Below, piece by piece: positions 1-64,000 of a stretch of 64,000 nucleotides of DNA (positions are counted from its first letter, which is position 1; every line of letters starts with the position of its first letter). A program made the position numbers and the translations under genes. The notes under the pieces are model-generated. The model did no database searches and was not told the DNA's origin. It saw nothing but the letters and a program-made list of their open reading frames with translations. This DNA comes from Bdellovibrio sp. ZAP7 (GTDB lineage Bacteria; Bdellovibrionota_B; Oligoflexia; Oligoflexales; RGVZ01), in contig CAMDKS010000002.1 of NCBI GenBank assembly GCA_945900755.1, positions 1-64,000 on the forward strand, given 5' to 3'.

Positions 1-273
1 GTGCAGTTTTTTGGAGTGCCGCTTCTAGCCCTTGCACTCATCTCTTACGCTCATGCGACGTTCTTGCTGATTCGTCGGGGTTTCGCCGCTGAAGTCATTG
101 CTTGGCAGACTAAGTCTACGTAGGCCTTTTTCGTTGCGGATAATCTTTGTGACCACAGGCTGTAGTGCCGCACGGCACAACGTCTCATAAAGATGTTTTG
201 CGATAGAATTGAAAATAGGTGCCAGCACTTATAGTGCCAGCACCCAGTCAAAAGATTTCAAACGGCAAAAAGA
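1..273. other. Left-edge region without a confident gene
   Basis: No convincing complete gene. A plus-strand frame is open from base 1 to a TAG at 121-123. Its first 20 or so residues are hydrophobic, so it could be the tail of a membrane protein cut by the window edge, but I cannot support that further. Two palindromic structures are visible. One is a hairpin GTGCCG-CA-CGGCAC at 165-178. The other is a tandem pair of GTGCCAGCAC (219-228 and 234-243), each a near-palindrome and 15 bp apart. They lie downstream of the minus-strand gene ending at 274. There is no T-run, so a classical terminator is not shown. Confidence 0.3.
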
Positions 274-957
274 CTACCTGCGCTGACACTGCGTAATGTA
301 GCAGCTACTGTGGTGGCGCATACAGTCACCCATCGCTGCTTCTTGTGCAGCATACTGCGATTGTCCAATGCCCTGATGGCCGGCATAATGCTCTTCGTAG
401 CCGTTGTCGCTAGCGTTACAAACAAACCCATAGCCTGGCTGCGGAATTTGGCCTTGCGCTCGACACATACCGCTTCGAAAGTCGTACAAGCAGCCAGCGT
501 CCTGACACTGATATTCTTGTCGATCGAAATATCGGCAATTATTAGGGATTGGTCGCGGCCGAGAACCCCCTTGACTGCAGCGTCCAGAGTAACGATCGAA
601 AGAACAACCCTCATTCAAACACTGATATTCGTTGCGATCGAAGTTTTGGCAATACTGGCCGCTACCGCCACCACCGGAACGTTGATGGCAAATATTAGAG
701 AATCGATCAAATTCACAGCCTGGAGTTTGTTGGCAATAATATACGTTTCCATCGTTTCTACGACATTGATCTGAGGCACCTGGATGGCCGTGATCGTAGG
801 GCACCGTTTCGTGGCTTGTCGATTCATCCTGGTCCGTCACATCTTCGACTTCGGAAACCAAGGGCGCTACGACATCACTTGCGCGAGTCATCGTTGCAAC
901 ACATCCGATGGACAGTGAAAAAAACACATTCATTACACGATTAGTAATCATTTTCAT
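274..957 (-). CDS. Secreted Cys-rich repeat protein, unknown function
   Basis: 227 residues. The N-terminus (Lys, then a hydrophobic stretch ending near ATMTRASD) looks like a Sec signal peptide, so the protein should be exported. The mature part holds three tandem copies of a four-cysteine unit at about residues 65-90, 103-127 and 141-165. The pattern is C, FDRxEYQC, GCxFDRxSGxC, which suggests two disulfides per unit. A C-terminal section (about 180-225) has four more cysteines and an Ala/Gln-rich helix. Pro/Gly-rich linkers separate the units. The start is supported by GGAG 8 nt upstream. It is monocistronic with a 160-bp upstream gap. I do not recognise the family; an extracellular disulfide-rich binding module is an inference from composition. 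Confidence 0.75.
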   Translation of the reverse strand: MKMITNRVMNVFFSLSIGCVATMTRASDVVAPLVSEVEDVTDQDESTSHETVPYDHGHPGASDQCRRNDGNVYYCQQTPGCEFDRFSNICHQRSGGGGSGQYCQNFDRNEYQCLNEGCSFDRYSGRCSQGGSRPRPIPNNCRYFDRQEYQCQDAGCLYDFRSGMCRAQGQIPQPGYGFVCNASDNGYEEHYAGHQGIGQSQYAAQEAAMGDCMRHHSSCYITQCQRR

Positions 958-1119
958 AACAATTCTCCTTTGATGTTTTTACACTGCACAGTTTAGATCT
1001 CCGGCAAATTTATTCGACCTTCATCGAATACGTTTTACCCCCGTTACAATATAAACATCATCGGACGCGCAATACTAGAGCGTCAATGTGACGAATAAAG
1101 GACTAAAATGGACCAGAGG

Positions 1120-1887
1120 CTAGTCATTTATCGCCGATATCAATCCGTGCCAAGCAGCAAGCTCAGACCTATCAAGATCAGCTTTGGCAAGGGTTTGCGA
1201 TAATATTCGTGCAAGTCGATCCGCATTTGCAATACGCCCTGACGCCTCAGAATGACGCAATGCGTCCTGTAATCGACGGCACAAATTCTGAAATTCATGC
1301 GCCAAAATGACGCTATTATTTGAATCTGATGGCAAATTTTCTACGACTCGGCCTAAATTTGCTTCCGAAGTCTCAGTAGGCACCGCTGAAAGCTGGCTAA
1401 AAACATGAGACAACACCACGGCTACAGCATGACTGAGATTTAAACTCGCCATCGTTGGAGAAACATCAAGAGTCAAAATATTCGTGCAAAGCTGGACGTC
1501 CTGATCGGTAAGCCCAGACTCCTCAGGTCCAAATACTAGCGTGACTTTTCCTGCCCTCAAGCGCCCAGCAATATCGTGAAGTGCAATTGTGGGCTGCCGC
1601 ATCTGTCCGGTACGACGTGTGACTGCAATAACAATGTTCGCATCGCTTAAAGTGTCACTCAGATTCTTTACCGTCTCCATGGTTGCTAGAACTACAGAGC
1701 TATGACCTGTTGCATATTGCCGTGCCTCGAGGCTGTTGATATCGCAACGCGGCGCCACAAGAATACACCGGCGTACACCAAAATTTGCCAGGACGCGCGC
1801 CACTGCACCAACATTTCCAGCGTAAGCAGGACGAGACAAAACCACGGTCAATCGCTCCAAAATATTCGTGCGATTGGCGTCGGTCAT
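1120..1887 (-). CDS. trmJ: TrmJ-like tRNA 2'-O-methyltransferase (SpoU/TrmH family)
   Basis: 255 residues. This is a SPOUT-class S-adenosylmethionine-dependent RNA ribose methyltransferase. Its three family motifs are visible: [13 protein letters not shown] near residue 25, [11 protein letters not shown] near 115, and [15 protein letters not shown] near 145. The length and C-terminal helical extension fit TrmJ, which methylates position 32 of tRNAs in the cytoplasm, better than TrmL (about 155 residues) or TrmH. The ATG overlaps the metG stop (ATGA at 1884-1887), so the two are probably translationally coupled and form a tRNA maturation/charging unit. The exact nucleotide target is inferred from family resemblance only; another TrmH-family specificity is possible. 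Confidence 0.85.
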
Positions 1888-3893
1888 GTCACACGCTGCC
1901 CAGGCAAAGCGCCGGAATCCGGGCTTAAAAGAAATATTTCTTTGCCTCCAGGTCCTGCCGCCAAGACCATCCCTTCGCTCATTCCAAATTTCATTTTCCG
2001 AGGTTTTAAATTTGCGACCATGACGGTCAAACGCCCGACCAGGTCTTCGGGTTTGTATGCATGTCTGATCCCAGAAAATACGTTTCTCTTCTCGCCGCCG
2101 AGATCCAAGGTCAACTGTAGAAGTTTATCGGCCCCTTCCACCAATTGCGCGGCTTCGATGCGAGCAATACGCATGTCTACTTTTTGGAAATCCTCGATAT
2201 CAATCTCTGGGAGAATCGTGGCCACCGCACTCTTGACAGGCTTTGGAGGCTCCGCACTAGCACTCTCAGCCTTTTGATCGGCAATCATCTCCTGAACTTT
2301 TTTGGGATCCATCCGTTGAGCCAAGTGAGCAAAAACACCTAACTCATGATTTTCAAGAATTGATTGCGCGGACGACCAAGTATAGGGCTTCTCTTTGAAT
2401 AGAGCCTCCACCTTCTCGACGTAGCTAGGAAGAATGGGCTTCAAGTACACGGCCATAATTCTAAAAACATTTAGAGCGGCTGCCAACACTTGCTTGGTTT
2501 TGGTCTCATCTGTTTTCACCAATTTCCAAGGCTCGTAGGTATCGAAATACTTGTTGGCATCATCTGCAATCTCACGAATTTCAATCATAGCTCGCGCAAA
2601 GTCTCTTTCTTCAAAGTGAGCCGCTATTTTTTCCGAGGCCTCCTGCGCTCTTTTTACAAGGGCCTTTCCATCATCAGCCATGTCGCCAATCCTATTGTCA
2701 AGACGTGCGAGCATTTGCGCAGAGCGAGACGCAATATTCGTAATTTTTCCGATTAAATCGGAATTTACACGCTGAGTAAAATCATCCAAACTCAAATCAA
2801 CATCATCGATGCCGTTATTAATTTTACAGGCCATATAGTAGCGGTAAAATGTTGGATCCAAATGCTTGAGATAGGTTTTCGCCATTAGAAAGGTCCCGCG
2901 AGACTTACTCATTTTCACGCCGTCGACGGTGAGAAAGCCATGGACAAGCACTTTTGTTGGCGTATTAAAACCTGAGGCTTTAAGAATGGATGCCCAAAAA
3001 AGTGTATGAAAATAGACGATATCCTTGCCGATGCAATGGTAAATCTCCGTCTTTGGGTTTCTCCAGTAATCGTCCAGTTTTTTCCCATTTTTTATACAAT
3101 ATTCTTCGATGGCTGAAATGTAACCCACGGGTGCATCTAACCATACATAGAAATATTTTTTAGGATGCCCAGGAATTTCGAAGCCAAAATATGGTTCGTC
3201 CCGAGAAATACACCAAGGACGAAGTTCCGTTGACAACCATTCGTCAAGCTTATTTGAAACTTCTTTTTGTACATGCCCTGGAACCCACTCGGTTAGAAAG
3301 CCTCGAAAATCCTCTAGGCGCACAAATAGGTGTTCAGTATCTCTAGGCTTAGGGGCATTGCCGCACAATGAGCAAGCGGGATTTTTCAGATCTAGGGGCT
3401 CATAAGTTGCACTGCACTTCTCACAGTTGTCACCGTATTGATCCACGGTTCCGCACTTAGGACAAGTGCCTTTAACAAATCTATCCGGCAAAAACATTTT
3501 GTCATGGTCGCAGTAGAGCTGGCGCATCGATTTCGACTCAATGACTCCTGCTTTTTGAAGACTTGCAAAACAAAATTCCGCCATTTTTCTGTTCGTGGGA
3601 GTGTTCGTGGACGAGTAATGGTCATGCAATACTTCAAATGCCTTAAAATCTTCCACGTGACTCGTCCACATTTGTGCAATCAACTGCTCTGGCGTAATCC
3701 CTTGCTTGCGCGCAGCAAGCATTATGGGCGTCCCGTGGGTATCATCTGCACAAATAAACAGGGATTCATGCCCCCGCATTTTTTGAAATCTAGTCCAATA
3801 ATCGCAGAGTAGATGCTCCAGCATGTGTCCAATATGGAGGTCGCCATTGGCGTAAGGCAGTGCTGCTGTCAAAACAATTTTGCGCGACGTCAT
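1884..3893 (-). CDS. metG: Methionyl-tRNA synthetase
   Basis: 669 residues. It charges tRNA-Met with methionine using ATP in the cytoplasm. Class I signatures are present: [13 protein letters not shown] with the HIGH motif near residue 20, and KMSKSRG near 330. Two CxxC knuckles (CPKC/CEKC and a partial CSLC pair) between about 145 and 185 form the zinc-binding connective region of the E. coli-type enzyme. The C-terminal about 105 residues are the EMAPII-like tRNA-binding/dimerisation domain ([19 protein letters not shown]). GGAG lies 11 nt before the ATG. It is the first gene of an operon with the trmJ-like gene. Length and domain order are normal. Confidence 0.97.
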
Positions 3894-4034
3894 AATAAAT
3901 CATTCTCCGGGCCAAAGTAACTCACAGTAAACAAAAAAATTAGCCCTGACAGGCGCTAAAATGATCCATGAATCTATCAAAATTCCCAAATATTTCAAAG
4001 TGGTTTCAAAAACCGAATGCACTGGGCTTGTGAC

Positions 4035-4063
4035 TTGACAGCGAAAAAATATCGTTCTATGAG
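4035..4063 (+). promoter_or_regulatory. Sigma-70-like promoter upstream of FecR-like gene
   Basis: TTGACA at 4035-4040, a 17-bp spacer, then TATGAG at 4058-4063. It lies in the 295-bp gap between metG (minus) and the FecR-like gene (plus). Transcription would start near 4070 and leave a leader of about 120 nt. The -35 is perfect and the -10 matches 4 of 6. Confidence 0.5.
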
Positions 4064-4188
4064 GAGTGAAATTCTTAAAAATCGTTTAATATTAGCCAGA
4101 TGTGCCTACTCTACGGGCACCAGCAAAAACTGCGCGATGGAAAGTAACGATTGCGGCTGAATTGACTCCATGACAAAATCAGCGGATA

Positions 4189-5772
4189 ATGACGTCAAAT
4201 TCGAAAAATATTGCGGTCACAATGGTGACACTAATAGCCATCTTACTTGGTATGACCTTTGTCGTTTCACGACACAAACGAAGTCAGGCCGGAGCTGATC
4301 TCGGAACCTTTTCTGCGGTCACAGGACGAGTGGAGATTCGCTCTGTAACCGGTCACACTTGGATTAACCCGGTAGTCGGAGACATCGCCGCCTCTGGAGT
4401 AGATATTCGAGTTGGAAGGGACGCCTCAGCGACCATTGAAAGTGGCCACCACCAGATTGTGCTGGGACCGAATACAGATATTTCAAGTAGTCGAAATCAA
4501 TTGGCGCTCATAATCACGCTTCAATCTGGTGAGCTGCAGTTTAAAAAAACAAACGGGGAAACGAGGGATACCGTCGCCACAGATTTTGGCAACATACTAA
4601 CCGATATACCTTCGTCGTTTATTGTGTCCAGACCTGCAGGAGCATTATTTGCAGTCGTGACGCCCCAGTCAGCCATAATCACGGTCGAGCAACATGGAGT
4701 CGGACGCCCGATTAAGCCCGATGCGCCACCTGTCGTCTTGGCATCTAAGCACGTGGCCGCTCTTTGGCTTTTAGAGCCCGCGCCAGAAATTGTTTTGCCC
4801 AGTGTTGAGGGACATGCTCCCGTGATCTTTAGCTGGGGCGAAGCACGCAATGCGGATGCGAACGCTTTGGCGCCTAAGGATTCCGTAATTCTGATTCGCA
4901 ATCTTACCACGGGAGAAATGACCACCTACGAAAATGTCCACTCGCAAATTGAATACACTTTGCCTGCAGGATCTTTCAGCTGGGTTGTCACAAGCGGTGA
5001 CGTTGTAAGTAGTACTCGCCGTTTTCATATTTCCTCAAGCAGTGCACAAGTTGCCAAACAGGCATCAGAGCTGCCGCCCGCACCAAAAACGATTCCGCCC
5101 GAGATCGCACCACAGGAATCTGCTGCCGAGATTCCCGAGCCAGTAGCTGAACCCGTCAAAACTGAGGCGCCCAAAACTGAAACCGAAAGTCCTGAGCCCA
5201 CCGTGCCTTCTACTGTGAAACTCATTTTACCGCATAAGGGCCTTGAAATTCCATTCTCCAAAATCGCTGAGCAACGAATTCAGTGGCTCGCAACTGGCCA
5301 GCCCGAATCCTTTGAACTTGACATCTTGGGCAGCTCAGGCAACCCATCCCTACATTTTACGCTGCTTGGGCATCGCACCCGTCAAAAACTTCAGCTTCTA
5401 CCTCCGGGACGATATTCGGTTCGCATGCGAGCAGTCACAGGCAAAGATGAAGCCAAGGTCACAGGTGAATGGGCGGATAGTTTTTTTGATGTGATACAAA
5501 CAGAAATTGGGCAACTAAGTCCTCAAAATGTTCGCTATGAGCGAATCACTATCAGCAAAAATTCTGTCATCAATGTCAATTGGGACAAGGGCGCTGCCCC
5601 ACAATACCGGGTTAAAATGATGGCAATCAATGAACCTGCAACCATCGTCATCACCAAAAAACAAAAAGTCTCGCTCAGAGCACAAACGTCGAGCAAGGTC
5701 GTCATTTCCGTTTGCGCATTAGATGCAAATAAGCAAATTCGTGGGTGTGCCCCTGATGTAAGTATTCCTTAA
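4189..5772 (+). CDS. Membrane-anchored FecR-like domain protein
   Basis: 527 residues. One N-terminal transmembrane segment (about residues 8-27) is followed by a FecR-like beta domain at about 40-195: a pattern of GRVEIRS, GDIAASGVDIRVGRDASATI and LQSGELQF. After a further beta-rich section comes a Pro/Glu/Thr-rich linker at about 285-345. Two C-terminal beta-sandwich-like segments follow. FecR-type domains in FecR itself relay siderophore signals to ECF sigma factors, but many standalone FecR-like proteins are periplasmic structural or peptidoglycan-associated proteins. No sigma factor gene is nearby, so a signalling role is not supported. The ribosome site before the ATG is weak (AGCGGA). 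Confidence 0.7.
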   Translation: MTSNSKNIAVTMVTLIAILLGMTFVVSRHKRSQAGADLGTFSAVTGRVEIRSVTGHTWINPVVGDIAASGVDIRVGRDASATIESGHHQIVLGPNTDISSSRNQLALIITLQSGELQFKKTNGETRDTVATDFGNILTDIPSSFIVSRPAGALFAVVTPQSAIITVEQHGVGRPIKPDAPPVVLASKHVAALWLLEPAPEIVLPSVEGHAPVIFSWGEARNADANALAPKDSVILIRNLTTGEMTTYENVHSQIEYTLPAGSFSWVVTSGDVVSSTRRFHISSSSAQVAKQASELPPAPKTIPPEIAPQESAAEIPEPVAEPVKTEAPKTETESPEPTVPSTVKLILPHKGLEIPFSKIAEQRIQWLATGQPESFELDILGSSGNPSLHFTLLGHRTRQKLQLLPPGRYSVRMRAVTGKDEAKVTGEWADSFFDVIQTEIGQLSPQNVRYERITISKNSVINVNWDKGAAPQYRVKMMAINEPATIVITKKQKVSLRAQTSSKVVISVCALDANKQIRGCAPDVSIP

Positions 5773-5779
5773 CGGCCAA

Positions 5780-6190
5780 TCACACAACGCCCAATGCCCG
5801 AGTCCAAACACCATCCGCATCGATGAGTTTGCGAGCTTTAAGGTCGAATAGTCCCATTGTAAATTGTCCCTCAGAGTAGACAGAACCGTCTTCACCTTCC
5901 ATCCATTGACGAATGACTCCCATTTTTCCTCGCCAAAACTTTACCTGCGTTTTGATGACAATCTTTTGTCGAAGTCGAAGTTCTTTAATAAATCTTGTTT
6001 GAAGCTCCAGTACAATCGGCCCGCTACCGGAACTTCTTACGAATTCCAGCCCACAGCCCGCCGATGTGATGAGCTCCCAACGAGCCTGTTCATAAAGGGA
6101 TATATAAGCTGCATTATTAACGTGTCCAAAGGAGTCTAAGTGATGTTCCAAGATGATTAAGGGACAAGAGTGGATGGTGCCTTCAGCCAT
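5780..6190 (-). CDS. Acyl-CoA thioesterase, 4-hydroxybenzoyl-CoA (hotdog) type
   Basis: 136 residues, the usual size for a single hotdog-fold thioesterase (YbgC/FadM-like). The active-site region HLDSFGHVNNAAYISLYEQA near residue 15 matches the family pattern, with the Asp acting as catalytic residue in characterised relatives. It would hydrolyse short or medium acyl-CoA thioesters in the cytoplasm; the substrate cannot be read from sequence. GGAG lies 9 nt before the ATG. It is convergent with the FecR-like gene, with only 7 bp between the stops. No partner gene suggests a specific pathway, though fatty-acid oxidation genes occur at 27-31 kb. Confidence 0.85.
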   Translation of the reverse strand: MAEGTIHSCPLIILEHHLDSFGHVNNAAYISLYEQARWELITSAGCGLEFVRSSGSGPIVLELQTRFIKELRLRQKIVIKTQVKFWRGKMGVIRQWMEGEDGSVYSEGQFTMGLFDLKARKLIDADGVWTRALGVV

Positions 6191-6291
6191 GATCGGCTCC
6201 TTTAAATAAGTATGTTTTGTCGAGCCTACCGCTCGAAAGCGTAAAATGTGTATGGCTACTACAGTTCCATTGCCGACCCCTGCCGCGCAAT

Positions 6292-6513
6292 CTAACCTTC
6301 AGTCCCCGATTTTTTAAATTGCTCGGTCTCTTTGTCTACCGCCGCCGCTGCGTTTTGAATCAGTTCTACTTCATTTGATTCAAAATAGGGTTCGCCGCAT
6401 TGAGTGCAAACCCAAGCGGGAATCTCATCCCAAAAAATATGATATCCCTTGCGGTCTAAGCTGAACGGAGCTTTTGATTTTTGCATAGTGCCTTGGCAAA
6501 ATAAACACAGCAT
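6292..6513 (-). CDS. YgiT-type zinc-finger antitoxin candidate
   Basis: 73 residues. Two CxxC pairs (CLFCQGTM at the start and WVCTQCGEPYF near residue 35) form the YgiT/MqsA-type zinc finger. The protein stops before a helix-turn-helix domain, unlike full-length MqsA. Small YgiT-finger proteins next to DUF4258 proteins are a recurrent toxin-antitoxin arrangement. Here the gene begins 2 nt after the DUF4258 stop, which supports that reading. A Shine-Dalgarno-like AAGGA lies in the end of the upstream gene. The antitoxin role is inferred from the pairing. Confidence 0.75.
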   Translation of the reverse strand: MLCLFCQGTMQKSKAPFSLDRKGYHIFWDEIPAWVCTQCGEPYFESNEVELIQNAAAAVDKETEQFKKSGTEG

Positions 6514-6515
6514 AA

Positions 6516-6872
6516 CTATGGTTTCCTTTTCTTAAATGATGCATCCCACTGGCTCTCATTTGGAATATATGCCGTGATGATGGCAAGATATTCGTCTTTG
6601 GGAGAACAGACAAAATGAAGCGGCCGATTACTAACGTAGCCCATCATCAAACAACTCGGTCCTCGCTGATCAGTTGGATAGGCCTCAATGACCTCTCCTT
6701 TTTCAAGAACAACTTTAATTTCTGTAGCCGAAATCATGCTATCTACTCGGGCCATTTGTCGGATTGCATGTGACAGGAATAGAATTTTTTTCTGGCCTGC
6801 TTGTCTTATTTTCTCTATGTCCAGTGGCTCATCTATCAAAGTTATCGTGCCCCAGTGGAAGTTGATCACCAA
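6516..6872 (-). CDS. DUF4258-domain toxin candidate
   Basis: 118 residues. The core from about residue 30 (LSHAIRQMARVDSMIS) through GEVIEAYPTDQRGPSCLMMG to YLAIITAYIPNESQW fits DUF4258, whose members resemble RelE/HigB-like toxins and are usually paired with a YgiT-finger antitoxin. The conserved His near residue 34 and the C-terminal Tyr/Trp are present. Translation probably starts at TTG 6872, or GTG three bases inside: GGAG sits 8 nt upstream and there is no in-frame ATG. The toxin-first, antitoxin-second order resembles higBA or mqsRA. Toxicity is inferred from family and context. Confidence 0.7.
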   Translation of the reverse strand: MVINFHWGTITLIDEPLDIEKIRQAGQKKILFLSHAIRQMARVDSMISATEIKVVLEKGEVIEAYPTDQRGPSCLMMGYVSNRPLHFVCSPKDEYLAIITAYIPNESQWDASFKKRKP

Positions 6873-6959
6873 ACTTGAACTCTCCGCTTCATCAGCGTAA
6901 ATTCATCTTTGATTGTCAAATTATATCACGGAAACTTTGGTGGGGGCTAGGCTATTATT

Positions 6960-7058
6960 ATGGCCGAAATAATTAAGAAAATGCTCTGTTTCGTCAGTGG
7001 AACGGCTCGCTCATTTGATCTCTTTGGTTCGATACCCAGATGCGTAACAAGACATTAG
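6960..7058 (+). CDS. Possible 32-residue small ORF
   Basis: ATG to TAG encoding 32 residues: an amphipathic start (MAEIIKKML) and then SGTARSFDLFGS. A G-rich stretch (TGGGGG) lies about 15 nt upstream, which is only a fair ribosome site. It sits in a 274-bp gap upstream of the toxin-antitoxin pair. I do not recognise it. It could be a small gene, a remnant or chance. Confidence 0.2.
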   Translation: MAEIIKKMLCFVSGTARSFDLFGSIPRCVTRH

Positions 7059-7146
7059 GGAAATTGGTCGGCCATCATTGGCCGCACTATGCAACCATCT
7101 AATATCTATAGCTGTTAAAGCTCGCTCTCCAGTATGCCGATAACCA

Positions 7147-7494
7147 GTGGGAACGCGCCCCCCACTGAGGATCGACATCATGGAAATATCGTCTGTTGCT
7201 CGCAGGTCTTACGACCACCGGCTAAAGAATTCAGTTGCCCCATTGACAACAGGGAGGGAGGGGGAAATAGATGCTGTCAGTACCGCCACAGGGATTTCTG
7301 GATCCAATATGTCGCAATCTCGTGTGTACCTTGAAACGACCAACACAACGGTTCGTGAGCGCTTTAAATTTGACGAGTCAAAGATGACGAAGGTATTCCG
7401 GCTTCTTAAAGATGCAATTGAGTCGAACCGCATTAAAGTAGGTGAAGAAAACGCTTCCAGGAAATTCATTTATTACCTCCCCTATTGGGCGTAA
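7147..7494 (+). pseudogene. 3' remnant of an AlbA_2-type ATPase/regulator gene
   Basis: The frame is open for 115 codons, but only the last 55 or so residues look like a known protein. NTTVRERFKFDE, then FRLLKDAIESNRIK, then YYLPYWA resemble the winged-helix C-terminus of putative DNA-binding proteins with an N-terminal AlbA_2 domain and a central ATPase domain. Relatives end in a similar ERFGIEEKN...KDAxExGxI...YVPFWA pattern, recalled from the family and not searched. The full protein would be about 400-500 residues, and no ATPase domain is present upstream. No good ribosome site precedes the ATG. Most likely a truncated relic beside the toxin-antitoxin pair. Confidence 0.45.
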
Positions 7495-7658
7495 ATCCAC
7501 TTGTAAGCGAATTTTTTGGGATAAAATTTTACATGTACTGGGATGTTTTGCTTTCAGTTATACAAGTAAAGCCAACGGAAAATTTTAAGGTCTACTTATA
7601 TGTTTTAAGATGGCAGCATAATAAAGCGGCCGTACACGAGACGATCGTTGACGTGCCC

Positions 7659-8411
7659 TCACCGAGACTTTCGACGGTATAAGCCAAAAAATACAGGCAG
7701 GCACAACGCAGCATAAAGCCACAAGCCTGCTGATTCAAACTGTTTCGCTCCGTGAATAACACCGCAGCCGATAAGTTCCGTTGGGGGCTCTGAGACATAG
7801 TTTGGGTCTGGATAAAGGTAAATCACGCCGGCTTTATCATCTGCAGATAAGCGGTAGCTTGACCCGCCTCGAGAATAGCTCATGATCGCACCGTAATTCG
7901 TATGCGGGTGACCCAAACCGACACAGTGCCCCAATTCATGAGTCACGGTTTCTAAAAAACTTTTGACGGTAACTTTGGTATCATTAATGACGACATCACA
8001 ATCGGTGATATTAGCCGAAGAATCGCCTTTTTCTGGCGAGGCATAGGCAGCCGTCGAAGCACTTGGGACTTTTTCAACGATGATGTTATTTGTGTTGTCG
8101 GATTTGTTTAAGCCAATTTCAGTAGTCTCTGTTTTTAGTTCAAACTTTAAAAATGAGCCGCGCACATTATTCCACTGGTCCATGGCTTCTTGTAAAAGTA
8201 GCGGCGTAAGTTCAGCGTCCGAATAGCCGGCGTATATTCCCCCCTTGTACTTTTCTTTTTCAGTCAGAGTCGGGTTTTTACCGGCGCTTGACCAATGAAA
8301 TGTGGATGTCGGAAGCTCTGGCGTAACCACAAGCGAGGCGGGCACCTTGCCTAATAAGACAAAGCTCGTTAGAAACGGCGTTATGAATAGGCTTGCTGCT
8401 AAAACTTTCAT
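7659..8411 (-). CDS. Matrixin-like exported zinc metalloprotease
   Basis: 250 residues. A signal peptide (MKVLAASLFITPFLTSFVLLG) leads into a catalytic domain with HELGHCVGLGH at about residues 163-173. This is the HExxHxxGxxH zinc signature of metzincins, followed by the Met-turn-like MSYSRG and the family's LSADDKAGVIYLYPD. The C-terminal tail starts GCG, then has a hydrophobic segment (about 228-243) and ends YRRKSR, so the protein may be membrane- or surface-anchored by a sorting-type tail. AGGAG precedes the ATG. It is last in a run of three minus-strand exported proteins. It probably degrades extracellular or surface protein; the substrate is unknown. Confidence 0.85.
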   Translation of the reverse strand: MKVLAASLFITPFLTSFVLLGKVPASLVVTPELPTSTFHWSSAGKNPTLTEKEKYKGGIYAGYSDAELTPLLLQEAMDQWNNVRGSFLKFELKTETTEIGLNKSDNTNNIIVEKVPSASTAAYASPEKGDSSANITDCDVVINDTKVTVKSFLETVTHELGHCVGLGHPHTNYGAIMSYSRGGSSYRLSADDKAGVIYLYPDPNYVSEPPTELIGCGVIHGAKQFESAGLWLYAALCLPVFFGLYRRKSR

Positions 8412-8440
8412 GTCTTGGCTTCTCCTAGTGTTCCCTGACG

Positions 8441-8896
8441 CTAAAATACATATCCAATTCCTACGCGTAAAGCCGAAGGACTTACGAGCCCAGCACTACT
8501 AAATCCAAGGCCCTGCTTATACTCAATACTATAACGAAACGTTCCCTCTGACTCCCATCCAAACGATGAATACGGTCCTACACCAACGCCGTTGCTGCTT
8601 ATGAGAATTCCTCCACCAAGGCCAACATAAAAATTATCAATGTCGAAACGTTTGCCCACGAGGAGACCTGGGACCGCTGATAAAGAGGTTTCCCAGTTCG
8701 ACGTGGTCACCCACGCAAACTCAACATCCACCGCGCTTGGGGGGATGCCCAGGGGATTGGATCCTCCAGATCCTACGGATGGGGGGCCAAAACGCAGCAT
8801 TAACATTCCCGCAGTGGCTTCAACGGGGCAAACGGCCATCGCAAGCACTAGCAGGCTTTTGCAAATTTTTTTCGTTGGGGTTAAAGAACACATCAC
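8441..8896 (-). CDS. Small outer-membrane beta-barrel-like protein
   Basis: About 150 residues. The start is GTG at 8896 or the adjacent ATG at 8893; GGGAG lies 7-10 nt upstream. A signal peptide with cleavage near VEATAG is followed by alternating short beta strands rich in Gly and aromatics (FYVGLGGGILIS, YSSFGWESEG, YSIEYKQGLGF). The C-terminal residue is Phe (LRVGIGYVF), typical of outer-membrane barrels recognised by BamA. It is too short for a large pore; an 8-strand barrel is possible. I cannot assign it to a family. It lies 12 nt from the similar exported protein upstream. Confidence 0.6.
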   Translation of the reverse strand: MMCSLTPTKKICKSLLVLAMAVCPVEATAGMLMLRFGPPSVGSGGSNPLGIPPSAVDVEFAWVTTSNWETSLSAVPGLLVGKRFDIDNFYVGLGGGILISSNGVGVGPYSSFGWESEGTFRYSIEYKQGLGFSSAGLVSPSALRVGIGYVF

Positions 8897-8907
8897 GTTT
8901 GAGCTCC

Positions 8908-9471
8908 CTAAAATGCCACGCCAGCCGTTAAGCCTACGATTTGCTTGCGCCCAGTTACGAGAAGAATTATGGCTTCACTTGCTGCAAAAAGATGTGAATC
9001 CCATGAAAATGACACATTTACCAATTTACTAGAAAAAATTTCATAGTTTAGCCCCAACAATAGACCTGCGTTTGTACTGGTATAGGACGCATTTTCTTCA
9101 GGATAGCCTTTGTAGCTAATGGTAGAATTTTCGGCCATTAGACTAAATCCAACAGTGGCTACCAAAGATTTTGATCCAAAAATAGAACCCTTCTTTCCAA
9201 CGGATACAATTCCGCTGGTTTCAGTCACAGGCCCATAAGAGCGACCCCATAAATAATTTTGCATAGTCCAATTGCTGTCAGTTCCTATGCGTAAAATGGC
9301 TGCGGTACGACTATGGTCGTCTCCCTCATCGAGAATTCCTGCACCAGTAGAAATATCGAGCGCAAGGCTTGACGAAGGAGTAAGTACCAGACTTGAGGCG
9401 GCGATGACCAGTACTCGCAACAAAACGCCGAATCGAAATCGAAAGCTATTTGGAATGGTAAAATGGTGCAT
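8908..9471 (-). CDS. Putative outer-membrane beta-barrel protein
   Basis: 187 residues. The basic N-terminus and hydrophobic stretch (FGVLLRVLVIAASSLVL, ending near SLALD) look like a signal peptide. The rest has alternating beta patterns (LVATVGFSLMAENSTISY, NAGLLLGLNYEIF, LVNVSFSWDSHLF) and ends in Phe (VGLTAGVAF), an outer-membrane barrel hallmark. It is probably first in an operon with the barrel-like protein 12 nt downstream and the matrixin-like protease. An AGG-rich ribosome site (AAGGTCTCAGG) precedes the ATG. The function is unknown. Confidence 0.6.
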   Translation of the reverse strand: MHHFTIPNSFRFRFGVLLRVLVIAASSLVLTPSSSLALDISTGAGILDEGDDHSRTAAILRIGTDSNWTMQNYLWGRSYGPVTETSGIVSVGKKGSIFGSKSLVATVGFSLMAENSTISYKGYPEENASYTSTNAGLLLGLNYEIFSSKLVNVSFSWDSHLFAASEAIILLVTGRKQIVGLTAGVAF

Positions 9472-9621
9472 CCTGAGACCTTAATAAAGTGGGAGCAAGG
9501 AAACGGTGAAGCCCTCTACAATGATACTAGAGAATCACAGGTCCACCTATTTTCCTTGTTGGATCGTAAACTTGGTAAAAGCAAAATTAACATCAATATT
9601 CTCAATCAAAATGAACCCTAA

Positions 9622-9650
9622 TTGGATCGGAACCTCTTGTGTGATAGAAT
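9622..9650 (+). promoter_or_regulatory. Sigma-70-like promoter of the nucleotidase gene
   Basis: TTGGAT at 9622-9627, a 17-bp spacer, then TAGAAT at 9645-9650. Transcription would start near 9657. This is downstream of the first in-frame ATG at 9653 and supports the ATG at 9692 as the real start. Confidence 0.65.
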
Positions 9651-9691
9651 AAATGAGCGAGACCTATTCAGTCCTAGTGGAGGAATTACAA

Positions 9692-11236
9692 ATGCAACAT
9701 AGATTGTTTTTTGTACTTTTGTGTACAACCTTTGTTTCCGTTTCTGCATGCAAAACTAGGACGAGCGACGCCTCTAAGTCCACTGCCATCAGCACTGACC
9801 CGAACGTGGTCTCATTTACTGTTTTACAAATCAATGATGTCTACGAAATAAATCCCGTCGTGAGCGGTTCCCAAGGCGGGTTGGCTCGGGTTGCAACCCT
9901 CAAAAAAACATTGCTGGCAGAAAATCCAAATCTTATAACCGTATTGCCTGGTGATTTTTTGTCTCCCTCCGCCATGGGTGCAACGGCGGTTGACGGTGAA
10001 CCCCTGGCCGGCAAACAGATGGTTGCGACCCTCAATGCTGTCGGAATTGACTACGTAAGCTTCGGCAACCATGAATTTGATTTGACCGAAGCCCGTCTTT
10101 TAGCCCGCATGAATGAATCCCACTTTAAATGGATTGGTAGCAATGTTCGAACATCAACAAACACCATGATTGCGCGATCGGTGAGTGATGTTGTCGTCCC
10201 GTTTCACAACTCGGCCGGTGCTGAGGTTAAAGTTGGCCTCTTTGGTATTTGCATCAACACGACTGAAAAATCATATGTTCAATTTCTCCCCACCATAGAA
10301 ACAGCTCGCCATGAAGTCTCGGCGCTGACTCCACAATCCAATGTGATTATCGCAATGACCCATTTATCGATTTCAGAAGACAAAGCCCTAGCAGCTCAAG
10401 TTCCCGCCATCGACGTCGTGCTGGGGGGCCACGAGCACGTGCATACCGCCGAGGAATCCGGCGACGATCATACTCCTATATTCAAAGCCGATGCCAACGC
10501 TCGCACCGCATATGTACACCGTATGACTTATGACATCTCCACAAAAAAGTTTTTAATCGACAGCACCTTGGTAGATATGGATGCGTCTGTCCCCCTTGAC
10601 GACTCGGTCAAAGCTGTGGCCCAACAGTGGACTGACAGCGTTTTTACAGCTCTCAGGGCTTCAGGCACAGATCCTGAACGAATTCTAGGGGTGACTAATG
10701 AGACCCTTGAGGGCTTTGAGGCTACCGTTAGAAGCCAACCAACGACGTTAACCAATCTGGTCGGGGAAAGCTTTTTTGCCGCTGAGCCGACTGCCGATGC
10801 GGTCGTTTATGGGGCGGGAAGTATTCGCATTGATGATCGAATTCTCCCAGGGCCAGTAACTCAATACGACGTTCTGAGAATTTTTCCATTTGGTGGAAAA
10901 CTGATACTGGCCGATATGCTCGGCCGCGTGGTGACCCGGATGCTTGATCAAGGAGTCCTCAACGCGGGCACTGGCGGCTATCTCCAAACGGTTAAAGTCA
11001 CTCGAGACCAGGCCTCCAATTCTTGGTTCATGTCAGGCGCACCGATTGTTAACGAGCATCACTATAGAATTCTCGTGAATGAATATCTACTAACTGGTCT
11101 CGAACGGGGACTTGAATTTCTTGGGCCAACTTCAACCGTTGATCCAGTCGTCGCCATCCGCGACTCTGCGATGGTGCAAACGGCCCTTGCGACGTGGTTG
11201 GGCCGCACCATCCCAACATTTAAGATACGACCATAA
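9692..11236 (+). CDS. 5'-nucleotidase/UshA-family metallophosphoesterase lipoprotein
   Basis: 514 residues from the ATG at 9692, chosen because GGAGG lies 8 nt upstream and the protein then begins with a lipoprotein signal (FVSVSAC lipobox; Cys near residue 20). The calcineurin-like phosphoesterase domain (about 45-280) shows metal-ligand motifs in order: QINDVYEINP (usually NDxH; here the His is replaced by Tyr-Glu), GDFLSPS, FGNHEFDL, MTHLSISEDK and GGHEHVH. The C-terminal 5'-nucleotidase substrate domain follows at about 330-500. It should hydrolyse extracellular nucleotides or related phosphoesters in the periplasm or at the outer membrane. The missing NDxH histidine is typical of a subset of the family, so activity is likely but not certain. 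Confidence 0.87.
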   Translation: MQHRLFFVLLCTTFVSVSACKTRTSDASKSTAISTDPNVVSFTVLQINDVYEINPVVSGSQGGLARVATLKKTLLAENPNLITVLPGDFLSPSAMGATAVDGEPLAGKQMVATLNAVGIDYVSFGNHEFDLTEARLLARMNESHFKWIGSNVRTSTNTMIARSVSDVVVPFHNSAGAEVKVGLFGICINTTEKSYVQFLPTIETARHEVSALTPQSNVIIAMTHLSISEDKALAAQVPAIDVVLGGHEHVHTAEESGDDHTPIFKADANARTAYVHRMTYDISTKKFLIDSTLVDMDASVPLDDSVKAVAQQWTDSVFTALRASGTDPERILGVTNETLEGFEATVRSQPTTLTNLVGESFFAAEPTADAVVYGAGSIRIDDRILPGPVTQYDVLRIFPFGGKLILADMLGRVVTRMLDQGVLNAGTGGYLQTVKVTRDQASNSWFMSGAPIVNEHHYRILVNEYLLTGLERGLEFLGPTSTVDPVVAIRDSAMVQTALATWLGRTIPTFKIRP

Positions 11237-11267
11237 GATTTTTAAAACTGAATAAATAGTGGCCGTA

Positions 11268-13238
11268 TTAATCTTCTTCTTGCCGAAGATTGGCTAGGAC
11301 TGCTAGGTCCTCTAGGGTCGACGTATCTTGAGTCGATTGCCTTCCCGCCGCAATGTCTCGGAGCAGACGCCGCATTATTTTTCCGGAACGAGTTTTGGGG
11401 AGTGCCTCTGCAAAACGAATCTCGTCGGGCCTAGCCAGCGCACCGATCGTCTTGGCCACATGGGCTTTGAGTTGATCGCGAATTTTGTCGGAGGGCGCAA
11501 GGCCGCCTTGGAGAGAGACAAAACAAACAATGCCTTCGCCTTTGACCTCATCTGGACGGCCAACCACAGCCGCCTCCGCCACACACTCGTGACTAACCAA
11601 TGAACTTTCGATTTCCATAGTACTGAGCCGGTGCCCAGAAACATTTAGGACGTCGTCGATTCGACCCATGATCCAATAATTCCCAGCTTTATCGCGGCGA
11701 GCTCCGTCACCGGTAAAATAGACCCCAGGAATTTGTGACCAGTATTGTTCTTTGTAACGAGCCTCATCACCCCAAATTCCACGAAGCATGCTCGGCCACG
11801 GTTTTTTGATGACCAAAAATCCGCCGGAATTCTTTCCTACTGGCTTACCATTTTTATCGACAATCTCAGCATCAACACCAAGAAATGGTTTTGTGGCGGA
11901 GCCCGGAACCTGTGAGACTGCGCCGGGTAGCGGAGAAATCATGATGCTTCCCGTTTCTGTTTGCCACCACGTATCGACAACGGGACAGCGGTTGCCTCCG
12001 ATCACTTTTCGGTACCACATCCACGCCGCTGGATTAATAGGCTCACCTACAGATCCCAGTAACTTCAAACTGGTCAGATCGTATTTATTTGGCCACTGGT
12101 CGCCCGCACGAATGCAGGAACGAATGGCCGTAGGAGCCGTATATAATATACTAACGCGGTACTTTTCGATGAGGCTCCATAAACGCCCCCAATCCGGAAA
12201 ATTCGGAGCCCCTTCGTACATCAGAATCGTCGCGCCATTAGACAATGGGCCGTAGGCCACATAACTATGCCCTGTCACCCAACCAACATCTGCGGTGCAC
12301 CAAAACACGTCGTCTGCTTTCAAATCAAAAACGAGCTTTGAAGAGATCGTCGCTCCCAATAAATATCCAGCCGTTGTGTGAACGATCCCCTTAGGTTTAC
12401 CCGTACTTCCAGACGTGTAGAGTAGAAATAATGGATGCTCGCTATCGGCTGCATAGGGCTCACAGGTATTCGCCATGGAGTCTACAGCGTCATGCCACCA
12501 AAAATCACGGCCGGCCTTCATCGTAATTTTGCCACCAGCCTCACCCACCCTTTTGACCACAAGTACGGATTTCACAGTCGGTGATTTTTCAAGGGCCAAA
12601 TCCACGTTAACTTTAAGTGGGACGACGGCCCCTTTGCGCCAGCCGCCATCTGCGGTGATCATCACCTTCGCACCGCAATCATTATTGCGATCGGCGAGTG
12701 CGTCACTTGAAAATCCGCCGAACACCACCGTGTGCATGGCGCCGATACGGGTGCATGCCAGCATGGCAATAATCGCCTCGGGAATCATCGGCATGTAAAT
12801 AGAAATGCGGTCTCCAGGCTTAACGCCAAGACTCCTTAGGGCATTAGCGCATTTGGAAACTTCGCGAAGAAGATCTTGGTAGGTCAAGACTCTCGTGTCC
12901 CCAGGCTCGCCTTCCCAAATAATGGCGGCTTTATTGCGAGTGGCCGTTACGCAGTGGCGATCAAGGCAGTTGGCCGAAACATTAATTTTTCCACCAATAA
13001 ACCATTTAGCAAACGGTCGTTTCCATTCAAGTGTTTTTTTGAACGGCTTGATCCATTGCAAGTGCTCCTTGGCCTGCTTTGCCCAAAAAGTTTCAGGTGA
13101 TTTGACCGAGGCCTTCCACAGCTTTTCGTAGGCGGCCAAACTCCCAACATGGGCCGCTTTGGCGAATGCCTTCGGTGGCGCAAACGAGCGAGACTCTTTT
13201 AGAACACTTGTAATTGCTAGATCATCTGCCATAGTCAT
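11268..13238 (-). CDS. acs: Acetyl-CoA synthetase
   Basis: 656 residues from the ATG at 13238. Two GGAG-type ribosome sites precede it, while the ATG 21 nt upstream has none. It makes acetyl-CoA from acetate, ATP and CoA through acetyl-AMP. The ANL-superfamily signatures are clear: the P-loop [11 protein letters not shown] near residue 275, [10 protein letters not shown] near 420, and the C-terminal [14 protein letters not shown], whose Lys is the regulatory acetylation site in characterised Acs proteins. The N-terminal ACAS extension ([12 protein letters not shown]) is also present. Length is normal. It is monocistronic and convergent with the nucleotidase gene, and may feed carbon with the beta-oxidation genes at 27-31 kb. 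Confidence 0.96.
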
Positions 13239-13540
13239 CTCCCACTCCAGAGCTGTCATGATAAAAAATTATCGACTCACCAATTTCATGCCCCGAAGGT
13301 CCGCTGATGAGATCCTCATTAGTCAATTACTCGAAATAATTTCACAAGTACCATTAATGGGCGAGTATAATCACCACCGGTTTGTCTAATTTTTAGACAT
13401 CCCTAAATAAAAGGAGTGAAAAGCTCTAAAAAATCACTGGCCACCGTGGAATTTTAGCGGCTAGAATCAGTCACTACTACGCACCTAAAAGAATTTGATA
13501 TAGATTTTGCACTCGCCCACACCTAGCTTCGGAGAAACAC

Positions 13541-14335
13541 ATGCGTCAATTTCATAATTTGTTAAGCCGCATACTGGAAGAAGGCGTCCAAAAATCTGAC
13601 CGCACGGGAACTGGCACCAAAAGCGTTTTTGGCCACCAAATGCGTTTTGATTTAGCGGCAGGCTTCCCTTTAATCACAACAAAAAAATGCCACCTAAAAT
13701 CCATTATCCATGAACTCCTATGGTTTTTAGCGGGAGACACCAATACCAAATATTTAAATGATCATGGTGTATCCATTTGGGACGAATGGGCGGACGACGA
13801 CGGCAACTTAGGCCGAGTTTATGGAGCCCAGTGGCGGTCTTGGCAGCGGCCAGATGGCACCATTTTGGACCAAATCTCAAACGTCGTAGAGCAAATAAAA
13901 ACTAATCCAGATTCTCGTCGTCACATTGTCGTGGCGTACAATCCAGGCGAAATTGAGAGTATGGCTCTTCCACCATGCCACGCTTTTTTTCAATTTTATG
14001 TGGCCCAAGGAAAACTTTCCTGCCAACTCTACCAAAGGAGCGCTGACGTATTCCTTGGTGTGCCCTTCAATATCGCCAGTTATGCCCTACTCACCATGAT
14101 GATGGCGCAGGTGACGGGACTACAATGTGGGGATTTTGTCCATACACTTGGCGATGCACACCTCTACTCCAATCACATGGATCAGACGATGACCCTGCTA
14201 AAACGGGATACTCGCCCTCTACCCACCATGAAGCTAAATCCTGAGATTAAAGATCTGTTTGCGTTTAAATACTCAGACTTTGAATTACTGGGTTATGATC
14301 CTCACCCTGCTATTAAGGCCCCTGTGGCCATTTGA
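13541..14335 (+). CDS. thyA: Thymidylate synthase
   Basis: 264 residues, the same size as the E. coli enzyme. It methylates dUMP to dTMP using methylene-tetrahydrofolate. Conserved elements: [12 protein letters not shown] near residue 20, the LWFLAGDTN segment, the phosphate-binding SRRHIV, the catalytic Cys in [11 protein letters not shown] near 146, [20 protein letters not shown], and a C-terminal PVAI. CGGAG lies 6 nt before the ATG. The stop lies only 8 nt before the folA start, so thyA and folA form the classic operon in which dihydrofolate made by ThyA is recycled by FolA. Confidence 0.98.
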
Positions 14336-14343
14336 AGAGACCA

Positions 14344-14892
14344 ATGAGCCTTGTCCCTGCATCCACCAACGATTCAAAATTGATTGTCGCCCATATCGCT
14401 GCCATGGCCGAAAATCGTGTGATCGGACGTGCCGGCGGCATGCCGTGGCATATTCCCGACGACTTCAAATATTTCAAAGCAACCACCATGGGACACGCCA
14501 TGATCATGGGACGCAAGACCTGGGATTCTATTGGCAAATTACTCCCTGGACGCATCACGATTCTTGTTACCAAAAATAAAGCTTTTAAAGCACCTGAAGG
14601 CGCTTTCGTCACCGGCTCGATTGCCGCAGCGGTCGCCCTGTGTGAAAAGAATCGTGAGACGTGGGGAAACGAATGTTTTATCGTTGGCGGCGGCGAAATC
14701 TACAAAGAAAGTCTATCCATCGCCGACCGCCTCTACTTGACATTAGTGCATCAAACCGTTGACGGAGACACACATTATCCTCAGTTTTCTAGCAAAGACT
14801 TTCGTCAAACAAAAAACGAACCCCACCTAGATGCTGTGGTGCCGTTTACATTTACAACCTGGGATAGAGTTTCCGTCACTAAATGTCGGTGA
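14344..14892 (+). CDS. folA: Dihydrofolate reductase
   Basis: 182 residues from the ATG at 14344; a TTG overlapping the thyA stop is also in frame, but GAAGAG fits the ATG better. It reduces dihydrofolate to tetrahydrofolate with NADPH. Motifs: AAMAENRVIGRAGGMPWH, then IPDDFKYFKATT with the substrate-binding Asp, then MIMGRKTWDSIG, and the NADPH-binding FIVGGGEIYKESL. The WD..F ending is family-like (FTTWDRVSVTK). It is slightly longer than E. coli FolA (159 residues) at both ends. It is coupled with thyA. Confidence 0.96.
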   Translation: MSLVPASTNDSKLIVAHIAAMAENRVIGRAGGMPWHIPDDFKYFKATTMGHAMIMGRKTWDSIGKLLPGRITILVTKNKAFKAPEGAFVTGSIAAAVALCEKNRETWGNECFIVGGGEIYKESLSIADRLYLTLVHQTVDGDTHYPQFSSKDFRQTKNEPHLDAVVPFTFTTWDRVSVTKCR

Positions 14893-15045
14893 AAATGTAT
14901 AAAGTGTGTTGCTACTTCACCCTTATACTGACGCCACTCGAAATGAGCATTAAAATCGCCAATGATTTCAAACTATTAAAGAAAACATTAAACAAATAAT
15001 GAATATGACCGATAAGGGTAACTGAACATCAAATGGGAGATAGGT

Positions 15046-15819
15046 ATGAAAATTTTCTACGCGCTTCTCGTCACAGCAACTACGATTGCATGTAGTGAGC
15101 AAAAATTCAAAGGCTCAACCGCTAATAAGAATCCAGCTTCGGGAAAGCCACCACGTACAGAAAGCAATGCAACCATTGAAAATTCGCAAACACCCGTAAA
15201 TGCCGAAGATGGTGTGGTCAAGGCTCAAAAATGCTCTGCAGATTATCAAATTCCTGGTTCCGCCAATCCCTATTTTGCTGGGTCGCCCTCGTCAGCGAAA
15301 TTAACCTATAGTTTCCACTCAGGAAATAATACCGATCCAGCCTCCACTACGGCCCCGGTCCAAATTGTGCCGCTAAATGACCTATGTCTTAAAGCTGCCT
15401 CCAAATTGACATTTGCAACGACAGGCTCGCTTTCTCATGGGGCTGGCACTGCAGGGGCACTAACGCCGGAGGGGAATGGTACTATTACTGGTCATGCGTT
15501 GGGTGCGCAACTTGGAAAATCTGATCTCGTCGCACCGTTCATCAGCGTGGTCGCTGTTTTCATTGGTAAGGATGACCCATCGACGCAATCACCGCCCGTT
15601 GCACTGGACTTTTCGACTGCACAAGCTCGAAATTACAAATCACTTGAACCAAAATTGGGTCAGATATTCTTTGTTGGCGATGGGAAAACGGATGCGGGAG
15701 AAGCTCAAGTAATCGTGGTTCCTCCAGAGTCGGCTCAATTATATATGGCCGTGTGGGACACCGGACAGTGGAATAATAATGCCGGATCCATGGTCGGCGC
15801 GATAAATTTGGTCCCCTAA
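15046..15819 (+). CDS. Lipoprotein of unknown function
   Basis: 257 residues. A lipobox (TTIAC, Cys about residue 16) marks a lipoprotein; the next residues are Ser-Glu, giving no Asp-type inner-membrane retention signal. A low-complexity Ser/Thr/Asn/Pro linker (about 20-65) precedes a beta-rich domain (KLTYSFHSGNN, LCLKAASKLTFATTGSL, SDLVAPFISVVAVFIGKDD) ending with YMAVWDTGQWNNNAGSM. This resembles a jelly-roll carbohydrate- or lectin-like fold (PA-IL type) by pattern only; I cannot name a family. GGGAG lies 8 nt before the ATG. It is followed by decayed fragments of similarly secreted proteins. Confidence 0.65.
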   Translation: MKIFYALLVTATTIACSEQKFKGSTANKNPASGKPPRTESNATIENSQTPVNAEDGVVKAQKCSADYQIPGSANPYFAGSPSSAKLTYSFHSGNNTDPASTTAPVQIVPLNDLCLKAASKLTFATTGSLSHGAGTAGALTPEGNGTITGHALGAQLGKSDLVAPFISVVAVFIGKDDPSTQSPPVALDFSTAQARNYKSLEPKLGQIFFVGDGKTDAGEAQVIVVPPESAQLYMAVWDTGQWNNNAGSMVGAINLVP

Positions 15820-15951
15820 TGCAAATACTTCACCTTAATATCCACGCCAATGTGATCGGCCAGTTGCTTCTGCGTGTAGTAGCAACACGCAGTGTGCAGC
15901 TCTTCCTTCAGCAGGATATAAAGGAGGGGGGCCTGTGAGGCCAATCAGGTA

Positions 15952-16320
15952 ATGGTTATAATCAACGATGGCAAATCTGGTGGGCGATCTTGTTGCCCCA
16001 TAGGAAAAAACGTTTTGTCGGTGGTCCCTGCTGAAGTTAACCAAATAAGGGCGGGAGTGTGTCTTGCCGATGAAGTTGCCACAGGGATTTCGGCCATGAC
16101 CTCGCCATTTTGTACTAAAATTACTGCTTCCTTAAAATTTCAGCCCGCAGGCACAGCCACTTACGGGAAGGCCAATTCATCGGGAAAATTAGGTCCTATT
16201 GCCGCCACGTATCATTTAAACGACTGCTGTGCTTGCCCTGAAGGTTCCGTTATGATTGGCGGTCACAGTAACGGAGACAATTCGTGTTCTGATCAATGCG
16301 TGACGATTCTCAAAAAATAG
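15952..16320 (+). pseudogene. Truncated Cys-rich secreted-protein fragment
   Basis: The frame is open from 15922, where a stop precedes it, to the TAG at 16318-16320. The first ATG gives 122 residues. There is no signal peptide, although the content (RSCCPIGKNVLS, YHLNDCCACPEG, CSDQCVTI) is that of a disulfide-rich exported domain. The only G-rich tract (GGAGGGGGG) is more than 20 nt from the ATG. The last 75 bp recur almost exactly at 16706-16779. The simplest reading is the 3' part of a gene that lost its lipoprotein leader; a short real gene is the alternative. Confidence 0.45.
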
Positions 16321-16332
16321 TCCTGAATAGCG

Positions 16333-16359
16333 AGTCAATGGCGCGAAAGCGCCAGCGAC
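16333..16359. repeat. REP-like palindrome, copy A
   Basis: AGTC-N2-TGGCGCGAAAGCGCC-N-GCGAC. The GGCGC/GCGCC arms are perfect around a GAAA loop. The 15-base core recurs in inverted orientation at 19768-19795, again with flanking AGTC/GAC. It follows the stop of the Cys-rich fragment. Confidence 0.5.
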
Positions 16360-16394
16360 GTGTGTCCTGATCCGAAGGCGAAGGGAGCAAATTA

Positions 16395-16779
16395 ATGATC
16401 AGACGTTCAAAAATTAGAATGCTTCCGCTAGAAATTACTTCTACGATGATAATCTGTTTTTTATCAGTAACGTCATGCAAGCAAGATTCAAATAGCTTTT
16501 CCGGGTCACAAAGAACCGCGCCAGCGCGCAAACCACGATGTAATTAGCCAGAGGTTTACATACTCCCCAGGATCAGCAGAGTTAGTGATGAAAATCCCGG
16601 GCGCTGATAGAGGAGTTGATGACACTTTGAACGTAGCATCCAAGGTGCTCAACGAATCCCAAAGCATTCTCATTCATTTCAATTAAACACTGGTGCAATT
16701 TAATTTCCGTTATGATTGGCGGTCATAGTATGGGAGAAAATTCGTGTTCTGATCAATGCGTGACGGTTGTCAAAAAATA
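16395..16779 (+). pseudogene. Decayed lipoprotein gene (leader, frameshifted middle, duplicated tail)
   Basis: 16395-16547 encodes 50 residues with a good ribosome site (GGGAG) and a lipobox (FLSVTSC), then stops at TAG. About 10 bases later another frame is open for about 40 codons (reading SPGSAELVMKIPG, then VDDTLNVASKVLNESQS) to a TAA near 16685. From 16706 to 16779 the DNA matches the last 75 bp of the fragment at 15952-16320 with few changes (VMIGGHSxGxNSCSDQCVT, then VKK and a stop). Together these look like the leader, middle and tail of one lost secreted lipoprotein related to the upstream copy. The links between pieces are inferred. Confidence 0.45.
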
Positions 16780-16807
16780 AAGCACTATTTAAGGCTTTTT
16801 TATTTTC

Positions 16808-16891
16808 AGCCTATAACCGTATATCAATATGTTATAGGCTTGATTTTATTTAAATATCAGCCTATAATTGATTTTAGACGAGTTATAGGCT
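16808..16891 (+). promoter_or_regulatory. Promoter nested between two identical-geometry inverted repeats
   Basis: Two palindromes with 9-bp perfect arms AGCCTATAA/TTATAGGCT lie at 16808-16840 and 16859-16891. Each has a 15-nt spacer, and they are offset by 51 bp. A near-consensus promoter sits across them: TTGATT at 16840-16845 begins on the last base of the first palindrome, a 17-bp spacer follows, and TATAAT at 16863-16868 overlaps the left arm of the second. Transcription would start near 16875, with GAGG at 16905-16908 and the ATPase ATG at 16917. This is operator-like geometry for repression of the ATPase gene. Confidence 0.65.
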
Positions 16892-16916
16892 GGATTTCTT
16901 GCATGAGGCGCAATGT

Positions 16917-18350
16917 ATGTTCGTAGGCCGCAAAAACGAAATGAAAACTCTCCAAGCAATGACCTCGAACCCGCTGGCTCAGGTTGCGGTCCTCTATGGT
17001 CGACGACGCATTGGAAAAAGTGCGCTAATCCGTGAAGCGTTGCAAAATACAGGCAAGATCCTTTTTTTCGAAGGCCTTGAAGAACAAAGTCAGAGCGCGC
17101 AAATTGATAATTTTTTGTTTCAATTAAGACAACAGATCAGCTGGTCTCCCCCTTCAAAGACACCCTCGTCCTGGCGAGAATGTTTAAGCCTATTAACGCC
17201 CATTTTAAAAAAGGAGAAATATTTCATCGTCTTTGACGAGTTTCAGTGGATGGCCAACTATCGGCACACTTTGGTTTCAGACCTCAAAATGATTTGGGAT
17301 CAATACTGGAGCAAAAGCAAAGTTCAAGGGCTGATTCTTTGCGGCTCTATTGCATCATTCATGGTCCGAGACGTCATCAAATCCAAAGCGTTCTATGGTC
17401 GAATTCAAACCATCATCCACTTAAAGGATCTTCAGCCAAAGGATGTTCGGGAACTTTTGCCCAAAAGAAGCTCCCAAGAGACTCTCTTAAACATGATGCA
17501 TTTTGGCGGAATCCCCCTCTATCTCAGGCAAGCTCAAGAATACCTATCTTTATCTGATGCAATCAACCACCTCGGGTTCAAACCAAACGGCTACCTTGTG
17601 GACGAATACCAGCGAATATTCCTAAGTCACTTTGGAAAATCCCAGAACTACCGCCGGCTAATTGAATACCTTGGCAAACACATGCATGGTGTTTCCAGAA
17701 AAAAGACCTCCGAAGACCTCGGAATAAGTGTTGGCGGCACTCTATCACTGATGCTTGATGACCTCGAATCAGCAGGATTCATCAGTGCTTACACCCCCTT
17801 CGATAAACCAGAAAATGCACGTCTTCGCAAATACCATCTTACCGACCCCTACATAAACTTCTATTTTTCCTTTATCAAAGGAAACTTAAAGCAAATAAAC
17901 GCAAACACTAACGGCCATAGCTCTGGAGATCTCTTTTCCTATATACAAGCCACGCCCAAATACCTCTCGTGGCTAGGATGGGCCTTTGAAAATTTTTGCG
18001 TTCGCCATCCGCACCTGATTGCAGCCGCACTTGGTTTTTCAGGAATTAACTACAGGTGTGGACCATACTTCAAAGCCAAAACCATCGATCAACCAGCCAT
18101 GCAAATAGACCTCCTGTTCGACCGTGGCGATCAAACCATCGTAGTTTGTGAAATGAAATACTCTATGAGCCCCATTGGGCTTAGCGTGGCAAAAGAAACC
18201 GAGAAAAAAGTCGAGATACTAAGATCGATTACAAAAAAAACAATTGTCACAGTTCTTGTAACGAACAGCCTACCAAGTCGAGAGCTCCAAAAATCGAATT
18301 ATTTTTACAAAATAATAGATATCGAAGCACTCATGTTATGCGCCAATTAA
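16917..18350 (+). CDS. AAA ATPase with DUF234/PD-(D/E)XK-like C-terminus
   Basis: 477 residues from the ATG at 16917 (GAGG 8 nt upstream); an in-frame TTG 18 nt earlier lacks a site. It is a predicted ATPase of the archaeal-type family (COG1672-like). It opens with FVGRKNEMKTL, then Walker A GRRRIGKS (about 28-35) and Walker B YFIVFDEFQWM (about 104). A winged-helix segment (KTSEDLGISVGGTLSLMLDD) sits near 275. The C-terminus carries MQIDLLFDRGDQTIVVCEMK near 405, which fits the D...ExK core of a PD-(D/E)XK nuclease fold. The gene lies in a decayed accessory stretch and its promoter is flanked by two palindromes. The family's function is not established; a nucleic-acid-directed or mobile-element role is inference. 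Confidence 0.8.
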   Translation: MFVGRKNEMKTLQAMTSNPLAQVAVLYGRRRIGKSALIREALQNTGKILFFEGLEEQSQSAQIDNFLFQLRQQISWSPPSKTPSSWRECLSLLTPILKKEKYFIVFDEFQWMANYRHTLVSDLKMIWDQYWSKSKVQGLILCGSIASFMVRDVIKSKAFYGRIQTIIHLKDLQPKDVRELLPKRSSQETLLNMMHFGGIPLYLRQAQEYLSLSDAINHLGFKPNGYLVDEYQRIFLSHFGKSQNYRRLIEYLGKHMHGVSRKKTSEDLGISVGGTLSLMLDDLESAGFISAYTPFDKPENARLRKYHLTDPYINFYFSFIKGNLKQINANTNGHSSGDLFSYIQATPKYLSWLGWAFENFCVRHPHLIAAALGFSGINYRCGPYFKAKTIDQPAMQIDLLFDRGDQTIVVCEMKYSMSPIGLSVAKETEKKVEILRSITKKTIVTVLVTNSLPSRELQKSNYFYKIIDIEALMLCAN

Positions 18351-18577
18351 AAATGGTCGAAAAGGTTTCCAAGAGGCATGGTTACGCCTGCGGAGGGATT
18401 TCACATGCGAAAAATTATGGATTGACAAGGCCTACAAGGCTCACTTAAGATTAAATCTCCTGACATGTTCAATGGAAGTCGCTTTCACACCTTAAAATAC
18501 AGTGTCCTTGAAAATGCGGTAAAAAAATGCATGTTTCATCCTATCGTCTGTTAAGAAATCCTGTGGGTGGGGGTCCG

Positions 18578-19720
18578 ATGTTGAGACATTTGAAGGGTAG
18601 CCGCGGATTTTCAGTGGTGGAGATTTTGGTCGGATTTGCCTTGTTGGGTGTGCTTGTCGTTGGTGCGGCCGAGGGGATGCGCCTATACATTACTACAAGT
18701 AAGCATGTCAAAATCCAAGAACAAGTTTTGGATGTGCGTGCCTATTTGCGAGGCCGTTTGAATTGTGAAAACACGTTAACACCCATTATCGCTGCCAACC
18801 AATGCGACGGCAGTCAATATGTGAACCTGAAAGACGGAAATAATGTCAACATCGTCTTGGCGGATGAGTCTGCAAAAATAGGTGACTATAAAATTAGAAG
18901 TCAGTGTAAAAACCTCGGAGGTTTTTACGGCATTACTGCTGAATACCTTCGGACCAACTCAGCCGGAACTACAGCAAAGGATCCAATGACACAGGCTTTG
19001 GCAACGTGGAAATCCTTGTTTCCAGCTCCATTGGCGTGTAAGACACCTGCTCCCGTCGCCAACCTATTTGCCAACGGCTCCAACGTGAATATCACGATTC
19101 CTTATAATACTGCGCCTTCTGTCTCTTGGACGTCAACTAATGCGACGACCTGCAAGCTCACCGGCGGTCCGCCTTGTAACACAGGATCGCCACCTGCAGC
19201 GTGTAGCCAGTTGAATCATGCAGGTTTATCGACGGGAAACCTGATTGCGACTAAAACTTATGTGCTCACGTGCAATGGTTCGGCGACAGTTATGAAACAG
19301 ATCACCATCACTGTTTCGCCTAGTTTATGTCCGACCACAGACTACCCGTCATCGGGCGGGACGATGTCTTTTGAGGCGAAGTGTGATGGAAAGCTCCAAA
19401 TATCCACCTATGGAGACAATACGCTCGTGCTACTTCATAAAATTGAGGGCGGGGTTCAAGTCTTAGCCGCTTGCGACGATGAAGGAGTAGAGGCCTGGTG
19501 CAAGGGAAAATATCCATGCTGTGATAATAAAATAAAGGATAACCAGACGCTGTTATGCAGCCGAACGAACCAAGTCGTAGCAGTGGTACCCAAAGAGAAC
19601 GGCCAGTACTGCCCACCGGGCGCATCATTTGGCTACAAGTTGGCGATTAAAAAAGGTGATATTGTTGAGTACCGTTCAGGAGGGACGCCCTATGGAAAAA
19701 TGAAGTTCACACCCAATTAA
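18578..19720 (+). CDS. Prepilin-like secreted protein with a long C-terminal domain
   Basis: 380 residues from the ATG at 18578. That start gives a short basic leader (MLRHLKGSRG) cut before FSVVEILVGFALLGVLVVGA, the class III prepilin signal cleaved by PilD with Glu5 present. A G-rich site lies just upstream; the longer frame from 18527 would give an unusual 27-residue leader. Downstream come a pseudopilin-like region, an Ig-like section (about 175-260: PYNTAPSVSWTSTNATTC and paired Cys) and a Cys-rich terminal domain (CDDEGVEAWCKGKYPCC). No pilus assembly genes are nearby, so it is an orphan minor pilin or adhesin candidate that would rely on assembly proteins encoded elsewhere. Confidence 0.7.
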   Translation: MLRHLKGSRGFSVVEILVGFALLGVLVVGAAEGMRLYITTSKHVKIQEQVLDVRAYLRGRLNCENTLTPIIAANQCDGSQYVNLKDGNNVNIVLADESAKIGDYKIRSQCKNLGGFYGITAEYLRTNSAGTTAKDPMTQALATWKSLFPAPLACKTPAPVANLFANGSNVNITIPYNTAPSVSWTSTNATTCKLTGGPPCNTGSPPAACSQLNHAGLSTGNLIATKTYVLTCNGSATVMKQITITVSPSLCPTTDYPSSGGTMSFEAKCDGKLQISTYGDNTLVLLHKIEGGVQVLAACDDEGVEAWCKGKYPCCDNKIKDNQTLLCSRTNQVVAVVPKENGQYCPPGASFGYKLAIKKGDIVEYRSGGTPYGKMKFTPN

Positions 19721-19767
19721 ATCGTAAATTGACATCGGACTGTTTTAATTTTGCTTTTTTTGTAACT

Positions 19768-19795
19768 AGTCGACGGCGCTTTCGCGCCAGCGACT
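19768..19795. repeat. REP-like palindrome, copy B
   Basis: AGTCG-AC-GGCGC-TTTC-GCGCC-AG-CGACT, nearly perfect over 28 bp, overlapping the last two bases of the YebC-family gene between convergent genes. It shares its 15-base core with copy A at 16333-16359 in reverse. A T-rich run (19749-19761) lies before it on the plus strand, not after it, so it is not a standard terminator for either gene. Confidence 0.5.
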
Positions 19796-20516
19796 ATCGA
19801 ATACCAACATAAACTCGGTGCACGTCATCATTGTCGTTTATATCACCGAGGAACTGTTCTACTTCCTTGCGAGCTTCAGCGGCAAGGTCAACCATACTTT
19901 TCGGGACGTAACCCAGTTCAGTTTTGGAAACCTGCCAGCCCTTTTCTGTCAGGGCTTTATTTACAGAATCAAGATCCGCAATCTCCGTGTAAAATGTTGC
20001 GCCCGTGGAACCGCGAGGCGTGTCGTCTGCGTCCATGATTTCTACGTTTTGCGCACCGCAGTCGATCGCTGCTTCTTCGACATCGACACCCTCTTTAGCC
20101 ATCGTCGCTTCAATGAGTCCTAAACGGTCAAACATCCATTGCACTGAACCACTTGCACCCAATTGACCCTTGCGAAATAGCACACGAATTTCGCCGGCCG
20201 TACGATTATTATTTTCAGTTAAGCACTCCACAATTAATGGCACTTGGTGGGGAGCAAATCCCTCATAAGTTAAGGTCGCATACGAGATTGTTTCGTCGGT
20301 TTGCCCAGATCCGCGTTTAACGGCTCGTTCGATGGCATCTTTAGTAACGGAATTCCGACGTGCGTCTTCGAGCGCAGCCCGCAGTCTGGAGTTAGAGCTG
20401 GGGTCTGGGCCGCCCATTTTAGCGGCAACCATGATTTCTTTGGCCAATTTGCCTATAATTTTACCTTTACGATTGGCTGCGTCCATTTTTCCAGAATGTT
20501 TCCACTGTGCACCCAT
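19794..20516 (-). CDS. YebC/PmpR-family DNA-binding/translation factor
   Basis: 240 residues. The start MGAQWKHSGKMDAANRKGKI, the RRNSVTKDAIERAVKRGSG helix and the TENNNRTAGEIRVLFRKG segment identify the YebC/PmpR (DUF28) family; the MGAQWK start is closer to the YeeN branch. Members are cytoplasmic, have been described as transcription regulators, and more recently as factors helping ribosomes through difficult sequences. AGGAG precedes the ATG. It is divergent from recJ, with both promoters in the 107-bp gap and -35 boxes only 4 bp apart. YebC genes often neighbour ruvC; that is not the case here. Confidence 0.92.
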   Translation of the reverse strand: MGAQWKHSGKMDAANRKGKIIGKLAKEIMVAAKMGGPDPSSNSRLRAALEDARRNSVTKDAIERAVKRGSGQTDETISYATLTYEGFAPHQVPLIVECLTENNNRTAGEIRVLFRKGQLGASGSVQWMFDRLGLIEATMAKEGVDVEEAAIDCGAQNVEIMDADDTPRGSTGATFYTEIADLDSVNKALTEKGWQVSKTELGYVPKSMVDLAAEARKEVEQFLGDINDNDDVHRVYVGIR

Positions 20517-20554
20517 GATTTGACTCCTAAAATTTTCAGATTAAATGCCGAATC

Positions 20555-20584
20555 AATATAAGAATAAATTGGGGTCCGAGTAAA
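20555..20584 (-). promoter_or_regulatory. Promoter of the YebC-family gene
   Basis: On the minus strand: TTTACT (20579-20584), an 18-bp spacer, then TATATT (20555-20560). It is back-to-back with the recJ promoter. Confidence 0.5.
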
Positions 20585-20588
20585 GAAG

Positions 20589-20617
20589 TTTACAGGCTGA
20601 CCTATTCGTTTTATAAC
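20589..20617 (+). promoter_or_regulatory. recJ promoter implying a leaderless mRNA
   Basis: TTTACA (20589-20594), a 17-bp spacer, then TATAAC (20612-20617). The recJ ATG begins at 20624, just 7 bases after the -10 box, so transcription would start at or next to the start codon. No Shine-Dalgarno sequence is present. Confidence 0.6.
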
Positions 20618-20623
20618 AATCCT

Positions 20624-22285
20624 ATGATCAATTCGAGTCGATTCAAACACTGGATTCCCCAGTCAACTCAGACACCTTCATCTTTTGATGACGTTTGCAC
20701 CATTGTGCGGCAGATTCGGGGTTTTATTCCCTTGGAAAAACTCGAATACGGAGATCACGGACTAGAAGCTGTTCTAGAAGCCGTAGCCGATGCCATTGGA
20801 GCCAATAAGAGAATCGCCTTATATGCCGATTACGACGTCGATGGAACAATGTCTTGTGTAGCGTGGATTTGGTTTTTTCAGGCCATTGGTTTCACGAACT
20901 ACGTGCATTATATTCCGTGCCGCTTCAAAGAGGGCTACGGTGTCAATCTTGACGCGATCCGGCATCTCGTGGAGAGTGAACGAGCAGGCATGATCATCAC
21001 CATGGATACGGGCATTACGGCGAATGCCGAGGCCATCTGGTGTCGCGAGCGTGGGGTCACATTTATTTGCACGGATCATCATAAAATCCAAGCAGAAAAA
21101 ATGCCCGATTGCCTGATACTAAATCCCAAAACCCATCCTGACTCTATTTACCAAGAGCTCTGTGGCTGTGGCATCACGTTTGTTTTGCTGCGAAAATTAA
21201 TAACCCACTTGCCCAACGTAAAAGTCAACGAATCCGTTTGGACTGATATTTTAGCACTGACGGGAATGGCTACCATCTGTGATGTGGTGCCGCTCAACGG
21301 GGTTAATCATAAGCTTGCAAAATATGGCGTAGATGCACTGATGCGAAGCAAGCGACCGATCCTAGTCAAACTTCGCGCCGCCGCAAGCATTGATGAAACC
21401 GATGAGAAGGACGTTGGCTTTAAACTCGGGCCCCGCATCAACGCCGTTGGCCGGCTGGAGCATGCCGACATTGTTATTAAAGCCTTTGTCGAAGAAAATC
21501 CTGATTCACTCATCGCCTTTATGGGCACCGCCAATGAACGACGACGTCAAATTCAAGCCGGCATCGTTGACGGAGCAAGGACCCTTGCAAAACAATATTC
21601 AAATCCATCGATTCTATTCCTTGGTGGCGATTGGCATCCCGGGGTCGTGGGAATTGCAGCCAGCAAAATCGCAGAAGAGAATTGGTGTCCCGTATGGTTA
21701 TTCCAAAGAAAAGATGGCCTTTGCAAAGGCTCGGCTCGCAGTATTAAGGGCTTTGACGTGACCGAAGCCATGATCGCTTGCAAGGACCTTTTTCTGAAAT
21801 TTGGAGGCCATCCCGCTGCCGGCGGCTTTACATTCCTCGAAGAAAATGAGGCCACACTTCGTGAGCGCCTTACCGCCTATGCTGAAAAAATTCGGGCCAA
21901 AAACTTAGAGGTCTGGGAGAGTAAAATTCATTTTGATTGTGAGCTACCTCACAATTTGATTTCACTCACCGTCATGAACACCCTCGATGGCATGAAACCT
22001 TTTGGCCACGGCTTTGAGGAACCAAAATTTAAAGTATCTCTTCCCGTTAAACGAGTGCAATATTTTCTCGACAAAATTTCCGGCAAACCAAAGCACACCT
22101 GCGTCATTGCCGTGTCTGAAAATCGTGAGCAAAAAATTCTATTCTTCAACGAAGTCATCGAAGCCATAATTCCAAACGAGGAGCACTCATTTGTTGTGAG
22201 TCTGTCGAGAAATAGCTTCCGTGGACAGACCAGCCTGTCCATCATGGGACATGACTGGAGACCCGCAAATGGGAACAACTCCTGA
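20624..22285 (+). CDS. recJ: Single-stranded-DNA-specific exonuclease RecJ
   Basis: 553 residues, close to the usual 570. It degrades single-stranded DNA 5' to 3' in recombination and mismatch repair. DHH-superfamily motifs are in order: ADYDVDGTMS near residue 68, ITMDTGIT near 125, ICTDHH near 148, and the DHHA1-type segment FGGHPAAGGFTF near 395. A C-terminal OB-like domain follows. The ATG coincides with the predicted transcription start and has no ribosome site, so a leaderless message is likely. Its 3' end overlaps the next gene's start by 17 nt, so it may be co-transcribed with the CHASE2 kinases, a functionally odd pairing. Confidence 0.95.
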   Translation: MINSSRFKHWIPQSTQTPSSFDDVCTIVRQIRGFIPLEKLEYGDHGLEAVLEAVADAIGANKRIALYADYDVDGTMSCVAWIWFFQAIGFTNYVHYIPCRFKEGYGVNLDAIRHLVESERAGMIITMDTGITANAEAIWCRERGVTFICTDHHKIQAEKMPDCLILNPKTHPDSIYQELCGCGITFVLLRKLITHLPNVKVNESVWTDILALTGMATICDVVPLNGVNHKLAKYGVDALMRSKRPILVKLRAAASIDETDEKDVGFKLGPRINAVGRLEHADIVIKAFVEENPDSLIAFMGTANERRRQIQAGIVDGARTLAKQYSNPSILFLGGDWHPGVVGIAASKIAEENWCPVWLFQRKDGLCKGSARSIKGFDVTEAMIACKDLFLKFGGHPAAGGFTFLEENEATLRERLTAYAEKIRAKNLEVWESKIHFDCELPHNLISLTVMNTLDGMKPFGHGFEEPKFKVSLPVKRVQYFLDKISGKPKHTCVIAVSENREQKILFFNEVIEAIIPNEEHSFVVSLSRNSFRGQTSLSIMGHDWRPANGNNS

Positions 22286-24287
22286 ATTCGACCCCTCTTC
22301 ACCGCCCCCACCAACAGCTGATTCGTCCTCAGTCTCGCCAAGTTTTTTGCCCTCAGATTTGGACTCGACATCGCCTCACAACCGCAAATTTAATTATGAT
22401 GAACGACCTGTTTGGCTTTCCAATAAATATTTACCCGATCGCACCACACTATTTTTGGGGCTCGTTTTTGCGACCCTCGTCTTTATTTTTTATACGAGTG
22501 ATTTCCGCAGCACATTAGAAAATTATTTCTATGACTCTCGCATTAAATGGATGCCGGCGAGTGGCCTTTCCAAAGATATTGTGGTCATCACGATCGACGA
22601 CTCAAGCATTGAAACTCTTGAATCTGACCCCTTACGCCTACGCATTGACAGCAAAAACCGAGCGTATCTGAGCCTGAGGTCACTAACCAAGGCCGCGAGT
22701 ATACTGGCCAACACCGATGCGTCTGCTATCGCCATTCTAATGCCAGAAGATGCCTTTCCTGCAGCCGACTTAGATATGATGGAATTTCGTGACCTCGTCA
22801 GGTACGACCCAAGAATGGTCATTGGAACGACTGGATACAATCAACTCAAGCCCAACCTTGGGAAATTACCTCCAGAACTTCAAGAAATGTCCGATCAAGT
22901 TGCCGGCTTCGAAACGTTTCGCCCTCGAGCGACAAGTATCGTCAGGGCACTCCCCTACACCAGCTTCCGCGGCTTAACCGAAACGGAAACCCTGCCCGTG
23001 AAAATGGCAGGTTTAAGCCATCATACTTTCGGGGCACAGCAAGGATTCTACTTCTTAAAGCACTATCCTACCGCTCATTTTCCAAGCCTCTCAATAAAGG
23101 AACTAATCCTCAACCCTGATGTCATTATGCCGCAGTTAAAGGGAAAAGTTGTTGTCGTCGGATACGTTGTGAACCGCTCTGTGGGGTTTCAAACCACTGA
23201 ATTTATGGTAACCAACACGCCGTTAACTGGGCAATCCGAAACAAAATCAAAAAGTATCGGAACGACCTGGCTCATTGCAAATGCCATTGAAAATCTTATG
23301 TTAAATGAGACCATTGTCACCGCCCCCGTCCTCGTCACCATTGCGCAAACCTTAACTGTCGCAGGCATTTGCGGAGTTCCGTGGGTACTTGGAAGCTTAA
23401 CCGGCTCAATAACAACGATCGTGGTCTGGATTTTTCTACTGACGATCCATAGTTTTCTATACCGATGGCTAAATCTATCGATTCCCTTAGCCGATACATT
23501 TTTAGCAACGGCCCTCGTGTCGGTTTTTGCAGCCACTCGCCGTTTGAAAATTGAACTCATGCTCATGGCCGACAAAGAGGCTAGCTCCAGTGCAAAATCA
23601 GAAATAGCGGCCACACAGTCACAATTTCTTCATGGCTTTGCCGCATGGCTAAAGCAAATGACCGAAACCACTGTTGCGTTGATTAAGGAAAGCTCCGGTT
23701 CAAAATCTGAGGACCCCGATACAAAAAAAATATATCAGCATGCCTACGCCGCAAGTGAAGACTTTCGCGAATATCTCGAGACGATTCGACAAATTCCAGA
23801 CATGGAATCTATTTCGAAACGACGGATTATCAAACAAGACATTGACCTCGAAGATTTCGTCGAAACCATTTTTAGACGATTTGACGTAAAATCGAAAGCT
23901 CGGGGCGTGGAATTTGTCCTAGACATCTCGGACGATGCGCACACCATTAAATCAAATCCACAGTTACTTGATGCCATCGTATTTAATTTCGTGAGTAATG
24001 CGTTTAAATACGGCCCCGACCAAACAAAAATCTTAGTCAAGATCAGGAAAATCGCGACCCGTGAGATTTGCATCTCCGTGATCGATCACGGAATGGGTAT
24101 TCCGGCACACCTGCACGATAGAATTTTCGAACGCTTCTACCGAATTCGAGACGACCGCATGTACAAGACCAAGGGCACGGGTCTCGGCCTTTATTTGTGC
24201 CGATTTTTTGCCGAGAGTCTCGGTGGGCGAGTCGAAGTTGTCAGTGAAGTGGATCTTGGCAGTGAGTTCAAGGTGGTGCTGCCATGA
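22269..24287 (+). CDS. CHASE2 sensor kinase with intact ATPase but H-box His replaced
   Basis: 672 residues from the ATG at 22269 (GGAG 8 nt upstream, inside recJ). A Pro/Ser-rich cytoplasmic head precedes TM1 (about 45-62). A CHASE2 extracytoplasmic domain (FYDSRIKW, VVITIDDSSIETL) runs to about 345, then three TM segments (about 350-430). The cytoplasmic part has a HATPase_c domain with all boxes: N (NFVSNAFKYGP), G1 (DHGMGIP), F (FERFYRI) and G2 (GTGLGLYL). At the dimerisation helix, KSEIAATQSQFLHGF aligns with the usual KSEFLATMSHELRTP, placing Gln452 where the phosphorylated His belongs and losing the Pro. A nearby His455 is a less likely acceptor. It overlaps the next gene by ATGA. No response regulator is adjacent. 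Confidence 0.85.
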   Translation: MGTTPEFDPSSPPPPTADSSSVSPSFLPSDLDSTSPHNRKFNYDERPVWLSNKYLPDRTTLFLGLVFATLVFIFYTSDFRSTLENYFYDSRIKWMPASGLSKDIVVITIDDSSIETLESDPLRLRIDSKNRAYLSLRSLTKAASILANTDASAIAILMPEDAFPAADLDMMEFRDLVRYDPRMVIGTTGYNQLKPNLGKLPPELQEMSDQVAGFETFRPRATSIVRALPYTSFRGLTETETLPVKMAGLSHHTFGAQQGFYFLKHYPTAHFPSLSIKELILNPDVIMPQLKGKVVVVGYVVNRSVGFQTTEFMVTNTPLTGQSETKSKSIGTTWLIANAIENLMLNETIVTAPVLVTIAQTLTVAGICGVPWVLGSLTGSITTIVVWIFLLTIHSFLYRWLNLSIPLADTFLATALVSVFAATRRLKIELMLMADKEASSSAKSEIAATQSQFLHGFAAWLKQMTETTVALIKESSGSKSEDPDTKKIYQHAYAASEDFREYLETIRQIPDMESISKRRIIKQDIDLEDFVETIFRRFDVKSKARGVEFVLDISDDAHTIKSNPQLLDAIVFNFVSNAFKYGPDQTKILVKIRKIATREICISVIDHGMGIPAHLHDRIFERFYRIRDDRMYKTKGTGLGLYLCRFFAESLGGRVEVVSEVDLGSEFKVVLP

Positions 24288-26275
24288 GTCTATTAGTTCG
24301 CGTCATTGCCGTTAATGCATCCATCTCTCGTCGCACACCAAACTGGCTACGCTTACTGTCTCCCATCTTGCTCGGTGCCATATTGATTGCGATATTTCTT
24401 CAAATTATGTTATTTGGCGGCAAACGAGAAAATCTCGTATCTCAAGGCGAGTCCACAATCATTCGCTGGTCTCTAGCCTTTGCTCAAGACATGTCAGGAA
24501 TCGGCACGAATGCCCGGATAAATGATTCGGCAGACGACTTAAAAAAGCCATTAAATGCCCGTGAAAAAGTCGTAACTATTTCAGTCCGCGACAGTGACCT
24601 TGACGCTATAGAGGCCGCACCTAATTCACAAATTCGCGACGCTCACATTCGGGAATACGCAAAGGTTTTGGAGCAAGTCGCTGCAAGCAACCCTGAGTGG
24701 GTGGTTATCAGTTGGCTGACTTATGCACACCCGATGACAGAGGATTACTTAAAACCTTTGACCTCTGTCATCAATAGATTGAACCTCCACAATAAAGTCA
24801 CACTGGCCGTCAACCTTTTTGCCGTTGGAACGATTCCCACAGAGTTCTTGCAAACTTATAATATTGTAGAAGCTAGAGACTGCGGTTACGATATAAATTT
24901 AATTTGCGCTGTTGCCCCAAGCTGGACTTGGATGCCACAACAAATCATAAATCGCTATTTTTCCGACTCAAAAACTGGACATGTCTCCTTAAATTTACCA
25001 ACGTTGCAGCCAAGTGTTTTATTGAATTTGCCTCCAAGCTCTGCGATTGTCAGTCACTCGTTTTTAGACTTTCGACCACCAGTCATGGCAGGAATTCCTG
25101 CTGGCTCCATAGTCTTTATCGGCAATGATGCCCTGCAGAGCCTGCACTTTCGCGACAATAAGGATGCCATTCAGCGCACGTACACGGCTTCGGCGACGTC
25201 GCACAGAACACTGATGAAAGATGGCATTCCGTGGCACGTGTTTTGGGCTGAAATGGCGACCATGTTTATTGTAGATAATACAATTGCGGTGGTCCCAGAG
25301 TGGGTGTGTCTTATGTTGATTGCCGTAATGACGTTACTTATGATCTCGTCCATCGCTCGTTGGGGCGGAGCCGCACTAGCTCCGTTCTTAGCCGTTGCAT
25401 TTGGCTTTATGGTGATTAATCTTTTCCTGGTTTCAACCTTTAAAATATACCTTCCCGTCATCTTACTGCTAGTTACAGGTGCGATCGTGTTTATCGCCGC
25501 TACTTTTATTTCCGTGGCCTACAGCAGCTACTCCAAATGGAGTTTTCAGGCGAAGGCTCATCTAGCGGAAAGCACCTCTGATATAAAGCAAAACTTTATC
25601 CACCTGATCAGTCATAATTTGAACACTCCTGTGGCTCAACTTCGCGGGCTACTAGAAATACTTGCCTCAAAAGATCCTGCGGATCGCTCTATTTCTAAAG
25701 CAGCCACATTCCTTGAATTCATCCGCTTGACGGTTCGAGCGGTCTTAAATACGACCACCATGGCTGCACAAGAATTATTATGGGATGATCAATCCATTCG
25801 AAATTTAATCCACGAATTTATGGACAATGAAAATATATTTTTCAAGCAAACAGGCGTCGAACTGCTAATTTTACCTAAGGAAGATGACGAAGACCAGGGA
25901 GAAATATGGTTTTTTACCTGTACTTTTGATCGCTCTATCGCCAACGCCTGCCTCGTTTATGCCTCAGCGCTATTAGCGCTTCGTTGGAATTCTAGCCAAA
26001 TTACCCTGCATTTTGCGCCAGTAAACAATGAGCCAGGAGACCCGCAAGGTTTAGTGGTAACGTTAACCTCCACCGGTTCAAAAGATAGCGCGCCTCTCTT
26101 GGATTCCGATTTCGCCACGGGTGCTCTTGCCGGATTTCTCGAAATGGCGGTATCTCGAGGAGCCGTTAAAAAAAGTGAAAACACGGGGTCAATTACACTG
26201 TTTTTTCCGCCCTCACCGCCTTATGACCAACTTCAACCGCTCATCGGTCTTAGTAGCACTTTAGCTCGCCTTTGA
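24284..26275 (+). CDS. CHASE2 sensor kinase-like protein with degenerate ATPase domain
   Basis: 663 residues, starting in the ATGA overlap with the gene before. TM1 is at about 20-45 (LLGAILIAIFLQIML), then a CHASE2-like periplasmic domain (VVTISVRDSDLDAIEAAP, VVISWLTYAHP), then three TM segments at about 335-420. The dimerisation helix carries a canonical H-box, HLISHNLNTPVAQLRGLLEI, with His444. The ATPase region is not canonical: the N-box position reads DRSIANACLVYASALLA without the NxxxNA pattern, and no DxGxG or GxGLGL box follows. It probably cannot bind ATP itself. With the preceding gene it could form a heterodimer in which that partner phosphorylates His444. The 3' end overlaps the convergent lipoprotein gene by 26 bp. 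Confidence 0.82.
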   Translation: MSLLVRVIAVNASISRRTPNWLRLLSPILLGAILIAIFLQIMLFGGKRENLVSQGESTIIRWSLAFAQDMSGIGTNARINDSADDLKKPLNAREKVVTISVRDSDLDAIEAAPNSQIRDAHIREYAKVLEQVAASNPEWVVISWLTYAHPMTEDYLKPLTSVINRLNLHNKVTLAVNLFAVGTIPTEFLQTYNIVEARDCGYDINLICAVAPSWTWMPQQIINRYFSDSKTGHVSLNLPTLQPSVLLNLPPSSAIVSHSFLDFRPPVMAGIPAGSIVFIGNDALQSLHFRDNKDAIQRTYTASATSHRTLMKDGIPWHVFWAEMATMFIVDNTIAVVPEWVCLMLIAVMTLLMISSIARWGGAALAPFLAVAFGFMVINLFLVSTFKIYLPVILLLVTGAIVFIAATFISVAYSSYSKWSFQAKAHLAESTSDIKQNFIHLISHNLNTPVAQLRGLLEILASKDPADRSISKAATFLEFIRLTVRAVLNTTTMAAQELLWDDQSIRNLIHEFMDNENIFFKQTGVELLILPKEDDEDQGEIWFFTCTFDRSIANACLVYASALLALRWNSSQITLHFAPVNNEPGDPQGLVVTLTSTGSKDSAPLLDSDFATGALAGFLEMAVSRGAVKKSENTGSITLFFPPSPPYDQLQPLIGLSSTLARL

Positions 26276-26489
26276 TTTTTACCACGCGAGTGCCGCCGGT
26301 ACGATGACAGCGATTCACTGCCTTTTGCAGTTCGTAGCCCTCTTGAGGATTAAGAGCCTTAGACCCACCCTCATTTCCAGAAACTTCTACGACGGCTCCT
26401 TCTCCGCCTCCGCCAGTCTCACAAGAAGATAAAGAAAATAAGGTCGCCAATGATGTCAACATTACAAAAATCACAAAAATTGGTTTCAT
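26250..26489 (-). CDS. Small lipoprotein, unknown function
   Basis: 79 residues from the ATG at 26489, where GAGG lies 7 nt upstream; a longer frame from 26522 lacks a site and would hide the signal peptide. The lipobox is SLSSC (Cys about 22). The mature part is Gly/Glu-rich and ends with two Cys (NRCHRTGGTRVVKIKGELKCY). I do not recognise it. Its 3' end overlaps the end of the second CHASE2 gene by 26 bp on the opposite strand. Confidence 0.6.
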   Translation of the reverse strand: MKPIFVIFVMLTSLATLFSLSSCETGGGGEGAVVEVSGNEGGSKALNPQEGYELQKAVNRCHRTGGTRVVKIKGELKCY

Positions 26490-26587
26490 TGCTCGCCTCG
26501 TTGTCGTTGCAATCATTTCCACAGTGAACCTCCCTGCTCAAGGATTACTATCTGTGTTTAATTATACCACAAAACATGCCGGAGAGG

Positions 26588-26929
26588 TTAACTCTCCATT
26601 TTTTCGACAATCAAAGCGAGCAGGTCGTTGGGACGACCCTTGAATTCCTTAATGCGATAAGTGTCGTTAAACCACTCATAAATTGAATCTTTTTCACCTT
26701 TTTTTGCCATTTTTACCAAATCGTCGTAGCTTTTTGTCAGTTCAACCATACGCTCAATAACACCCATGGACTGAGGATTGTCAGGAGAATATATCTCGCG
26801 AATATATTTAAAAATAAAGCAAACACTGACTGGGTCTAGGTCTGAGAGCGTCTTGTAGATCGTTGATGCGTTCGAAGTCCCGTTCTCAATTGCATCTATC
26901 GCCCACTGTGCACTTCGTAGTTCACTCAT
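26588..26929 (-). CDS. Hypothetical cytoplasmic protein
   Basis: 113 residues from the ATG at 26929 (GGACGG upstream); the longer frame adds an unlikely 20-residue head. It is predicted all-helical and charged (AQWAIDAIENGTSNASTIYK, DDLVKMAKKGEKDSIYEWF), with no signal peptide or TM segment. I cannot place it in a family. It is monocistronic, between the small lipoprotein and the divergent beta-oxidation genes. Confidence 0.5.
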   Translation of the reverse strand: MSELRSAQWAIDAIENGTSNASTIYKTLSDLDPVSVCFIFKYIREIYSPDNPQSMGVIERMVELTKSYDDLVKMAKKGEKDSIYEWFNDTYRIKEFKGRPNDLLALIVEKMES

Positions 26930-27026
26930 TTTTCCGTCCTTTATCGCTACTGCCGGCGCACGGATCGTCGCCACCATTATTCCAACCATTTATATTCGTA
27001 AATTACTTTACCACATTTGCTCTAAA

Positions 27027-27054
27027 TTGAAAAAACAATTACTATGCTTATCTA
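27027..27054 (+). promoter_or_regulatory. Possible promoter of the beta-oxidation operon
   Basis: TTGAAA (27027-27032), a 16-bp spacer, then TATCTA (27049-27054), about 80 nt before the HAD-ECH fusion start. The match is moderate. Confidence 0.35.
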
Positions 27055-27134
27055 GATAACCGTACAATGTAACTACTGAAATCTGACCTAATTCAAAGCA
27101 TTTGTTTCGATACAATCAGGAAGGAAACGATATT

Positions 27135-29567
27135 ATGACAAATCGTCTCAAAATTCGCCGCGCGGCCGTTCTTGGCTCGGGCGTCATGGGGGCCCAAATT
27201 GCCGCACTTTTATCCGCCGCCGGAATTCGCGTTCATTTACTAGATCTCCCGAATACGGAGCCGCCGAAAGATCCTAAGGAGGCGAAGGTTGTAGGTAAAA
27301 ATTTTCGCTCGGCGAGAGCCGTATTAGCGATCGAGAACCTGAAAACTCTAAAGCCATCTCCACTTTATTCGTCCAGTGCACTGAGTGGAATCATTCCTGG
27401 AAATTTCGAGGACGACATGCCCGTTCTCCGCGACTGCGACTGGGTCGTTGAGGCCGTTGTCGAGCGTCTAGATGTCAAACAACAGCTGTTCACCCGAGTG
27501 ATGGAGTACGCTAAACCAGGCACGCCGATCACCACCAACACGTCGGGCATAAATCTCGAAGACATCGCAAAGAACATGCCCGAACAATTTGTGACCAATT
27601 TTTTCGGCACACATTTCTTCAATCCACCGCGTTACATGAAGTTACTTGAGATTATTCCACATGGGCTTACTAGGAAGGATTTGATCAGTGATTTTAGTCA
27701 ATGGTCGGAGGAGGCTCTTGGAAAAGGAGTTGTTCACGCCTTTGATACGGTGAATTTCATTTCAAATCGAATTGGCGTTTTCGTTAATCAAGCAACGATT
27801 CGCGCCATGAACAAATCCGATATTAATATTGAAACCGTCGATGCCTTGACTGGCAAACTCATGGGTCGACCCTCGTCAGCGACTTTCCGTACGATGGACG
27901 TTGTGGGTCTCGATACGTTTGCCCATGTCGCCAAGAACACGTTTGATCGTGTGCCGAATGATCCCTACCACGAACTATTTAAAATGCCAGAATGGATGAC
28001 AGGTTTAATTACCTCTGGAAAACTAGGTCAGAAGTCCAACAGTGTTGGCTGCTACAAAAAAAGTAAAGACGCTTCCGGAAAAACCGAAATTCTCTCCTAT
28101 CGCCCTGCCACCTCCGAATACGGCCCGCAAGTGGTTGCCGATGTCCCTTGGTTGCAAGCGGCAAACAAAGAGCAGGACCTTGTCAAGAGACTGACTAATG
28201 TACTCGACCAAAAAGACAAGTACGCTGACTTCATGTGGCAGATTCTTCGGGACACGTTTAGTTACTCTGCCCTATTAATGGATGAGATTGCAGGCGGCTT
28301 ACCAAAACCAATTGATGACGGCATTAAATGGGGCTTTAACTGGGAAATGGGCCCATTTGAGCTGTGGCAGGCGTTGGGCTACAATAAAATGCTAAAACGC
28401 ATGCAGGCCGAGAACACAAAACTTCCCGCTTGGTGCAAACCAGACCTCAAATTCTATGATGTCGAGCCGGGCACGCTTGATTGGACCCTACGCGGGCCGA
28501 CAGATCAGTTCTTCTCATTAAAATCTTCACGTCAAAAAATGCCGACACAGCCCCACAACTTCCGCCTACCTCGTTTCGCAACGGAAGCCGACAAGCGTAT
28601 TGTGCTTGGTTCAAAGAATGCCTCCCTCGTAGATATCGGCAACGGCGTGGCTTGCCTTACGTTCCATAGTCGCATGAACGCGCTTGACAGCTCGATGATT
28701 GATTTCATTCTAAAATCGATTCCAAAAGTGTCTCAGGATTTCGATGCCATGGTGATTGGAAATGATGGGGAAAACTTCTCGGCCGGTGCAAACCTCAAAG
28801 AAGTTCTTGAGGTCATAACCAAAAAAGATTGGGCTAGTCTCGATAAGTTTATTCGTGCCTTTCAAGGTGCGACACAGATGATCAAGTTTGCACCGTTTCC
28901 CGTCGTTGCGGCCACGCACGGACTTGTTTTAGGTGGCGGCTGCGAAGTGGCTATGCACTGTGCACACAGGATTGCTGCGGGTGAAAGTTACGCAGGACTT
29001 GTTGAAATTGGTGTGGGCCTACTGCCTGCTGGCGGCGGCACAAAAGAACTTGCGCTCCGTTGTTATGACCTAATGGGAATCGCTGAACGTCCTGACCCGA
29101 TGCAATTTCTCCAAAGAGCCTTCTTGCTCATGGGAATGGCCCGAACGTCGGCATCAGCCCACGAAGCGGTTGAAATGGGACTATTCCCTCCGACCACCAC
29201 TATTTCTCTGTCGCGAGATCATATTGTTTCTCGCGCAAAATCACAGGCACTCCAAATGTTGGCCTGCGGCTTTGTTCCAGCGACACCACGCACCGATATT
29301 AAGGTCGTTGGCGATCCTGGAGTGCAGACCTTCCGCATGATGATTTACAACATGGTCGAACAAAAGCAAATTAGTGCACACGATGCCTTTATCGCAGAGC
29401 GCATTGGACGAGTGATCTGTGGTGGAGAAATCGACGGCGGCCAAAGCGTCACCGAACAATACTTCCTTGATCTTGAACGCGAATCCTTTCTAGAGCTTTG
29501 CCAAACTGAGAAAACGTTTGCACGAATCGAACACATGGTCAAAAACGGATCGCCCTTGCGAAATTGA
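27135..29567 (+). CDS. 3-hydroxyacyl-CoA dehydrogenase / enoyl-CoA hydratase fusion
   Basis: 810 residues from the ATG at 27135 (GGAAGG upstream). It carries two steps of fatty-acid beta-oxidation: hydration of enoyl-CoA and NAD-dependent oxidation of 3-hydroxyacyl-CoA. The dehydrogenase comes first: Rossmann motif GSGVMGAQIAALLSAAG near residue 15, NTSGI near 125, and FFGTHFFNPPRYMKLLEII near 145. The hydratase/isomerase domain is C-terminal, with the oxyanion segment AATHGLVLGGGCEVAMH near 595 and EIGVGLLPAGGGTKEL. This order is that of FadN-type proteins and the reverse of E. coli FadB. The thiolase gene follows 40 nt later; the pair forms an operon. Confidence 0.93.
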   Translation: MTNRLKIRRAAVLGSGVMGAQIAALLSAAGIRVHLLDLPNTEPPKDPKEAKVVGKNFRSARAVLAIENLKTLKPSPLYSSSALSGIIPGNFEDDMPVLRDCDWVVEAVVERLDVKQQLFTRVMEYAKPGTPITTNTSGINLEDIAKNMPEQFVTNFFGTHFFNPPRYMKLLEIIPHGLTRKDLISDFSQWSEEALGKGVVHAFDTVNFISNRIGVFVNQATIRAMNKSDINIETVDALTGKLMGRPSSATFRTMDVVGLDTFAHVAKNTFDRVPNDPYHELFKMPEWMTGLITSGKLGQKSNSVGCYKKSKDASGKTEILSYRPATSEYGPQVVADVPWLQAANKEQDLVKRLTNVLDQKDKYADFMWQILRDTFSYSALLMDEIAGGLPKPIDDGIKWGFNWEMGPFELWQALGYNKMLKRMQAENTKLPAWCKPDLKFYDVEPGTLDWTLRGPTDQFFSLKSSRQKMPTQPHNFRLPRFATEADKRIVLGSKNASLVDIGNGVACLTFHSRMNALDSSMIDFILKSIPKVSQDFDAMVIGNDGENFSAGANLKEVLEVITKKDWASLDKFIRAFQGATQMIKFAPFPVVAATHGLVLGGGCEVAMHCAHRIAAGESYAGLVEIGVGLLPAGGGTKELALRCYDLMGIAERPDPMQFLQRAFLLMGMARTSASAHEAVEMGLFPPTTTISLSRDHIVSRAKSQALQMLACGFVPATPRTDIKVVGDPGVQTFRMMIYNMVEQKQISAHDAFIAERIGRVICGGEIDGGQSVTEQYFLDLERESFLELCQTEKTFARIEHMVKNGSPLRN

Positions 29568-29607
29568 TAGAAACGCCGCCATTGATGGCATTCATTCAGA
29601 GGTACCT

Positions 29608-30795
29608 ATGTCAAGTAAAACAGCCTATATCGTTTCCCCATACCGTAGTGCCGTCGGCAAAGCCATCCGTGGTGGCTTTCGTGCGAAGCGTCCAGATGAA
29701 CTGTGTGCTGAAGTCATTAAGGGACTTTTAGAGCGCACACCAAAATTTGACCCAAACTTAATAGAAGATGTGTACCTTGGTTGTGCGATGCCGGAGGCCG
29801 AGCAGGGCATGAACATTGCTCGCTTTACAGCTTTGCTGGCAGGACTCCCCGACACTGTTTCTGGAGTTACAATCAATCGCTTTTGTTCGTCGGGCCTTCA
29901 AACCATTGCGATGGCGGCAGACCGCATCATGGCTGGTCAGGCCGATTGCCTGCTTGCCGGCGGAACCGAAAGCATGTCGTTGATTCCAATGATGGGCCAC
30001 AAAATTGTTGGTGGCCGACAAATGAATGATCTACATCCGGTGGCCTACCTTGGCATGGGAATGACGGCCGAAAATGTTTCTGCCGATTACAATGTTTCGA
30101 GAGCTGACCAAGACCAATTTGCGTTTGAGAGCAATCAAAAGGCCGTGAAAGCTATTTCTGGCGGCCTCTTTAAAAATGAGATTATCCCGATAAAAGTCCT
30201 TTCTCGAACCCCGAAGGAAGGTGGAAAAGTGGACATTAAGGAAATCACGATTGATACCGATGAAGGTCCAAGAGCCGACACTACGGTCGAGGCTTTGGGG
30301 AAACTACGCCCCGCATTTTTACAATCTGGAGGCAGCGTCACGGCCGGCAATAGCTCGCAGATGAGTGACGGAGCGGCCATGTGTTTTGTTTGCAGTGAAG
30401 ATTTTGTCAAAAAACATAATCTCGTTCCCATGGCTCGATTTGCAGGTTTCTCCGTCGCCGGAGTTCCGCCACGAGTGATGGGCATTGGCCCCATTGCCGC
30501 CATCCCAAAAGCCCTGAAGCTTGCAGGCATTACGGCCGACAAACTGGACCGCATAGAATTGAACGAGGCCTTTGCTGCTCAAGCATTAGCGGTTATTCGC
30601 ACCCTTAAGCTAGACCCCTCTAAAATCAATTTGACTGGTGGTGCCATCGCCCTTGGTCATCCGCTTGGGGCTACTGGCGCAAAATTAACAGCCACCTTGC
30701 TCCACGGAATGAAGCGAGACAAACAAAAGTGGGGCATGGTCTCTATGTGTATCGGCACAGGCATGGGTGCTGCAGGAATTTTTGAACTTCTTTAG
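29608..30795 (+). CDS. Acetyl-CoA acyltransferase (thiolase)
   Basis: 395 residues from the ATG at 29608 (AGAGG 6 nt upstream); the frame is open further upstream but overlaps the previous gene without a site. It cleaves 3-ketoacyl-CoA with CoA in the last beta-oxidation step. Thiolase signatures: acyl-binding Cys in NRFCSSGLQT near residue 92, GGTESMS, NEAFAAQALAV near 320, GGAIALGHPLGATGAK with the catalytic His, and the C-terminal CIGTGMGAA with the second Cys. Length is normal for the family. It is probably FadA-like, given its position after the HAD-ECH fusion. A biosynthetic acetoacetyl-CoA thiolase is less likely. Confidence 0.94.
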   Translation: MSSKTAYIVSPYRSAVGKAIRGGFRAKRPDELCAEVIKGLLERTPKFDPNLIEDVYLGCAMPEAEQGMNIARFTALLAGLPDTVSGVTINRFCSSGLQTIAMAADRIMAGQADCLLAGGTESMSLIPMMGHKIVGGRQMNDLHPVAYLGMGMTAENVSADYNVSRADQDQFAFESNQKAVKAISGGLFKNEIIPIKVLSRTPKEGGKVDIKEITIDTDEGPRADTTVEALGKLRPAFLQSGGSVTAGNSSQMSDGAAMCFVCSEDFVKKHNLVPMARFAGFSVAGVPPRVMGIGPIAAIPKALKLAGITADKLDRIELNEAFAAQALAVIRTLKLDPSKINLTGGAIALGHPLGATGAKLTATLLHGMKRDKQKWGMVSMCIGTGMGAAGIFELL

Positions 30796-30851
30796 ACTTA
30801 CTTGTATGCCAATGAAAATTTGCTCGTGCACTCAAAATTGGAGATGAAACT

Positions 30852-31622
30852 TTGAACTTACTCACAAAACTTTTAGCCGTGTATGTCGTATTAACCGCAG
30901 CATCAGCCTATGCCGAGGAGTACACGTTCTGCTACGAAACCTGGGCCCCCTACGCATTCGTAAAAGATGATAAAACCACAACAGGCATCACAGTTGATTT
31001 CGTCAGGGAGGTCATCGAGTCCCTACACCACACTGCGACCTTTAAAACCTGTGACTCCGCCGTTAGAGGCATTGACCAAGCGGTAACAGGAAAGGTGACA
31101 GGAGTATTTTTCAATACGTTTGACTCCGAACTTGTTGGAACTATGGCTCCAGCCACTGAGTACTGGCTCATTGCCGCTTTGGTTAAAGAATCCAGCCCCG
31201 AGAAAAAGTATACGTCCATGAAAATGTTCGAGGGAAAACGCACCGACCAAGTCATCGGGTACGATTATCCTGAAGAAGTGGCGGCAGGTCTGAAAAATAT
31301 GAAGGTCACCAAGGTGTCGACGAGTACAAAACTATTTGCACGACTAGACTATGGCCGTATCGACGTTGTCTTCGATGACCCGATTGGCGCGGCAACTGAC
31401 TCTAAGAAAAATAACTTTAAGATCCGCCCCCTCTTACCACTAATAGCCAAAGTTCCAACAGGGGTGTTTTTTGGCCCAAAAGATAAGGCTTTTATAGCCA
31501 CCTACGTTGCCAAGGCAAAAGAGCTCGCCCAATCGGGTGCCCTCGATAAAATATACAAAAAACATCTTGGCTTTACGCTTAAAGAATACAAAACAAAGTA
31601 CGGCATTACCGATGCCCCATGA
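30852..31622 (+). CDS. Periplasmic amino-acid-type solute-binding protein
   Basis: 256 residues. It probably starts at TTG 30852, since GGAG lies 8 nt upstream and the frame opens with a signal peptide (MNLLTKLLAVYVVLTAASAYA). The mature protein matches SBP_bac_3: YTFCYETWAPYAFVKDDKTT, GITVDFVREVIESL, VIGYDYPEEVAAGLKN, RIDVVFDDPIGAA. It would bind a polar amino acid or similar small ligand in the periplasm. No ABC permease or ATPase gene is adjacent, so it either serves a remote transporter or is a stand-alone sensor-type protein. Confidence 0.82.
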   Translation: MNLLTKLLAVYVVLTAASAYAEEYTFCYETWAPYAFVKDDKTTTGITVDFVREVIESLHHTATFKTCDSAVRGIDQAVTGKVTGVFFNTFDSELVGTMAPATEYWLIAALVKESSPEKKYTSMKMFEGKRTDQVIGYDYPEEVAAGLKNMKVTKVSTSTKLFARLDYGRIDVVFDDPIGAATDSKKNNFKIRPLLPLIAKVPTGVFFGPKDKAFIATYVAKAKELAQSGALDKIYKKHLGFTLKEYKTKYGITDAP

Positions 31623-31657
31623 TTCCTCACAATCTAACTACAGTATTTAAATAGTAT

Positions 31658-32188
31658 TTATTTTGTAATAACGGTCAGGTAAGCTTTTACCGGAATCTCA
31701 ATGGCGTTGGCATTTATGACTCGCAATCCGTCGGCCGTCGCAGCGGTCACCTGTGGAAATTGCTCCTTAATTTTTGGCAACTTGATCCAGATCGCTGATG
31801 ACGATTTGGCCTTTAAGTCTTTGGCCTCGGCCGTTGAATTGATTGAAAATCCCCCAGAATTTCTAAGGTTAATGTCAAACTTGACAAGGGCCAGATGCAC
31901 TTTTGTCCGATTATATACTTCAATGAGGACACGTCCATCAACGCCTCTGGCCGAGGGCGGAGTAACGATGATCGCCACATGCGGTCCCCGCTCAGGGTGG
32001 ACCAGGTAGGCTTTCGTATGCACGATGTTGGTACTTTGAATTGGATTGGCCTCGACTAATTCAGAACAAAGGAGCGAAGCCGCCATCGCAACCAGGACGC
32101 AGCCAAACAAGGCTCGCAGGTTAGTAGAGCATTGATCTCCGATATGGTTGAGGCCAGAAGATGGCCCATTAAAATATTTTTTTCCCAT
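31658..32188 (-). CDS. Exported protein of unknown function
   Basis: 176 residues. A hydrophobic segment at about 25-45 (LFGCVLVAMAASLLCSELVEA) preceded by a polar 24-residue head is a long signal peptide or a membrane anchor. The rest is one beta-rich domain (HVAIIVTPPSARGVDGRVLI, ALVKFDINLRNSGGF), Ig- or chaperone-like by pattern only. GGAG lies 10 nt before the ATG. It is monocistronic, between a solute-binding protein gene and a divergent ureohydrolase gene. I do not recognise a family. Confidence 0.55.
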   Translation of the reverse strand: MGKKYFNGPSSGLNHIGDQCSTNLRALFGCVLVAMAASLLCSELVEANPIQSTNIVHTKAYLVHPERGPHVAIIVTPPSARGVDGRVLIEVYNRTKVHLALVKFDINLRNSGGFSINSTAEAKDLKAKSSSAIWIKLPKIKEQFPQVTAATADGLRVINANAIEIPVKAYLTVITK

Positions 32189-32303
32189 GCTTCATAATCT
32201 CCAAATCTCAGTTATTATTGTACCAAGAAAATGCCACAATTGATTCTGAATCTTAACGAATTTGGTTATTTTTAATTTAGTGACCTCCAATTGAGGCCAC
32301 ACA

Positions 32304-33287
32304 ATGAGGTTCGCCAACGTGAAAACAACTCAAACTCCACAAAATCTGTTCTTCGAAGGTCGCAGTGGTGATCCTCGCCTTGGTCAATGGGCTCAACCCA
32401 CGACTCTCGACCAGCTGACACCGTCCAAACAAAGTACCATGGTCTTAATCGGTGCGCCCGATGACACTGGAGTTACGCTGAACCGCGGCCGTGCAGGCGC
32501 CAATGCTGGACCAGATGCCGTGCGTGCCGCTTTCTATAAATTTGCGTGGCCTAAGAGTAAGAATTTAGAAAAAACAAGGTGGCTTGATGCTGGGAATATT
32601 CTCGTTAGCGAGAAAATTCTTGTCACCCATGAGCATGCCTACAATGCGGCCGCTCTGATCGCCCTAAATAGCGCAACAGTTGTAGCACTCGGAGGAGGGC
32701 ACGATTTTGCGGCTCCTCATATCCTTGGAACTTTCTCAGGCTTAAAGACCAGGTTAAAAAATCCAAAGTATGGGGTCATTAATGTAGACCCCCATTTGGA
32801 TGTCCGAGAATTCGAGCACAAACTCCCAAACTCAGGAACTCCGTTCCGACAAATTTTGGAAAGTGGCATTGTAAAGGGTCCAAATCTCATTCAATTTGGA
32901 GCCCGAGAGGGCCGCAACGCACGGGCCCATTTTGAGTTTTGTCGAAAATACAAGGCGCCAGTCCACGAGCTGGACGAAATTCGTCACAAGGGTGATGCCG
33001 CGAAACAATTTCAAAAACTCCTCACGCAATTATCCACACGTTGCGATGCTGTGGCACTAACCATCGACATGGACTCCTGTGCCGATATCGAGGGTGTCAG
33101 TGCAGCTCCTGTCATCGGTTTTTCACCGTGGGAATTGTGCCAATTTGCTAGGCTTGCAGGCGCCAATAAAAAAATAGCCATGTTTGAGCTTGCCGAAATC
33201 GCTCCAGTTTTGGACCCGACCGGTCGAGCCGCCCGAATTGGCGCGGAAGTGCTCTTTCACTTTTTATTGGGACGCCTGAGCCTTTAA
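32304..33287 (+). CDS. Ureohydrolase (formimidoylglutamase/arginase family)
   Basis: 327 residues. Members hydrolyse guanidino or formimino groups using two Mn ions. The metal-ligand motifs are present: ALGGGHDFAAPH near residue 131, NVDPHLDVRE near 155 (usually DAHxD; Pro replaces Ala but Asp/His/Asp remain), and TIDMDSCADIEG near 253. The N-terminal RGRAGANAGPDAVRAA is typical. The general layout looks closest to HutG-like formimidoylglutamase, which would act in histidine degradation. No hut genes are nearby, so the substrate is open. GAGG lies 7 nt before the ATG. The gene overlaps the convergent membrane peptidase gene by 24 bp. Confidence 0.85.
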   Translation: MRFANVKTTQTPQNLFFEGRSGDPRLGQWAQPTTLDQLTPSKQSTMVLIGAPDDTGVTLNRGRAGANAGPDAVRAAFYKFAWPKSKNLEKTRWLDAGNILVSEKILVTHEHAYNAAALIALNSATVVALGGGHDFAAPHILGTFSGLKTRLKNPKYGVINVDPHLDVREFEHKLPNSGTPFRQILESGIVKGPNLIQFGAREGRNARAHFEFCRKYKAPVHELDEIRHKGDAAKQFQKLLTQLSTRCDAVALTIDMDSCADIEGVSAAPVIGFSPWELCQFARLAGANKKIAMFELAEIAPVLDPTGRAARIGAEVLFHFLLGRLSL

Positions 33288-35525
33288 AAAATGTTCCATT
33301 CGACGAACGTGCTCGGCGGCCAGTAATTTTGCTTCGCCAGATGACAGTCTCTCAAGACTTAGGTAGAGAATTTTAGCGTCACTCCACTCCTCCAGGCGAG
33401 CGTACGACGAGGCTAGAAGTCGAGTCCACTCCCGGTAAATATCCGGAGAAATGCGGGCAGACTCGAGTTGTGATTGCCAGAGTCCGAGTTGTGCTTTTGT
33501 CGGATTTTGGATGCGGCGACTAGAGAGGTAATTGTAAATCCAGACTGCGTCTTTCGGGACCATGGGAATGGGGCCCCACCCTGCTACATACCGTCGCCAT
33601 TTAATGGCATCGATGACTGGCGAACGATCAAGCTCTATTCGCACGTCGACTTGGCGGCGCATAGTCTTGCCTGGATTTTTACTCGTAAACGAATTCAATA
33701 GTGCCGCTAACCGATTTGCGGCCGCCTCCGTCTGACCTGACACGTGTTCTACATCACTTTGAAGGAGTGCCGAGTCCAGATCTTCCATAACACGAGGGGG
33801 CCAGGTTCGAGCTTTTTCAAGAGCCTGAACCCGATCACGAATTTGCGACTGATCTAGGATGGGTTGTTTCATTAATGACGCCATCTCGTTTTGATCGACG
33901 TTCCAGCGTGCCTCGTGATCTAAAGGCTCAAGGGCCAGTCGCCACTCATTCAATCTGGCAGAATCCCAATTTAAAGGTTGGCGAATGGTGGTCAAGAATC
34001 CCGATTTTTTGCTCCTAGCCAAGTCCTCTAAGGTATGAGGGCACTGGACCCCGAAGACTCCTGGGTCACGAGAATAGCGTTCCACTACTAGGTCGTTATT
34101 TTCTGAATGTTTTTTTGCAATCTCTTGACTCCACAAACCTAGAACTTGTGACAACTCGACTTTCGTAACAGCCTCGACAGAACCACCTTTATAAATTTCA
34201 CGAATCGCTTCTGTGCCATATTTTTCTCGCAACCAACGAAGTAAGGAGCCTGCAACAACATAGGATCTCTGCCCCGATGCTGCCCAAAATCCAAACGGGC
34301 TAACGAGGTGCTCCAAGGAACCGATCCTCCCAGACTTAATCATCGATGCAGAAATTTCGTCAAAGTCCAGAAAGTCATCTACAGGAGCCATAGCCATGGC
34401 TAGACCCTCAGTGATGAGCATGTTTGGGTGGAAACCAATGCCATGCCAACTTGCAAAACTCGCTACGGCATGCACCAATTCATGCCTCAATGTCGGATGC
34501 GGAGACTCTCCAAGTTCAATATGTACGGAGGGAGTCCACACATCCGTAACATCGGTGCTGCCACCACCAAATAGGAGCTTTTTTTGATCTGGAGATGAAT
34601 AGGCGTAAATTTGAATGGGCTTAACGAGAATGACTCCTAGAATCGCCTGAATTTCTTCTACGTGAAAGGCTGCGTCGCGAGCTAATTGCCTGGCATTGAT
34701 CTCATCTGCAGCCGAACCCCTTAGATAGTGAAGTTCAATATTTTTCTCTTGGCTCGTTTGAGGCAATGCACGATTCAAAAATGAAACGCCATGCCAAATG
34801 GAATCATAGGTACAAGAAATTATTTGAGCACCTACAAATAGTCCAACGAGAGTGCTAAAAAATATTCTTCGTCCCTTCTCACTTGTATGACCCATTAACT
34901 GCTGCCATTTCAAAAAGCCAGTGGCTAAACCCAAAAATATGATTCCTAGAAGTCCGTGGCTTACTCTGGCCCACACGATCCCTGCGTCTAGTGGGATCCA
35001 AAGATCATAGACTGGCCCGTGAAGAAATCCAAAAAAGGCATTTATCGCTCGTTTCTGGGGCAAGAACCACATCAATCCTGCCCCAACAAGGGCCCAGATA
35101 ACGGGGCCAATCACAACCCACCAGCGTGTCCAGGACTGTGAGCGAACGTTTACGGCGTAAATAAAACCGGACACTCCGAGCCACCCCGCAGGCAACACCA
35201 GAAGAGTCATCCACAGTCCGTAACCCATGCCTCCACAGCCACACTGGTGACTCGCAAAAAGTAAAAGGCCGGGAATGAAGGAAAGTAAAGGCAGTGCTAG
35301 CAAAAGACAAAATTGGGTGACCGTCACGGGAGCTTCGGGAACCAACGATTTTATGTAGGAGTGTCCTCGTGGCCATAGACAGCCAATTAGCGGGAGTCCA
35401 AAAACTAAAAGCCAGGACGTGACTAATGCGTATTCATACTCAAGATTTCTTGCTGCCTCAAAAACAAGTGTCACGCTTGACAGTGCGAGGACCAAGGCCG
35501 CCAGTAATTTATTTAGGGGCTGCAA
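33264..35525 (-). CDS. Membrane protein with HExxH metallopeptidase-like domain
   Basis: 753 residues starting at TTG 35525, directly after the previous stop, with GGAG 7 nt upstream. The first 245 residues hold about six or seven TM helices. The large soluble part begins with a gluzincin-like domain: LRHELVHAVA (HELVH at about 348-352) and, 20 residues on, LITEGLAMAMAP with a candidate third ligand Glu. This is the HExxH...E pattern of MA-clan peptidases. The C-terminal half is helical and repeat-like, with no recognisable domain. It is last in an operon with two hypothetical genes. It is probably an envelope protease; the substrate is unknown. Confidence 0.7.
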   Translation of the reverse strand: MQPLNKLLAALVLALSSVTLVFEAARNLEYEYALVTSWLLVFGLPLIGCLWPRGHSYIKSLVPEAPVTVTQFCLLLALPLLSFIPGLLLFASHQCGCGGMGYGLWMTLLVLPAGWLGVSGFIYAVNVRSQSWTRWWVVIGPVIWALVGAGLMWFLPQKRAINAFFGFLHGPVYDLWIPLDAGIVWARVSHGLLGIIFLGLATGFLKWQQLMGHTSEKGRRIFFSTLVGLFVGAQIISCTYDSIWHGVSFLNRALPQTSQEKNIELHYLRGSAADEINARQLARDAAFHVEEIQAILGVILVKPIQIYAYSSPDQKKLLFGGGSTDVTDVWTPSVHIELGESPHPTLRHELVHAVASFASWHGIGFHPNMLITEGLAMAMAPVDDFLDFDEISASMIKSGRIGSLEHLVSPFGFWAASGQRSYVVAGSLLRWLREKYGTEAIREIYKGGSVEAVTKVELSQVLGLWSQEIAKKHSENNDLVVERYSRDPGVFGVQCPHTLEDLARSKKSGFLTTIRQPLNWDSARLNEWRLALEPLDHEARWNVDQNEMASLMKQPILDQSQIRDRVQALEKARTWPPRVMEDLDSALLQSDVEHVSGQTEAAANRLAALLNSFTSKNPGKTMRRQVDVRIELDRSPVIDAIKWRRYVAGWGPIPMVPKDAVWIYNYLSSRRIQNPTKAQLGLWQSQLESARISPDIYREWTRLLASSYARLEEWSDAKILYLSLERLSSGEAKLLAAEHVRRMEHFLKAQASQ

Positions 35526-35975
35526 TCAAAGACTCCGCAAGATTTCTCTTGTCCTAGATCCTTCCGAACACACGTTCAGCAGCGTACTTCGATGACGCTT
35601 CATAACGGCCACCGTTTCTGGTCGAACCGCACTCAGACTTTGAGCAAAACGCCGAGTCAATGCGCTCAACGCGGGATCCATGCCTGCGATGAGAATGGTC
35701 ATTCTCGCTGAAACTGTACAATCGCCGGCTGCGAGCATTTGAGGACCCTGCCCCCAGACTGCATCGTGATCCGACATGGCTTCGTTTAGATCGGAATCGG
35801 CAAGAATTTGAAATATCGCACGAAGTTGATCCACGCGCTGATCAATTTCACGAATGGCTTCGTCCTTATAGGCACTGGCGCGATAGTATAATAAGTGCTG
35901 CTGAAGCTCCGCCTTAAGTCCCTTGCAGATATCGCCCAGCTCAAAAACAAGGTCACTGTATCGAAGACGAATCAT
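35526..35975 (-). CDS. Hypothetical helical protein in the peptidase operon
   Basis: 149 residues with no signal peptide. It is mostly amphipathic helix (LVFELGDICKGLKAELQQHL, IDQRVDQLRAIFQILADSD) and resembles a small cytoplasmic helical bundle. I do not recognise a family. It abuts its neighbours: the upstream stop is 1 nt before this ATG and the membrane peptidase start follows this stop directly. Tight coupling suggests a shared role, which the sequence does not reveal. Confidence 0.6.
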   Translation of the reverse strand: MIRLRYSDLVFELGDICKGLKAELQQHLLYYRASAYKDEAIREIDQRVDQLRAIFQILADSDLNEAMSDHDAVWGQGPQMLAAGDCTVSARMTILIAGMDPALSALTRRFAQSLSAVRPETVAVMKRHRSTLLNVCSEGSRTREILRSL

Positions 35976-35976
35976 G

Positions 35977-36576
35977 TTACCACTCCAATTTAATTTTGCC
36001 TTCTCCGGTTGCCATAGTAAGCTTCGTGATGGGTTTTTCCACCAAATTCTCCGCTCCGGGATTCACAGCCGTTCGATCGAAGACGACGAGATAATCAACT
36101 GTCCAGGGAGTCATCGTCTCAAAGAAATTGCGCCACCGAATTTTGTCCGTAATTTTTTTAACTAAAATCGGTTTAACAGGACCTTCTTTAGACTCAAATA
36201 GTAGCGTCCAATGACTTGGGTTCATCATATCGACGGATTCTCGTTCCTGCCCATAAGCTGTGACAATAAAACCCGCTTTAGAGGATGCCTCTTTGAAAGA
36301 TTCCGCTGCATCCTCCAAATAAAGATCATTAGTACGCTTAATCAACGAGGCGCGAAATTCAGGTGACAAATAAGTCGCGTGAACTCGATACTTGACATCA
36401 AATTTCACGATTAAATCACCGCCTCGAGTGGCCGACATGTAGTGATCATAGTAGTCACTATCAGAGTAGATCGGGTCTGAGGCCTTTATGCCTTTGTCCA
36501 TGGAACTCGCACAAGACACCATGAAGCTACCGATTAATATTGCACCGACTATTTGAATACCCTTTAATTCTTTCAT
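35977..36576 (-). CDS. Lipoprotein of unknown function
   Basis: 199 residues from the ATG at 36576, which gives a normal lipoprotein signal (GAILIGSFMVSC, Cys about 22). A GTG 21 nt upstream is in frame but makes an odd head; GGAG lies 11 nt before the ATG. The mature domain mixes helix and strand (LIVKFDVKYRVHATYLSPEF, VDYLVVFDRTAV) and ends TMATGEGKIKLEW. No family recognised. It is first gene of the operon with the helical protein and the membrane peptidase. Confidence 0.62.
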   Translation of the reverse strand: MKELKGIQIVGAILIGSFMVSCASSMDKGIKASDPIYSDSDYYDHYMSATRGGDLIVKFDVKYRVHATYLSPEFRASLIKRTNDLYLEDAAESFKEASSKAGFIVTAYGQERESVDMMNPSHWTLLFESKEGPVKPILVKKITDKIRWRNFFETMTPWTVDYLVVFDRTAVNPGAENLVEKPITKLTMATGEGKIKLEW

Positions 36577-36645
36577 ACGCAGCAGGTCTCCCGTCACTTA
36601 GTTGCAATCATAATCCGGCACGCGTCCTCTGCGACGACTTGGCTC

Positions 36646-37545
36646 CTAAGAGGTAACTTTATTTCGTCCATTATGCTTAGATTCGTATAATTTTTTATCT
36701 GCCGATTCGATCAATGATTCTACCGTTTGCATTTGATTTTCGAATTGTGAGACACCCAAACTCATCGTTTGTTTGTGCTGTACGACACGACCATCAACCT
36801 CAATATTGAAGACGTGGCTCTCCAACGCAATGCGCAGGCGCTCAGCTAAATCTGCAGCCACGCGAAGATCGGTATCTGGCAAAACAATAATAAACTCCTC
36901 GCCTCCGTAACGACCAAGAACATCCGCCTTGCGAATTAATTTTTTACAAATCGTGCAAGTTTCGCGCAGGACAACATCGCCACCGGGATGACCTAACGTG
37001 GTGTTTACATTTCTGAAGAAGTCCAAATCGAAGAAAATAATGGACATGGCTCGCTTGTTTTGACGAGCGGCCTTCATTTCCGTGTCTAAGGAATTGAGAA
37101 GGTATTTTTTATTAAAAATATCGGTGCCTGAATCAATGGTGGCCATTCTATAGATTTTGTCAGTCATTAGCGATTCAGCATTATCTGTTGCGACGAAACG
37201 AAATAAAATAGTTCCCAAGCGAATCATATCGTTATCTTTTAGCTTTGTTTTAACTCGCTGCGCCAGTTTGACATCGTTGATGAAGGAGCCATTTGAACTT
37301 CCAAGATCCTCGATCTCATAATTCCCGCCACTTGAAGCAATCTCGGCGTGTTGCCGCGAGACGCTTGCTTCGTTAATAAACAAATGAGCCTCAGGAGTGC
37401 GTCCGATGGACGTGCGCATCTCTTTCAACAAGATTCTTTTGCCCAAATTAGCGCCGTTATATTGAATTAAAGAGCCGGCATTGCGTTGCCCAGCTTGTAC
37501 AAAAATACTGCTAGGATCGGCGATGATTGTTTTATCGTCTGACAT
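36646..37545 (-). CDS. FHA-GGDEF diguanylate cyclase (DgcB-like)
   Basis: 299 residues. It makes cyclic di-GMP from two GTP. An FHA phosphopeptide-binding domain spans about 30-120 (TSIGRTPEAHLFINEASVSR, then IEDLGSSNGSFIND). The GGDEF domain follows at about 140-299 with active-site GGEEF and, five residues before it, an RKAD matching the RxxD inhibitory site, so product feedback is likely. A short N-terminal tail (MSDDKTIIADPS) contains Thr6. Bdellovibrio DgcB (Bd0742) has this same tail-FHA-GGDEF plan and is activated when its FHA binds the phosphorylated tail; whether this protein is its orthologue is inference. AAGGG precedes the ATG. It is monocistronic. Confidence 0.9.
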   Translation of the reverse strand: MSDDKTIIADPSSIFVQAGQRNAGSLIQYNGANLGKRILLKEMRTSIGRTPEAHLFINEASVSRQHAEIASSGGNYEIEDLGSSNGSFINDVKLAQRVKTKLKDNDMIRLGTILFRFVATDNAESLMTDKIYRMATIDSGTDIFNKKYLLNSLDTEMKAARQNKRAMSIIFFDLDFFRNVNTTLGHPGGDVVLRETCTICKKLIRKADVLGRYGGEEFIIVLPDTDLRVAADLAERLRIALESHVFNIEVDGRVVQHKQTMSLGVSQFENQMQTVESLIESADKKLYESKHNGRNKVTS

Positions 37546-37757
37546 TAAACACCCTTAGTGAATGGCACAACAGAACACTCAATGGAACACACAATAGATC
37601 GGATAGAAATTTGCACTTTTCTAAACCTAAGGAAACAGAACGGGATAAATTCATAACTTGTCACCTAACCGTCACTTCATTTAATTCTACCTTGATGCGG
37701 AGCCCATGGCAAAAAAAGTAACCTGCTAATTTATATGGATGTATTTAAACACAGCTG

Positions 37758-37786
37758 TTGCACTACAAATAGGCTTGAGATAGTCT
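37758..37786 (+). promoter_or_regulatory. Possible ugd promoter
   Basis: TTGCAC (37758-37763), a 17-bp spacer, then TAGTCT (37781-37786), about 40 nt before the ugd start. Confidence 0.4.
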
Positions 37787-37828
37787 CCATTTTCAGAAAT
37801 TGTGTTAATAAAAGAGGGGTATTACTTC

Positions 37829-39187
37829 ATGAGAATTACAGTCATTGGATCTGGCTATGTTGGGTTGGTAACCGGAACCTGCTTGGCGGAAGTTGGACAT
37901 TCTGTTGTTTGTGTGGACCTTGATGAGCGCAAAGTAAAAATGCTTCGAGAGGGCAAGTCCCCCATCTATGAACCTGGATTAGAGCCCCTGATCAAGCAAA
38001 ACGTCGGACACGAGCGACTTTCCTTTACCACAAACCTTGAAGAGGCTTTGAAGGGCGCCGATGTCGCATTCATTGCGGTTGGAACCCCTGAGGGAGAAGA
38101 CGGCAGTGCAGACTTGAGCTTCGTGCGCACCGTAGCTAAAAGCATTGGTCAGCTCTGTTCGGGCAACCTATTGACAATCGTTAAGTCTACAGTACCGGTT
38201 GGCACTTGTGACATTGTTGACGGTATTATTGTAGAGACCTTAAAAGCGAGAAACGCGAAACACCGCGTTACAGTTGGATCAAATCCTGAATTCCTCAAAG
38301 AGGGGGCCGCCGTCTCCGACTTTCTTCACCCAGAGCGTATTGTTGCAGGCGTGACCAACGAGCAAGACGCCGAGACCCTTCGTGAACTCTATACCGTCTT
38401 CGTGATTGACGATCCGTCAAAATTATTTATCGTTGATCGCCGCTCAAGCGAGCTGATTAAGTATGGCAGCAATGCCATGCTGGCAACCCGCATTAGCTTT
38501 ATGAATGAGTTGGCTCGCCTCTGCGAAAAAGTCGGCGCCGACGTCGACAACGTCCGTCGCGGCATGGGCTCTGATTCGCGAATAGGCCGTAAGTTCTTAT
38601 GGGCTGGCCCCGGCTACGGTGGCAGTTGTTTTCCAAAAGACGTCGCTGCCTTGGTGCAAACGGGTGATCAATACGGGGTTTCAATGGAAATCCTCAAAAG
38701 TGTAACAGCGGCCAATGAAACACAAAAAAAGCATGGAGCCCAGAAAATTATCAATCATTTTGGCGGCAAGCTAACCGGGAAAACGGTGGCGATATGGGGC
38801 CTCACGTTCAAGCCTGGAACGGACGATGTGCGAGATTCGCCGTCCAAAACGATCATCAATATGTTACTTGAGACCGGCGCTATGGTGATTGCGCACGACC
38901 CTCAAGGGCAACCAAATTTTAGCCGGGAAATTGGCAGCAAAAAAAATCTAACCTACGTGGATGAGGCTTATGAGGCCGTCAAGGGTGCGGATGCACTGGT
39001 GCTCGTTACGGAATGGCCGGAATACAAACGCCCAAACTTCGAGAGAATTGGCCAGTCCATGCGCAGTAAAAATATCTTTGACCTCAGAAATCAGTGGTCC
39101 TACAAATCAGTAAAAAACAGCGGCTTTCACTATGAATGCATTGGCCGCCCGGACGCTAAAATAACTGCCAACACCAAAAACAAGTGA
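37829..39187 (+). CDS. ugd: UDP-glucose 6-dehydrogenase
   Basis: 452 residues from the ATG at 37829 (GAGGGG 9 nt upstream). It oxidises UDP-glucose to UDP-glucuronate with NAD for capsule, LPS or exopolysaccharide synthesis. Signatures: Rossmann ITVIGSGYVGLVTGTCLAE at the start, VAFIAVGTPEGEDGSADLS near 85, SNPEFLKEGAA near 152, the catalytic Cys in GYGGSCFPKDV near 263, and the C-terminal GLTFKPGTDDVRDSPS. Length is normal. The gmhA gene follows after 20 nt, so the two probably form an operon for surface polysaccharide precursors. Confidence 0.96.
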   Translation: MRITVIGSGYVGLVTGTCLAEVGHSVVCVDLDERKVKMLREGKSPIYEPGLEPLIKQNVGHERLSFTTNLEEALKGADVAFIAVGTPEGEDGSADLSFVRTVAKSIGQLCSGNLLTIVKSTVPVGTCDIVDGIIVETLKARNAKHRVTVGSNPEFLKEGAAVSDFLHPERIVAGVTNEQDAETLRELYTVFVIDDPSKLFIVDRRSSELIKYGSNAMLATRISFMNELARLCEKVGADVDNVRRGMGSDSRIGRKFLWAGPGYGGSCFPKDVAALVQTGDQYGVSMEILKSVTAANETQKKHGAQKIINHFGGKLTGKTVAIWGLTFKPGTDDVRDSPSKTIINMLLETGAMVIAHDPQGQPNFSREIGSKKNLTYVDEAYEAVKGADALVLVTEWPEYKRPNFERIGQSMRSKNIFDLRNQWSYKSVKNSGFHYECIGRPDAKITANTKNK

Positions 39188-39207
39188 CGTCGCCGAAGGG
39201 GTCTTCT

Positions 39208-39798
39208 ATGTCATCGCTTACTCTGATAAAATCTGCACTTACCGAAGCGAAAATTGGCCTCGAGGCTCTTCTTGTAGACGAGGGAAAACTCACGCGTATT
39301 GCGGATGCTGCACACGCCATCAGCCAATGCTTGGCGGCAAAGGGTCGAGTTTTTTCTTGTGGCAATGGTGGCAGTATGTGTGACGCCATGCACTTTGCGG
39401 AAGAGCTGACGGGGCGTTTTCGAAAGGATCGACCTGCCTATGCTGCAGTGGCCATCGCCGATCCCAGTCATTTAAGCTGCGTTGCGAATGACTTTGGCTA
39501 TGATTTTGTTTTTAGCCGCTACCTTGAGGCTCACGGCCGGCCTGGTGACGTGCTTCTAGCTATTTCTACAAGTGGCACGAGCAAAAATATTGTCAAGGCT
39601 GCAGAGTTTGCTAAAAGCTCCGGCATTAAGGTCATTGCACTAACCGGTCACGAGGTGTGCCGCTTAGCAGAGCTTTCAGACTTTCACATGGCGACCCCAG
39701 CCGGCACATTTTCTGACCGAGTGCAGGAGCTCCACATAAAAGTCATCCACATTTTGATTGAATTAATTGAACGATCTCTAGCCCCAAATAATTACTAA
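39208..39798 (+). CDS. gmhA: Phosphoheptose isomerase (SIS domain)
   Basis: 196 residues from the ATG at 39208 (AAGGGG 7 nt upstream); a GTG overlapping the ugd stop is also in frame but has no site. It converts sedoheptulose 7-phosphate to heptose 7-phosphate, the first step to ADP-heptose for the LPS inner core. The GmhA-type SIS motif is present: FSCGNGGSMCDAMHFAEELT near residue 50, FRKDRPAYAAVAI, and ISTSGTSKNIV near 115. DiaA-like proteins share the fold, but hldE at 45.1 kb supplies the next steps of the same pathway, which supports GmhA. secB follows 16 nt later. Confidence 0.92.
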   Translation: MSSLTLIKSALTEAKIGLEALLVDEGKLTRIADAAHAISQCLAAKGRVFSCGNGGSMCDAMHFAEELTGRFRKDRPAYAAVAIADPSHLSCVANDFGYDFVFSRYLEAHGRPGDVLLAISTSGTSKNIVKAAEFAKSSGIKVIALTGHEVCRLAELSDFHMATPAGTFSDRVQELHIKVIHILIELIERSLAPNNY

Positions 39799-39814
39799 TA
39801 AGAGGTTTTAACTC

Positions 39815-40312
39815 ATGACACAGCCCCCAAGCCCAGGTGCTTCAAAAAGTTCGGCCCCAGATTCTGAGACCAACAAATCCGACCAAGATGCGGTCCAAAT
39901 TGCCATTTCAATTGCTAGGATTTACATTAAAGATCTTTCTTTTGAATCGCCAAAAGCACCGCAAGTATTTCAGCAACAACAAAACAATCCAGAGATGAAG
40001 GTGGAGATCAAAGTGACTCCGCGAAATCTAGGAGAAAACTTCTACGAGGTTGCCTTAAATATTTTGCTTGATGCAAAAGTAAAAAACGAAAGTTTTTTTG
40101 TGCTGGAAATTGAGCAGGCTGGTGTTTTCGAAATTAAAAACACGACGCCCGAGCAACTCCAACAAATACTCCTCGTGTTCTGCCCGCAGTCACTATTTCC
40201 CTATGCTAGAGCCAACATTGATCAGGTGCTGACGATGGGTTCATTACCGCCCGTCATGCTTGCGCCTGTCAATTTTGAGACGATGAAGGCGGCCAATCAG
40301 AACGTCCACTGA
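39815..40312 (+). CDS. secB: Protein-export chaperone SecB
   Basis: 165 residues, close to E. coli SecB (155). It keeps preproteins unfolded and delivers them to SecA. The family core is clear: IARIYIKDLSFESPKAPQVF near residue 32, GENFYEVALNILLDAK, FVLEIEQAGVFEI, and FCPQSLFPYARANIDQVLT, then GSLPPVMLAPVNF. An acidic Ser-rich head of about 25 residues precedes the core. AAGAGG lies upstream of the ATG. It is last in the ugd-gmhA-secB run and convergent with eno. Its presence agrees with the many exported proteins in the window. Confidence 0.95.
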   Translation: MTQPPSPGASKSSAPDSETNKSDQDAVQIAISIARIYIKDLSFESPKAPQVFQQQQNNPEMKVEIKVTPRNLGENFYEVALNILLDAKVKNESFFVLEIEQAGVFEIKNTTPEQLQQILLVFCPQSLFPYARANIDQVLTMGSLPPVMLAPVNFETMKAANQNVH

Positions 40313-40319
40313 CCTCCCT

Positions 40320-40336
40320 CCGAACAAAGGGTTCGG
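40320..40336. terminator. Possible terminator hairpin between secB and eno
   Basis: CCGAAC-AAAGG-GTTCGG is a perfect 6-bp stem in the 25-bp gap between convergent secB and eno. There is no real T-run on either side, so efficiency is doubtful. Confidence 0.3.
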
Positions 40337-40337
40337 T

Positions 40338-41639
<1,302 letters not shown>

Positions 41640-41649
41640 TCACTTAAAT

Positions 41650-41677
41650 CATGTACTAGTCTAAAATTCTCTGTCAA
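41650..41677 (-). promoter_or_regulatory. eno promoter
   Basis: On the minus strand: TTGACA (41672-41677), a 16-bp spacer, then TACATG (41650-41655). The -35 is perfect. Confidence 0.55.
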
Positions 41678-41754
41678 TGAATTTAGCTCTTAGCCGCTTA
41701 TTGTCAATATCTCTTTCAGATACCTACCTTTCTCAAATAAGTGACAATTTTCAC

Positions 41755-41783
41755 TTGCTAGAGTTGATTTTCATGCATAGTTT
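41755..41783 (+). promoter_or_regulatory. Possible pepA promoter
   Basis: TTGCTA (41755-41760), a 17-bp spacer, then TAGTTT (41778-41783), 75 nt before the pepA start. Confidence 0.4.
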
Positions 41784-41857
41784 AAAGCCTAATCTTGGCG
41801 CCATCGTGACGCTCAGAACTACTCAAGGCTGCACCTTCAAAAATTATGGAGAAAAAA

Positions 41858-43387
41858 ATGATCAAAACAGGCTTCAACACAGAACACTGGAAAACATTGT
41901 TGCCAGAAACCTATGACTGGTCTGCCAAAGTAAAACTCGACATGATCAGCGAAATTGTGCCAGGTGCCACTCACGTTGTGGCCCTTGCGGTTGCAAAAGA
42001 AGGTGACGAAACCGTCTCTCTAAACGCCACCTCTTTGTCAGCGGACGTTCAGAAAAAAATCACGGCCTCGGTGGCTGTTTCCGGCTGGAAGGGTTCAGGC
42101 AGCCACGTGACGGTAGTCGACGGCACTCCGTTCATCTTAATCGCACCAACAAAAGTTAAGACAACAAAACCACAGATCAGCCGTGCCATTGGCCTAACGG
42201 CAGCTGCTGCGTTAAAAACTTTAAAAACCACTCGCGTGGTTTTGTGCAAAGCCGAGGGCATTTGCACCAAGTCGATGTTTGACGGCATCGCACAAGGTTT
42301 TTATGCTCAAGGTGCATTCAAAGGCAATAAAAAAGACAGCGGCAAACCAACATTACCGCAGCACTTCAGTTTTCTTGGCGGCAAAATTGACGCCGATGAA
42401 GAGAAGCATTTGCGAACGATGATTCGCGCCACCGCCTTAACACGATTTATGCAAGACGCACCGGCCAACTGGTTTGATCCCGCACGATTTGCTGAAATCG
42501 CACAAGATGTTTGTAAAGAAAACGGCGTTAAGGTCACCATCCACGATCGAGCGGCCCTCGAAAAACTTGGCATGGGATCGTTCCTCAGTGTGAATGATGG
42601 CTCAGCCATTGAGGCACGAATGATTGTTATGGAAGTGGACGGCGTCGACAATTCAAAAACAGTGGCACTCGTCGGCAAAGGCCTTACCTTTGACTCTGGC
42701 GGCGTTTCCTTGAAGCCCGGAGCGGGGATGGAGGAGATGAAGTATGACATGTCGGGGGGAGCAGCGGTGCTGGGCTCTGCATTGTATTTTAGTCAGATCA
42801 AACCTCCGGTCAAAACAGTGTGCATCATTGGCGCCACAGAAAACCTTGTGAATTCTTCGGCCACCAAGCCTGGAGATGTGGTCGTGGCGATGAATGGCAA
42901 AACCATTGAAGTCCAAAACACGGATGCTGAAGGCCGCCTTGTGCTTGCCGATCTCGTGCATTATACAAGCGTAACGTTTAAACCTGCGATGATGATCGAC
43001 GTTGCCACATTGACTGGAGCTGTGTTGATGGCTCTAGGTACTGCGGGCGCGGGACTGATGGCCAATGATGACGATACCGCTGAGCATGTATTAAAAGCCA
43101 GCAAAGAAATTGGCGAACCGTTTTGGCAATTACCGCTTTGGCCTGAGCTTGAAGCTGAGACCAAGGGCACCACGGCAGACCTCAATAATATTGCCAAGGG
43201 GTCGGTCAAGGCTGGCACGATTATGGGAGCGATGTTTATTAAAGAGTTCGTCGGCGACACAAAATGGGCTCACTTAGATATTGCGGGAACAGGCTGGAAC
43301 TGCAAAACAACCGGCTTCCCATCAACGGGTGGCAGTGCGTTCGGACTAAGAACGATGGTTGAGTCGGTGAAGCGTTTTGGCAAATAA
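41858..43387 (+). CDS. pepA: Leucyl aminopeptidase (M17 family)
   Basis: 509 residues from the ATG at 41858; GGAG 7 nt upstream excludes the ATG at 41846. It is a cytoplasmic di-zinc aminopeptidase that removes N-terminal residues; PepA also binds DNA in E. coli. Catalytic-domain motifs: ALVGKGLTFDSGGVSLKPG near residue 270, MKYDMSGGAAVLG, and the family signature NTDAEGRLVLADL near 355. The metal- and substrate-binding Lys and Asp residues are all present. An N-terminal macro-like domain occupies about 1-180. Its last 11 nt overlap the next gene. Confidence 0.95.
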   Translation: MIKTGFNTEHWKTLLPETYDWSAKVKLDMISEIVPGATHVVALAVAKEGDETVSLNATSLSADVQKKITASVAVSGWKGSGSHVTVVDGTPFILIAPTKVKTTKPQISRAIGLTAAAALKTLKTTRVVLCKAEGICTKSMFDGIAQGFYAQGAFKGNKKDSGKPTLPQHFSFLGGKIDADEEKHLRTMIRATALTRFMQDAPANWFDPARFAEIAQDVCKENGVKVTIHDRAALEKLGMGSFLSVNDGSAIEARMIVMEVDGVDNSKTVALVGKGLTFDSGGVSLKPGAGMEEMKYDMSGGAAVLGSALYFSQIKPPVKTVCIIGATENLVNSSATKPGDVVVAMNGKTIEVQNTDAEGRLVLADLVHYTSVTFKPAMMIDVATLTGAVLMALGTAGAGLMANDDDTAEHVLKASKEIGEPFWQLPLWPELEAETKGTTADLNNIAKGSVKAGTIMGAMFIKEFVGDTKWAHLDIAGTGWNCKTTGFPSTGGSAFGLRTMVESVKRFGK

Positions 43388-44051
43388 GGTTTCCGGTCCT
43401 GTGACACCTGTGCCGCTCGTGTTATTTGACATGGACGGCACGTTACTTGACACACGTCAGGATATTGCTCGTGCGGCCAACAATGCGCGACAAGAGCTTG
43501 GTCTAAGCTTGATGTCAGTCGCGCAGGTGGTTAGTGCGGTCGGCGATGGTGTCAATTTATTTGTAAGTCGAGTGACCTTTCCTGAAAATCATCCGCGATT
43601 TGCGGCCGCCAGAAAAGTATTTCTTCGCCATTATGCAGAAAACATAACTGGCGAAACAAAGCCCTATGACGGCATTGTCAAGATGCTTGACACATTCGCG
43701 GCCAAGAATATTTCAATGGCCATTGTCAGCAACAAGCCAGAAAAATTAGTAGACGAGTTAGTACAATTCTTCGGATGGCAAAAGTATTTTAAGTGCTGGC
43801 TAGGCGGGGACTCCGCTGAAAAATCTAAGCCTGCACCTGATCTGCTGCTGCTTGCGCTCAAGAAATCTGGATTCCCAGCCACTCATCCATTGGTTATGGT
43901 GGGAGACGGCCACCAAGATATTCTTGCGGCAAAATCTATGGGCTGTCGTGCGATTTGGGTGAGTTGGGGTTTCAATACTGAACCCACCCACGAGTACCCG
44001 AGCGAGCGAGTCGATCATCCCGAGCAAATGGAGCCCCTGCTCCGCCAATAA
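43377..44051 (+). CDS. gph: HAD phosphatase, phosphoglycolate phosphatase-like
   Basis: 224 residues from TTG 43377, inside the pepA end; GTG at 43401 is an alternative and the ribosome site does not decide. HAD motifs are in order: FDMDGTLLDTRQD (nucleophile Asp), IVSNKPEKL, Lys in AEKSKPAPDLLL, and MVGDGHQDILAAKSMG. The helical cap fits Gph, which removes phosphate from 2-phosphoglycolate formed in DNA repair. The family has other sugar-phosphate phosphatases, so substrate is probable, not sure. It is probably co-transcribed with pepA. Confidence 0.85.
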   Translation: MANKVSGPVTPVPLVLFDMDGTLLDTRQDIARAANNARQELGLSLMSVAQVVSAVGDGVNLFVSRVTFPENHPRFAAARKVFLRHYAENITGETKPYDGIVKMLDTFAAKNISMAIVSNKPEKLVDELVQFFGWQKYFKCWLGGDSAEKSKPAPDLLLLALKKSGFPATHPLVMVGDGHQDILAAKSMGCRAIWVSWGFNTEPTHEYPSERVDHPEQMEPLLRQ

Positions 44052-44067
44052 TTAAAAAAATATTAGA

Positions 44068-45051
44068 CTACTCTGGAGCAACGGCCTGACGGGCCGCACC
44101 CTTGAGACCATTTAGCTCATCGGTAATCACGTTTACGGGAAGGTTTGATAACAAATTAGAAAATCGGCCCTTGTCCTTAAATCCATCCATAAAAAATTTA
44201 GTTAGCCACGGTAATATTTTTGGAGCAACGCCGCCCCCCAAATAGACACCTCCGCGCGGAACGCATTTTAACGCTAAGTTTGACGCTTCCTTGCCGTACA
44301 GTCTCGCATATAAAGTCAGCACCTGCTCAGCGAACGGATCTCCACCGGTGGCCGCGTTAACGGTTGCAGCTCCCCAATCGAGTTGATCAGAGGGCAGCTT
44401 CAAAATAAAATTTGGTAGGCTATGGCCGCTGTCGTGGGCTAAAAATTTATTAAGGTTACGAAACCCGTCGTACCCCCCGAGTACTCGTTCCCAACTAACG
44501 TGGCCTGAAATTTGCCCGCGAAGGAATATTAAAAGCCGATCTTCGAGCTCATTCGTGGGGCTAAAACTTGAATGGCCACCCTCTCCGGCCATGGGACAAT
44601 GGCGGATTCCGTTCCATCCGATCACAGATTCTCCAAGGCCGGTTCCAGCTGCAATTAAAGCTTTGGCCCCGTCACCGGACAGGCCTACATTTAGGACTGA
44701 AACGTGCTCAGGCGTTAGCCCAAGAATACCCCAGCCATGAGCCTCCATGTCATTACAAATTCGCACCGGAAGACCAAGGACCCCTGAAATCGCAGCTCCA
44801 TCAATATCCCAGCCAAGATTCGTCAGGTTGACCTTGTTGTTTTGGACTGGGCCTGCGACTCCTGCTCCCACAGCCGAAAACTTCGACTCAGGGTGAATTT
44901 TTTGCCAGTCACGCACAATATCAAGCATCGACTCGTAATTTCTGCTGGGAAATTTAGTCCGGCCTGTAACTTTCGTGACGATCCCACCGGCCAGCTCACA
45001 AAGCCCGACGGATGATTTAGTGCCACCAATGTCAATTGCCAATACTCTCAT
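44068..45051 (-). CDS. glk: Glucokinase
   Basis: 327 residues, the size of E. coli Glk. It phosphorylates glucose with ATP. The start LAIDIGGTKSSVGLCEL is the phosphate-binding motif of the actin-like ATPase fold. AVGAGVAGPV, CNDMEAHGWGILGL (with the catalytic Asp), LIAAGTGLGESVI and GGVYLGGGVAPKILP follow in family order. It lacks the ROK-family cysteine cluster, so it belongs to the proteobacterial Glk branch. It is divergent from hldE with about 95 bp between the starts. Confidence 0.93.
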   Translation of the reverse strand: MRVLAIDIGGTKSSVGLCELAGGIVTKVTGRTKFPSRNYESMLDIVRDWQKIHPESKFSAVGAGVAGPVQNNKVNLTNLGWDIDGAAISGVLGLPVRICNDMEAHGWGILGLTPEHVSVLNVGLSGDGAKALIAAGTGLGESVIGWNGIRHCPMAGEGGHSSFSPTNELEDRLLIFLRGQISGHVSWERVLGGYDGFRNLNKFLAHDSGHSLPNFILKLPSDQLDWGAATVNAATGGDPFAEQVLTLYARLYGKEASNLALKCVPRGGVYLGGGVAPKILPWLTKFFMDGFKDKGRFSNLLSNLPVNVITDELNGLKGAARQAVAPE

Positions 45052-45146
45052 AAGGTGACGCTACCAATTTTCCTTTATAAATGAAATACTCTCATTCAGC
45101 TTTAAACCATAATTTGCAAATTTTTGTGGGACGTGTGGAGGTGATT

Positions 45147-46643
45147 ATGAATACAAATATAGAGGCCAGCGTTGGCGATGACGTACTGCGCATGCAGGGC
45201 ACCCAAGTTTTAGTTTTAGGTGATCTTATTTTGGATACGTACGTTAGTGGCAAGGTTGGTAGAATTTCCCCGGAAGCCCCTGTTCCGGTTGTTGTTGAGC
45301 AAAAGCAATGGGCCGTCCTCGGTGGTGCCGCAAACGTAGCAGCAAACATTGCTGCTTTTGGCGGTAAGGTGTTGCTCGCAGGCCGAATCGGCAAGGACAA
45401 TGACGCCGACCGTTTTATGGGTGTGTGCAAAGAACTCCACGTCGATGCCTCCGCTGTTATTCAAAGTTCATCGTGCCCCACCACCCGAAAATTGCGGGTT
45501 ATGGCTGGCTATCAACAGGTGGTTAGAATAGACAGCGAGTCGACCGAATTATTGAATGCTAACGATGAGGCCTTCTTGGAAAAAAAGGTCCAAGAATTTA
45601 TGGCCCTAAAAGGCCCCAAAGCACTGGTCATCAGCGATTACGGTAAGGGTGTTTGCACGACATCTCTATTAAAAAATGCCATTGGTTTAGCCAATAGCCA
45701 CAAGGTTCCCGTTATCACAGATCCAAAATCTCTGGACATGAAACGTTACAGTGGCACGACGCTGATTAAACCAAATCTATCCGAAGGCCGAGAAATTTTA
45801 CATTTATCGGCTCCCGGAACTCACTACCCTACCTTTGATGATGAGCTCGAGGCCATGTGTTCGGCCGTTCTAGTCCATAGCGGCTCACGCAATGTCGTGC
45901 TATCGCTCAGCGAGAAAGGTGTCACCGTACGCGGCAAGGACGTGGATGGACCTGCTCACTTTGAGTCGATGGCCCTTCAAGTTGCCGATGTCAGTGGCGC
46001 AGGCGACACGATGGTCGCCATCCTTGCCATGGGGATCGGAGCCAGTATCGGCACCTCGCGAAGTGTGCAGTTGGCGAATATCGCGGCGGGTGTTGTTTGT
46101 GCAAAATTAGGGACTGCGACGTTATCAGCGTCCGAATTTCTTGATGCTTTTAAACAAAAAACGGAAGGCACCCAACCCGAAAAAATTTTGGGCCGAGATG
46201 ATCTTGCCAGAATTTTGTCTCAATCTCGTCACAGCGGAAATAAAGTGGTTTTTACCAATGGTTGTTTTGATCTCTTACATGCTGGCCATATTGAGACACT
46301 TCAAAAATCAAAATCCTTTGGCGATATTCTTGTCGTAGCCATCAACAGCGATACAAGTGTCAAAAAGCTGAAAGGCACTGGCCGCCCCCTTCAGAGTGAG
46401 GGGGACCGAGCTCGAATCATGGCCGCCATGGCCTGCGTCGATTATGTGACCATTTTTGAGGAGGAGACTCCCCGAGATTTAATCCTTAAACTAAAACCAG
46501 ATGTCTTGGTCAAAGGCGGCGACTACAAACCCGAAACCATCGTCGGCGCTAAGGATGTTGTGAGTTGGGGCGGCCGCATTGAAGTCATCCCGCTTGTGCC
46601 GGGTCGCAGTACGACATCCCTCGTGGATCGAAGTAAACGTTAG
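45147..46643 (+). CDS. hldE: Bifunctional heptose 7-phosphate kinase / heptose 1-phosphate adenylyltransferase
   Basis: 498 residues from the ATG at 45147; GGAGG 6 nt upstream decides against the upstream frame extension. It catalyses two steps from heptose 7-phosphate to ADP-heptose for LPS core. The N-terminal PfkB kinase (about 1-330) shows VLGDLILDTYVSGKVGRISP, VLGGAANVAANIAAFG and the catalytic DVSGAGDTMVAI. The C-terminal cytidylyltransferase-like domain (about 350-498) has FTNGCFDLLHAGH, INSDTSVKKLKG and KGGDY. It shares the pathway with gmhA at 39.2 kb; gmhB and hldD are not in the window. Confidence 0.96.
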   Translation: MNTNIEASVGDDVLRMQGTQVLVLGDLILDTYVSGKVGRISPEAPVPVVVEQKQWAVLGGAANVAANIAAFGGKVLLAGRIGKDNDADRFMGVCKELHVDASAVIQSSSCPTTRKLRVMAGYQQVVRIDSESTELLNANDEAFLEKKVQEFMALKGPKALVISDYGKGVCTTSLLKNAIGLANSHKVPVITDPKSLDMKRYSGTTLIKPNLSEGREILHLSAPGTHYPTFDDELEAMCSAVLVHSGSRNVVLSLSEKGVTVRGKDVDGPAHFESMALQVADVSGAGDTMVAILAMGIGASIGTSRSVQLANIAAGVVCAKLGTATLSASEFLDAFKQKTEGTQPEKILGRDDLARILSQSRHSGNKVVFTNGCFDLLHAGHIETLQKSKSFGDILVVAINSDTSVKKLKGTGRPLQSEGDRARIMAAMACVDYVTIFEEETPRDLILKLKPDVLVKGGDYKPETIVGAKDVVSWGGRIEVIPLVPGRSTTSLVDRSKR

Positions 46644-46663
46644 TTTGCTAAATTTTGAATCCG

Positions 46664-47551
46664 TTAGGGCAACGGAGCCGGCGCCGGAGTCGGCAATGTG
46701 GGCTGTTCACATGCACTAATCTTTTTCTTGAAATCCTCAACAGCCGTCGATGACTGTTTGAACGGTTCAAACGAGGTGATGTCGTCGGTCTGACATGCGC
46801 ACTCCTTATTGTTAGCATCCACAATACCCTTGGCCTCGGTACAGGCTGCCACCAAACTACCCTTAAATGTTAAGAGCGGATTCGGGTCTAGGTGCCCATT
46901 GCACTCTGTTTCCAAGTCGACAGGGGTCATATCGCTTTTAAAGAGAATCTGTTTATCAACATTTTCGCAGTAACATCCTACTAGCTCATCTGGTGCTTTC
47001 CCATATTGGAGGCGCACATCACCTGTCTTTGTAATACACGCGTTTTGTAACTTCTCCCAAACCGGCTTGTCCGACGCCGATAACGTCGTTGGCAGCGTAA
47101 ATATCTTAGGAACTTGTTGCGTCTTTGTAACCGTACAAGTTTGTTGTGCCGGTACATTCGGTTTAAAATCAAAAGTTTCTGGCACACACTCCATGATAGA
47201 ATCTTTTGAACTTGCAGTTAATTTTGCCTTGAATTTTATCTGACCTAAGACCAGCTCTTTTATTCCTGGCGCCGGCGTGTTCACGGGTGCCGATTTCACG
47301 TCTTGCACTTCAAGTTCAGATCCCACAAAACCCGGGCTCTCATTAGCGTAATTGTATGTGAAGACGATTGCGTTTTCCGGAGACTTGCTCAAGTCAAACC
47401 TAATGCCAACGTTTTCTGTTGAGCCGTTGAAAGACTTAGACTTCGACATCCCCGCCGTCCCATGTGGAAGACAACCTGACATAGAGGTCACAGCGATCAA
47501 ACTCACGACTGTTGTAGAACACAATGCTTTAAAATTGAAAATTAATTTCAT
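46664..47551 (-). CDS. Lipoprotein of unknown function
   Basis: 295 residues. The signal ends in a lipobox, TSMSGC (Cys about 27). The mature protein is Ser/Thr-rich and then beta-rich (NVGIRFDLSKSPENAIVFTY, LVLGQIKFKAKLTASSKDS), with about eight cysteines in the second half (VGCYCENVD, KECACQTDD). The C-terminal tail is Pro/Ala repeats. No family recognised. It lies 10 nt downstream of another lipoprotein gene on the same strand, so the two probably form an operon. Confidence 0.62.
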   Translation of the reverse strand: MKLIFNFKALCSTTVVSLIAVTSMSGCLPHGTAGMSKSKSFNGSTENVGIRFDLSKSPENAIVFTYNYANESPGFVGSELEVQDVKSAPVNTPAPGIKELVLGQIKFKAKLTASSKDSIMECVPETFDFKPNVPAQQTCTVTKTQQVPKIFTLPTTLSASDKPVWEKLQNACITKTGDVRLQYGKAPDELVGCYCENVDKQILFKSDMTPVDLETECNGHLDPNPLLTFKGSLVAACTEAKGIVDANNKECACQTDDITSFEPFKQSSTAVEDFKKKISACEQPTLPTPAPAPLP

Positions 47552-47561
47552 GTCGGACCCC

Positions 47562-48221
47562 TTACTTACAATCTACGGACACAGGTAACTGCTCCGCAAC
47601 TTTGGTTAAAGATACTGAACCGACACACTGTTTAGTTTTGTCTTTAAACTTAAATTTCATTTCCACATCGATTTTGAACCGTCCGATCGGAGTCTCAACA
47701 CCTGACTTTTCTATCTTATCCTTCGATAACTTTATTTTTTCAGACTTGGTCGAATAGGTCATTTCAGAAAAATCACTGGCCTCGGCCTCCGCAAAGATGA
47801 TTTTGATCGTAAAATCTTTCTCTATTGAGACTTTAAGTCCAGTATCAACCTTGGTGCTTGGCTCCACAGGATTGTTTGAGCTTGGCGTGGGGCTTGGCGT
47901 GGGGCTTGGCGTGGGGCTTGGCGTGGGGCTTGGCGTTGGCGTTGGCGTTGGCGTTGGCGTTGGCGTTGGCGTTGGCGTTGGCGTTGGCGTTGGGTTTGGC
48001 GTTGGGTTTGGCGTTGGGTTTGGCGTTGACGTTGTGGCTGGGTCTCCTTCATTAGCATCCCCCGCTCCCTTCGGCTGACATTTCGGCGTCTGCTTCGCTT
48101 CATTAGTCATACAATCATCTGTGAGAGTTACGTCTCGAGACGGTGAATCACACGCCGTCAATGAAATTGACACCAACAACAGTGTGCTAAAAAAGGGATT
48201 TCCAAACTTCGTACTAATCAT
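47562..48221 (-). CDS. Lipoprotein with Thr-Pro/Ser-Pro/Asn-Pro repeat stalk
   Basis: 219 residues from the ATG at 48221 (AGGAG 7 nt upstream); the frame extends upstream but hides the signal. Lipobox SISLTAC. A 48-residue stalk of Thr-Pro, Asn-Pro and Ser-Pro dipeptides (about 67-114) is encoded by a hexamer DNA array and links the anchor to a C-terminal beta-rich domain (LKVSIEKDFTIKIIFAEAEA, GRFKIDVEMKFKFKDKTKQC) with two Cys. The stalk is the kind of extended spacer that holds a domain off the membrane or through peptidoglycan. Function unknown. Operon with the next lipoprotein. Confidence 0.65.
   Translation of the reverse strand: MISTKFGNPFFSTLLLVSISLTACDSPSRDVTLTDDCMTNEAKQTPKCQPKGAGDANEGDPATTSTPNPTPNPTPNPTPTPTPTPTPTPTPTPTPTPSPTPSPTPSPTPSPTPSSNNPVEPSTKVDTGLKVSIEKDFTIKIIFAEAEASDFSEMTYSTKSEKIKLSKDKIEKSGVETPIGRFKIDVEMKFKFKDKTKQCVGSVSLTKVAEQLPVSVDCK
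47881..48024. repeat. Hexamer/dodecamer tandem array inside lipoprotein gene
   Basis: 144 bp of 6-bp units. On the plus strand: four copies of CTTGGCGTGGGG (47881-47928), one CTTGGC, nine copies of GTTGGC (47935-47988), then three copies of GTTGGGTTTGGC (47989-48024). Each unit encodes two residues on the minus strand, so gain or loss keeps the frame. Such arrays expand by slippage. Confidence 0.9.
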
Positions 48222-48500
48222 TTCTTTGCTCCTAAAATATGTGATGCCCATCACAAACTGATATATCGGATTAACGGCTCCCAACCTTTAATAAAAAGAC
48301 AAAAAAAAAACGCCTCTGTTGCAGTGAACGGTCAACTGCCTGAAACTACAGGTTAAAAATCTATTTTTAGGATTTACGCCAATCATTCAGCCTGCGACCT
48401 GACTAATGAAATTAAAAATAAGGCCGATAGACAGTGGCAACAAAAAATTGGGGATGGATTCGACTATCCCATGACAAAACTTACTCAGCGTGAGGTTTCC

Positions 48501-49016
48501 ATGACCAAGTCTGAAATAAACATCGGAAGCATTAAAATTGATATCGACGAAACATCAAATCACGTCGTGTATAAAATTTCCGGAATGGTCGACGAGTCCT
48601 TCAAACAAGATCAAGTGCCGCGCATCAAGGCTCAAACAATAGTCCTTGATCTCGAAGGACTGAAAAACTTTAACTCGTGCGGCGTCCGCGAGTGGGTTTT
48701 CCTAATCAGAGACCTCGAAAAATACGGCCAGTTACGTTTCAAAAACTGCTCAATTCCGATGGTCGACCAACTCAATATGGTTCCAGAATCCGCTGGCAAT
48801 GGAATTATAGAATCATTTTATGCGCCATACGCCTGTGAGAGCCACGGAGAATCCGAGTACCTCATTACCCTTAATAATGATTTTCATGATATCCAGGCCG
48901 GCATTGCGCCTGATGTGAATTGCACCACATGCCAAAAACCACTTATTTTTGACGCTATGGTCGACAGCTATTTTCTATTTTTAACCGCAGCAAAAACCAA
49001 AAAAAAAGCATCCTAA
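48501..49016 (+). CDS. STAS-like protein with Cys-containing C-terminus
   Basis: 171 residues from the ATG at 48501 (GAGG upstream). The first 105 or so residues match a STAS/SpoIIAA-like domain (VVYKISGMVDESF, TIVLDLEGLKNFNSCGVREW). The usual DSSG phosphorylation loop reads NSCG here, so one Ser remains. The C-terminal part has CESHGESEY, then CTTCQKPLIFDA and YFLFL, resembling a small zinc ribbon in which one knuckle is reduced to Cys-x2-His. STAS proteins act by partner switching or as scaffold domains. The gene lies 28 nt before cheA in the same direction, so it may modulate chemotaxis signalling. That role is inference. Confidence 0.7.
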   Translation: MTKSEINIGSIKIDIDETSNHVVYKISGMVDESFKQDQVPRIKAQTIVLDLEGLKNFNSCGVREWVFLIRDLEKYGQLRFKNCSIPMVDQLNMVPESAGNGIIESFYAPYACESHGESEYLITLNNDFHDIQAGIAPDVNCTTCQKPLIFDAMVDSYFLFLTAAKTKKKAS

Positions 49017-49044
49017 ATGATGTAAATAGAGATGGAGAATTGAA

Positions 49045-51729
49045 ATGAGCATGGACGCCCTGACAAGTGCAGCACTCGATAGCCTTCATAAAAATTCTCT
49101 GCCAAAGCTACTGAAAGCCCTTGCGGAACTCCATGCGCTTGCTCCCGAAAAAAGATTGGCTTCCAGCATTTTGAAAACCACCATTTCTGAGTCTTCGGAG
49201 CTATTGGCCCTTGTTTTAAAATGGATTGAGGAGTCTTCCAATCCAGAGATTTCTGAAATGTCAGATGATGATGCACAGATGCTGAGAGAGCTTGCCGACA
49301 CCGAAGGAACCAGTGGCGCCTCTGGAGCGCTGGAAGCTAGCAGTGAAATGGGTGGCGACACAGATATTACCATGGGTGGCGACACAGATATTACCATGGG
49401 TGGCGACACAGATATTACCATGGGTGGCGACACAGATATTACCATGGGTGGCGACACAGATATTACCATGGGTGACGACACCTCTGTAAGTGACGACGAA
49501 GCCATGCGCATGTTGGCCGAGATGGATTCTCCTGTTGCGCCTGCCCCTAGTGGAGACGTAAGTGACGACGAAGCCATGCGCATGTTGGCCGAGATGGATT
49601 CTCCAGTTGCACCCGCCCCTAGTGGAGAGGTAAGTGACGACGAAGCCATGCGTATGTTAGCGGAGATGGATGCTCCCGCACCAGTCGCACCTGTCGCAGC
49701 AAAACCTATTTCAGCAAAACCTATTTCAGCGAAACCTGCTACCGCCCCTACAAAAAATTCTGCGGATGATGATGCGATGGCTCTGCTGGCTTCCTTAGGC
49801 GGTTCAGATGAGGCTTCAGCTCCAGCACCAAAACCAACAAAAGTGGCAGCACCGGTTCACGCAGCCCCTGCGCCACATGGGTCTGGCGAGGAAACTGTCG
49901 AAGGCCCTGAATGGGAATCCAATGATTTTGCCTCGGACCCCGAAATGATGAATGACTTTTCGACAAACACCGCCGATATCATGCAGAATCTGGATGATCA
50001 GGTGCTTAAGCTAGAACAAAATCCAACCAATAAAGATACGATCGAAGAAATATTTAGGGCTGCGCACACCCTCAAAGGTGCTGCGGGAATGTTTGGCTTT
50101 CGTGCCATTGAGCGCGTGATGCACCGCATGGAAAGCCTTTTTGACAATGTTCGAAAAGGAAAACTCGTCGCTAATGCCGACACCATTGACGCCGTTTTCC
50201 AAGGACTCGATTGCTTAAAAAAACTTCTGGCCGCCGTCTTAGCGCAGGTGCCTTCTGGCATGAAGATTTCACCCATTGTCAATATGCTCGAAAGAGCGTG
50301 CAACGGGCAGCCGAGTGGCGCCTCCCGCCAAGGCGCAGACGCAGAAGCACCGGCCAATGATGCTGCAGAGCCCACTCATGTCGCCGCTGCGGCGAGCGGA
50401 AATTCTGATGATCATGGAGCGCCCTCCGGTGGAGGCGGAGCTCCGAAAAAGAAAAATGAAGCTGCGTCCACGATTCGCGTAGACCTCGAGCGACTCGACG
50501 CCTTGGTAAACCTCATCGGCGAACTAGTTATCGATCGAACCCGCTTTGTTAATATTGACGAGTCCCTTAGAAGTCAGGCTCCGCAGTTAAAACTAGCCGG
50601 AAACCTGACGGAGACCCTGCAGCAATTTGGACGCCACATGAACGAAGTTCAAGACATCATTATGAAGGTGCGAATGGTCCCCGTCGGCAGTGTCTTTAAC
50701 AAGTATCCTCGAGTCGTGCGAGACTTAGCTCGGCAGTTGAATAAAAAAATAGATCTTGTGCTATTTGGTGAAGAAACGGAGTTCGACAAGACGCTTGTAG
50801 AACAAATTGCGGATCCATTGGTCCACCTTATCCGCAATGCCTGCGATCACGGCGTAGAAACACCAGCCGAGCGCCAAGCAAGTGGAAAATCAGCGCAAGG
50901 AACTGTAACACTCGGAGCTCGCCAAGAGGGCAACCATATTTTTATTCAAATTACTGACGACGGTAAAGGTATGGATGTAAACAGAATTAAGGCTAAAGGC
51001 ATTGAAAAAGGCCTTATTTCGGCCGATCAAACCTTAACCGACCGCGACATCTTCAACCTAATTTTCGAACCAGGATTTTCGACCGCAGAAAAACTCACCA
51101 CTGTTTCTGGCCGCGGCGTTGGGATGGATGTCGTCAGAAAACAGATTTCTAAATTAAAGGGTAGTGTCGAAATTGCATCTGCACCAGGCAAAGGATCGAC
51201 GATTACCATTCAGCTACCTCTGACGCTTGCAATTATGCAAAGCTTGTTGGTAGGCATTCAAGAGGAAGTCTTAGCGATTCCATTAAATGCGGTCATTGAA
51301 AGCATTAGGATCAAACCAAGCGACATTCAGACGGTAGGTAATAGCGAGGTCATCAAACTAAGAAATTCTGTGCTCCCACTTCTCTATCTTGACGATGTTC
51401 TCGGGCTCAATGCGAAGCAAGATGATTATTGGTACCGGCACCCCGACCACGAAGCAAAGGCAAGTATCCTCGCAAAACGCCGGCAAAAACGCGAGGAACG
51501 ACTGTTCGTTGTTGTGGTTGGAAGTGCTGATAGACGTTATGGTCTCGTCGTCGATGCCCTATTGAACCAGCAAGAAATGGTAATCAAACCACTTGGAGTG
51601 TTAATGCGCGGCACGCCGTGCGTGGCTGGTGGCGCTGTGTTAGGAAGTGGAGAGGTTGTACTCGTTTTGGACGTGCCAGAAATTGAAAACCATCACCGTG
51701 CGAAAGTTCGAAAAAATATTGCAGCTTAA
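49045..51729 (+). CDS. cheA: Chemotaxis histidine kinase CheA with repeat-rich N-terminal extension
   Basis: 894 residues. Order: helical head (1-65); acidic repeat region (about 70-290) with five GGDTDITM units and three near-identical 24-residue units containing SDDEAMRMLAEMD; HPt/P1 domain (about 300-400) with phospho-acceptor His341 in AAHTLKGAAGMFG; Gly/Ala linker (about 420-475); P3 dimerisation (IRVDLERLDALVNLIGELVI); P4 ATPase (LIRNACDHGVETP, DDGKGMD, GRGVGMDVV); CheW-like P5 domain to the end. The HPt is usually N-terminal, and a P2 CheY-binding domain usually lies between P1 and P3; P2 is missing here. GGAG lies 8 nt before the ATG. Operon with the STAS-like gene and cheW. Confidence 0.95.
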   Translation: MSMDALTSAALDSLHKNSLPKLLKALAELHALAPEKRLASSILKTTISESSELLALVLKWIEESSNPEISEMSDDDAQMLRELADTEGTSGASGALEASSEMGGDTDITMGGDTDITMGGDTDITMGGDTDITMGGDTDITMGDDTSVSDDEAMRMLAEMDSPVAPAPSGDVSDDEAMRMLAEMDSPVAPAPSGEVSDDEAMRMLAEMDAPAPVAPVAAKPISAKPISAKPATAPTKNSADDDAMALLASLGGSDEASAPAPKPTKVAAPVHAAPAPHGSGEETVEGPEWESNDFASDPEMMNDFSTNTADIMQNLDDQVLKLEQNPTNKDTIEEIFRAAHTLKGAAGMFGFRAIERVMHRMESLFDNVRKGKLVANADTIDAVFQGLDCLKKLLAAVLAQVPSGMKISPIVNMLERACNGQPSGASRQGADAEAPANDAAEPTHVAAAASGNSDDHGAPSGGGGAPKKKNEAASTIRVDLERLDALVNLIGELVIDRTRFVNIDESLRSQAPQLKLAGNLTETLQQFGRHMNEVQDIIMKVRMVPVGSVFNKYPRVVRDLARQLNKKIDLVLFGEETEFDKTLVEQIADPLVHLIRNACDHGVETPAERQASGKSAQGTVTLGARQEGNHIFIQITDDGKGMDVNRIKAKGIEKGLISADQTLTDRDIFNLIFEPGFSTAEKLTTVSGRGVGMDVVRKQISKLKGSVEIASAPGKGSTITIQLPLTLAIMQSLLVGIQEEVLAIPLNAVIESIRIKPSDIQTVGNSEVIKLRNSVLPLLYLDDVLGLNAKQDDYWYRHPDHEAKASILAKRRQKREERLFVVVVGSADRRYGLVVDALLNQQEMVIKPLGVLMRGTPCVAGGAVLGSGEVVLVLDVPEIENHHRAKVRKNIAA
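49351..49470. repeat. Five perfect 24-bp tandem repeats in cheA
   Basis: GGTGGCGACACAGATATTAC plus CATG, repeated exactly five times (49351, 49375, 49399, 49423, 49447), in frame, encoding GGDTDITM. A sixth diverged unit follows. No base differs between copies, which implies recent expansion. Confidence 0.95.
49486..49677. repeat. 72-bp tandem repeats in cheA
   Basis: Units start at 49486, 49558 and 49630; the third is partial. The first two differ at only a few third positions. Each encodes VSDDEAMRMLAEMD plus a Pro/Ala linker. Diverged relatives occur before (EMSDDDAQMLREL, near 49256) and after (SADDDAMALLASLG, near 49761). Confidence 0.92.
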
Positions 51730-51749
51730 CTAATTTATTGGAGAGTCAT

Positions 51750-52340
51750 ATGAGTACAGATCCATGGGGAAATGAAATGGGCGCGGGAAGCGCCGGCTAT
51801 GCAGGCTTGTTCGCCATTAAGAAATCCCTTGATGGCGATGTCTCCACTGAATTCGTCGACAAACAGCAATTCATTGGCACTAAAATTTACGGTGAAGAAT
51901 TCCTTTTAAGCATCGATGCGATTAATGAAATTATTATGCTGCCACCTATTACGTATGTCCCTAATGCCGAAAAATATATCGAGGGGGTCATCAACCTAAG
52001 GGGCATCATTCTGCCGGTTATTAACCTGCGAAAAATGATGGGCATGCCTCGAGGAGAGCCCACCGCTTCGACTCGAATTATTATCTGCAAAGAGGAAAAC
52101 CTAAACATCCGCGTAGGCCTCCTCGTTGACCACATCACATTCGTAGTTGCCTTGCTTCCTGACTCAGTCGATGCGGCATCTCCACCGCTGTCTGCAAGCG
52201 GCCACGATTTGCTCTCTGGCGTATCCAAGGAGGGGGCACGAATTCAAGGAGTCTTGGATCTTGTTAAGGTTCTGACCACCGCTGGCGGTGGGCAATCCCT
52301 AAATACAGAGGAAGCTGCGGACGCCTCCGAGGCGGCCTAA
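51750..52340 (+). CDS. cheW: Chemotaxis coupling protein CheW
   Basis: 196 residues from the ATG at 51750; GGAG sits 6 nt upstream, and the frame from TTG 51738 would include that site. It couples CheA to chemoreceptors. After a 45-residue Gly-rich head comes the CheW domain: GTKIYGEEFLLSIDAINEII, VINLRGIILPVINLRKMMGM with the conserved NLRG, and LNIRVGLLVDHITFV. The head and Ala/Glu tail make it longer than E. coli CheW (167). No chemoreceptor, cheY, cheB or cheR gene is in the window. It is last in the operon and followed by a strong hairpin. Confidence 0.92.
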   Translation: MSTDPWGNEMGAGSAGYAGLFAIKKSLDGDVSTEFVDKQQFIGTKIYGEEFLLSIDAINEIIMLPPITYVPNAEKYIEGVINLRGIILPVINLRKMMGMPRGEPTASTRIIICKEENLNIRVGLLVDHITFVVALLPDSVDAASPPLSASGHDLLSGVSKEGARIQGVLDLVKVLTTAGGGQSLNTEEAADASEAA

Positions 52341-52363
52341 TTTGAGCGTCACTAAAATTGAAG

Positions 52364-52390
52364 AGGGCGCACACCGATGGTGGGCGCCCT
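52364..52390. terminator. Terminator hairpin between cheW and flgE
   Basis: AGGGCGC-(A)CACC-GATG-GTG(G)-GCGCCCT forms a long GC-rich stem between convergent cheW and flgE, followed on the plus strand by GTCATTTTG. It could stop transcription from cheW; the T-run is short. Confidence 0.6.
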
Positions 52391-52431
52391 GTCATTTTGT
52401 GATCCTAGAAGCTATAGAGCTCCCACTAAAC

Positions 52432-53754
52432 TTAACGTTTAAGGTTTACAATTTCTTCAATCATTGAGTCGGTCGTGGTGATCGAGCGACTGTTCGCTTG
52501 GAACCCTCGTTGGGTCATAATCATGTTTACAAATTCTTGAGCCAAGTCGACGTTTGACTCTTCAAGTGTGGAGGCGTACACCGCACCACGAGTACCACTT
52601 TGCGCCAAGCCCACTTTTGCAGGACCGGAATCCAGAGTTGCATAGAAAAGGTTTCGCCCAGCCTTCATCAAGCCATCCTGATTCTCGAAACTGGCAAGCG
52701 CCACGGCTCCAAGCTGACGTTGGACTCCGTTGGTATAAATTCCGCGAATCGTACCATCTAATTCGATTTTCAAACTTTTGATGTTACCAGCTTCATAGCC
52801 GTTTTGACTGTGGAAATTTGTGACACTTTTTGCAGAAATAGACCGAGTAGAATTGAGACCACTACCCTTTTCTACTCCCATGTTTTGTCCAAAATCCAAT
52901 TCGATGACTTGTCCTGGCTCGGCACCCTCACCGAAATCAATCGTTCCACCGTTACTAATTTCTTCCATCAGGCTACCTTTGGCATCAAATTTTATAGTTC
53001 CCGTAGCACCGAGAACATAGTCCGAACCGTCGGGTGGGTTGGTTGTGTCTTTTGCATCAACGCAAGCGTTCCACTTCCACTCAATGCCTTCACTTGCTGG
53101 CACTCGTTGATAGAAAATTGTAACTGGGTGACTACGACCATGCGAATCGAAAACCGTCATAGTATTGTTGAACTGTGTACTTGCTTCTGGATTCATGACG
53201 TCAAATTCCAAATCATTTGGCTTAATCCGAGCGTCAAGGTTAATATCCATAACAATTTTTTCTGTCTTCTTTGGTGGGATTGAATTGGTTTCAATACGCA
53301 CTTCTTGCAGACGTGACGATAAATTTCCAGCCTTGGTTGACATGAATCCCATCACTCGACCGCCAGAAGGATCGGAGAGATATCCGTCTTTATCAAAAAC
53401 AAAGGATCCAACTCGTGTAAAGAATCGACCGGCTGACTCTTGAACCTCTGAGCTAGAGTTACTCAAGACGAAGAACCCACTGCCCTGGATCGCCATGTCT
53501 GTTAAGTTATCGGTAACCGCCAGGCCTCCTTGAGTGTGAAGGGTTCGAACCGCACGCATCCGCGCACCCCGACCGATTTGACCGCTACCACTTCCTGTTG
53601 ACATATCAGATGAAAGCATATCCTCAAATTCCGCTCGATCTTTCTTAAAGCCTTTAGCATTGGCGTTCGCAATGTTGTTGGCAACGACTGACATACTGTC
53701 CGCCATTACTGACAATCCTGTGACTCCCGTGTATAGCGCTTGTGAAATCGGCAT
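52432..53754 (-). CDS. flgE: Flagellar hook protein FlgE
   Basis: 440 residues. It builds the flexible hook outside the cell and is exported by the flagellar type III system. The N-terminus (MPISQALYTGVTGLSVMADS, then VVANNIANANAKGFKK) and C-terminus (EFVNMIMTQRGFQANSRSIT) are the coiled-coil D0 halves shared by rod and hook proteins. The length and the middle D1/D2 region (MAIQGSGFFVL, TIFYQRVPASEG) fit FlgE and exceed FlgF/FlgG (about 250). GGGGG lies 6 nt before the ATG and a promoter 36 nt upstream. It stands apart from other rod and hook genes here. Confidence 0.92.
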   Translation of the reverse strand: MPISQALYTGVTGLSVMADSMSVVANNIANANAKGFKKDRAEFEDMLSSDMSTGSGSGQIGRGARMRAVRTLHTQGGLAVTDNLTDMAIQGSGFFVLSNSSSEVQESAGRFFTRVGSFVFDKDGYLSDPSGGRVMGFMSTKAGNLSSRLQEVRIETNSIPPKKTEKIVMDINLDARIKPNDLEFDVMNPEASTQFNNTMTVFDSHGRSHPVTIFYQRVPASEGIEWKWNACVDAKDTTNPPDGSDYVLGATGTIKFDAKGSLMEEISNGGTIDFGEGAEPGQVIELDFGQNMGVEKGSGLNSTRSISAKSVTNFHSQNGYEAGNIKSLKIELDGTIRGIYTNGVQRQLGAVALASFENQDGLMKAGRNLFYATLDSGPAKVGLAQSGTRGAVYASTLEESNVDLAQEFVNMIMTQRGFQANSRSITTTDSMIEEIVNLKR

Positions 53755-53789
53755 GCAGACCCCCTAGGTTGAACGTTTAAGTCAAATCA

Positions 53790-53818
53790 TATTTAACTTG
53801 CACTCCTAAGACTATCAA
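53790..53818 (-). promoter_or_regulatory. flgE promoter
   Basis: On the minus strand: TTGATA (53813-53818), a 17-bp spacer, then TAAATA (53790-53795). This is a housekeeping-type sequence; I see no sigma-28 or sigma-54 flagellar promoter here. Confidence 0.5.
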
Positions 53819-53876
53819 CACCAATGGCAGACGTGGGAAAGGTGGCAACTTTTCAAGGTTTGGGTGAATTTGTGGG

Positions 53877-53917
53877 AAAAAAAGACCACCCCATTACGAG
53901 GTGGCCTGCATTTTTTG
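53877..53917 (-). terminator. Rho-independent terminator after fliS
   Basis: On the minus strand a stem CCACC-TCGTAATGG-GGTGG is followed by TCTTTTTTT (53877-53885); on the plus strand another T-run (53911-53916) follows. It is probably bidirectional and ends the fliD-fliS transcript, separating it from flgE. Confidence 0.75.
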
Positions 53918-53974
53918 CCTGGAAGCTGTGCTTTTCAGGGCAATATTTTTCAATCTATATAAAAATTGTAGTAC

Positions 53975-54490
53975 TCACGCCACGATTTTTAATGCGCCTC
54001 GACCATGATCCTTGTCGCCAGTTCGCTTGCCGTCAGGCACTTCCTTGCCTTCTACAGCCATTTGCTCCTGATATTTCTTAAATTCTTCAGGTTGCAGTGC
54101 TGGTGACGGAACACCATCGGCTCTCGGATTTTCAATGACGTCTTTCCATGCGCCATATAAAGTATTTAGTAATCTCTCCACGTCATCAAGGCACTCAACT
54201 TTATTGTGTACGTTGGCCTCAATTAATTTATCAATCATAAATATATATAAGTTTTCCAAATCTTGAGCAAGTTGCCCGCCGACCTTGAAATCAAGGGTTG
54301 CCATCAACTCGCTGACAATCGCGGTCGCCTTACTAATGGACTTGCCTTTTTCCGCAATTTTTTTGTCAATCATCGCAACCCGGGCCTGCTTCGTAAAACG
54401 AATGGCTCCTTCGTACAACATCAACAAAATTTTCTCGCGACTTGCGGTAACGACTTGAGTCTTTTGATACTGCTTGTAGGGATTCACCAT
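53975..54490 (-). CDS. fliS: Flagellar export chaperone FliS
   Basis: 171 residues. It binds flagellin before export. The family start NPYKQYQKTQVVTASREKIL and the helix LLMLYEGAIRFTKQARVAM are clear, as is ENLYIFMIDKLIEANVHN. It is longer than usual (about 130) because of a charged C-terminal tail from about residue 135 (QEQMAVEGKEVPDGKRTGDK). AAGGAG lies before the ATG. It follows fliD by 50 nt, the common fliD-fliS order, and is followed by a strong terminator. Confidence 0.95.
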   Translation of the reverse strand: MVNPYKQYQKTQVVTASREKILLMLYEGAIRFTKQARVAMIDKKIAEKGKSISKATAIVSELMATLDFKVGGQLAQDLENLYIFMIDKLIEANVHNKVECLDDVERLLNTLYGAWKDVIENPRADGVPSPALQPEEFKKYQEQMAVEGKEVPDGKRTGDKDHGRGALKIVA

Positions 54491-54540
54491 AATAACTCAC
54501 TCCTTGTGTTTACTCGTCTCATCCTTAAGACGAAGTTCTA

Positions 54541-55890
54541 TCATCCGCCTCCACCTCCACCATCACCTCCCATGCGGCCCGCTAGGACACTGCCCTGGGA
54601 CTTCATGTTGGCTATTTGCCCATCCAAAACTGCGAATCGCCTGCGAATGCCTTCACCTTTTTGCTCCGCTCGCGCCTCGCGTTTTGCAATCTCCGTGTCC
54701 TGGGACTTGATGACATTTTCAAGAGATCGAAGTCTACTCTTGACTGCACCACTTGCTGGGTCTCGTAGTTGCTTTAGCTTTGCAGCCATAGTTTCCGCGA
54801 TTCCCTTGCCGCCCTCTCCTCGCACGAATAATTGAGCAACGCCTTCATAGTCTTCGGCGAGTGCAGATTTAACTTTAGTCTCGTCCATCTTTAGGTTACC
54901 ATTTTTGGCATCCGTCGTTATTCCTATGTCCGCGATTGTCTGATACTTTATGCCTTTTACTCGGCTATCACCAATGGCAGCCTGAACGCTTCTAAGCACC
55001 GAGGAAAGTGATTGATCTCCGGCGAGGACTCCACGCTTTCCCGTATTTGGATCTTCAATTAGCTGCCCATGACCGAAGTTGCTGAGTGCATTGTACTTGT
55101 CAACAAACGCCTTAATACTCTCCACTGTTTTGTCGACATCGTGCGTGATGTTGACCTGCACTCGAGTGCCAGGTTCTGAACGTTTAATGTTAAACGACAC
55201 TCCCTCAACCAACTCGTCTAGAATGTTATCAATATCTGTAACCGGCACATCCTCAAAAAGCACATCTAAATTTTGACCGGCAACCTGATTTTGAAAATCA
55301 AGAAATGTGGTGTCTGCATCCAGCTTTATGCGAGCCTCTGCACCTGACTTCTCGCTAATAACTAATAATCGATAGCTGTCTGGATTATATTTAGTGTTAA
55401 TAACCATCGCACGAATCCCTGCATTCGCTTCATTTATTTGCTTCGCCACATCCGACAGTGTCGAGCCAGGCTCAATCGTCACTTCGGCAGCTGACATGTC
55501 CTCACGTTCAATTTCCATGTAACCAAATCCGACGTTCGTAATATCCTTATCTGGAAATCCAAAGGCCAATTGCTTATCGGCACGAGCCATTCCACGCACC
55601 TCGAATTCGTAGCTTCCTGCGAGGGCATCTGTTTTGCACATGCCATCCATAATATCAGGATGAGAAGACTCGACCTTCATTTTAAAAAAATCAGACCTCG
55701 ACTTCATCGCGTTTAGAGTGGTGTCTAAATCGCTTAAAAATCCATTGAGCTTGTCGACCTCCTTTTTTTCTGTTGTGTAAAGCTCTTTGCGTTTTTTTGC
55801 GGATTCGACTGGCATTTTTTCCGCTTCTATCAACTGCTCGACCAGCTTGGGATCAAAGCCGCCACCAACACCAGGCATTCTAATCGGCAT
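54541..55890 (-). CDS. fliD: Flagellar filament cap protein FliD
   Basis: 449 residues. It caps the growing filament and helps fold exported flagellin. The N-terminal coiled coil (VEQLIEAEKMPVESAKKRKE) and the FliD_N/FliD_C regions (LSDVAKQINEANAGIRAMVI, LAGDQSLSSVLRSVQAAIGD, DIGITTDAKNGNLKMDETKV) identify it. The C-terminal coil is followed by an unusual Gly-rich end (GRMGGDGGGGGG). AGGAG lies 8 nt before the ATG. It heads the fliD-fliS operon and is divergent from the GNAT gene. Confidence 0.94.
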   Translation of the reverse strand: MPIRMPGVGGGFDPKLVEQLIEAEKMPVESAKKRKELYTTEKKEVDKLNGFLSDLDTTLNAMKSRSDFFKMKVESSHPDIMDGMCKTDALAGSYEFEVRGMARADKQLAFGFPDKDITNVGFGYMEIEREDMSAAEVTIEPGSTLSDVAKQINEANAGIRAMVINTKYNPDSYRLLVISEKSGAEARIKLDADTTFLDFQNQVAGQNLDVLFEDVPVTDIDNILDELVEGVSFNIKRSEPGTRVQVNITHDVDKTVESIKAFVDKYNALSNFGHGQLIEDPNTGKRGVLAGDQSLSSVLRSVQAAIGDSRVKGIKYQTIADIGITTDAKNGNLKMDETKVKSALAEDYEGVAQLFVRGEGGKGIAETMAAKLKQLRDPASGAVKSRLRSLENVIKSQDTEIAKREARAEQKGEGIRRRFAVLDGQIANMKSQGSVLAGRMGGDGGGGGG

Positions 55891-55956
55891 GAATATTCTC
55901 CTTTTGTGATACTATTAGAGAGACAGTACGAAAACGTCTACAATGCGGGAGCTCTT

Positions 55957-56895
55957 ATGGAACCAAAAACCATTCTCGACATTTCGAATCCAAATTCCAT
56001 TGCTGACTGCGAAATCCGCGACGCAATGCTTGCGATCTCCCTTCGCAACAGCAATCTATCGTGGGACTATGCTAACGAATATCCTCTCGTGCTAGATCGA
56101 GAAGACACAGTTACTAGCTGGTGCGCCTATAAATACGGAGCCCTCGTTTCCCACGCAAACCTTTGGCCCAGAACTCTGAAACATCTATCTAGCCAGAAAA
56201 CAATCGCCATTGGACTGATTGGAAATGTTGCCACTCACCCCGATCACCGCGGTCAAGGGCACATGTCCACTCTATTCGACCACCTGGCTAAAATTGCCCA
56301 GTCTCAAAACCTCCAAGCACTAGTACTTTGGAGTGACATGTTTCCATTTTACCAAACTTTAGGGTTTTCGTCGATTGGTCGCGAAACAAGATTTGAAATC
56401 GTAAAAGATGATCGACCCCGATCCACAGGTATATCGATAGCTTCGTTGAAAACAGTGACCGATTTAGACCTAGAGGTGATGCTTTCTAGCCGGCCAAGGC
56501 TTGATTGGACCCTAGACCGCACTTTAGAGGAGTTTAGAACACTATTGAGCATCCCAGACACCCACCTATTCATCAGAAGAAAGGGGCAAAAGATTGTGTC
56601 GTGGCTTCTCATTGGCAAGGGCACAGATATGCGTGGTGTCATACACGAGTGGGGATCCACTTCTGCCGATGAGCTAGTTAACGATGTTCAATCAATACTC
56701 CATGACCTCGATATTCATGAGCTCTTATTGCTATCTCCGGGAAATTTACACCAGCATTGGGTATCTACATTTAAGTCCCGAGCAACGGCTAGCACAGATC
56801 ACCCGATGGCGCTTGGTAAACCCCTCGGAAACCATGGCGGTGAAGCTGTTTTAGCCCTTGCCCGTGGTTTCATCTGGGGTCTTGATTCAATCTAG
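55957..56895 (+). CDS. GNAT-family N-acetyltransferase
   Basis: 312 residues from the ATG at 55957 (GGGAG 6 nt upstream); the longer frame starts within the fliD leader. The GNAT acetyl-CoA-binding motif A is clear at about residues 85-105: GLIGNVATHPDHRGQGHMST, followed by LVLWSDMFPFYQTLGF. A second half (about 150-310) lacks a recognisable motif and may be a diverged second GNAT fold or a substrate domain. The substrate is unknown. It sits between fliD and fliC on the opposite strand; a flagellin-modifying role is conceivable from position only. Confidence 0.8.
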   Translation: MEPKTILDISNPNSIADCEIRDAMLAISLRNSNLSWDYANEYPLVLDREDTVTSWCAYKYGALVSHANLWPRTLKHLSSQKTIAIGLIGNVATHPDHRGQGHMSTLFDHLAKIAQSQNLQALVLWSDMFPFYQTLGFSSIGRETRFEIVKDDRPRSTGISIASLKTVTDLDLEVMLSSRPRLDWTLDRTLEEFRTLLSIPDTHLFIRRKGQKIVSWLLIGKGTDMRGVIHEWGSTSADELVNDVQSILHDLDIHELLLLSPGNLHQHWVSTFKSRATASTDHPMALGKPLGNHGGEAVLALARGFIWGLDSI

Positions 56896-56964
56896 ACGCG
56901 CATTTGCTGGTGTCATCTACTAGCCCTACGGGGCCCGACCATTAAAAAAATCCACATTTGACTA

Positions 56965-57807
56965 TCAACTCTTAAGAAGTGATAGCGCCATTTGAGGAAT
57001 GCTGTTTGCTTGAGTCAATACGGAAAGGCCAGACTGCATTAGAATATTGTGTTTTGAAAGTTCTGCGGTCTCGTCTGCCACATCAACGTCTTTAATACGA
57101 CTTCGAGCAGCTGAGAGATTCTCCACACTGATGGAGATGTTACGAATCGTTGATTCCAAGCGATTTTCAATAGCGCCAAGTTCGCCGCGAACCGAAGAAA
57201 CTTGCTCCAACGCTTCATCTAATAAAGATAAACTTCGTTGCGCACCATTCTTATCGCCGACTCCAACTTCTTCAATTCCCAATTTATCGCTGTTCACGTC
57301 AAGTTTAAAAGCATCAAAACTAATTCTATCGACGCCCAAAAGATTCTGACCACCTGTATTCACCTGAAAGTCGAGAGATCCACCAGTACCGTCAAGAAGA
57401 TAGGTGCCGTTGAATTCCGTCGAGTTTGCGATTCGGTCAATCTCTTCTTTTAGACTTTGAAATTCTTCATCTAAGTATCGGCGTTCGCGGTCTCCAATCG
57501 TATCGGAAGCTGACTGGACACCTAGTTCGCGCAAACGAACCAAAATATTTTGAACTTCGTTCAAGCCGCCTTCGGCAACTTGAATTAAAGAGACGCCATC
57601 GGAAGCATTTCGTTGCGCCTGAACCAAACCTCGAGTCTTAGCACGCAATTTCTCAGAAATTGCGAGACCTGCGGCATCATCGCCCGCACGGTTAATTCGA
57701 TAGCCGCTGGACAGTCGTTCAATCGAACGGTCTAACAATTGTCTCGTATCGCGCAAATGTCTTTGTGCAGTCAACGACGATACGTTAGTCGATATTCTCA
57801 ATCCCAT
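56965..57807 (-). CDS. fliC: Flagellin
   Basis: 280 residues, a short flagellin of the kind with a small D1 and almost no D2/D3. The N-terminal D0/D1 (MGLRISTNVSSLTAQRHL, LSSGYRINRAGDDAAGLAIS, ASDGVSLIQVAEGGLNEV) and the C-terminal D0 (SRIKDVDVADETAELSKHNI, ANSIPQMALSLL) are well kept. It forms the filament and is exported with FliS help. A GGGGGG run lies before the ATG. It is monocistronic with an AT-rich 150-bp upstream region where I could not find a sigma-28 consensus. Bdellovibrio has several such flagellins, so paralogues may exist elsewhere. Confidence 0.96.
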   Translation of the reverse strand: MGLRISTNVSSLTAQRHLRDTRQLLDRSIERLSSGYRINRAGDDAAGLAISEKLRAKTRGLVQAQRNASDGVSLIQVAEGGLNEVQNILVRLRELGVQSASDTIGDRERRYLDEEFQSLKEEIDRIANSTEFNGTYLLDGTGGSLDFQVNTGGQNLLGVDRISFDAFKLDVNSDKLGIEEVGVGDKNGAQRSLSLLDEALEQVSSVRGELGAIENRLESTIRNISISVENLSAARSRIKDVDVADETAELSKHNILMQSGLSVLTQANSIPQMALSLLKS

Positions 57808-57967
57808 AGAATGCCCCCCACACAGTTGGTCTTCTTTAAAATCGTATCATAGGGAATTTTCAATAACCAATATTTGGCCTGTAAAAATCTAAAATTTCTA
57901 CATAAAAAAACGTTGCTTTTGGCAAAAATTTGAAAAAAATCTAATTAAATAGGCACCTTGCACCCGT

Positions 57968-58972
57968 CTACGGAGAAATGACCTGCGGCAAATCTTTTAA
58001 CAAAACGTCCCCCCTAGCAGTGGCAATTTTCACGTTCCAGCCAAGGAACTCGCTCGTCAACCAATACTCGACTTGGTTATTATTATTCGTTTTTCGGAAT
58101 TGGATGACCTCACGTTTAGAGGCGCCCCCCGCCAGTTGCACCTCCGCCTCAGCGGGAGTAGCACTCAAACGAGCCTGCTCCTCGGGAGTGGCGTAGGCCG
58201 CCGCTTTCAACTGATCAAAACGCTCAAACCATGACGTTGCAGAGACGGCTGCTGCACCGTCACCTTCTGCCCCCGTCCAAATTAATGCGCCCTTTGAATC
58301 ACGCTTTACATGGCTCAATTTGAGGGATTTACCGCCAGCGGTTAAAGTTGCTGACTGAATTTCTTCGGGATCTAGAGCCATAAAACTACGTTCAAAATAG
58401 CTAGTCTCCGCTTTTTCAAAATCCGATATAACATCTCCGTTTACAAGGAGAACTGTCTTATCTGCCTGATTCAATACGTAGGTATTTCGCGACCCATACA
58501 TTTGCTTGCCAATGGCTAGCGACAACAATGATGCACCTGCAGAGTCTTTGAGGAGCAAGGCTTTCTTTGAATCTTTCAATCCAAACTCAACCAACTGCTC
58601 GTCTTTGACGTTTGGTATGACCCGAATGGCTCGGAATGGAGAAAAGACGGCGAGGCTGTCTTTAAATTTTTTCGACGCCAAAAAACGCATATTACTTGGC
58701 AATGCTTTTGAGGCCTCTGGCGTTGCTGTTGGTTTAGTTCGTGTGACTTCAATCCACCAGCGCTCTGCCAACTCAGCACGACGCGAGGCTACGACCGACG
58801 CCTCGTCAGACGTTAATTCCACCTTCTCAATGTTACCCACCTCAATATTAACGATGGCGATTTGCATTTCAGCATCACCGCCCACAGGCCGCGATGCCCA
58901 GTAGGCTCCCCCAAGACTGATCGACAAGACAAACCACCAACGCCACATTGAATTCCCACAACAAATCTTCAT
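57968..58972 (-). CDS. DUF4340-domain protein of the Gld-like ABC operon
   Basis: 334 residues from the ATG at 58972 (GGGAGG 6 nt upstream). That ATG overlaps the preceding stop (ATGA); the long upstream frame is a shadow of it. One N-terminal TM segment (WRWWFVLSISLGGAYWA) is followed by DUF4340-like repeats: VGNIEKVELTSDEA, WWIEVTRTK, VEFGLKDSKKALLLK, RNTYVLNQADKTVLLVNGD. DUF4340 proteins are commonly encoded next to ABC systems with GldG-type auxiliary components. The function is unknown; it is probably a periplasmic, membrane-anchored partner of the complex. It is the last of four genes. Confidence 0.82.
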   Translation of the reverse strand: MKICCGNSMWRWWFVLSISLGGAYWASRPVGGDAEMQIAIVNIEVGNIEKVELTSDEASVVASRRAELAERWWIEVTRTKPTATPEASKALPSNMRFLASKKFKDSLAVFSPFRAIRVIPNVKDEQLVEFGLKDSKKALLLKDSAGASLLSLAIGKQMYGSRNTYVLNQADKTVLLVNGDVISDFEKAETSYFERSFMALDPEEIQSATLTAGGKSLKLSHVKRDSKGALIWTGAEGDGAAAVSATSWFERFDQLKAAAYATPEEQARLSATPAEAEVQLAGGASKREVIQFRKTNNNNQVEYWLTSEFLGWNVKIATARGDVLLKDLPQVISP

Positions 58973-60906
58973 ACAGCACCTCCCGTGCGAGAACGTCGAG
59001 CGCGTCGGGTTGCGACGGCTCCGAGGACTAAGACAAGGCCAGGCACCAGTAGGATAGTCCCGTAGAACCATGCCGCATCTTCTTTACTTGTATGTCGGAT
59101 GCGTACGTCCTCTTCAGATACCGGAACGCCACTGGCTGCCGAGCCACCGACCAGCCACTTAAGGGAATCGATGAAGTAGACCAAGTTGCCCTGGTTTTGG
59201 ACGAGTGGATCACTGATGATCGAGGCATCTGCAAAGGCTACCACGCGTCCACGGAGGGCGGAGGCATCTGTAGCCTTACCATCCAGTTTTGGATCTGTTT
59301 TGGGGGTGGATGCTGGGTCCGCTTTTTGTTCTGCCACAGCACCGAGAACTCTCGGCCCGCGAGTCTCTTTACCTTCGTCCATTTTGAAATTGCGATTCTC
59401 ATCCACAAAAGAATCCGAGAGGCTGCGTACGGTATCATTAACGGCCCAGCCAGGAACGTCTTGCTTCGTGGTAAAATAACCAGACTTAAGTGTCAAGATC
59501 GCAGCACCTTTCTGGTCATTTCGGGCTAATATTTGCACCGATTCGTGAGACGTAAAAACGGTCGTATACAGAAACCAAACATCGGCGGCCGATTTCGTGC
59601 CCGAATAATGGTTGGTCATATTCGCCAGCATTCTCGGCTCAAAGGTTAGGCCAATGTTACTCAGCCATTTTACTAGGGGATCGTTTGAAGCATCGCGAAC
59701 ATCTGGACTAAGCGTGGTGCCTAACGGTACATCGACGTCTAGCAGCACCAATAACTTACCTCCACCCTCCACATATCGCTGAAGTACGGCCGATTCTTCG
59801 GATAAAAATGGCACGTCCCCGCCTGCAATAATAACCGCGTCTGCATCGGCTGGAACTTCTTTCGTAGATCCTTCAGACACCCCAAAAAATTTAATCGAAT
59901 AATTCAATGACCGAAGGTACTTTTCAATTACTTTAATGGATTTAAGGCCAAGACCCTCGTCCGGACCTGACCAAGTAAATTCACCATGACCTCTAGTAAA
60001 GTACAAAACCTTTCTTTTTTGAGTGGCTGCCAGCAACGCTTTCTGAAATTCCATGTCGATATTTTTTAGACCTTTTTTGGCCGTGGCCATCGTCAGCCCT
60101 AGGTCAAACCGCTCGATGTTGGTCCCAGATTTTAGGACCACGAATCCGTTTCGGTTAACCTTAAATTGTTCCGCTGACAGAGGATTAATTTCAACGTCAA
60201 AGGTATTAACTTTGAGGCGGTTGCTCGATGCACCGATACCGCCAAAATAAAGATTTACTTGGGACAACACCTCATTTCCTTGAGGAAAAAACAACGCCAC
60301 TGAGACGTCTTGTGTGAGTTCGCCGAGAACCTTTCTTGTCGCCTCGCTTGGGCGCGTTGTTTTGAGATAGCTGAGGTCCCAGGTGACATTCTTTTTGATT
60401 GCGATATAGTTTAGGGAACCAATGATCACAAAAAGCATTCCAACCTTCAGAGCACTACGCGCAGTCAGGCGGACTCTCTGTGGCTCAGCCAACTCGCCTC
60501 GCCCGTTATGCATTTGAGCCCATTCGATTCCAACACCCATGAAAAAACCGAATGCGCCCATCAAGATCCACGAGGCCAACAATGCCTTAGTTGCAAACGT
60601 GTCGGGGAGCGGCCGTGTTCCCAAAATTTTGACATAAATCAAATAGAGGGCTGAGGCACCCAAAATTTGCGATTGCCAGCAAATCGCCAGTCTCCAGCTA
60701 GGCAGCTCTCGGGTGTGCCCAAGTGCCTTCGCCCCAAGAAGACTTTTGACTGCAAGTGCAATGCCTGCCACCAAGAATCCGAAGCCTGCCCCAGAAAACC
60801 ACCAATGGGACGGAGCAGCAAAAAAATACCGTTCGCCGGCAAAGTAGAGACCTGCACCAACGACCGTTGCCACTATTCTTAGATTTTCTACAAAACGCGA
60901 TTTCAT
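58969..60906 (-). CDS. GldG-family ABC transporter auxiliary component
   Basis: 645 residues from the ATG at 60906 (AGTAGG 8 nt upstream); an ATG 21 nt earlier lacks a site. Four or five TM helices lie in the first 180 residues. A large extracytoplasmic ABC_transp_aux/GldG-like domain follows (KVLYFTRGHGEFTWSG, ADADAVIIAGGDVPFLS, GGKLLVLLDVDVPLGT), and one C-terminal TM (GTILLVPGLVLVLGAVA) with a basic end. In Flavobacterium GldG works with GldA and GldF in gliding and type 9 secretion; homologous operons occur in many non-gliding bacteria with unknown cargo. Overlaps the DUF4340 gene by 4 nt. Confidence 0.85.
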   Translation of the reverse strand: MKSRFVENLRIVATVVGAGLYFAGERYFFAAPSHWWFSGAGFGFLVAGIALAVKSLLGAKALGHTRELPSWRLAICWQSQILGASALYLIYVKILGTRPLPDTFATKALLASWILMGAFGFFMGVGIEWAQMHNGRGELAEPQRVRLTARSALKVGMLFVIIGSLNYIAIKKNVTWDLSYLKTTRPSEATRKVLGELTQDVSVALFFPQGNEVLSQVNLYFGGIGASSNRLKVNTFDVEINPLSAEQFKVNRNGFVVLKSGTNIERFDLGLTMATAKKGLKNIDMEFQKALLAATQKRKVLYFTRGHGEFTWSGPDEGLGLKSIKVIEKYLRSLNYSIKFFGVSEGSTKEVPADADAVIIAGGDVPFLSEESAVLQRYVEGGGKLLVLLDVDVPLGTTLSPDVRDASNDPLVKWLSNIGLTFEPRMLANMTNHYSGTKSAADVWFLYTTVFTSHESVQILARNDQKGAAILTLKSGYFTTKQDVPGWAVNDTVRSLSDSFVDENRNFKMDEGKETRGPRVLGAVAEQKADPASTPKTDPKLDGKATDASALRGRVVAFADASIISDPLVQNQGNLVYFIDSLKWLVGGSAASGVPVSEEDVRIRHTSKEDAAWFYGTILLVPGLVLVLGAVATRRARRSRTGGAV

Positions 60907-60962
60907 ATGTGCGCCTACTCTGATCATTTAAATAATCAATTCTAAATTTATAACCTACCGAC

Positions 60963-61691
60963 TCAACCCTGACACCGGCGCCCAACAAGGGTCCGCGTCG
61001 AACACTCTAAAAAAAACACGATTAAGCCCAAATAAAATACGACATCTTTTAAATTAACGAGGCCGTTGCTAAACGGAACAAAGTGTTCGCTATGAATGGA
61101 TAACCATTCAAACACGTCACGAAATGGCTGATCCACTACTTTTGCAAGCATCCACAAAGTCAAAAATATGACGGTTAGGAATGATCCGCCTACAGCGGCA
61201 ACTAATTGATTTGGCGCCATCGTCGATGCAAACAACGTGATCGCGATAGTTGAAGCTCCAAGCAACGACAAACAAAGGTAACCAGCTGCAATATGGCCAA
61301 TAGATATTTTTCCATGCACCATCACGAGTGCGGGCATATAGAGTGACACTACTTGCAAAATCATGGAAAAAATAAAAGCCGATAGAAATTTACCGTAGAT
61401 AATCTGCCGCTCTGATATTGGCGACGAAAATAGCAGTACCAGTGTACCCATTTGCCTTTCTTCTGCCATCAAACGCATGGCCAGAAATACGCCTGCGACC
61501 ATACTGATACCGCTAGCAAAATAGAAAAAATCTGCGAGGACTTCCGCTGACAATTTTGGGTCATTACCGAGGGCATATGAATTAAACAATAATCCCGTGA
61601 TCATCAACGAAGCGGCCACGATCACATAGCCCATCCAAGTACTAAAAAAAGCGCCTAAATCTCGAGACGCTATCTGCCATGTCTTACGCAT
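60963..61691 (-). CDS. ABC-2 type permease, GldF-like
   Basis: 242 residues with six predicted TM helices (starting MGYVIVAASLMITGLLFNSYA). The family motif LAMRLMAEERQMGTLVLLFS near residue 65, followed by SPISERQIIYGKF, is typical of ABC-2/GldF permeases, with the coupling region that contacts the ATPase. The first 8 nt overlap the end of the ATPase gene, and the GldG-like gene starts 56 nt after the stop, so all form one operon. The exported substrate is unknown. Confidence 0.88.
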   Translation of the reverse strand: MRKTWQIASRDLGAFFSTWMGYVIVAASLMITGLLFNSYALGNDPKLSAEVLADFFYFASGISMVAGVFLAMRLMAEERQMGTLVLLFSSPISERQIIYGKFLSAFIFSMILQVVSLYMPALVMVHGKISIGHIAAGYLCLSLLGASTIAITLFASTMAPNQLVAAVGGSFLTVIFLTLWMLAKVVDQPFRDVFEWLSIHSEHFVPFSNGLVNLKDVVFYLGLIVFFLECSTRTLVGRRCQG

Positions 61692-62667
61692 GCTTCACCC
61701 CATTTGACTTACCGACTGTTTTTTTGGAGGCTTGTACCAAATTCATGAACACGGCCTCAAGCCCATTGCCCTCACGCCCCATCGCCAACAAATCTGCGCC
61801 TGAATCCACAATATTTTTTGCAATCTGAGCTCGGACGTCCCCCTCACATTCCAGGGTAACCACAGAAACACTTACACCCATTTTTTGAGCGTCAATTTTC
61901 TTTGCCACCTCCACGTGGCGCACACCTTTTATGGCTTTGAGAGATGGGATGTTAACGTCCCCTTGAACCTCTGCAACAATCCGCATGGTGGTAACGAAAG
62001 TCGATTCCAACTCCGATTCTTTGCCTTCCGCAATCAGCTGCCCTTTGTCAATAATTAGAATTCGGTCACATGTTTTCGTGATTTCAGAAAGAATATGACT
62101 CGATAAAATAACCGTATGCTTCCCGCGAAGCGACAAGATTAAATCTCGCATTTCGACAATTTGTACTGGATCTAGACCATTAATTGGTTCGTCGAGAATG
62201 ATAATTCTGGGGTTGTGAATTAAGGCTTGGGCAATACCGGCCCGTTGCCGAAATCCGTGGGACAGTTCTCCCAAGCACTTCCACGCAACGTCCTCAAGAT
62301 TTGTTTTGCGTAGCACTTCGGCAATTCGTTGTTCAATTTGATCGTGTGGAATATTTTTAAGCTTTGCGACAAATCGCAGATAAGGTACGACCTTCATTTC
62401 TTCGTATAGTGGCGGCCGATCGGGCAAATATCCGATCAACTCACGAACGCGATCTGCGTCGAATTCGACAGAAAATCCCGCCATCGATGCCTGACCGGCT
62501 GACGGCAAGAGGAAAGATCCCAATATTTTTAGAATTGTGCTTTTCCCCGCACCATTTAACCCAAGCAATCCTATTATTTCGCCTTCCTTAATTTTAAAGC
62601 TTACATCGCGAACTGCCGCATGGGAGCCGTAAAACTTGGAAAGTCCTTGCACATCAATTAGTGTCAT
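61684..62667 (-). CDS. ABC transporter ATPase, GldA-like
   Basis: 327 residues. It powers the ABC complex by ATP hydrolysis at the inner membrane. Walker A GLNGAGKST near residue 35, Q-loop region IGYLPDRPPLYEEM, signature LSHGFRQRAGIAQAL (a variant of LSGGQ), Walker B RIIILDEPINGLDP and the switch His in ILSSHILSE are all present. The extra 100 C-terminal residues form a regulatory domain common in GldA/NatA-type ATPases. It is first gene of the operon and divergent from a lipoprotein gene across a 154-bp gap. Confidence 0.93.
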   Translation of the reverse strand: MTLIDVQGLSKFYGSHAAVRDVSFKIKEGEIIGLLGLNGAGKSTILKILGSFLLPSAGQASMAGFSVEFDADRVRELIGYLPDRPPLYEEMKVVPYLRFVAKLKNIPHDQIEQRIAEVLRKTNLEDVAWKCLGELSHGFRQRAGIAQALIHNPRIIILDEPINGLDPVQIVEMRDLILSLRGKHTVILSSHILSEITKTCDRILIIDKGQLIAEGKESELESTFVTTMRIVAEVQGDVNIPSLKAIKGVRHVEVAKKIDAQKMGVSVSVVTLECEGDVRAQIAKNIVDSGADLLAMGREGNGLEAVFMNLVQASKKTVGKSNGVKHA

Positions 62668-62821
62668 TTCTAGAACTCCGACTTTGCGAATATAATCTAA
62701 ACCTGATATTATTATGGGTAGTCTGCCAAATTTAATAGTTTTCGTCTAGCGGACTGACTTGTTTCATGATTTTACCAAAAAGATGCGGCTAAAAATTAAA
62801 CATCGCAGGAGAACTCAAAAA

Positions 62822-63640
62822 ATGACTACGAATAGACCTCACCTTTTGCTGCCTCTGCTTCTATTGATCACGCCATTTATGAACGGGGGATGCCGCGCCT
62901 CCCTTCGCACGAATCCTGAGGCCGGATCGGCTTCACCGATTGTGATAAGGTTGTTAAACTTAAATTCCATAGACAGCAGACGCAGCGAACTACTGTATAC
63001 GATGTCGGGCTGCGGCGCTGCCACTGCAAGTGGCACTAAATTAGAGGGCACTGGTCATGTCGAAATATTATTTAACTCTCAAAATGTACGGGCCGGCGAC
63101 TTCTGTGAAATTAAAGTACAATCCAGCGACCAAACCTCCGATTTGATAAGCTGGATGGATGAGCCTGGAACAATGTATTTGACAAAGAAAGTTAAAATCG
63201 CCCTATCTTCAGGCAAGCTCGCGGGACTTGCCACACTTCAACAGCTATATATAATAAAAAATGGCCCCAGCACGGCAGATAGTTTGTGGAAATTGAAGTC
63301 CACGGTGAAGTCACCCGCTCCATTTGCAGGAGTTTGCACCTGTTCTCTCACCTGTAAACCTACCCTGCCGAATACCATTGCTAAACTAGACATCGGCAGT
63401 GACAACACGGCGGGCACCTGTCTGTTTACAAATCTTATCAACGACAGCCTCGAGTCTACGGCTTGTTCAATTCTCTCGGTTCAATGCGGCGGGGATATCT
63501 ATGAAGGAAATTGGCCTGCGGGCACAACCGTCAATGGTAAAATTTCAAAGGATGCCGAACTACCTTTATTGACATTAGTAAAAATTGATATGAACCAAGA
63601 CGTCGACTCAGTCATTGATGTGACCTTGCCGACGCCTTAG
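62822..63640 (+). CDS. Lipoprotein of unknown function
   Basis: 272 residues from the ATG at 62822 (AGGAG 10 nt upstream), which gives a clean lipoprotein signal ending PFMNGGC (Cys about 24). Upstream in-frame ATGs would add a basic head. The mature protein has paired cysteines (YTMSGCGAATASG, CTCSLTCKP, CSILSVQCGG) and a beta-rich pattern. A similar Cys-rich style is seen in the other lipoproteins of this window (46.7 kb), but no clear family emerges. It is monocistronic and divergent from the Gld-like operon. Confidence 0.62.
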   Translation: MTTNRPHLLLPLLLLITPFMNGGCRASLRTNPEAGSASPIVIRLLNLNSIDSRRSELLYTMSGCGAATASGTKLEGTGHVEILFNSQNVRAGDFCEIKVQSSDQTSDLISWMDEPGTMYLTKKVKIALSSGKLAGLATLQQLYIIKNGPSTADSLWKLKSTVKSPAPFAGVCTCSLTCKPTLPNTIAKLDIGSDNTAGTCLFTNLINDSLESTACSILSVQCGGDIYEGNWPAGTTVNGKISKDAELPLLTLVKIDMNQDVDSVIDVTLPTP

Positions 63641-63720
63641 TTTTAATAGTTTCTGTTCACTGAGAATCATTCGGATCTGGTGGCAAAGCTCAAAGATTTG
63701 GAGGCGCGATGTTGCGTAAA

Positions 63721-63894
63721 TCATCTCAGTGCCACGTCTTGACTGTCGTTCATTAATCCTGTCCGAAAATGCGCACCTCCAAGCCAGTAAGCGGCAACTA
63801 AAGATTGAAAATATATTTGGTGGTGCATCCGCGCGGTCGGATCAACAAACTCCGGCTTGTCATCAAAAAATTTGGCCAAGATGTAATTGAGCAA
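63721..63894 (-). CDS. Possible 57-residue small protein
   Basis: TTG at 63894 to TGA at 63721. A GAGGG ribosome site lies 6 nt before the TTG. The translation has a natural protein-like make-up: LNYILAKFFDDKPEFVDPTA, then MHHQIYFQSLVAAYWLGGAH, then a short polar end. No TM segment or signal. It could also be the tail of a larger decayed gene, since a stop precedes it in frame. The opposite strand carries a phase-matched 53-residue frame (63805-63966) without a ribosome site, which I take as its shadow. The remaining bases to the window end (63895-64000) show only open frames cut by the edge. Confidence 0.35.
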   Translation of the reverse strand: MLNYILAKFFDDKPEFVDPTARMHHQIYFQSLVAAYWLGGAHFRTGLMNDSQDVALR

Positions 63895-64000
63895 GAAATT
63901 CCCTCACTGGAATCAATTCGACGCGACCATGTCGTTCCTGCCGCATGCCAGTGTAAACGAGAATAGACCTAGAGACGACAGTCTGTTTTGGGTCCTTATT

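What the first reader, a model, noticed from the sequence alone, without database searches (positions are those of the whole stretch)
16808..18350. ATPase-nuclease gene with its promoter caged between two identical-geometry palindromes
AGCCTATAA-N15-TTATAGGCT occurs twice, 51 bp apart (about five helical turns), with different spacers but identical arms. TTGATT-17-TATAAT lies across them, so both halves of the promoter touch a palindrome. The only gene downstream is an AAA ATPase with a PD-(D/E)XK-like tail in a stretch of gene remnants. The arms are conserved while the spacers are not, so they look like protein-binding sites: an autoregulated single-gene element, or recognition sites on which the protein acts.
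Basis: partly seen in the sequence, partly recalled or inferred. Interest (0 to 1): 0.62.

Follow-up and report, generated by a model that had tools for sequence, protein, structure and literature searches.

The report
Self-addressed ATPase-nuclease genes with private palindromes
A widespread single-gene bacterial ATPase-nuclease, so far known only as an unproven phage-defence candidate, almost always carries its own private pair of palindromic DNA sites beside its gene; the sites change together with the protein, so each copy appears to recognise and control only itself.

Summary
AGCCTATAA-N15-TTATAGGCT occurs at 16808-16840 and 16859-16891, nowhere else in the genome, with a sigma-70-like promoter across it. 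The gene (ATG 16917, stop 18350) encodes an AAA+ ATPase, a winged helix and a PD-(D/E)XK nuclease. It belongs to PADLOC's unvalidated candidate PDC-S27. The palindromes are a family trait: about 79% of 80 homologues from many phyla have a strong dyad just upstream, against 13% of neighbouring genes. The geometry is constant, but the arm sequence follows the protein clade, not the host. The eleven other family hits in this genome (paralogues and a fragment) mostly carry different dyads; a second paralogue's pair is also unique to its own gene. Within the CCTAT clade, the protein positions that best track a half-site base lie in the winged helix. In Verrucomicrobia the ORF is framed by a palindrome at each end, and relatives at the same site keep a single palindrome without the gene, or nothing. 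The best reading is self-recognition for autoregulation by an orthogonally diversifying, horizontally moving single-gene cassette. Binding, repression, cleavage and defence are untested. I found no description of these sites in the papers I could search.

The parts
16808..16840 (.). Palindrome 1: AGCCTATAA-N15-TTATAGGCT (promoter-distal site)
   Evidence: unique in genome
16859..16891 (.). Palindrome 2: AGCCTATAA-N15-TTATAGGCT (gene-proximal site)
   Evidence: CCTA-to-TAGG span of 29 bp shared by the clade
16840..16845 (+). -35-like hexamer TTGATT
16863..16868 (+). -10-like hexamer TATAAT, inside the left arm of palindrome 2
16917..18350 (+). PDC-S27 ATPase-nuclease gene, 477 aa
   Evidence: AlphaFold2 model pLDDT 94.1, pTM 0.91
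16998..17021 (+). Walker A, GRRRIGKS (residues 28-35)
   Evidence: invariant GRRR-x-GK in the family alignment
17223..17240 (+). Walker B region, FIVFDE (residues 103-108)
17697..17840 (+). Winged helix (residues 261-308; recognition-type helix 274-285, wing 289-308)
   Evidence: model secondary structure; positions 275, 276, 295 track the half-site base
17985..18263 (+). PD-(D/E)XK nuclease core (E358, D398, E412, K414)
   Evidence: invariant residues and fold

Best explanation
The locus is one member of a horizontally moving, single-gene family (PADLOC candidate PDC-S27). Each gene carries its own cognate binding sites: usually two tandem dyads 50-60 bp apart (start to start) just upstream of the start codon. 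The encoded AAA+ protein most likely binds these half-sites through its winged helix as a dimer or higher oligomer (ATP dependence inferred). It thereby holds down its own promoter, so a potentially dangerous ATPase-nuclease stays rare until a trigger releases it. Arm sequence and winged helix diverge together, so about twelve copies can coexist in one genome without cross-control. Shown: the sites, their family-wide conservation, geometry and uniqueness, co-divergence with the protein, and movement of site plus gene as a unit. Inferred: binding, repression, the trigger and the defence role.
For: Best upstream stem score is at least 10 in 66% of 123 loci against 2.7% of shuffles, and at least 12 in 46% against 0 of 369. 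Against 229 upstream regions of neighbouring genes: 79% versus 13% at stem 9 or more, p=7e-26. In the window's clade 32 of 44 genes have CCTA...TAGG spanning 28-30 bp. Arm type follows the protein tree (CCTAT, TCCGCAAA, GCCAA/GGCC, TTTTGAGCA clades). Mantel rho 0.24, 0 of 500 permutations; at 40-50% protein identity 33% of pairs share 6 bp or more, against 9% at 35-40%, while family members in the own genome share no more than unrelated genes. The exact window motif recurs in L097 (Verrucomicrobia, 43% identity). Sites are genome-unique for the window gene, paralogue L017 and Verrucomicrobial members, apart from solo or remnant sites. Of roughly 460 columns, the three whose residue best tracks tCCTAT versus gCCTAT are 295, 275 and 276, all in the winged helix; position 275 goes the same way in 3.5 of 5 independent pairs, never the other way. 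Fold: AAA+ plus winged helix as in SSO1545 and Orc1/Cdc6. AAA_14-type ATPases in related genomes lack such dyads.
Against: No binding or expression data. The best -10 is not enriched inside palindromes family-wide (42 of 97, expected 40). A fifth to a third of homologues lack a strong dyad. Two haloarchaeal and several viral-contig members show none of clear type. Some genes have a palindrome after the stop codon, which simple promoter repression does not require. The winged-helix correlation is not significant after phylogenetic correction (p=0.125).
Confidence: 0.62

Rival explanations
1. The palindromes are the ends of a minimal mobile or homing cassette: the nuclease acts on them, so that palindrome-ORF-palindrome forms from, or collapses to, a solo palindrome.
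For: In Verrucomicrobiaceae the ORF is framed: one palindrome ends at the ATG and a second starts at the stop codon, exactly 1452 bp apart in five genomes. At the same site G105 and G097 carry one palindrome without gene and G062 carries none; G142 keeps a 61-aa gene remnant plus the downstream palindrome. Framing also in L120, L057 and, with its own arms, L140. L141 and L145, from different genera, share only 173 bp upstream, the gene and 7 bp after it, at 97.4% identity; genus-mates of L141 lack the region.
Against: 47-bp direct repeats delete by ordinary homologous recombination, which alone explains solo palindromes. The window gene and most clades have no downstream palindrome. No recent duplicate copies in one genome, no target-site duplication seen, no transposase or recombinase domain.
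Confidence: 0.2
2. The palindromes act as RNA or cruciform hairpins (attenuator, terminator or Shine-Dalgarno sequestration) rather than as protein sites.
For: Some arms are long (16-21 bp in L017); in Verrucomicrobia the right arm contains the Shine-Dalgarno-like sequence next to the ATG. L017 arms differ between its two copies by paired changes.
Against: Palindrome 1 of the window lies upstream of the predicted -35, so would not be transcribed. Spacers are constant in length (N15; half-site span 28-30) but not in sequence. Arm sequence follows the protein, and correlated protein positions lie in the winged helix.
Confidence: 0.1
3. Operators of another, host-encoded regulator.
For: Promoter overlap in the window.
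Against: Paralogues in one genome have different arms, while related genes in different phyla share arms; arms are absent elsewhere in the host genome.
Confidence: 0.04

Closest known systems
PDC-S27 (PADLOC phage-defence candidate; PMC12988326)
   Same: Full-length HMM match E 2e-100; ATPase fused to PD-(D/E)XK; single gene; patchy distribution across phyla.
   Different: It was catalogued by protein only. In the passages read and papers searched there is no mention of cognate palindromes, co-diverging sites, gene framing or solo-site footprints. Antiphage activity is unproven.
SSO1545 (2fna) and PABY2304 (2qen), ATPase_2 structures
   Same: AAA+ and winged-helix fold, best structural and sequence matches.
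   Different: Those chains are about 350 aa and the alignment does not cover the nuclease tail; no sites are known to me for them.
Archaeal Orc1/Cdc6 initiators
   Same: AAA+ plus winged helix that binds DNA (2qby, 2v1u); from general knowledge they bind inverted repeats near their own genes.
   Different: Here a nuclease is fused, many orthogonal copies occur per genome, and nothing points to a replication origin.
RptR-type defence-island autorepressor (PMC12255303)
   Same: Represses its own defence promoter through tandem palindromic sites.
   Different: RptR is a separate small helical repressor with one conserved 6-bp site; here the putative repressor would be the effector itself and the site varies by clade.

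Membership tests
PDC-S27 | Full-length match to the PADLOC HMM | tested here: met
   PDLC04984 E 2.1e-100 over residues 2-472; 62 of 62 homologues match
PDC-S27 | ATPase domain fused to PD-(D/E)XK nuclease | tested here: met
   Pfam ATPase_2; invariant E358, D398, E412, K414; model
PDC-S27 | Single-gene system | tested here: met
   No recurrent partner seen in eight annotated plasmid contexts; shared unit L141/L145 contains only this gene. No systematic neighbour analysis was run.
PDC-S27 | Antiphage activity | not testable with these tools
   Unvalidated in the literature found
Autoregulated repressor with tandem operators | DNA-binding domain in the product | tested here: met
   Winged helix at residues 261-308
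Autoregulated repressor with tandem operators | Dyad sites at own promoter and nowhere else | tested here: met
Autoregulated repressor with tandem operators | -10 box occluded by the site throughout the family | tested here: inconclusive
   42 of 97 inside, 40 expected
Autoregulated repressor with tandem operators | Product binds the sites and represses | not testable with these tools
   no wet-lab data
Orc1/Cdc6 initiator | AAA+ plus winged-helix fold | tested here: met
   Foldseek E 2.4e-9 to 1w5t, 5.7e-8 to DNA-bound 2qby
Orc1/Cdc6 initiator | Marks a replication origin | not tested
   about twelve copies scattered in one bacterial genome make it unlikely
Mobile or homing element | Recombinase, transposase or known homing nuclease domain | tested here: not met
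   Pfam shows only AAA-type families for the window protein
Mobile or homing element | Empty sites in relatives | tested here: met
   Solo-palindrome and bare sites in Verrucomicrobia. For the window locus only gene absence between thyA-dfrA and yebC in relatives, not to the base.

The most novel reading that the evidence does not exclude
The palindromes are not only operators but the address on which the nuclease acts: a one-gene, recombinase-free mobile or addictive cassette whose target site is copied to both ends and left as a solo footprint on loss, with target specificity and winged helix diversifying together into many orthogonal lineages.
Probability: 0.15. Interest if true: 0.88.

Novelty: new variant of a known kind. 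Interest (0 to 1): 0.66.

Why it matters
PDC-S27 is among the commonest unvalidated defence candidates, especially in Archaea, with no known mechanism. The cognate sites give a direct handle. They predict what the protein binds, allow an orthogonality matrix between paralogues from one genome, offer a natural data set of protein-DNA co-divergence for an AAA+ winged-helix protein, and leave genomic footprints that report past gene loss.

Tried and rejected
Rfam: no match in the window. Host-regulator sites: rejected because arms follow protein, not host, and are absent elsewhere. Phage targets: exact site patterns occur in only 3, 3 and 7 viral stretches, none next to an ATPase gene, including some inside coding sequence; treated as chance. 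Close DNA relatives in phages: none. General family-wide occlusion of the -10 box: not supported by my crude scan. Base-pair-exact empty site for the window locus: not obtained; relatives have different DNA between dfrA and yebC. Palindromes at AAA_14-type ATPases: none upstream of the long ORFs of L320-L322 (L320 and L321 are in the own genome, L322 in G041); the ORF picked in L323 is not an ATPase and says nothing. Literature on DUF234, COG1672, SSO1545 and PDC-S27 gave nothing on such sites; subscription journals were not searchable. A 4-kb-range empty site for L141 exists but contains other repeats, so it does not define exact ends.

Full report
OBSERVATION. The two palindromes are at 16808-16840 and 16859-16891, identical arms AGCCTATAA/TTATAGGCT, both with a 15-nt spacer and 51 bp apart. 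Among perfect 9-bp inverted repeats with loops of 10-20 in the window they are the only pair that shares arms, and 100 shuffles gave none. The motif occurs nowhere else in the genome or in 57 class relatives. A sigma-70-like promoter TTGATT-17-TATAAT lies at 16840-16868, so palindrome 1 is upstream of the -35 and the -10 lies in the left arm of palindrome 2. The gene starts at ATG 16917 and ends at 18350.

PROTEIN. 477 aa; Pfam ATPase_2; full-length PADLOC PDC-S27 (E 2e-100). An AlphaFold2 model from 62 sequences has mean pLDDT 94 and pTM 0.91, showing an AAA+ domain, a winged helix at about 261-308 and a PD-(D/E)XK fold at the C-terminus. Walker A GRRR-x-GK and nuclease residues E358, D398, E412 and K414 are invariant, so the enzyme is probably active (inference). 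The nearest solved structures are SSO1545 and PABY2304, then Orc1/Cdc6.

A FAMILY TRAIT. The genome gives 12 hits to this protein, one of them a fragment. Reading upstream of them showed tandem palindromes of similar layout but different sequence at most: for example TTATCCGCACAGATAG (L017), TGATTTATCTA (L034), CAGCCAAAT (L037), CTACAAACGTC (L035). Eighty relatives from GTDB genomes in many phyla and 20 from viral contigs show the same. Stem score is at least 10 in 66% of 123 loci against 2.7% of shuffles; against 229 upstream regions of neighbouring genes the comparison is 79% versus 13% at stem 9 or more. In the window's clade, CCTA and TAGG are 28-30 bp end to end in 32 of 44 genes. The exact window motif recurs in L097, a Verrucomicrobial gene 43% identical in protein.

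SITES FOLLOW THE PROTEIN. On the protein tree the arms sort by clade. Arm similarity rises with protein identity, and family members within the own genome share no more arm sequence than unrelated genes. The sites of the window gene and of L017 are unique to their own genes in the genome. Within the CCTAT clade the base before CCTAT is T or G, with about six changes on the tree; the protein columns that best track it are 295, 275 and 276 of about 460, all in the winged helix. With phylogenetic pairing the direction is consistent but not significant (p=0.125), so this is a lead rather than proof.

MOVEMENT AND FOOTPRINTS. L141 and L145, from different genera of the own family, share 1575 bp at 97.4% identity: 173 bp upstream with the palindromes, the gene and 7 bp after it, with unrelated flanks. 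In ten Verrucomicrobial genes a second copy of the palindrome begins at the stop codon. At the site of L096 a relative (G105) has exactly one palindrome and no gene, another (G097) has one palindrome with the window's arm type, and a third (G062) has bare flanks. G142 retains the last 61 residues and the downstream palindrome. In 387 genomes of the order the pattern is otherwise absent, and in five genomes the framing copies are exactly 1452 bp apart. Downstream copies also occur in L120, L057 and L140. For the window locus, relatives lack the gene between thyA-dfrA and yebC, but junctions could not be placed to the base.

MECHANISM. The most economical reading is self-recognition: the winged helix binds the dyads and the protein limits its own expression, as restriction and defence effectors often must. 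This is inferred. The promoter overlap in the window supports it, but a family-wide scan does not show the -10 preferentially inside palindromes. The downstream copies and solo sites leave room for an additional role of the sites as cassette ends (rival 1), although deletion between direct repeats explains the solo sites without any activity of the protein.

NOVELTY. The protein family is catalogued as PDC-S27, a frequent but unvalidated defence candidate. I found no paper that describes its cognate palindromes, but only open-licence papers were searched. I therefore call it a new variant of a known kind.

Noticed in passing
window 18349-18458: A 110-bp dispersed repeat (84-91% identical copies in G037 and in G000 contigs C58 and C9) abuts the ATPase stop codon; other copies extend further left, so the gene's 3' end seems to replace the repeat's left end.
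   Followed up: partly
window 16324-16384: A roughly 60-bp repeat with dozens of copies in this genome and its genus-mates, also upstream of paralogue L027.
   Followed up: no
window 16246-16321 and 16705-16781: Two imperfect 76-bp direct repeats of the 3' end of a small cysteine-containing reading frame, suggesting a decayed duplicated gene.
   Followed up: no
L141 2490-6296: About 3.8 kb present in G041 but replaced by about 65-150 bp in G039, G040 and G042; it holds the ATPase unit plus several dispersed 40-150-bp repeats.
   Followed up: partly
G062:C30:24982-26534 (L278, L098): Three palindromes around one gene, including a hybrid with a CTTCC left arm and a GGCTG right arm.
   Followed up: no
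L305-L310: Six viral-contig stretches with exact AGCCTATAA or TTCCTATAA N15 palindromes and no ATPase gene nearby; probably chance, though some arms extend to 10-12 bp.
   Followed up: partly
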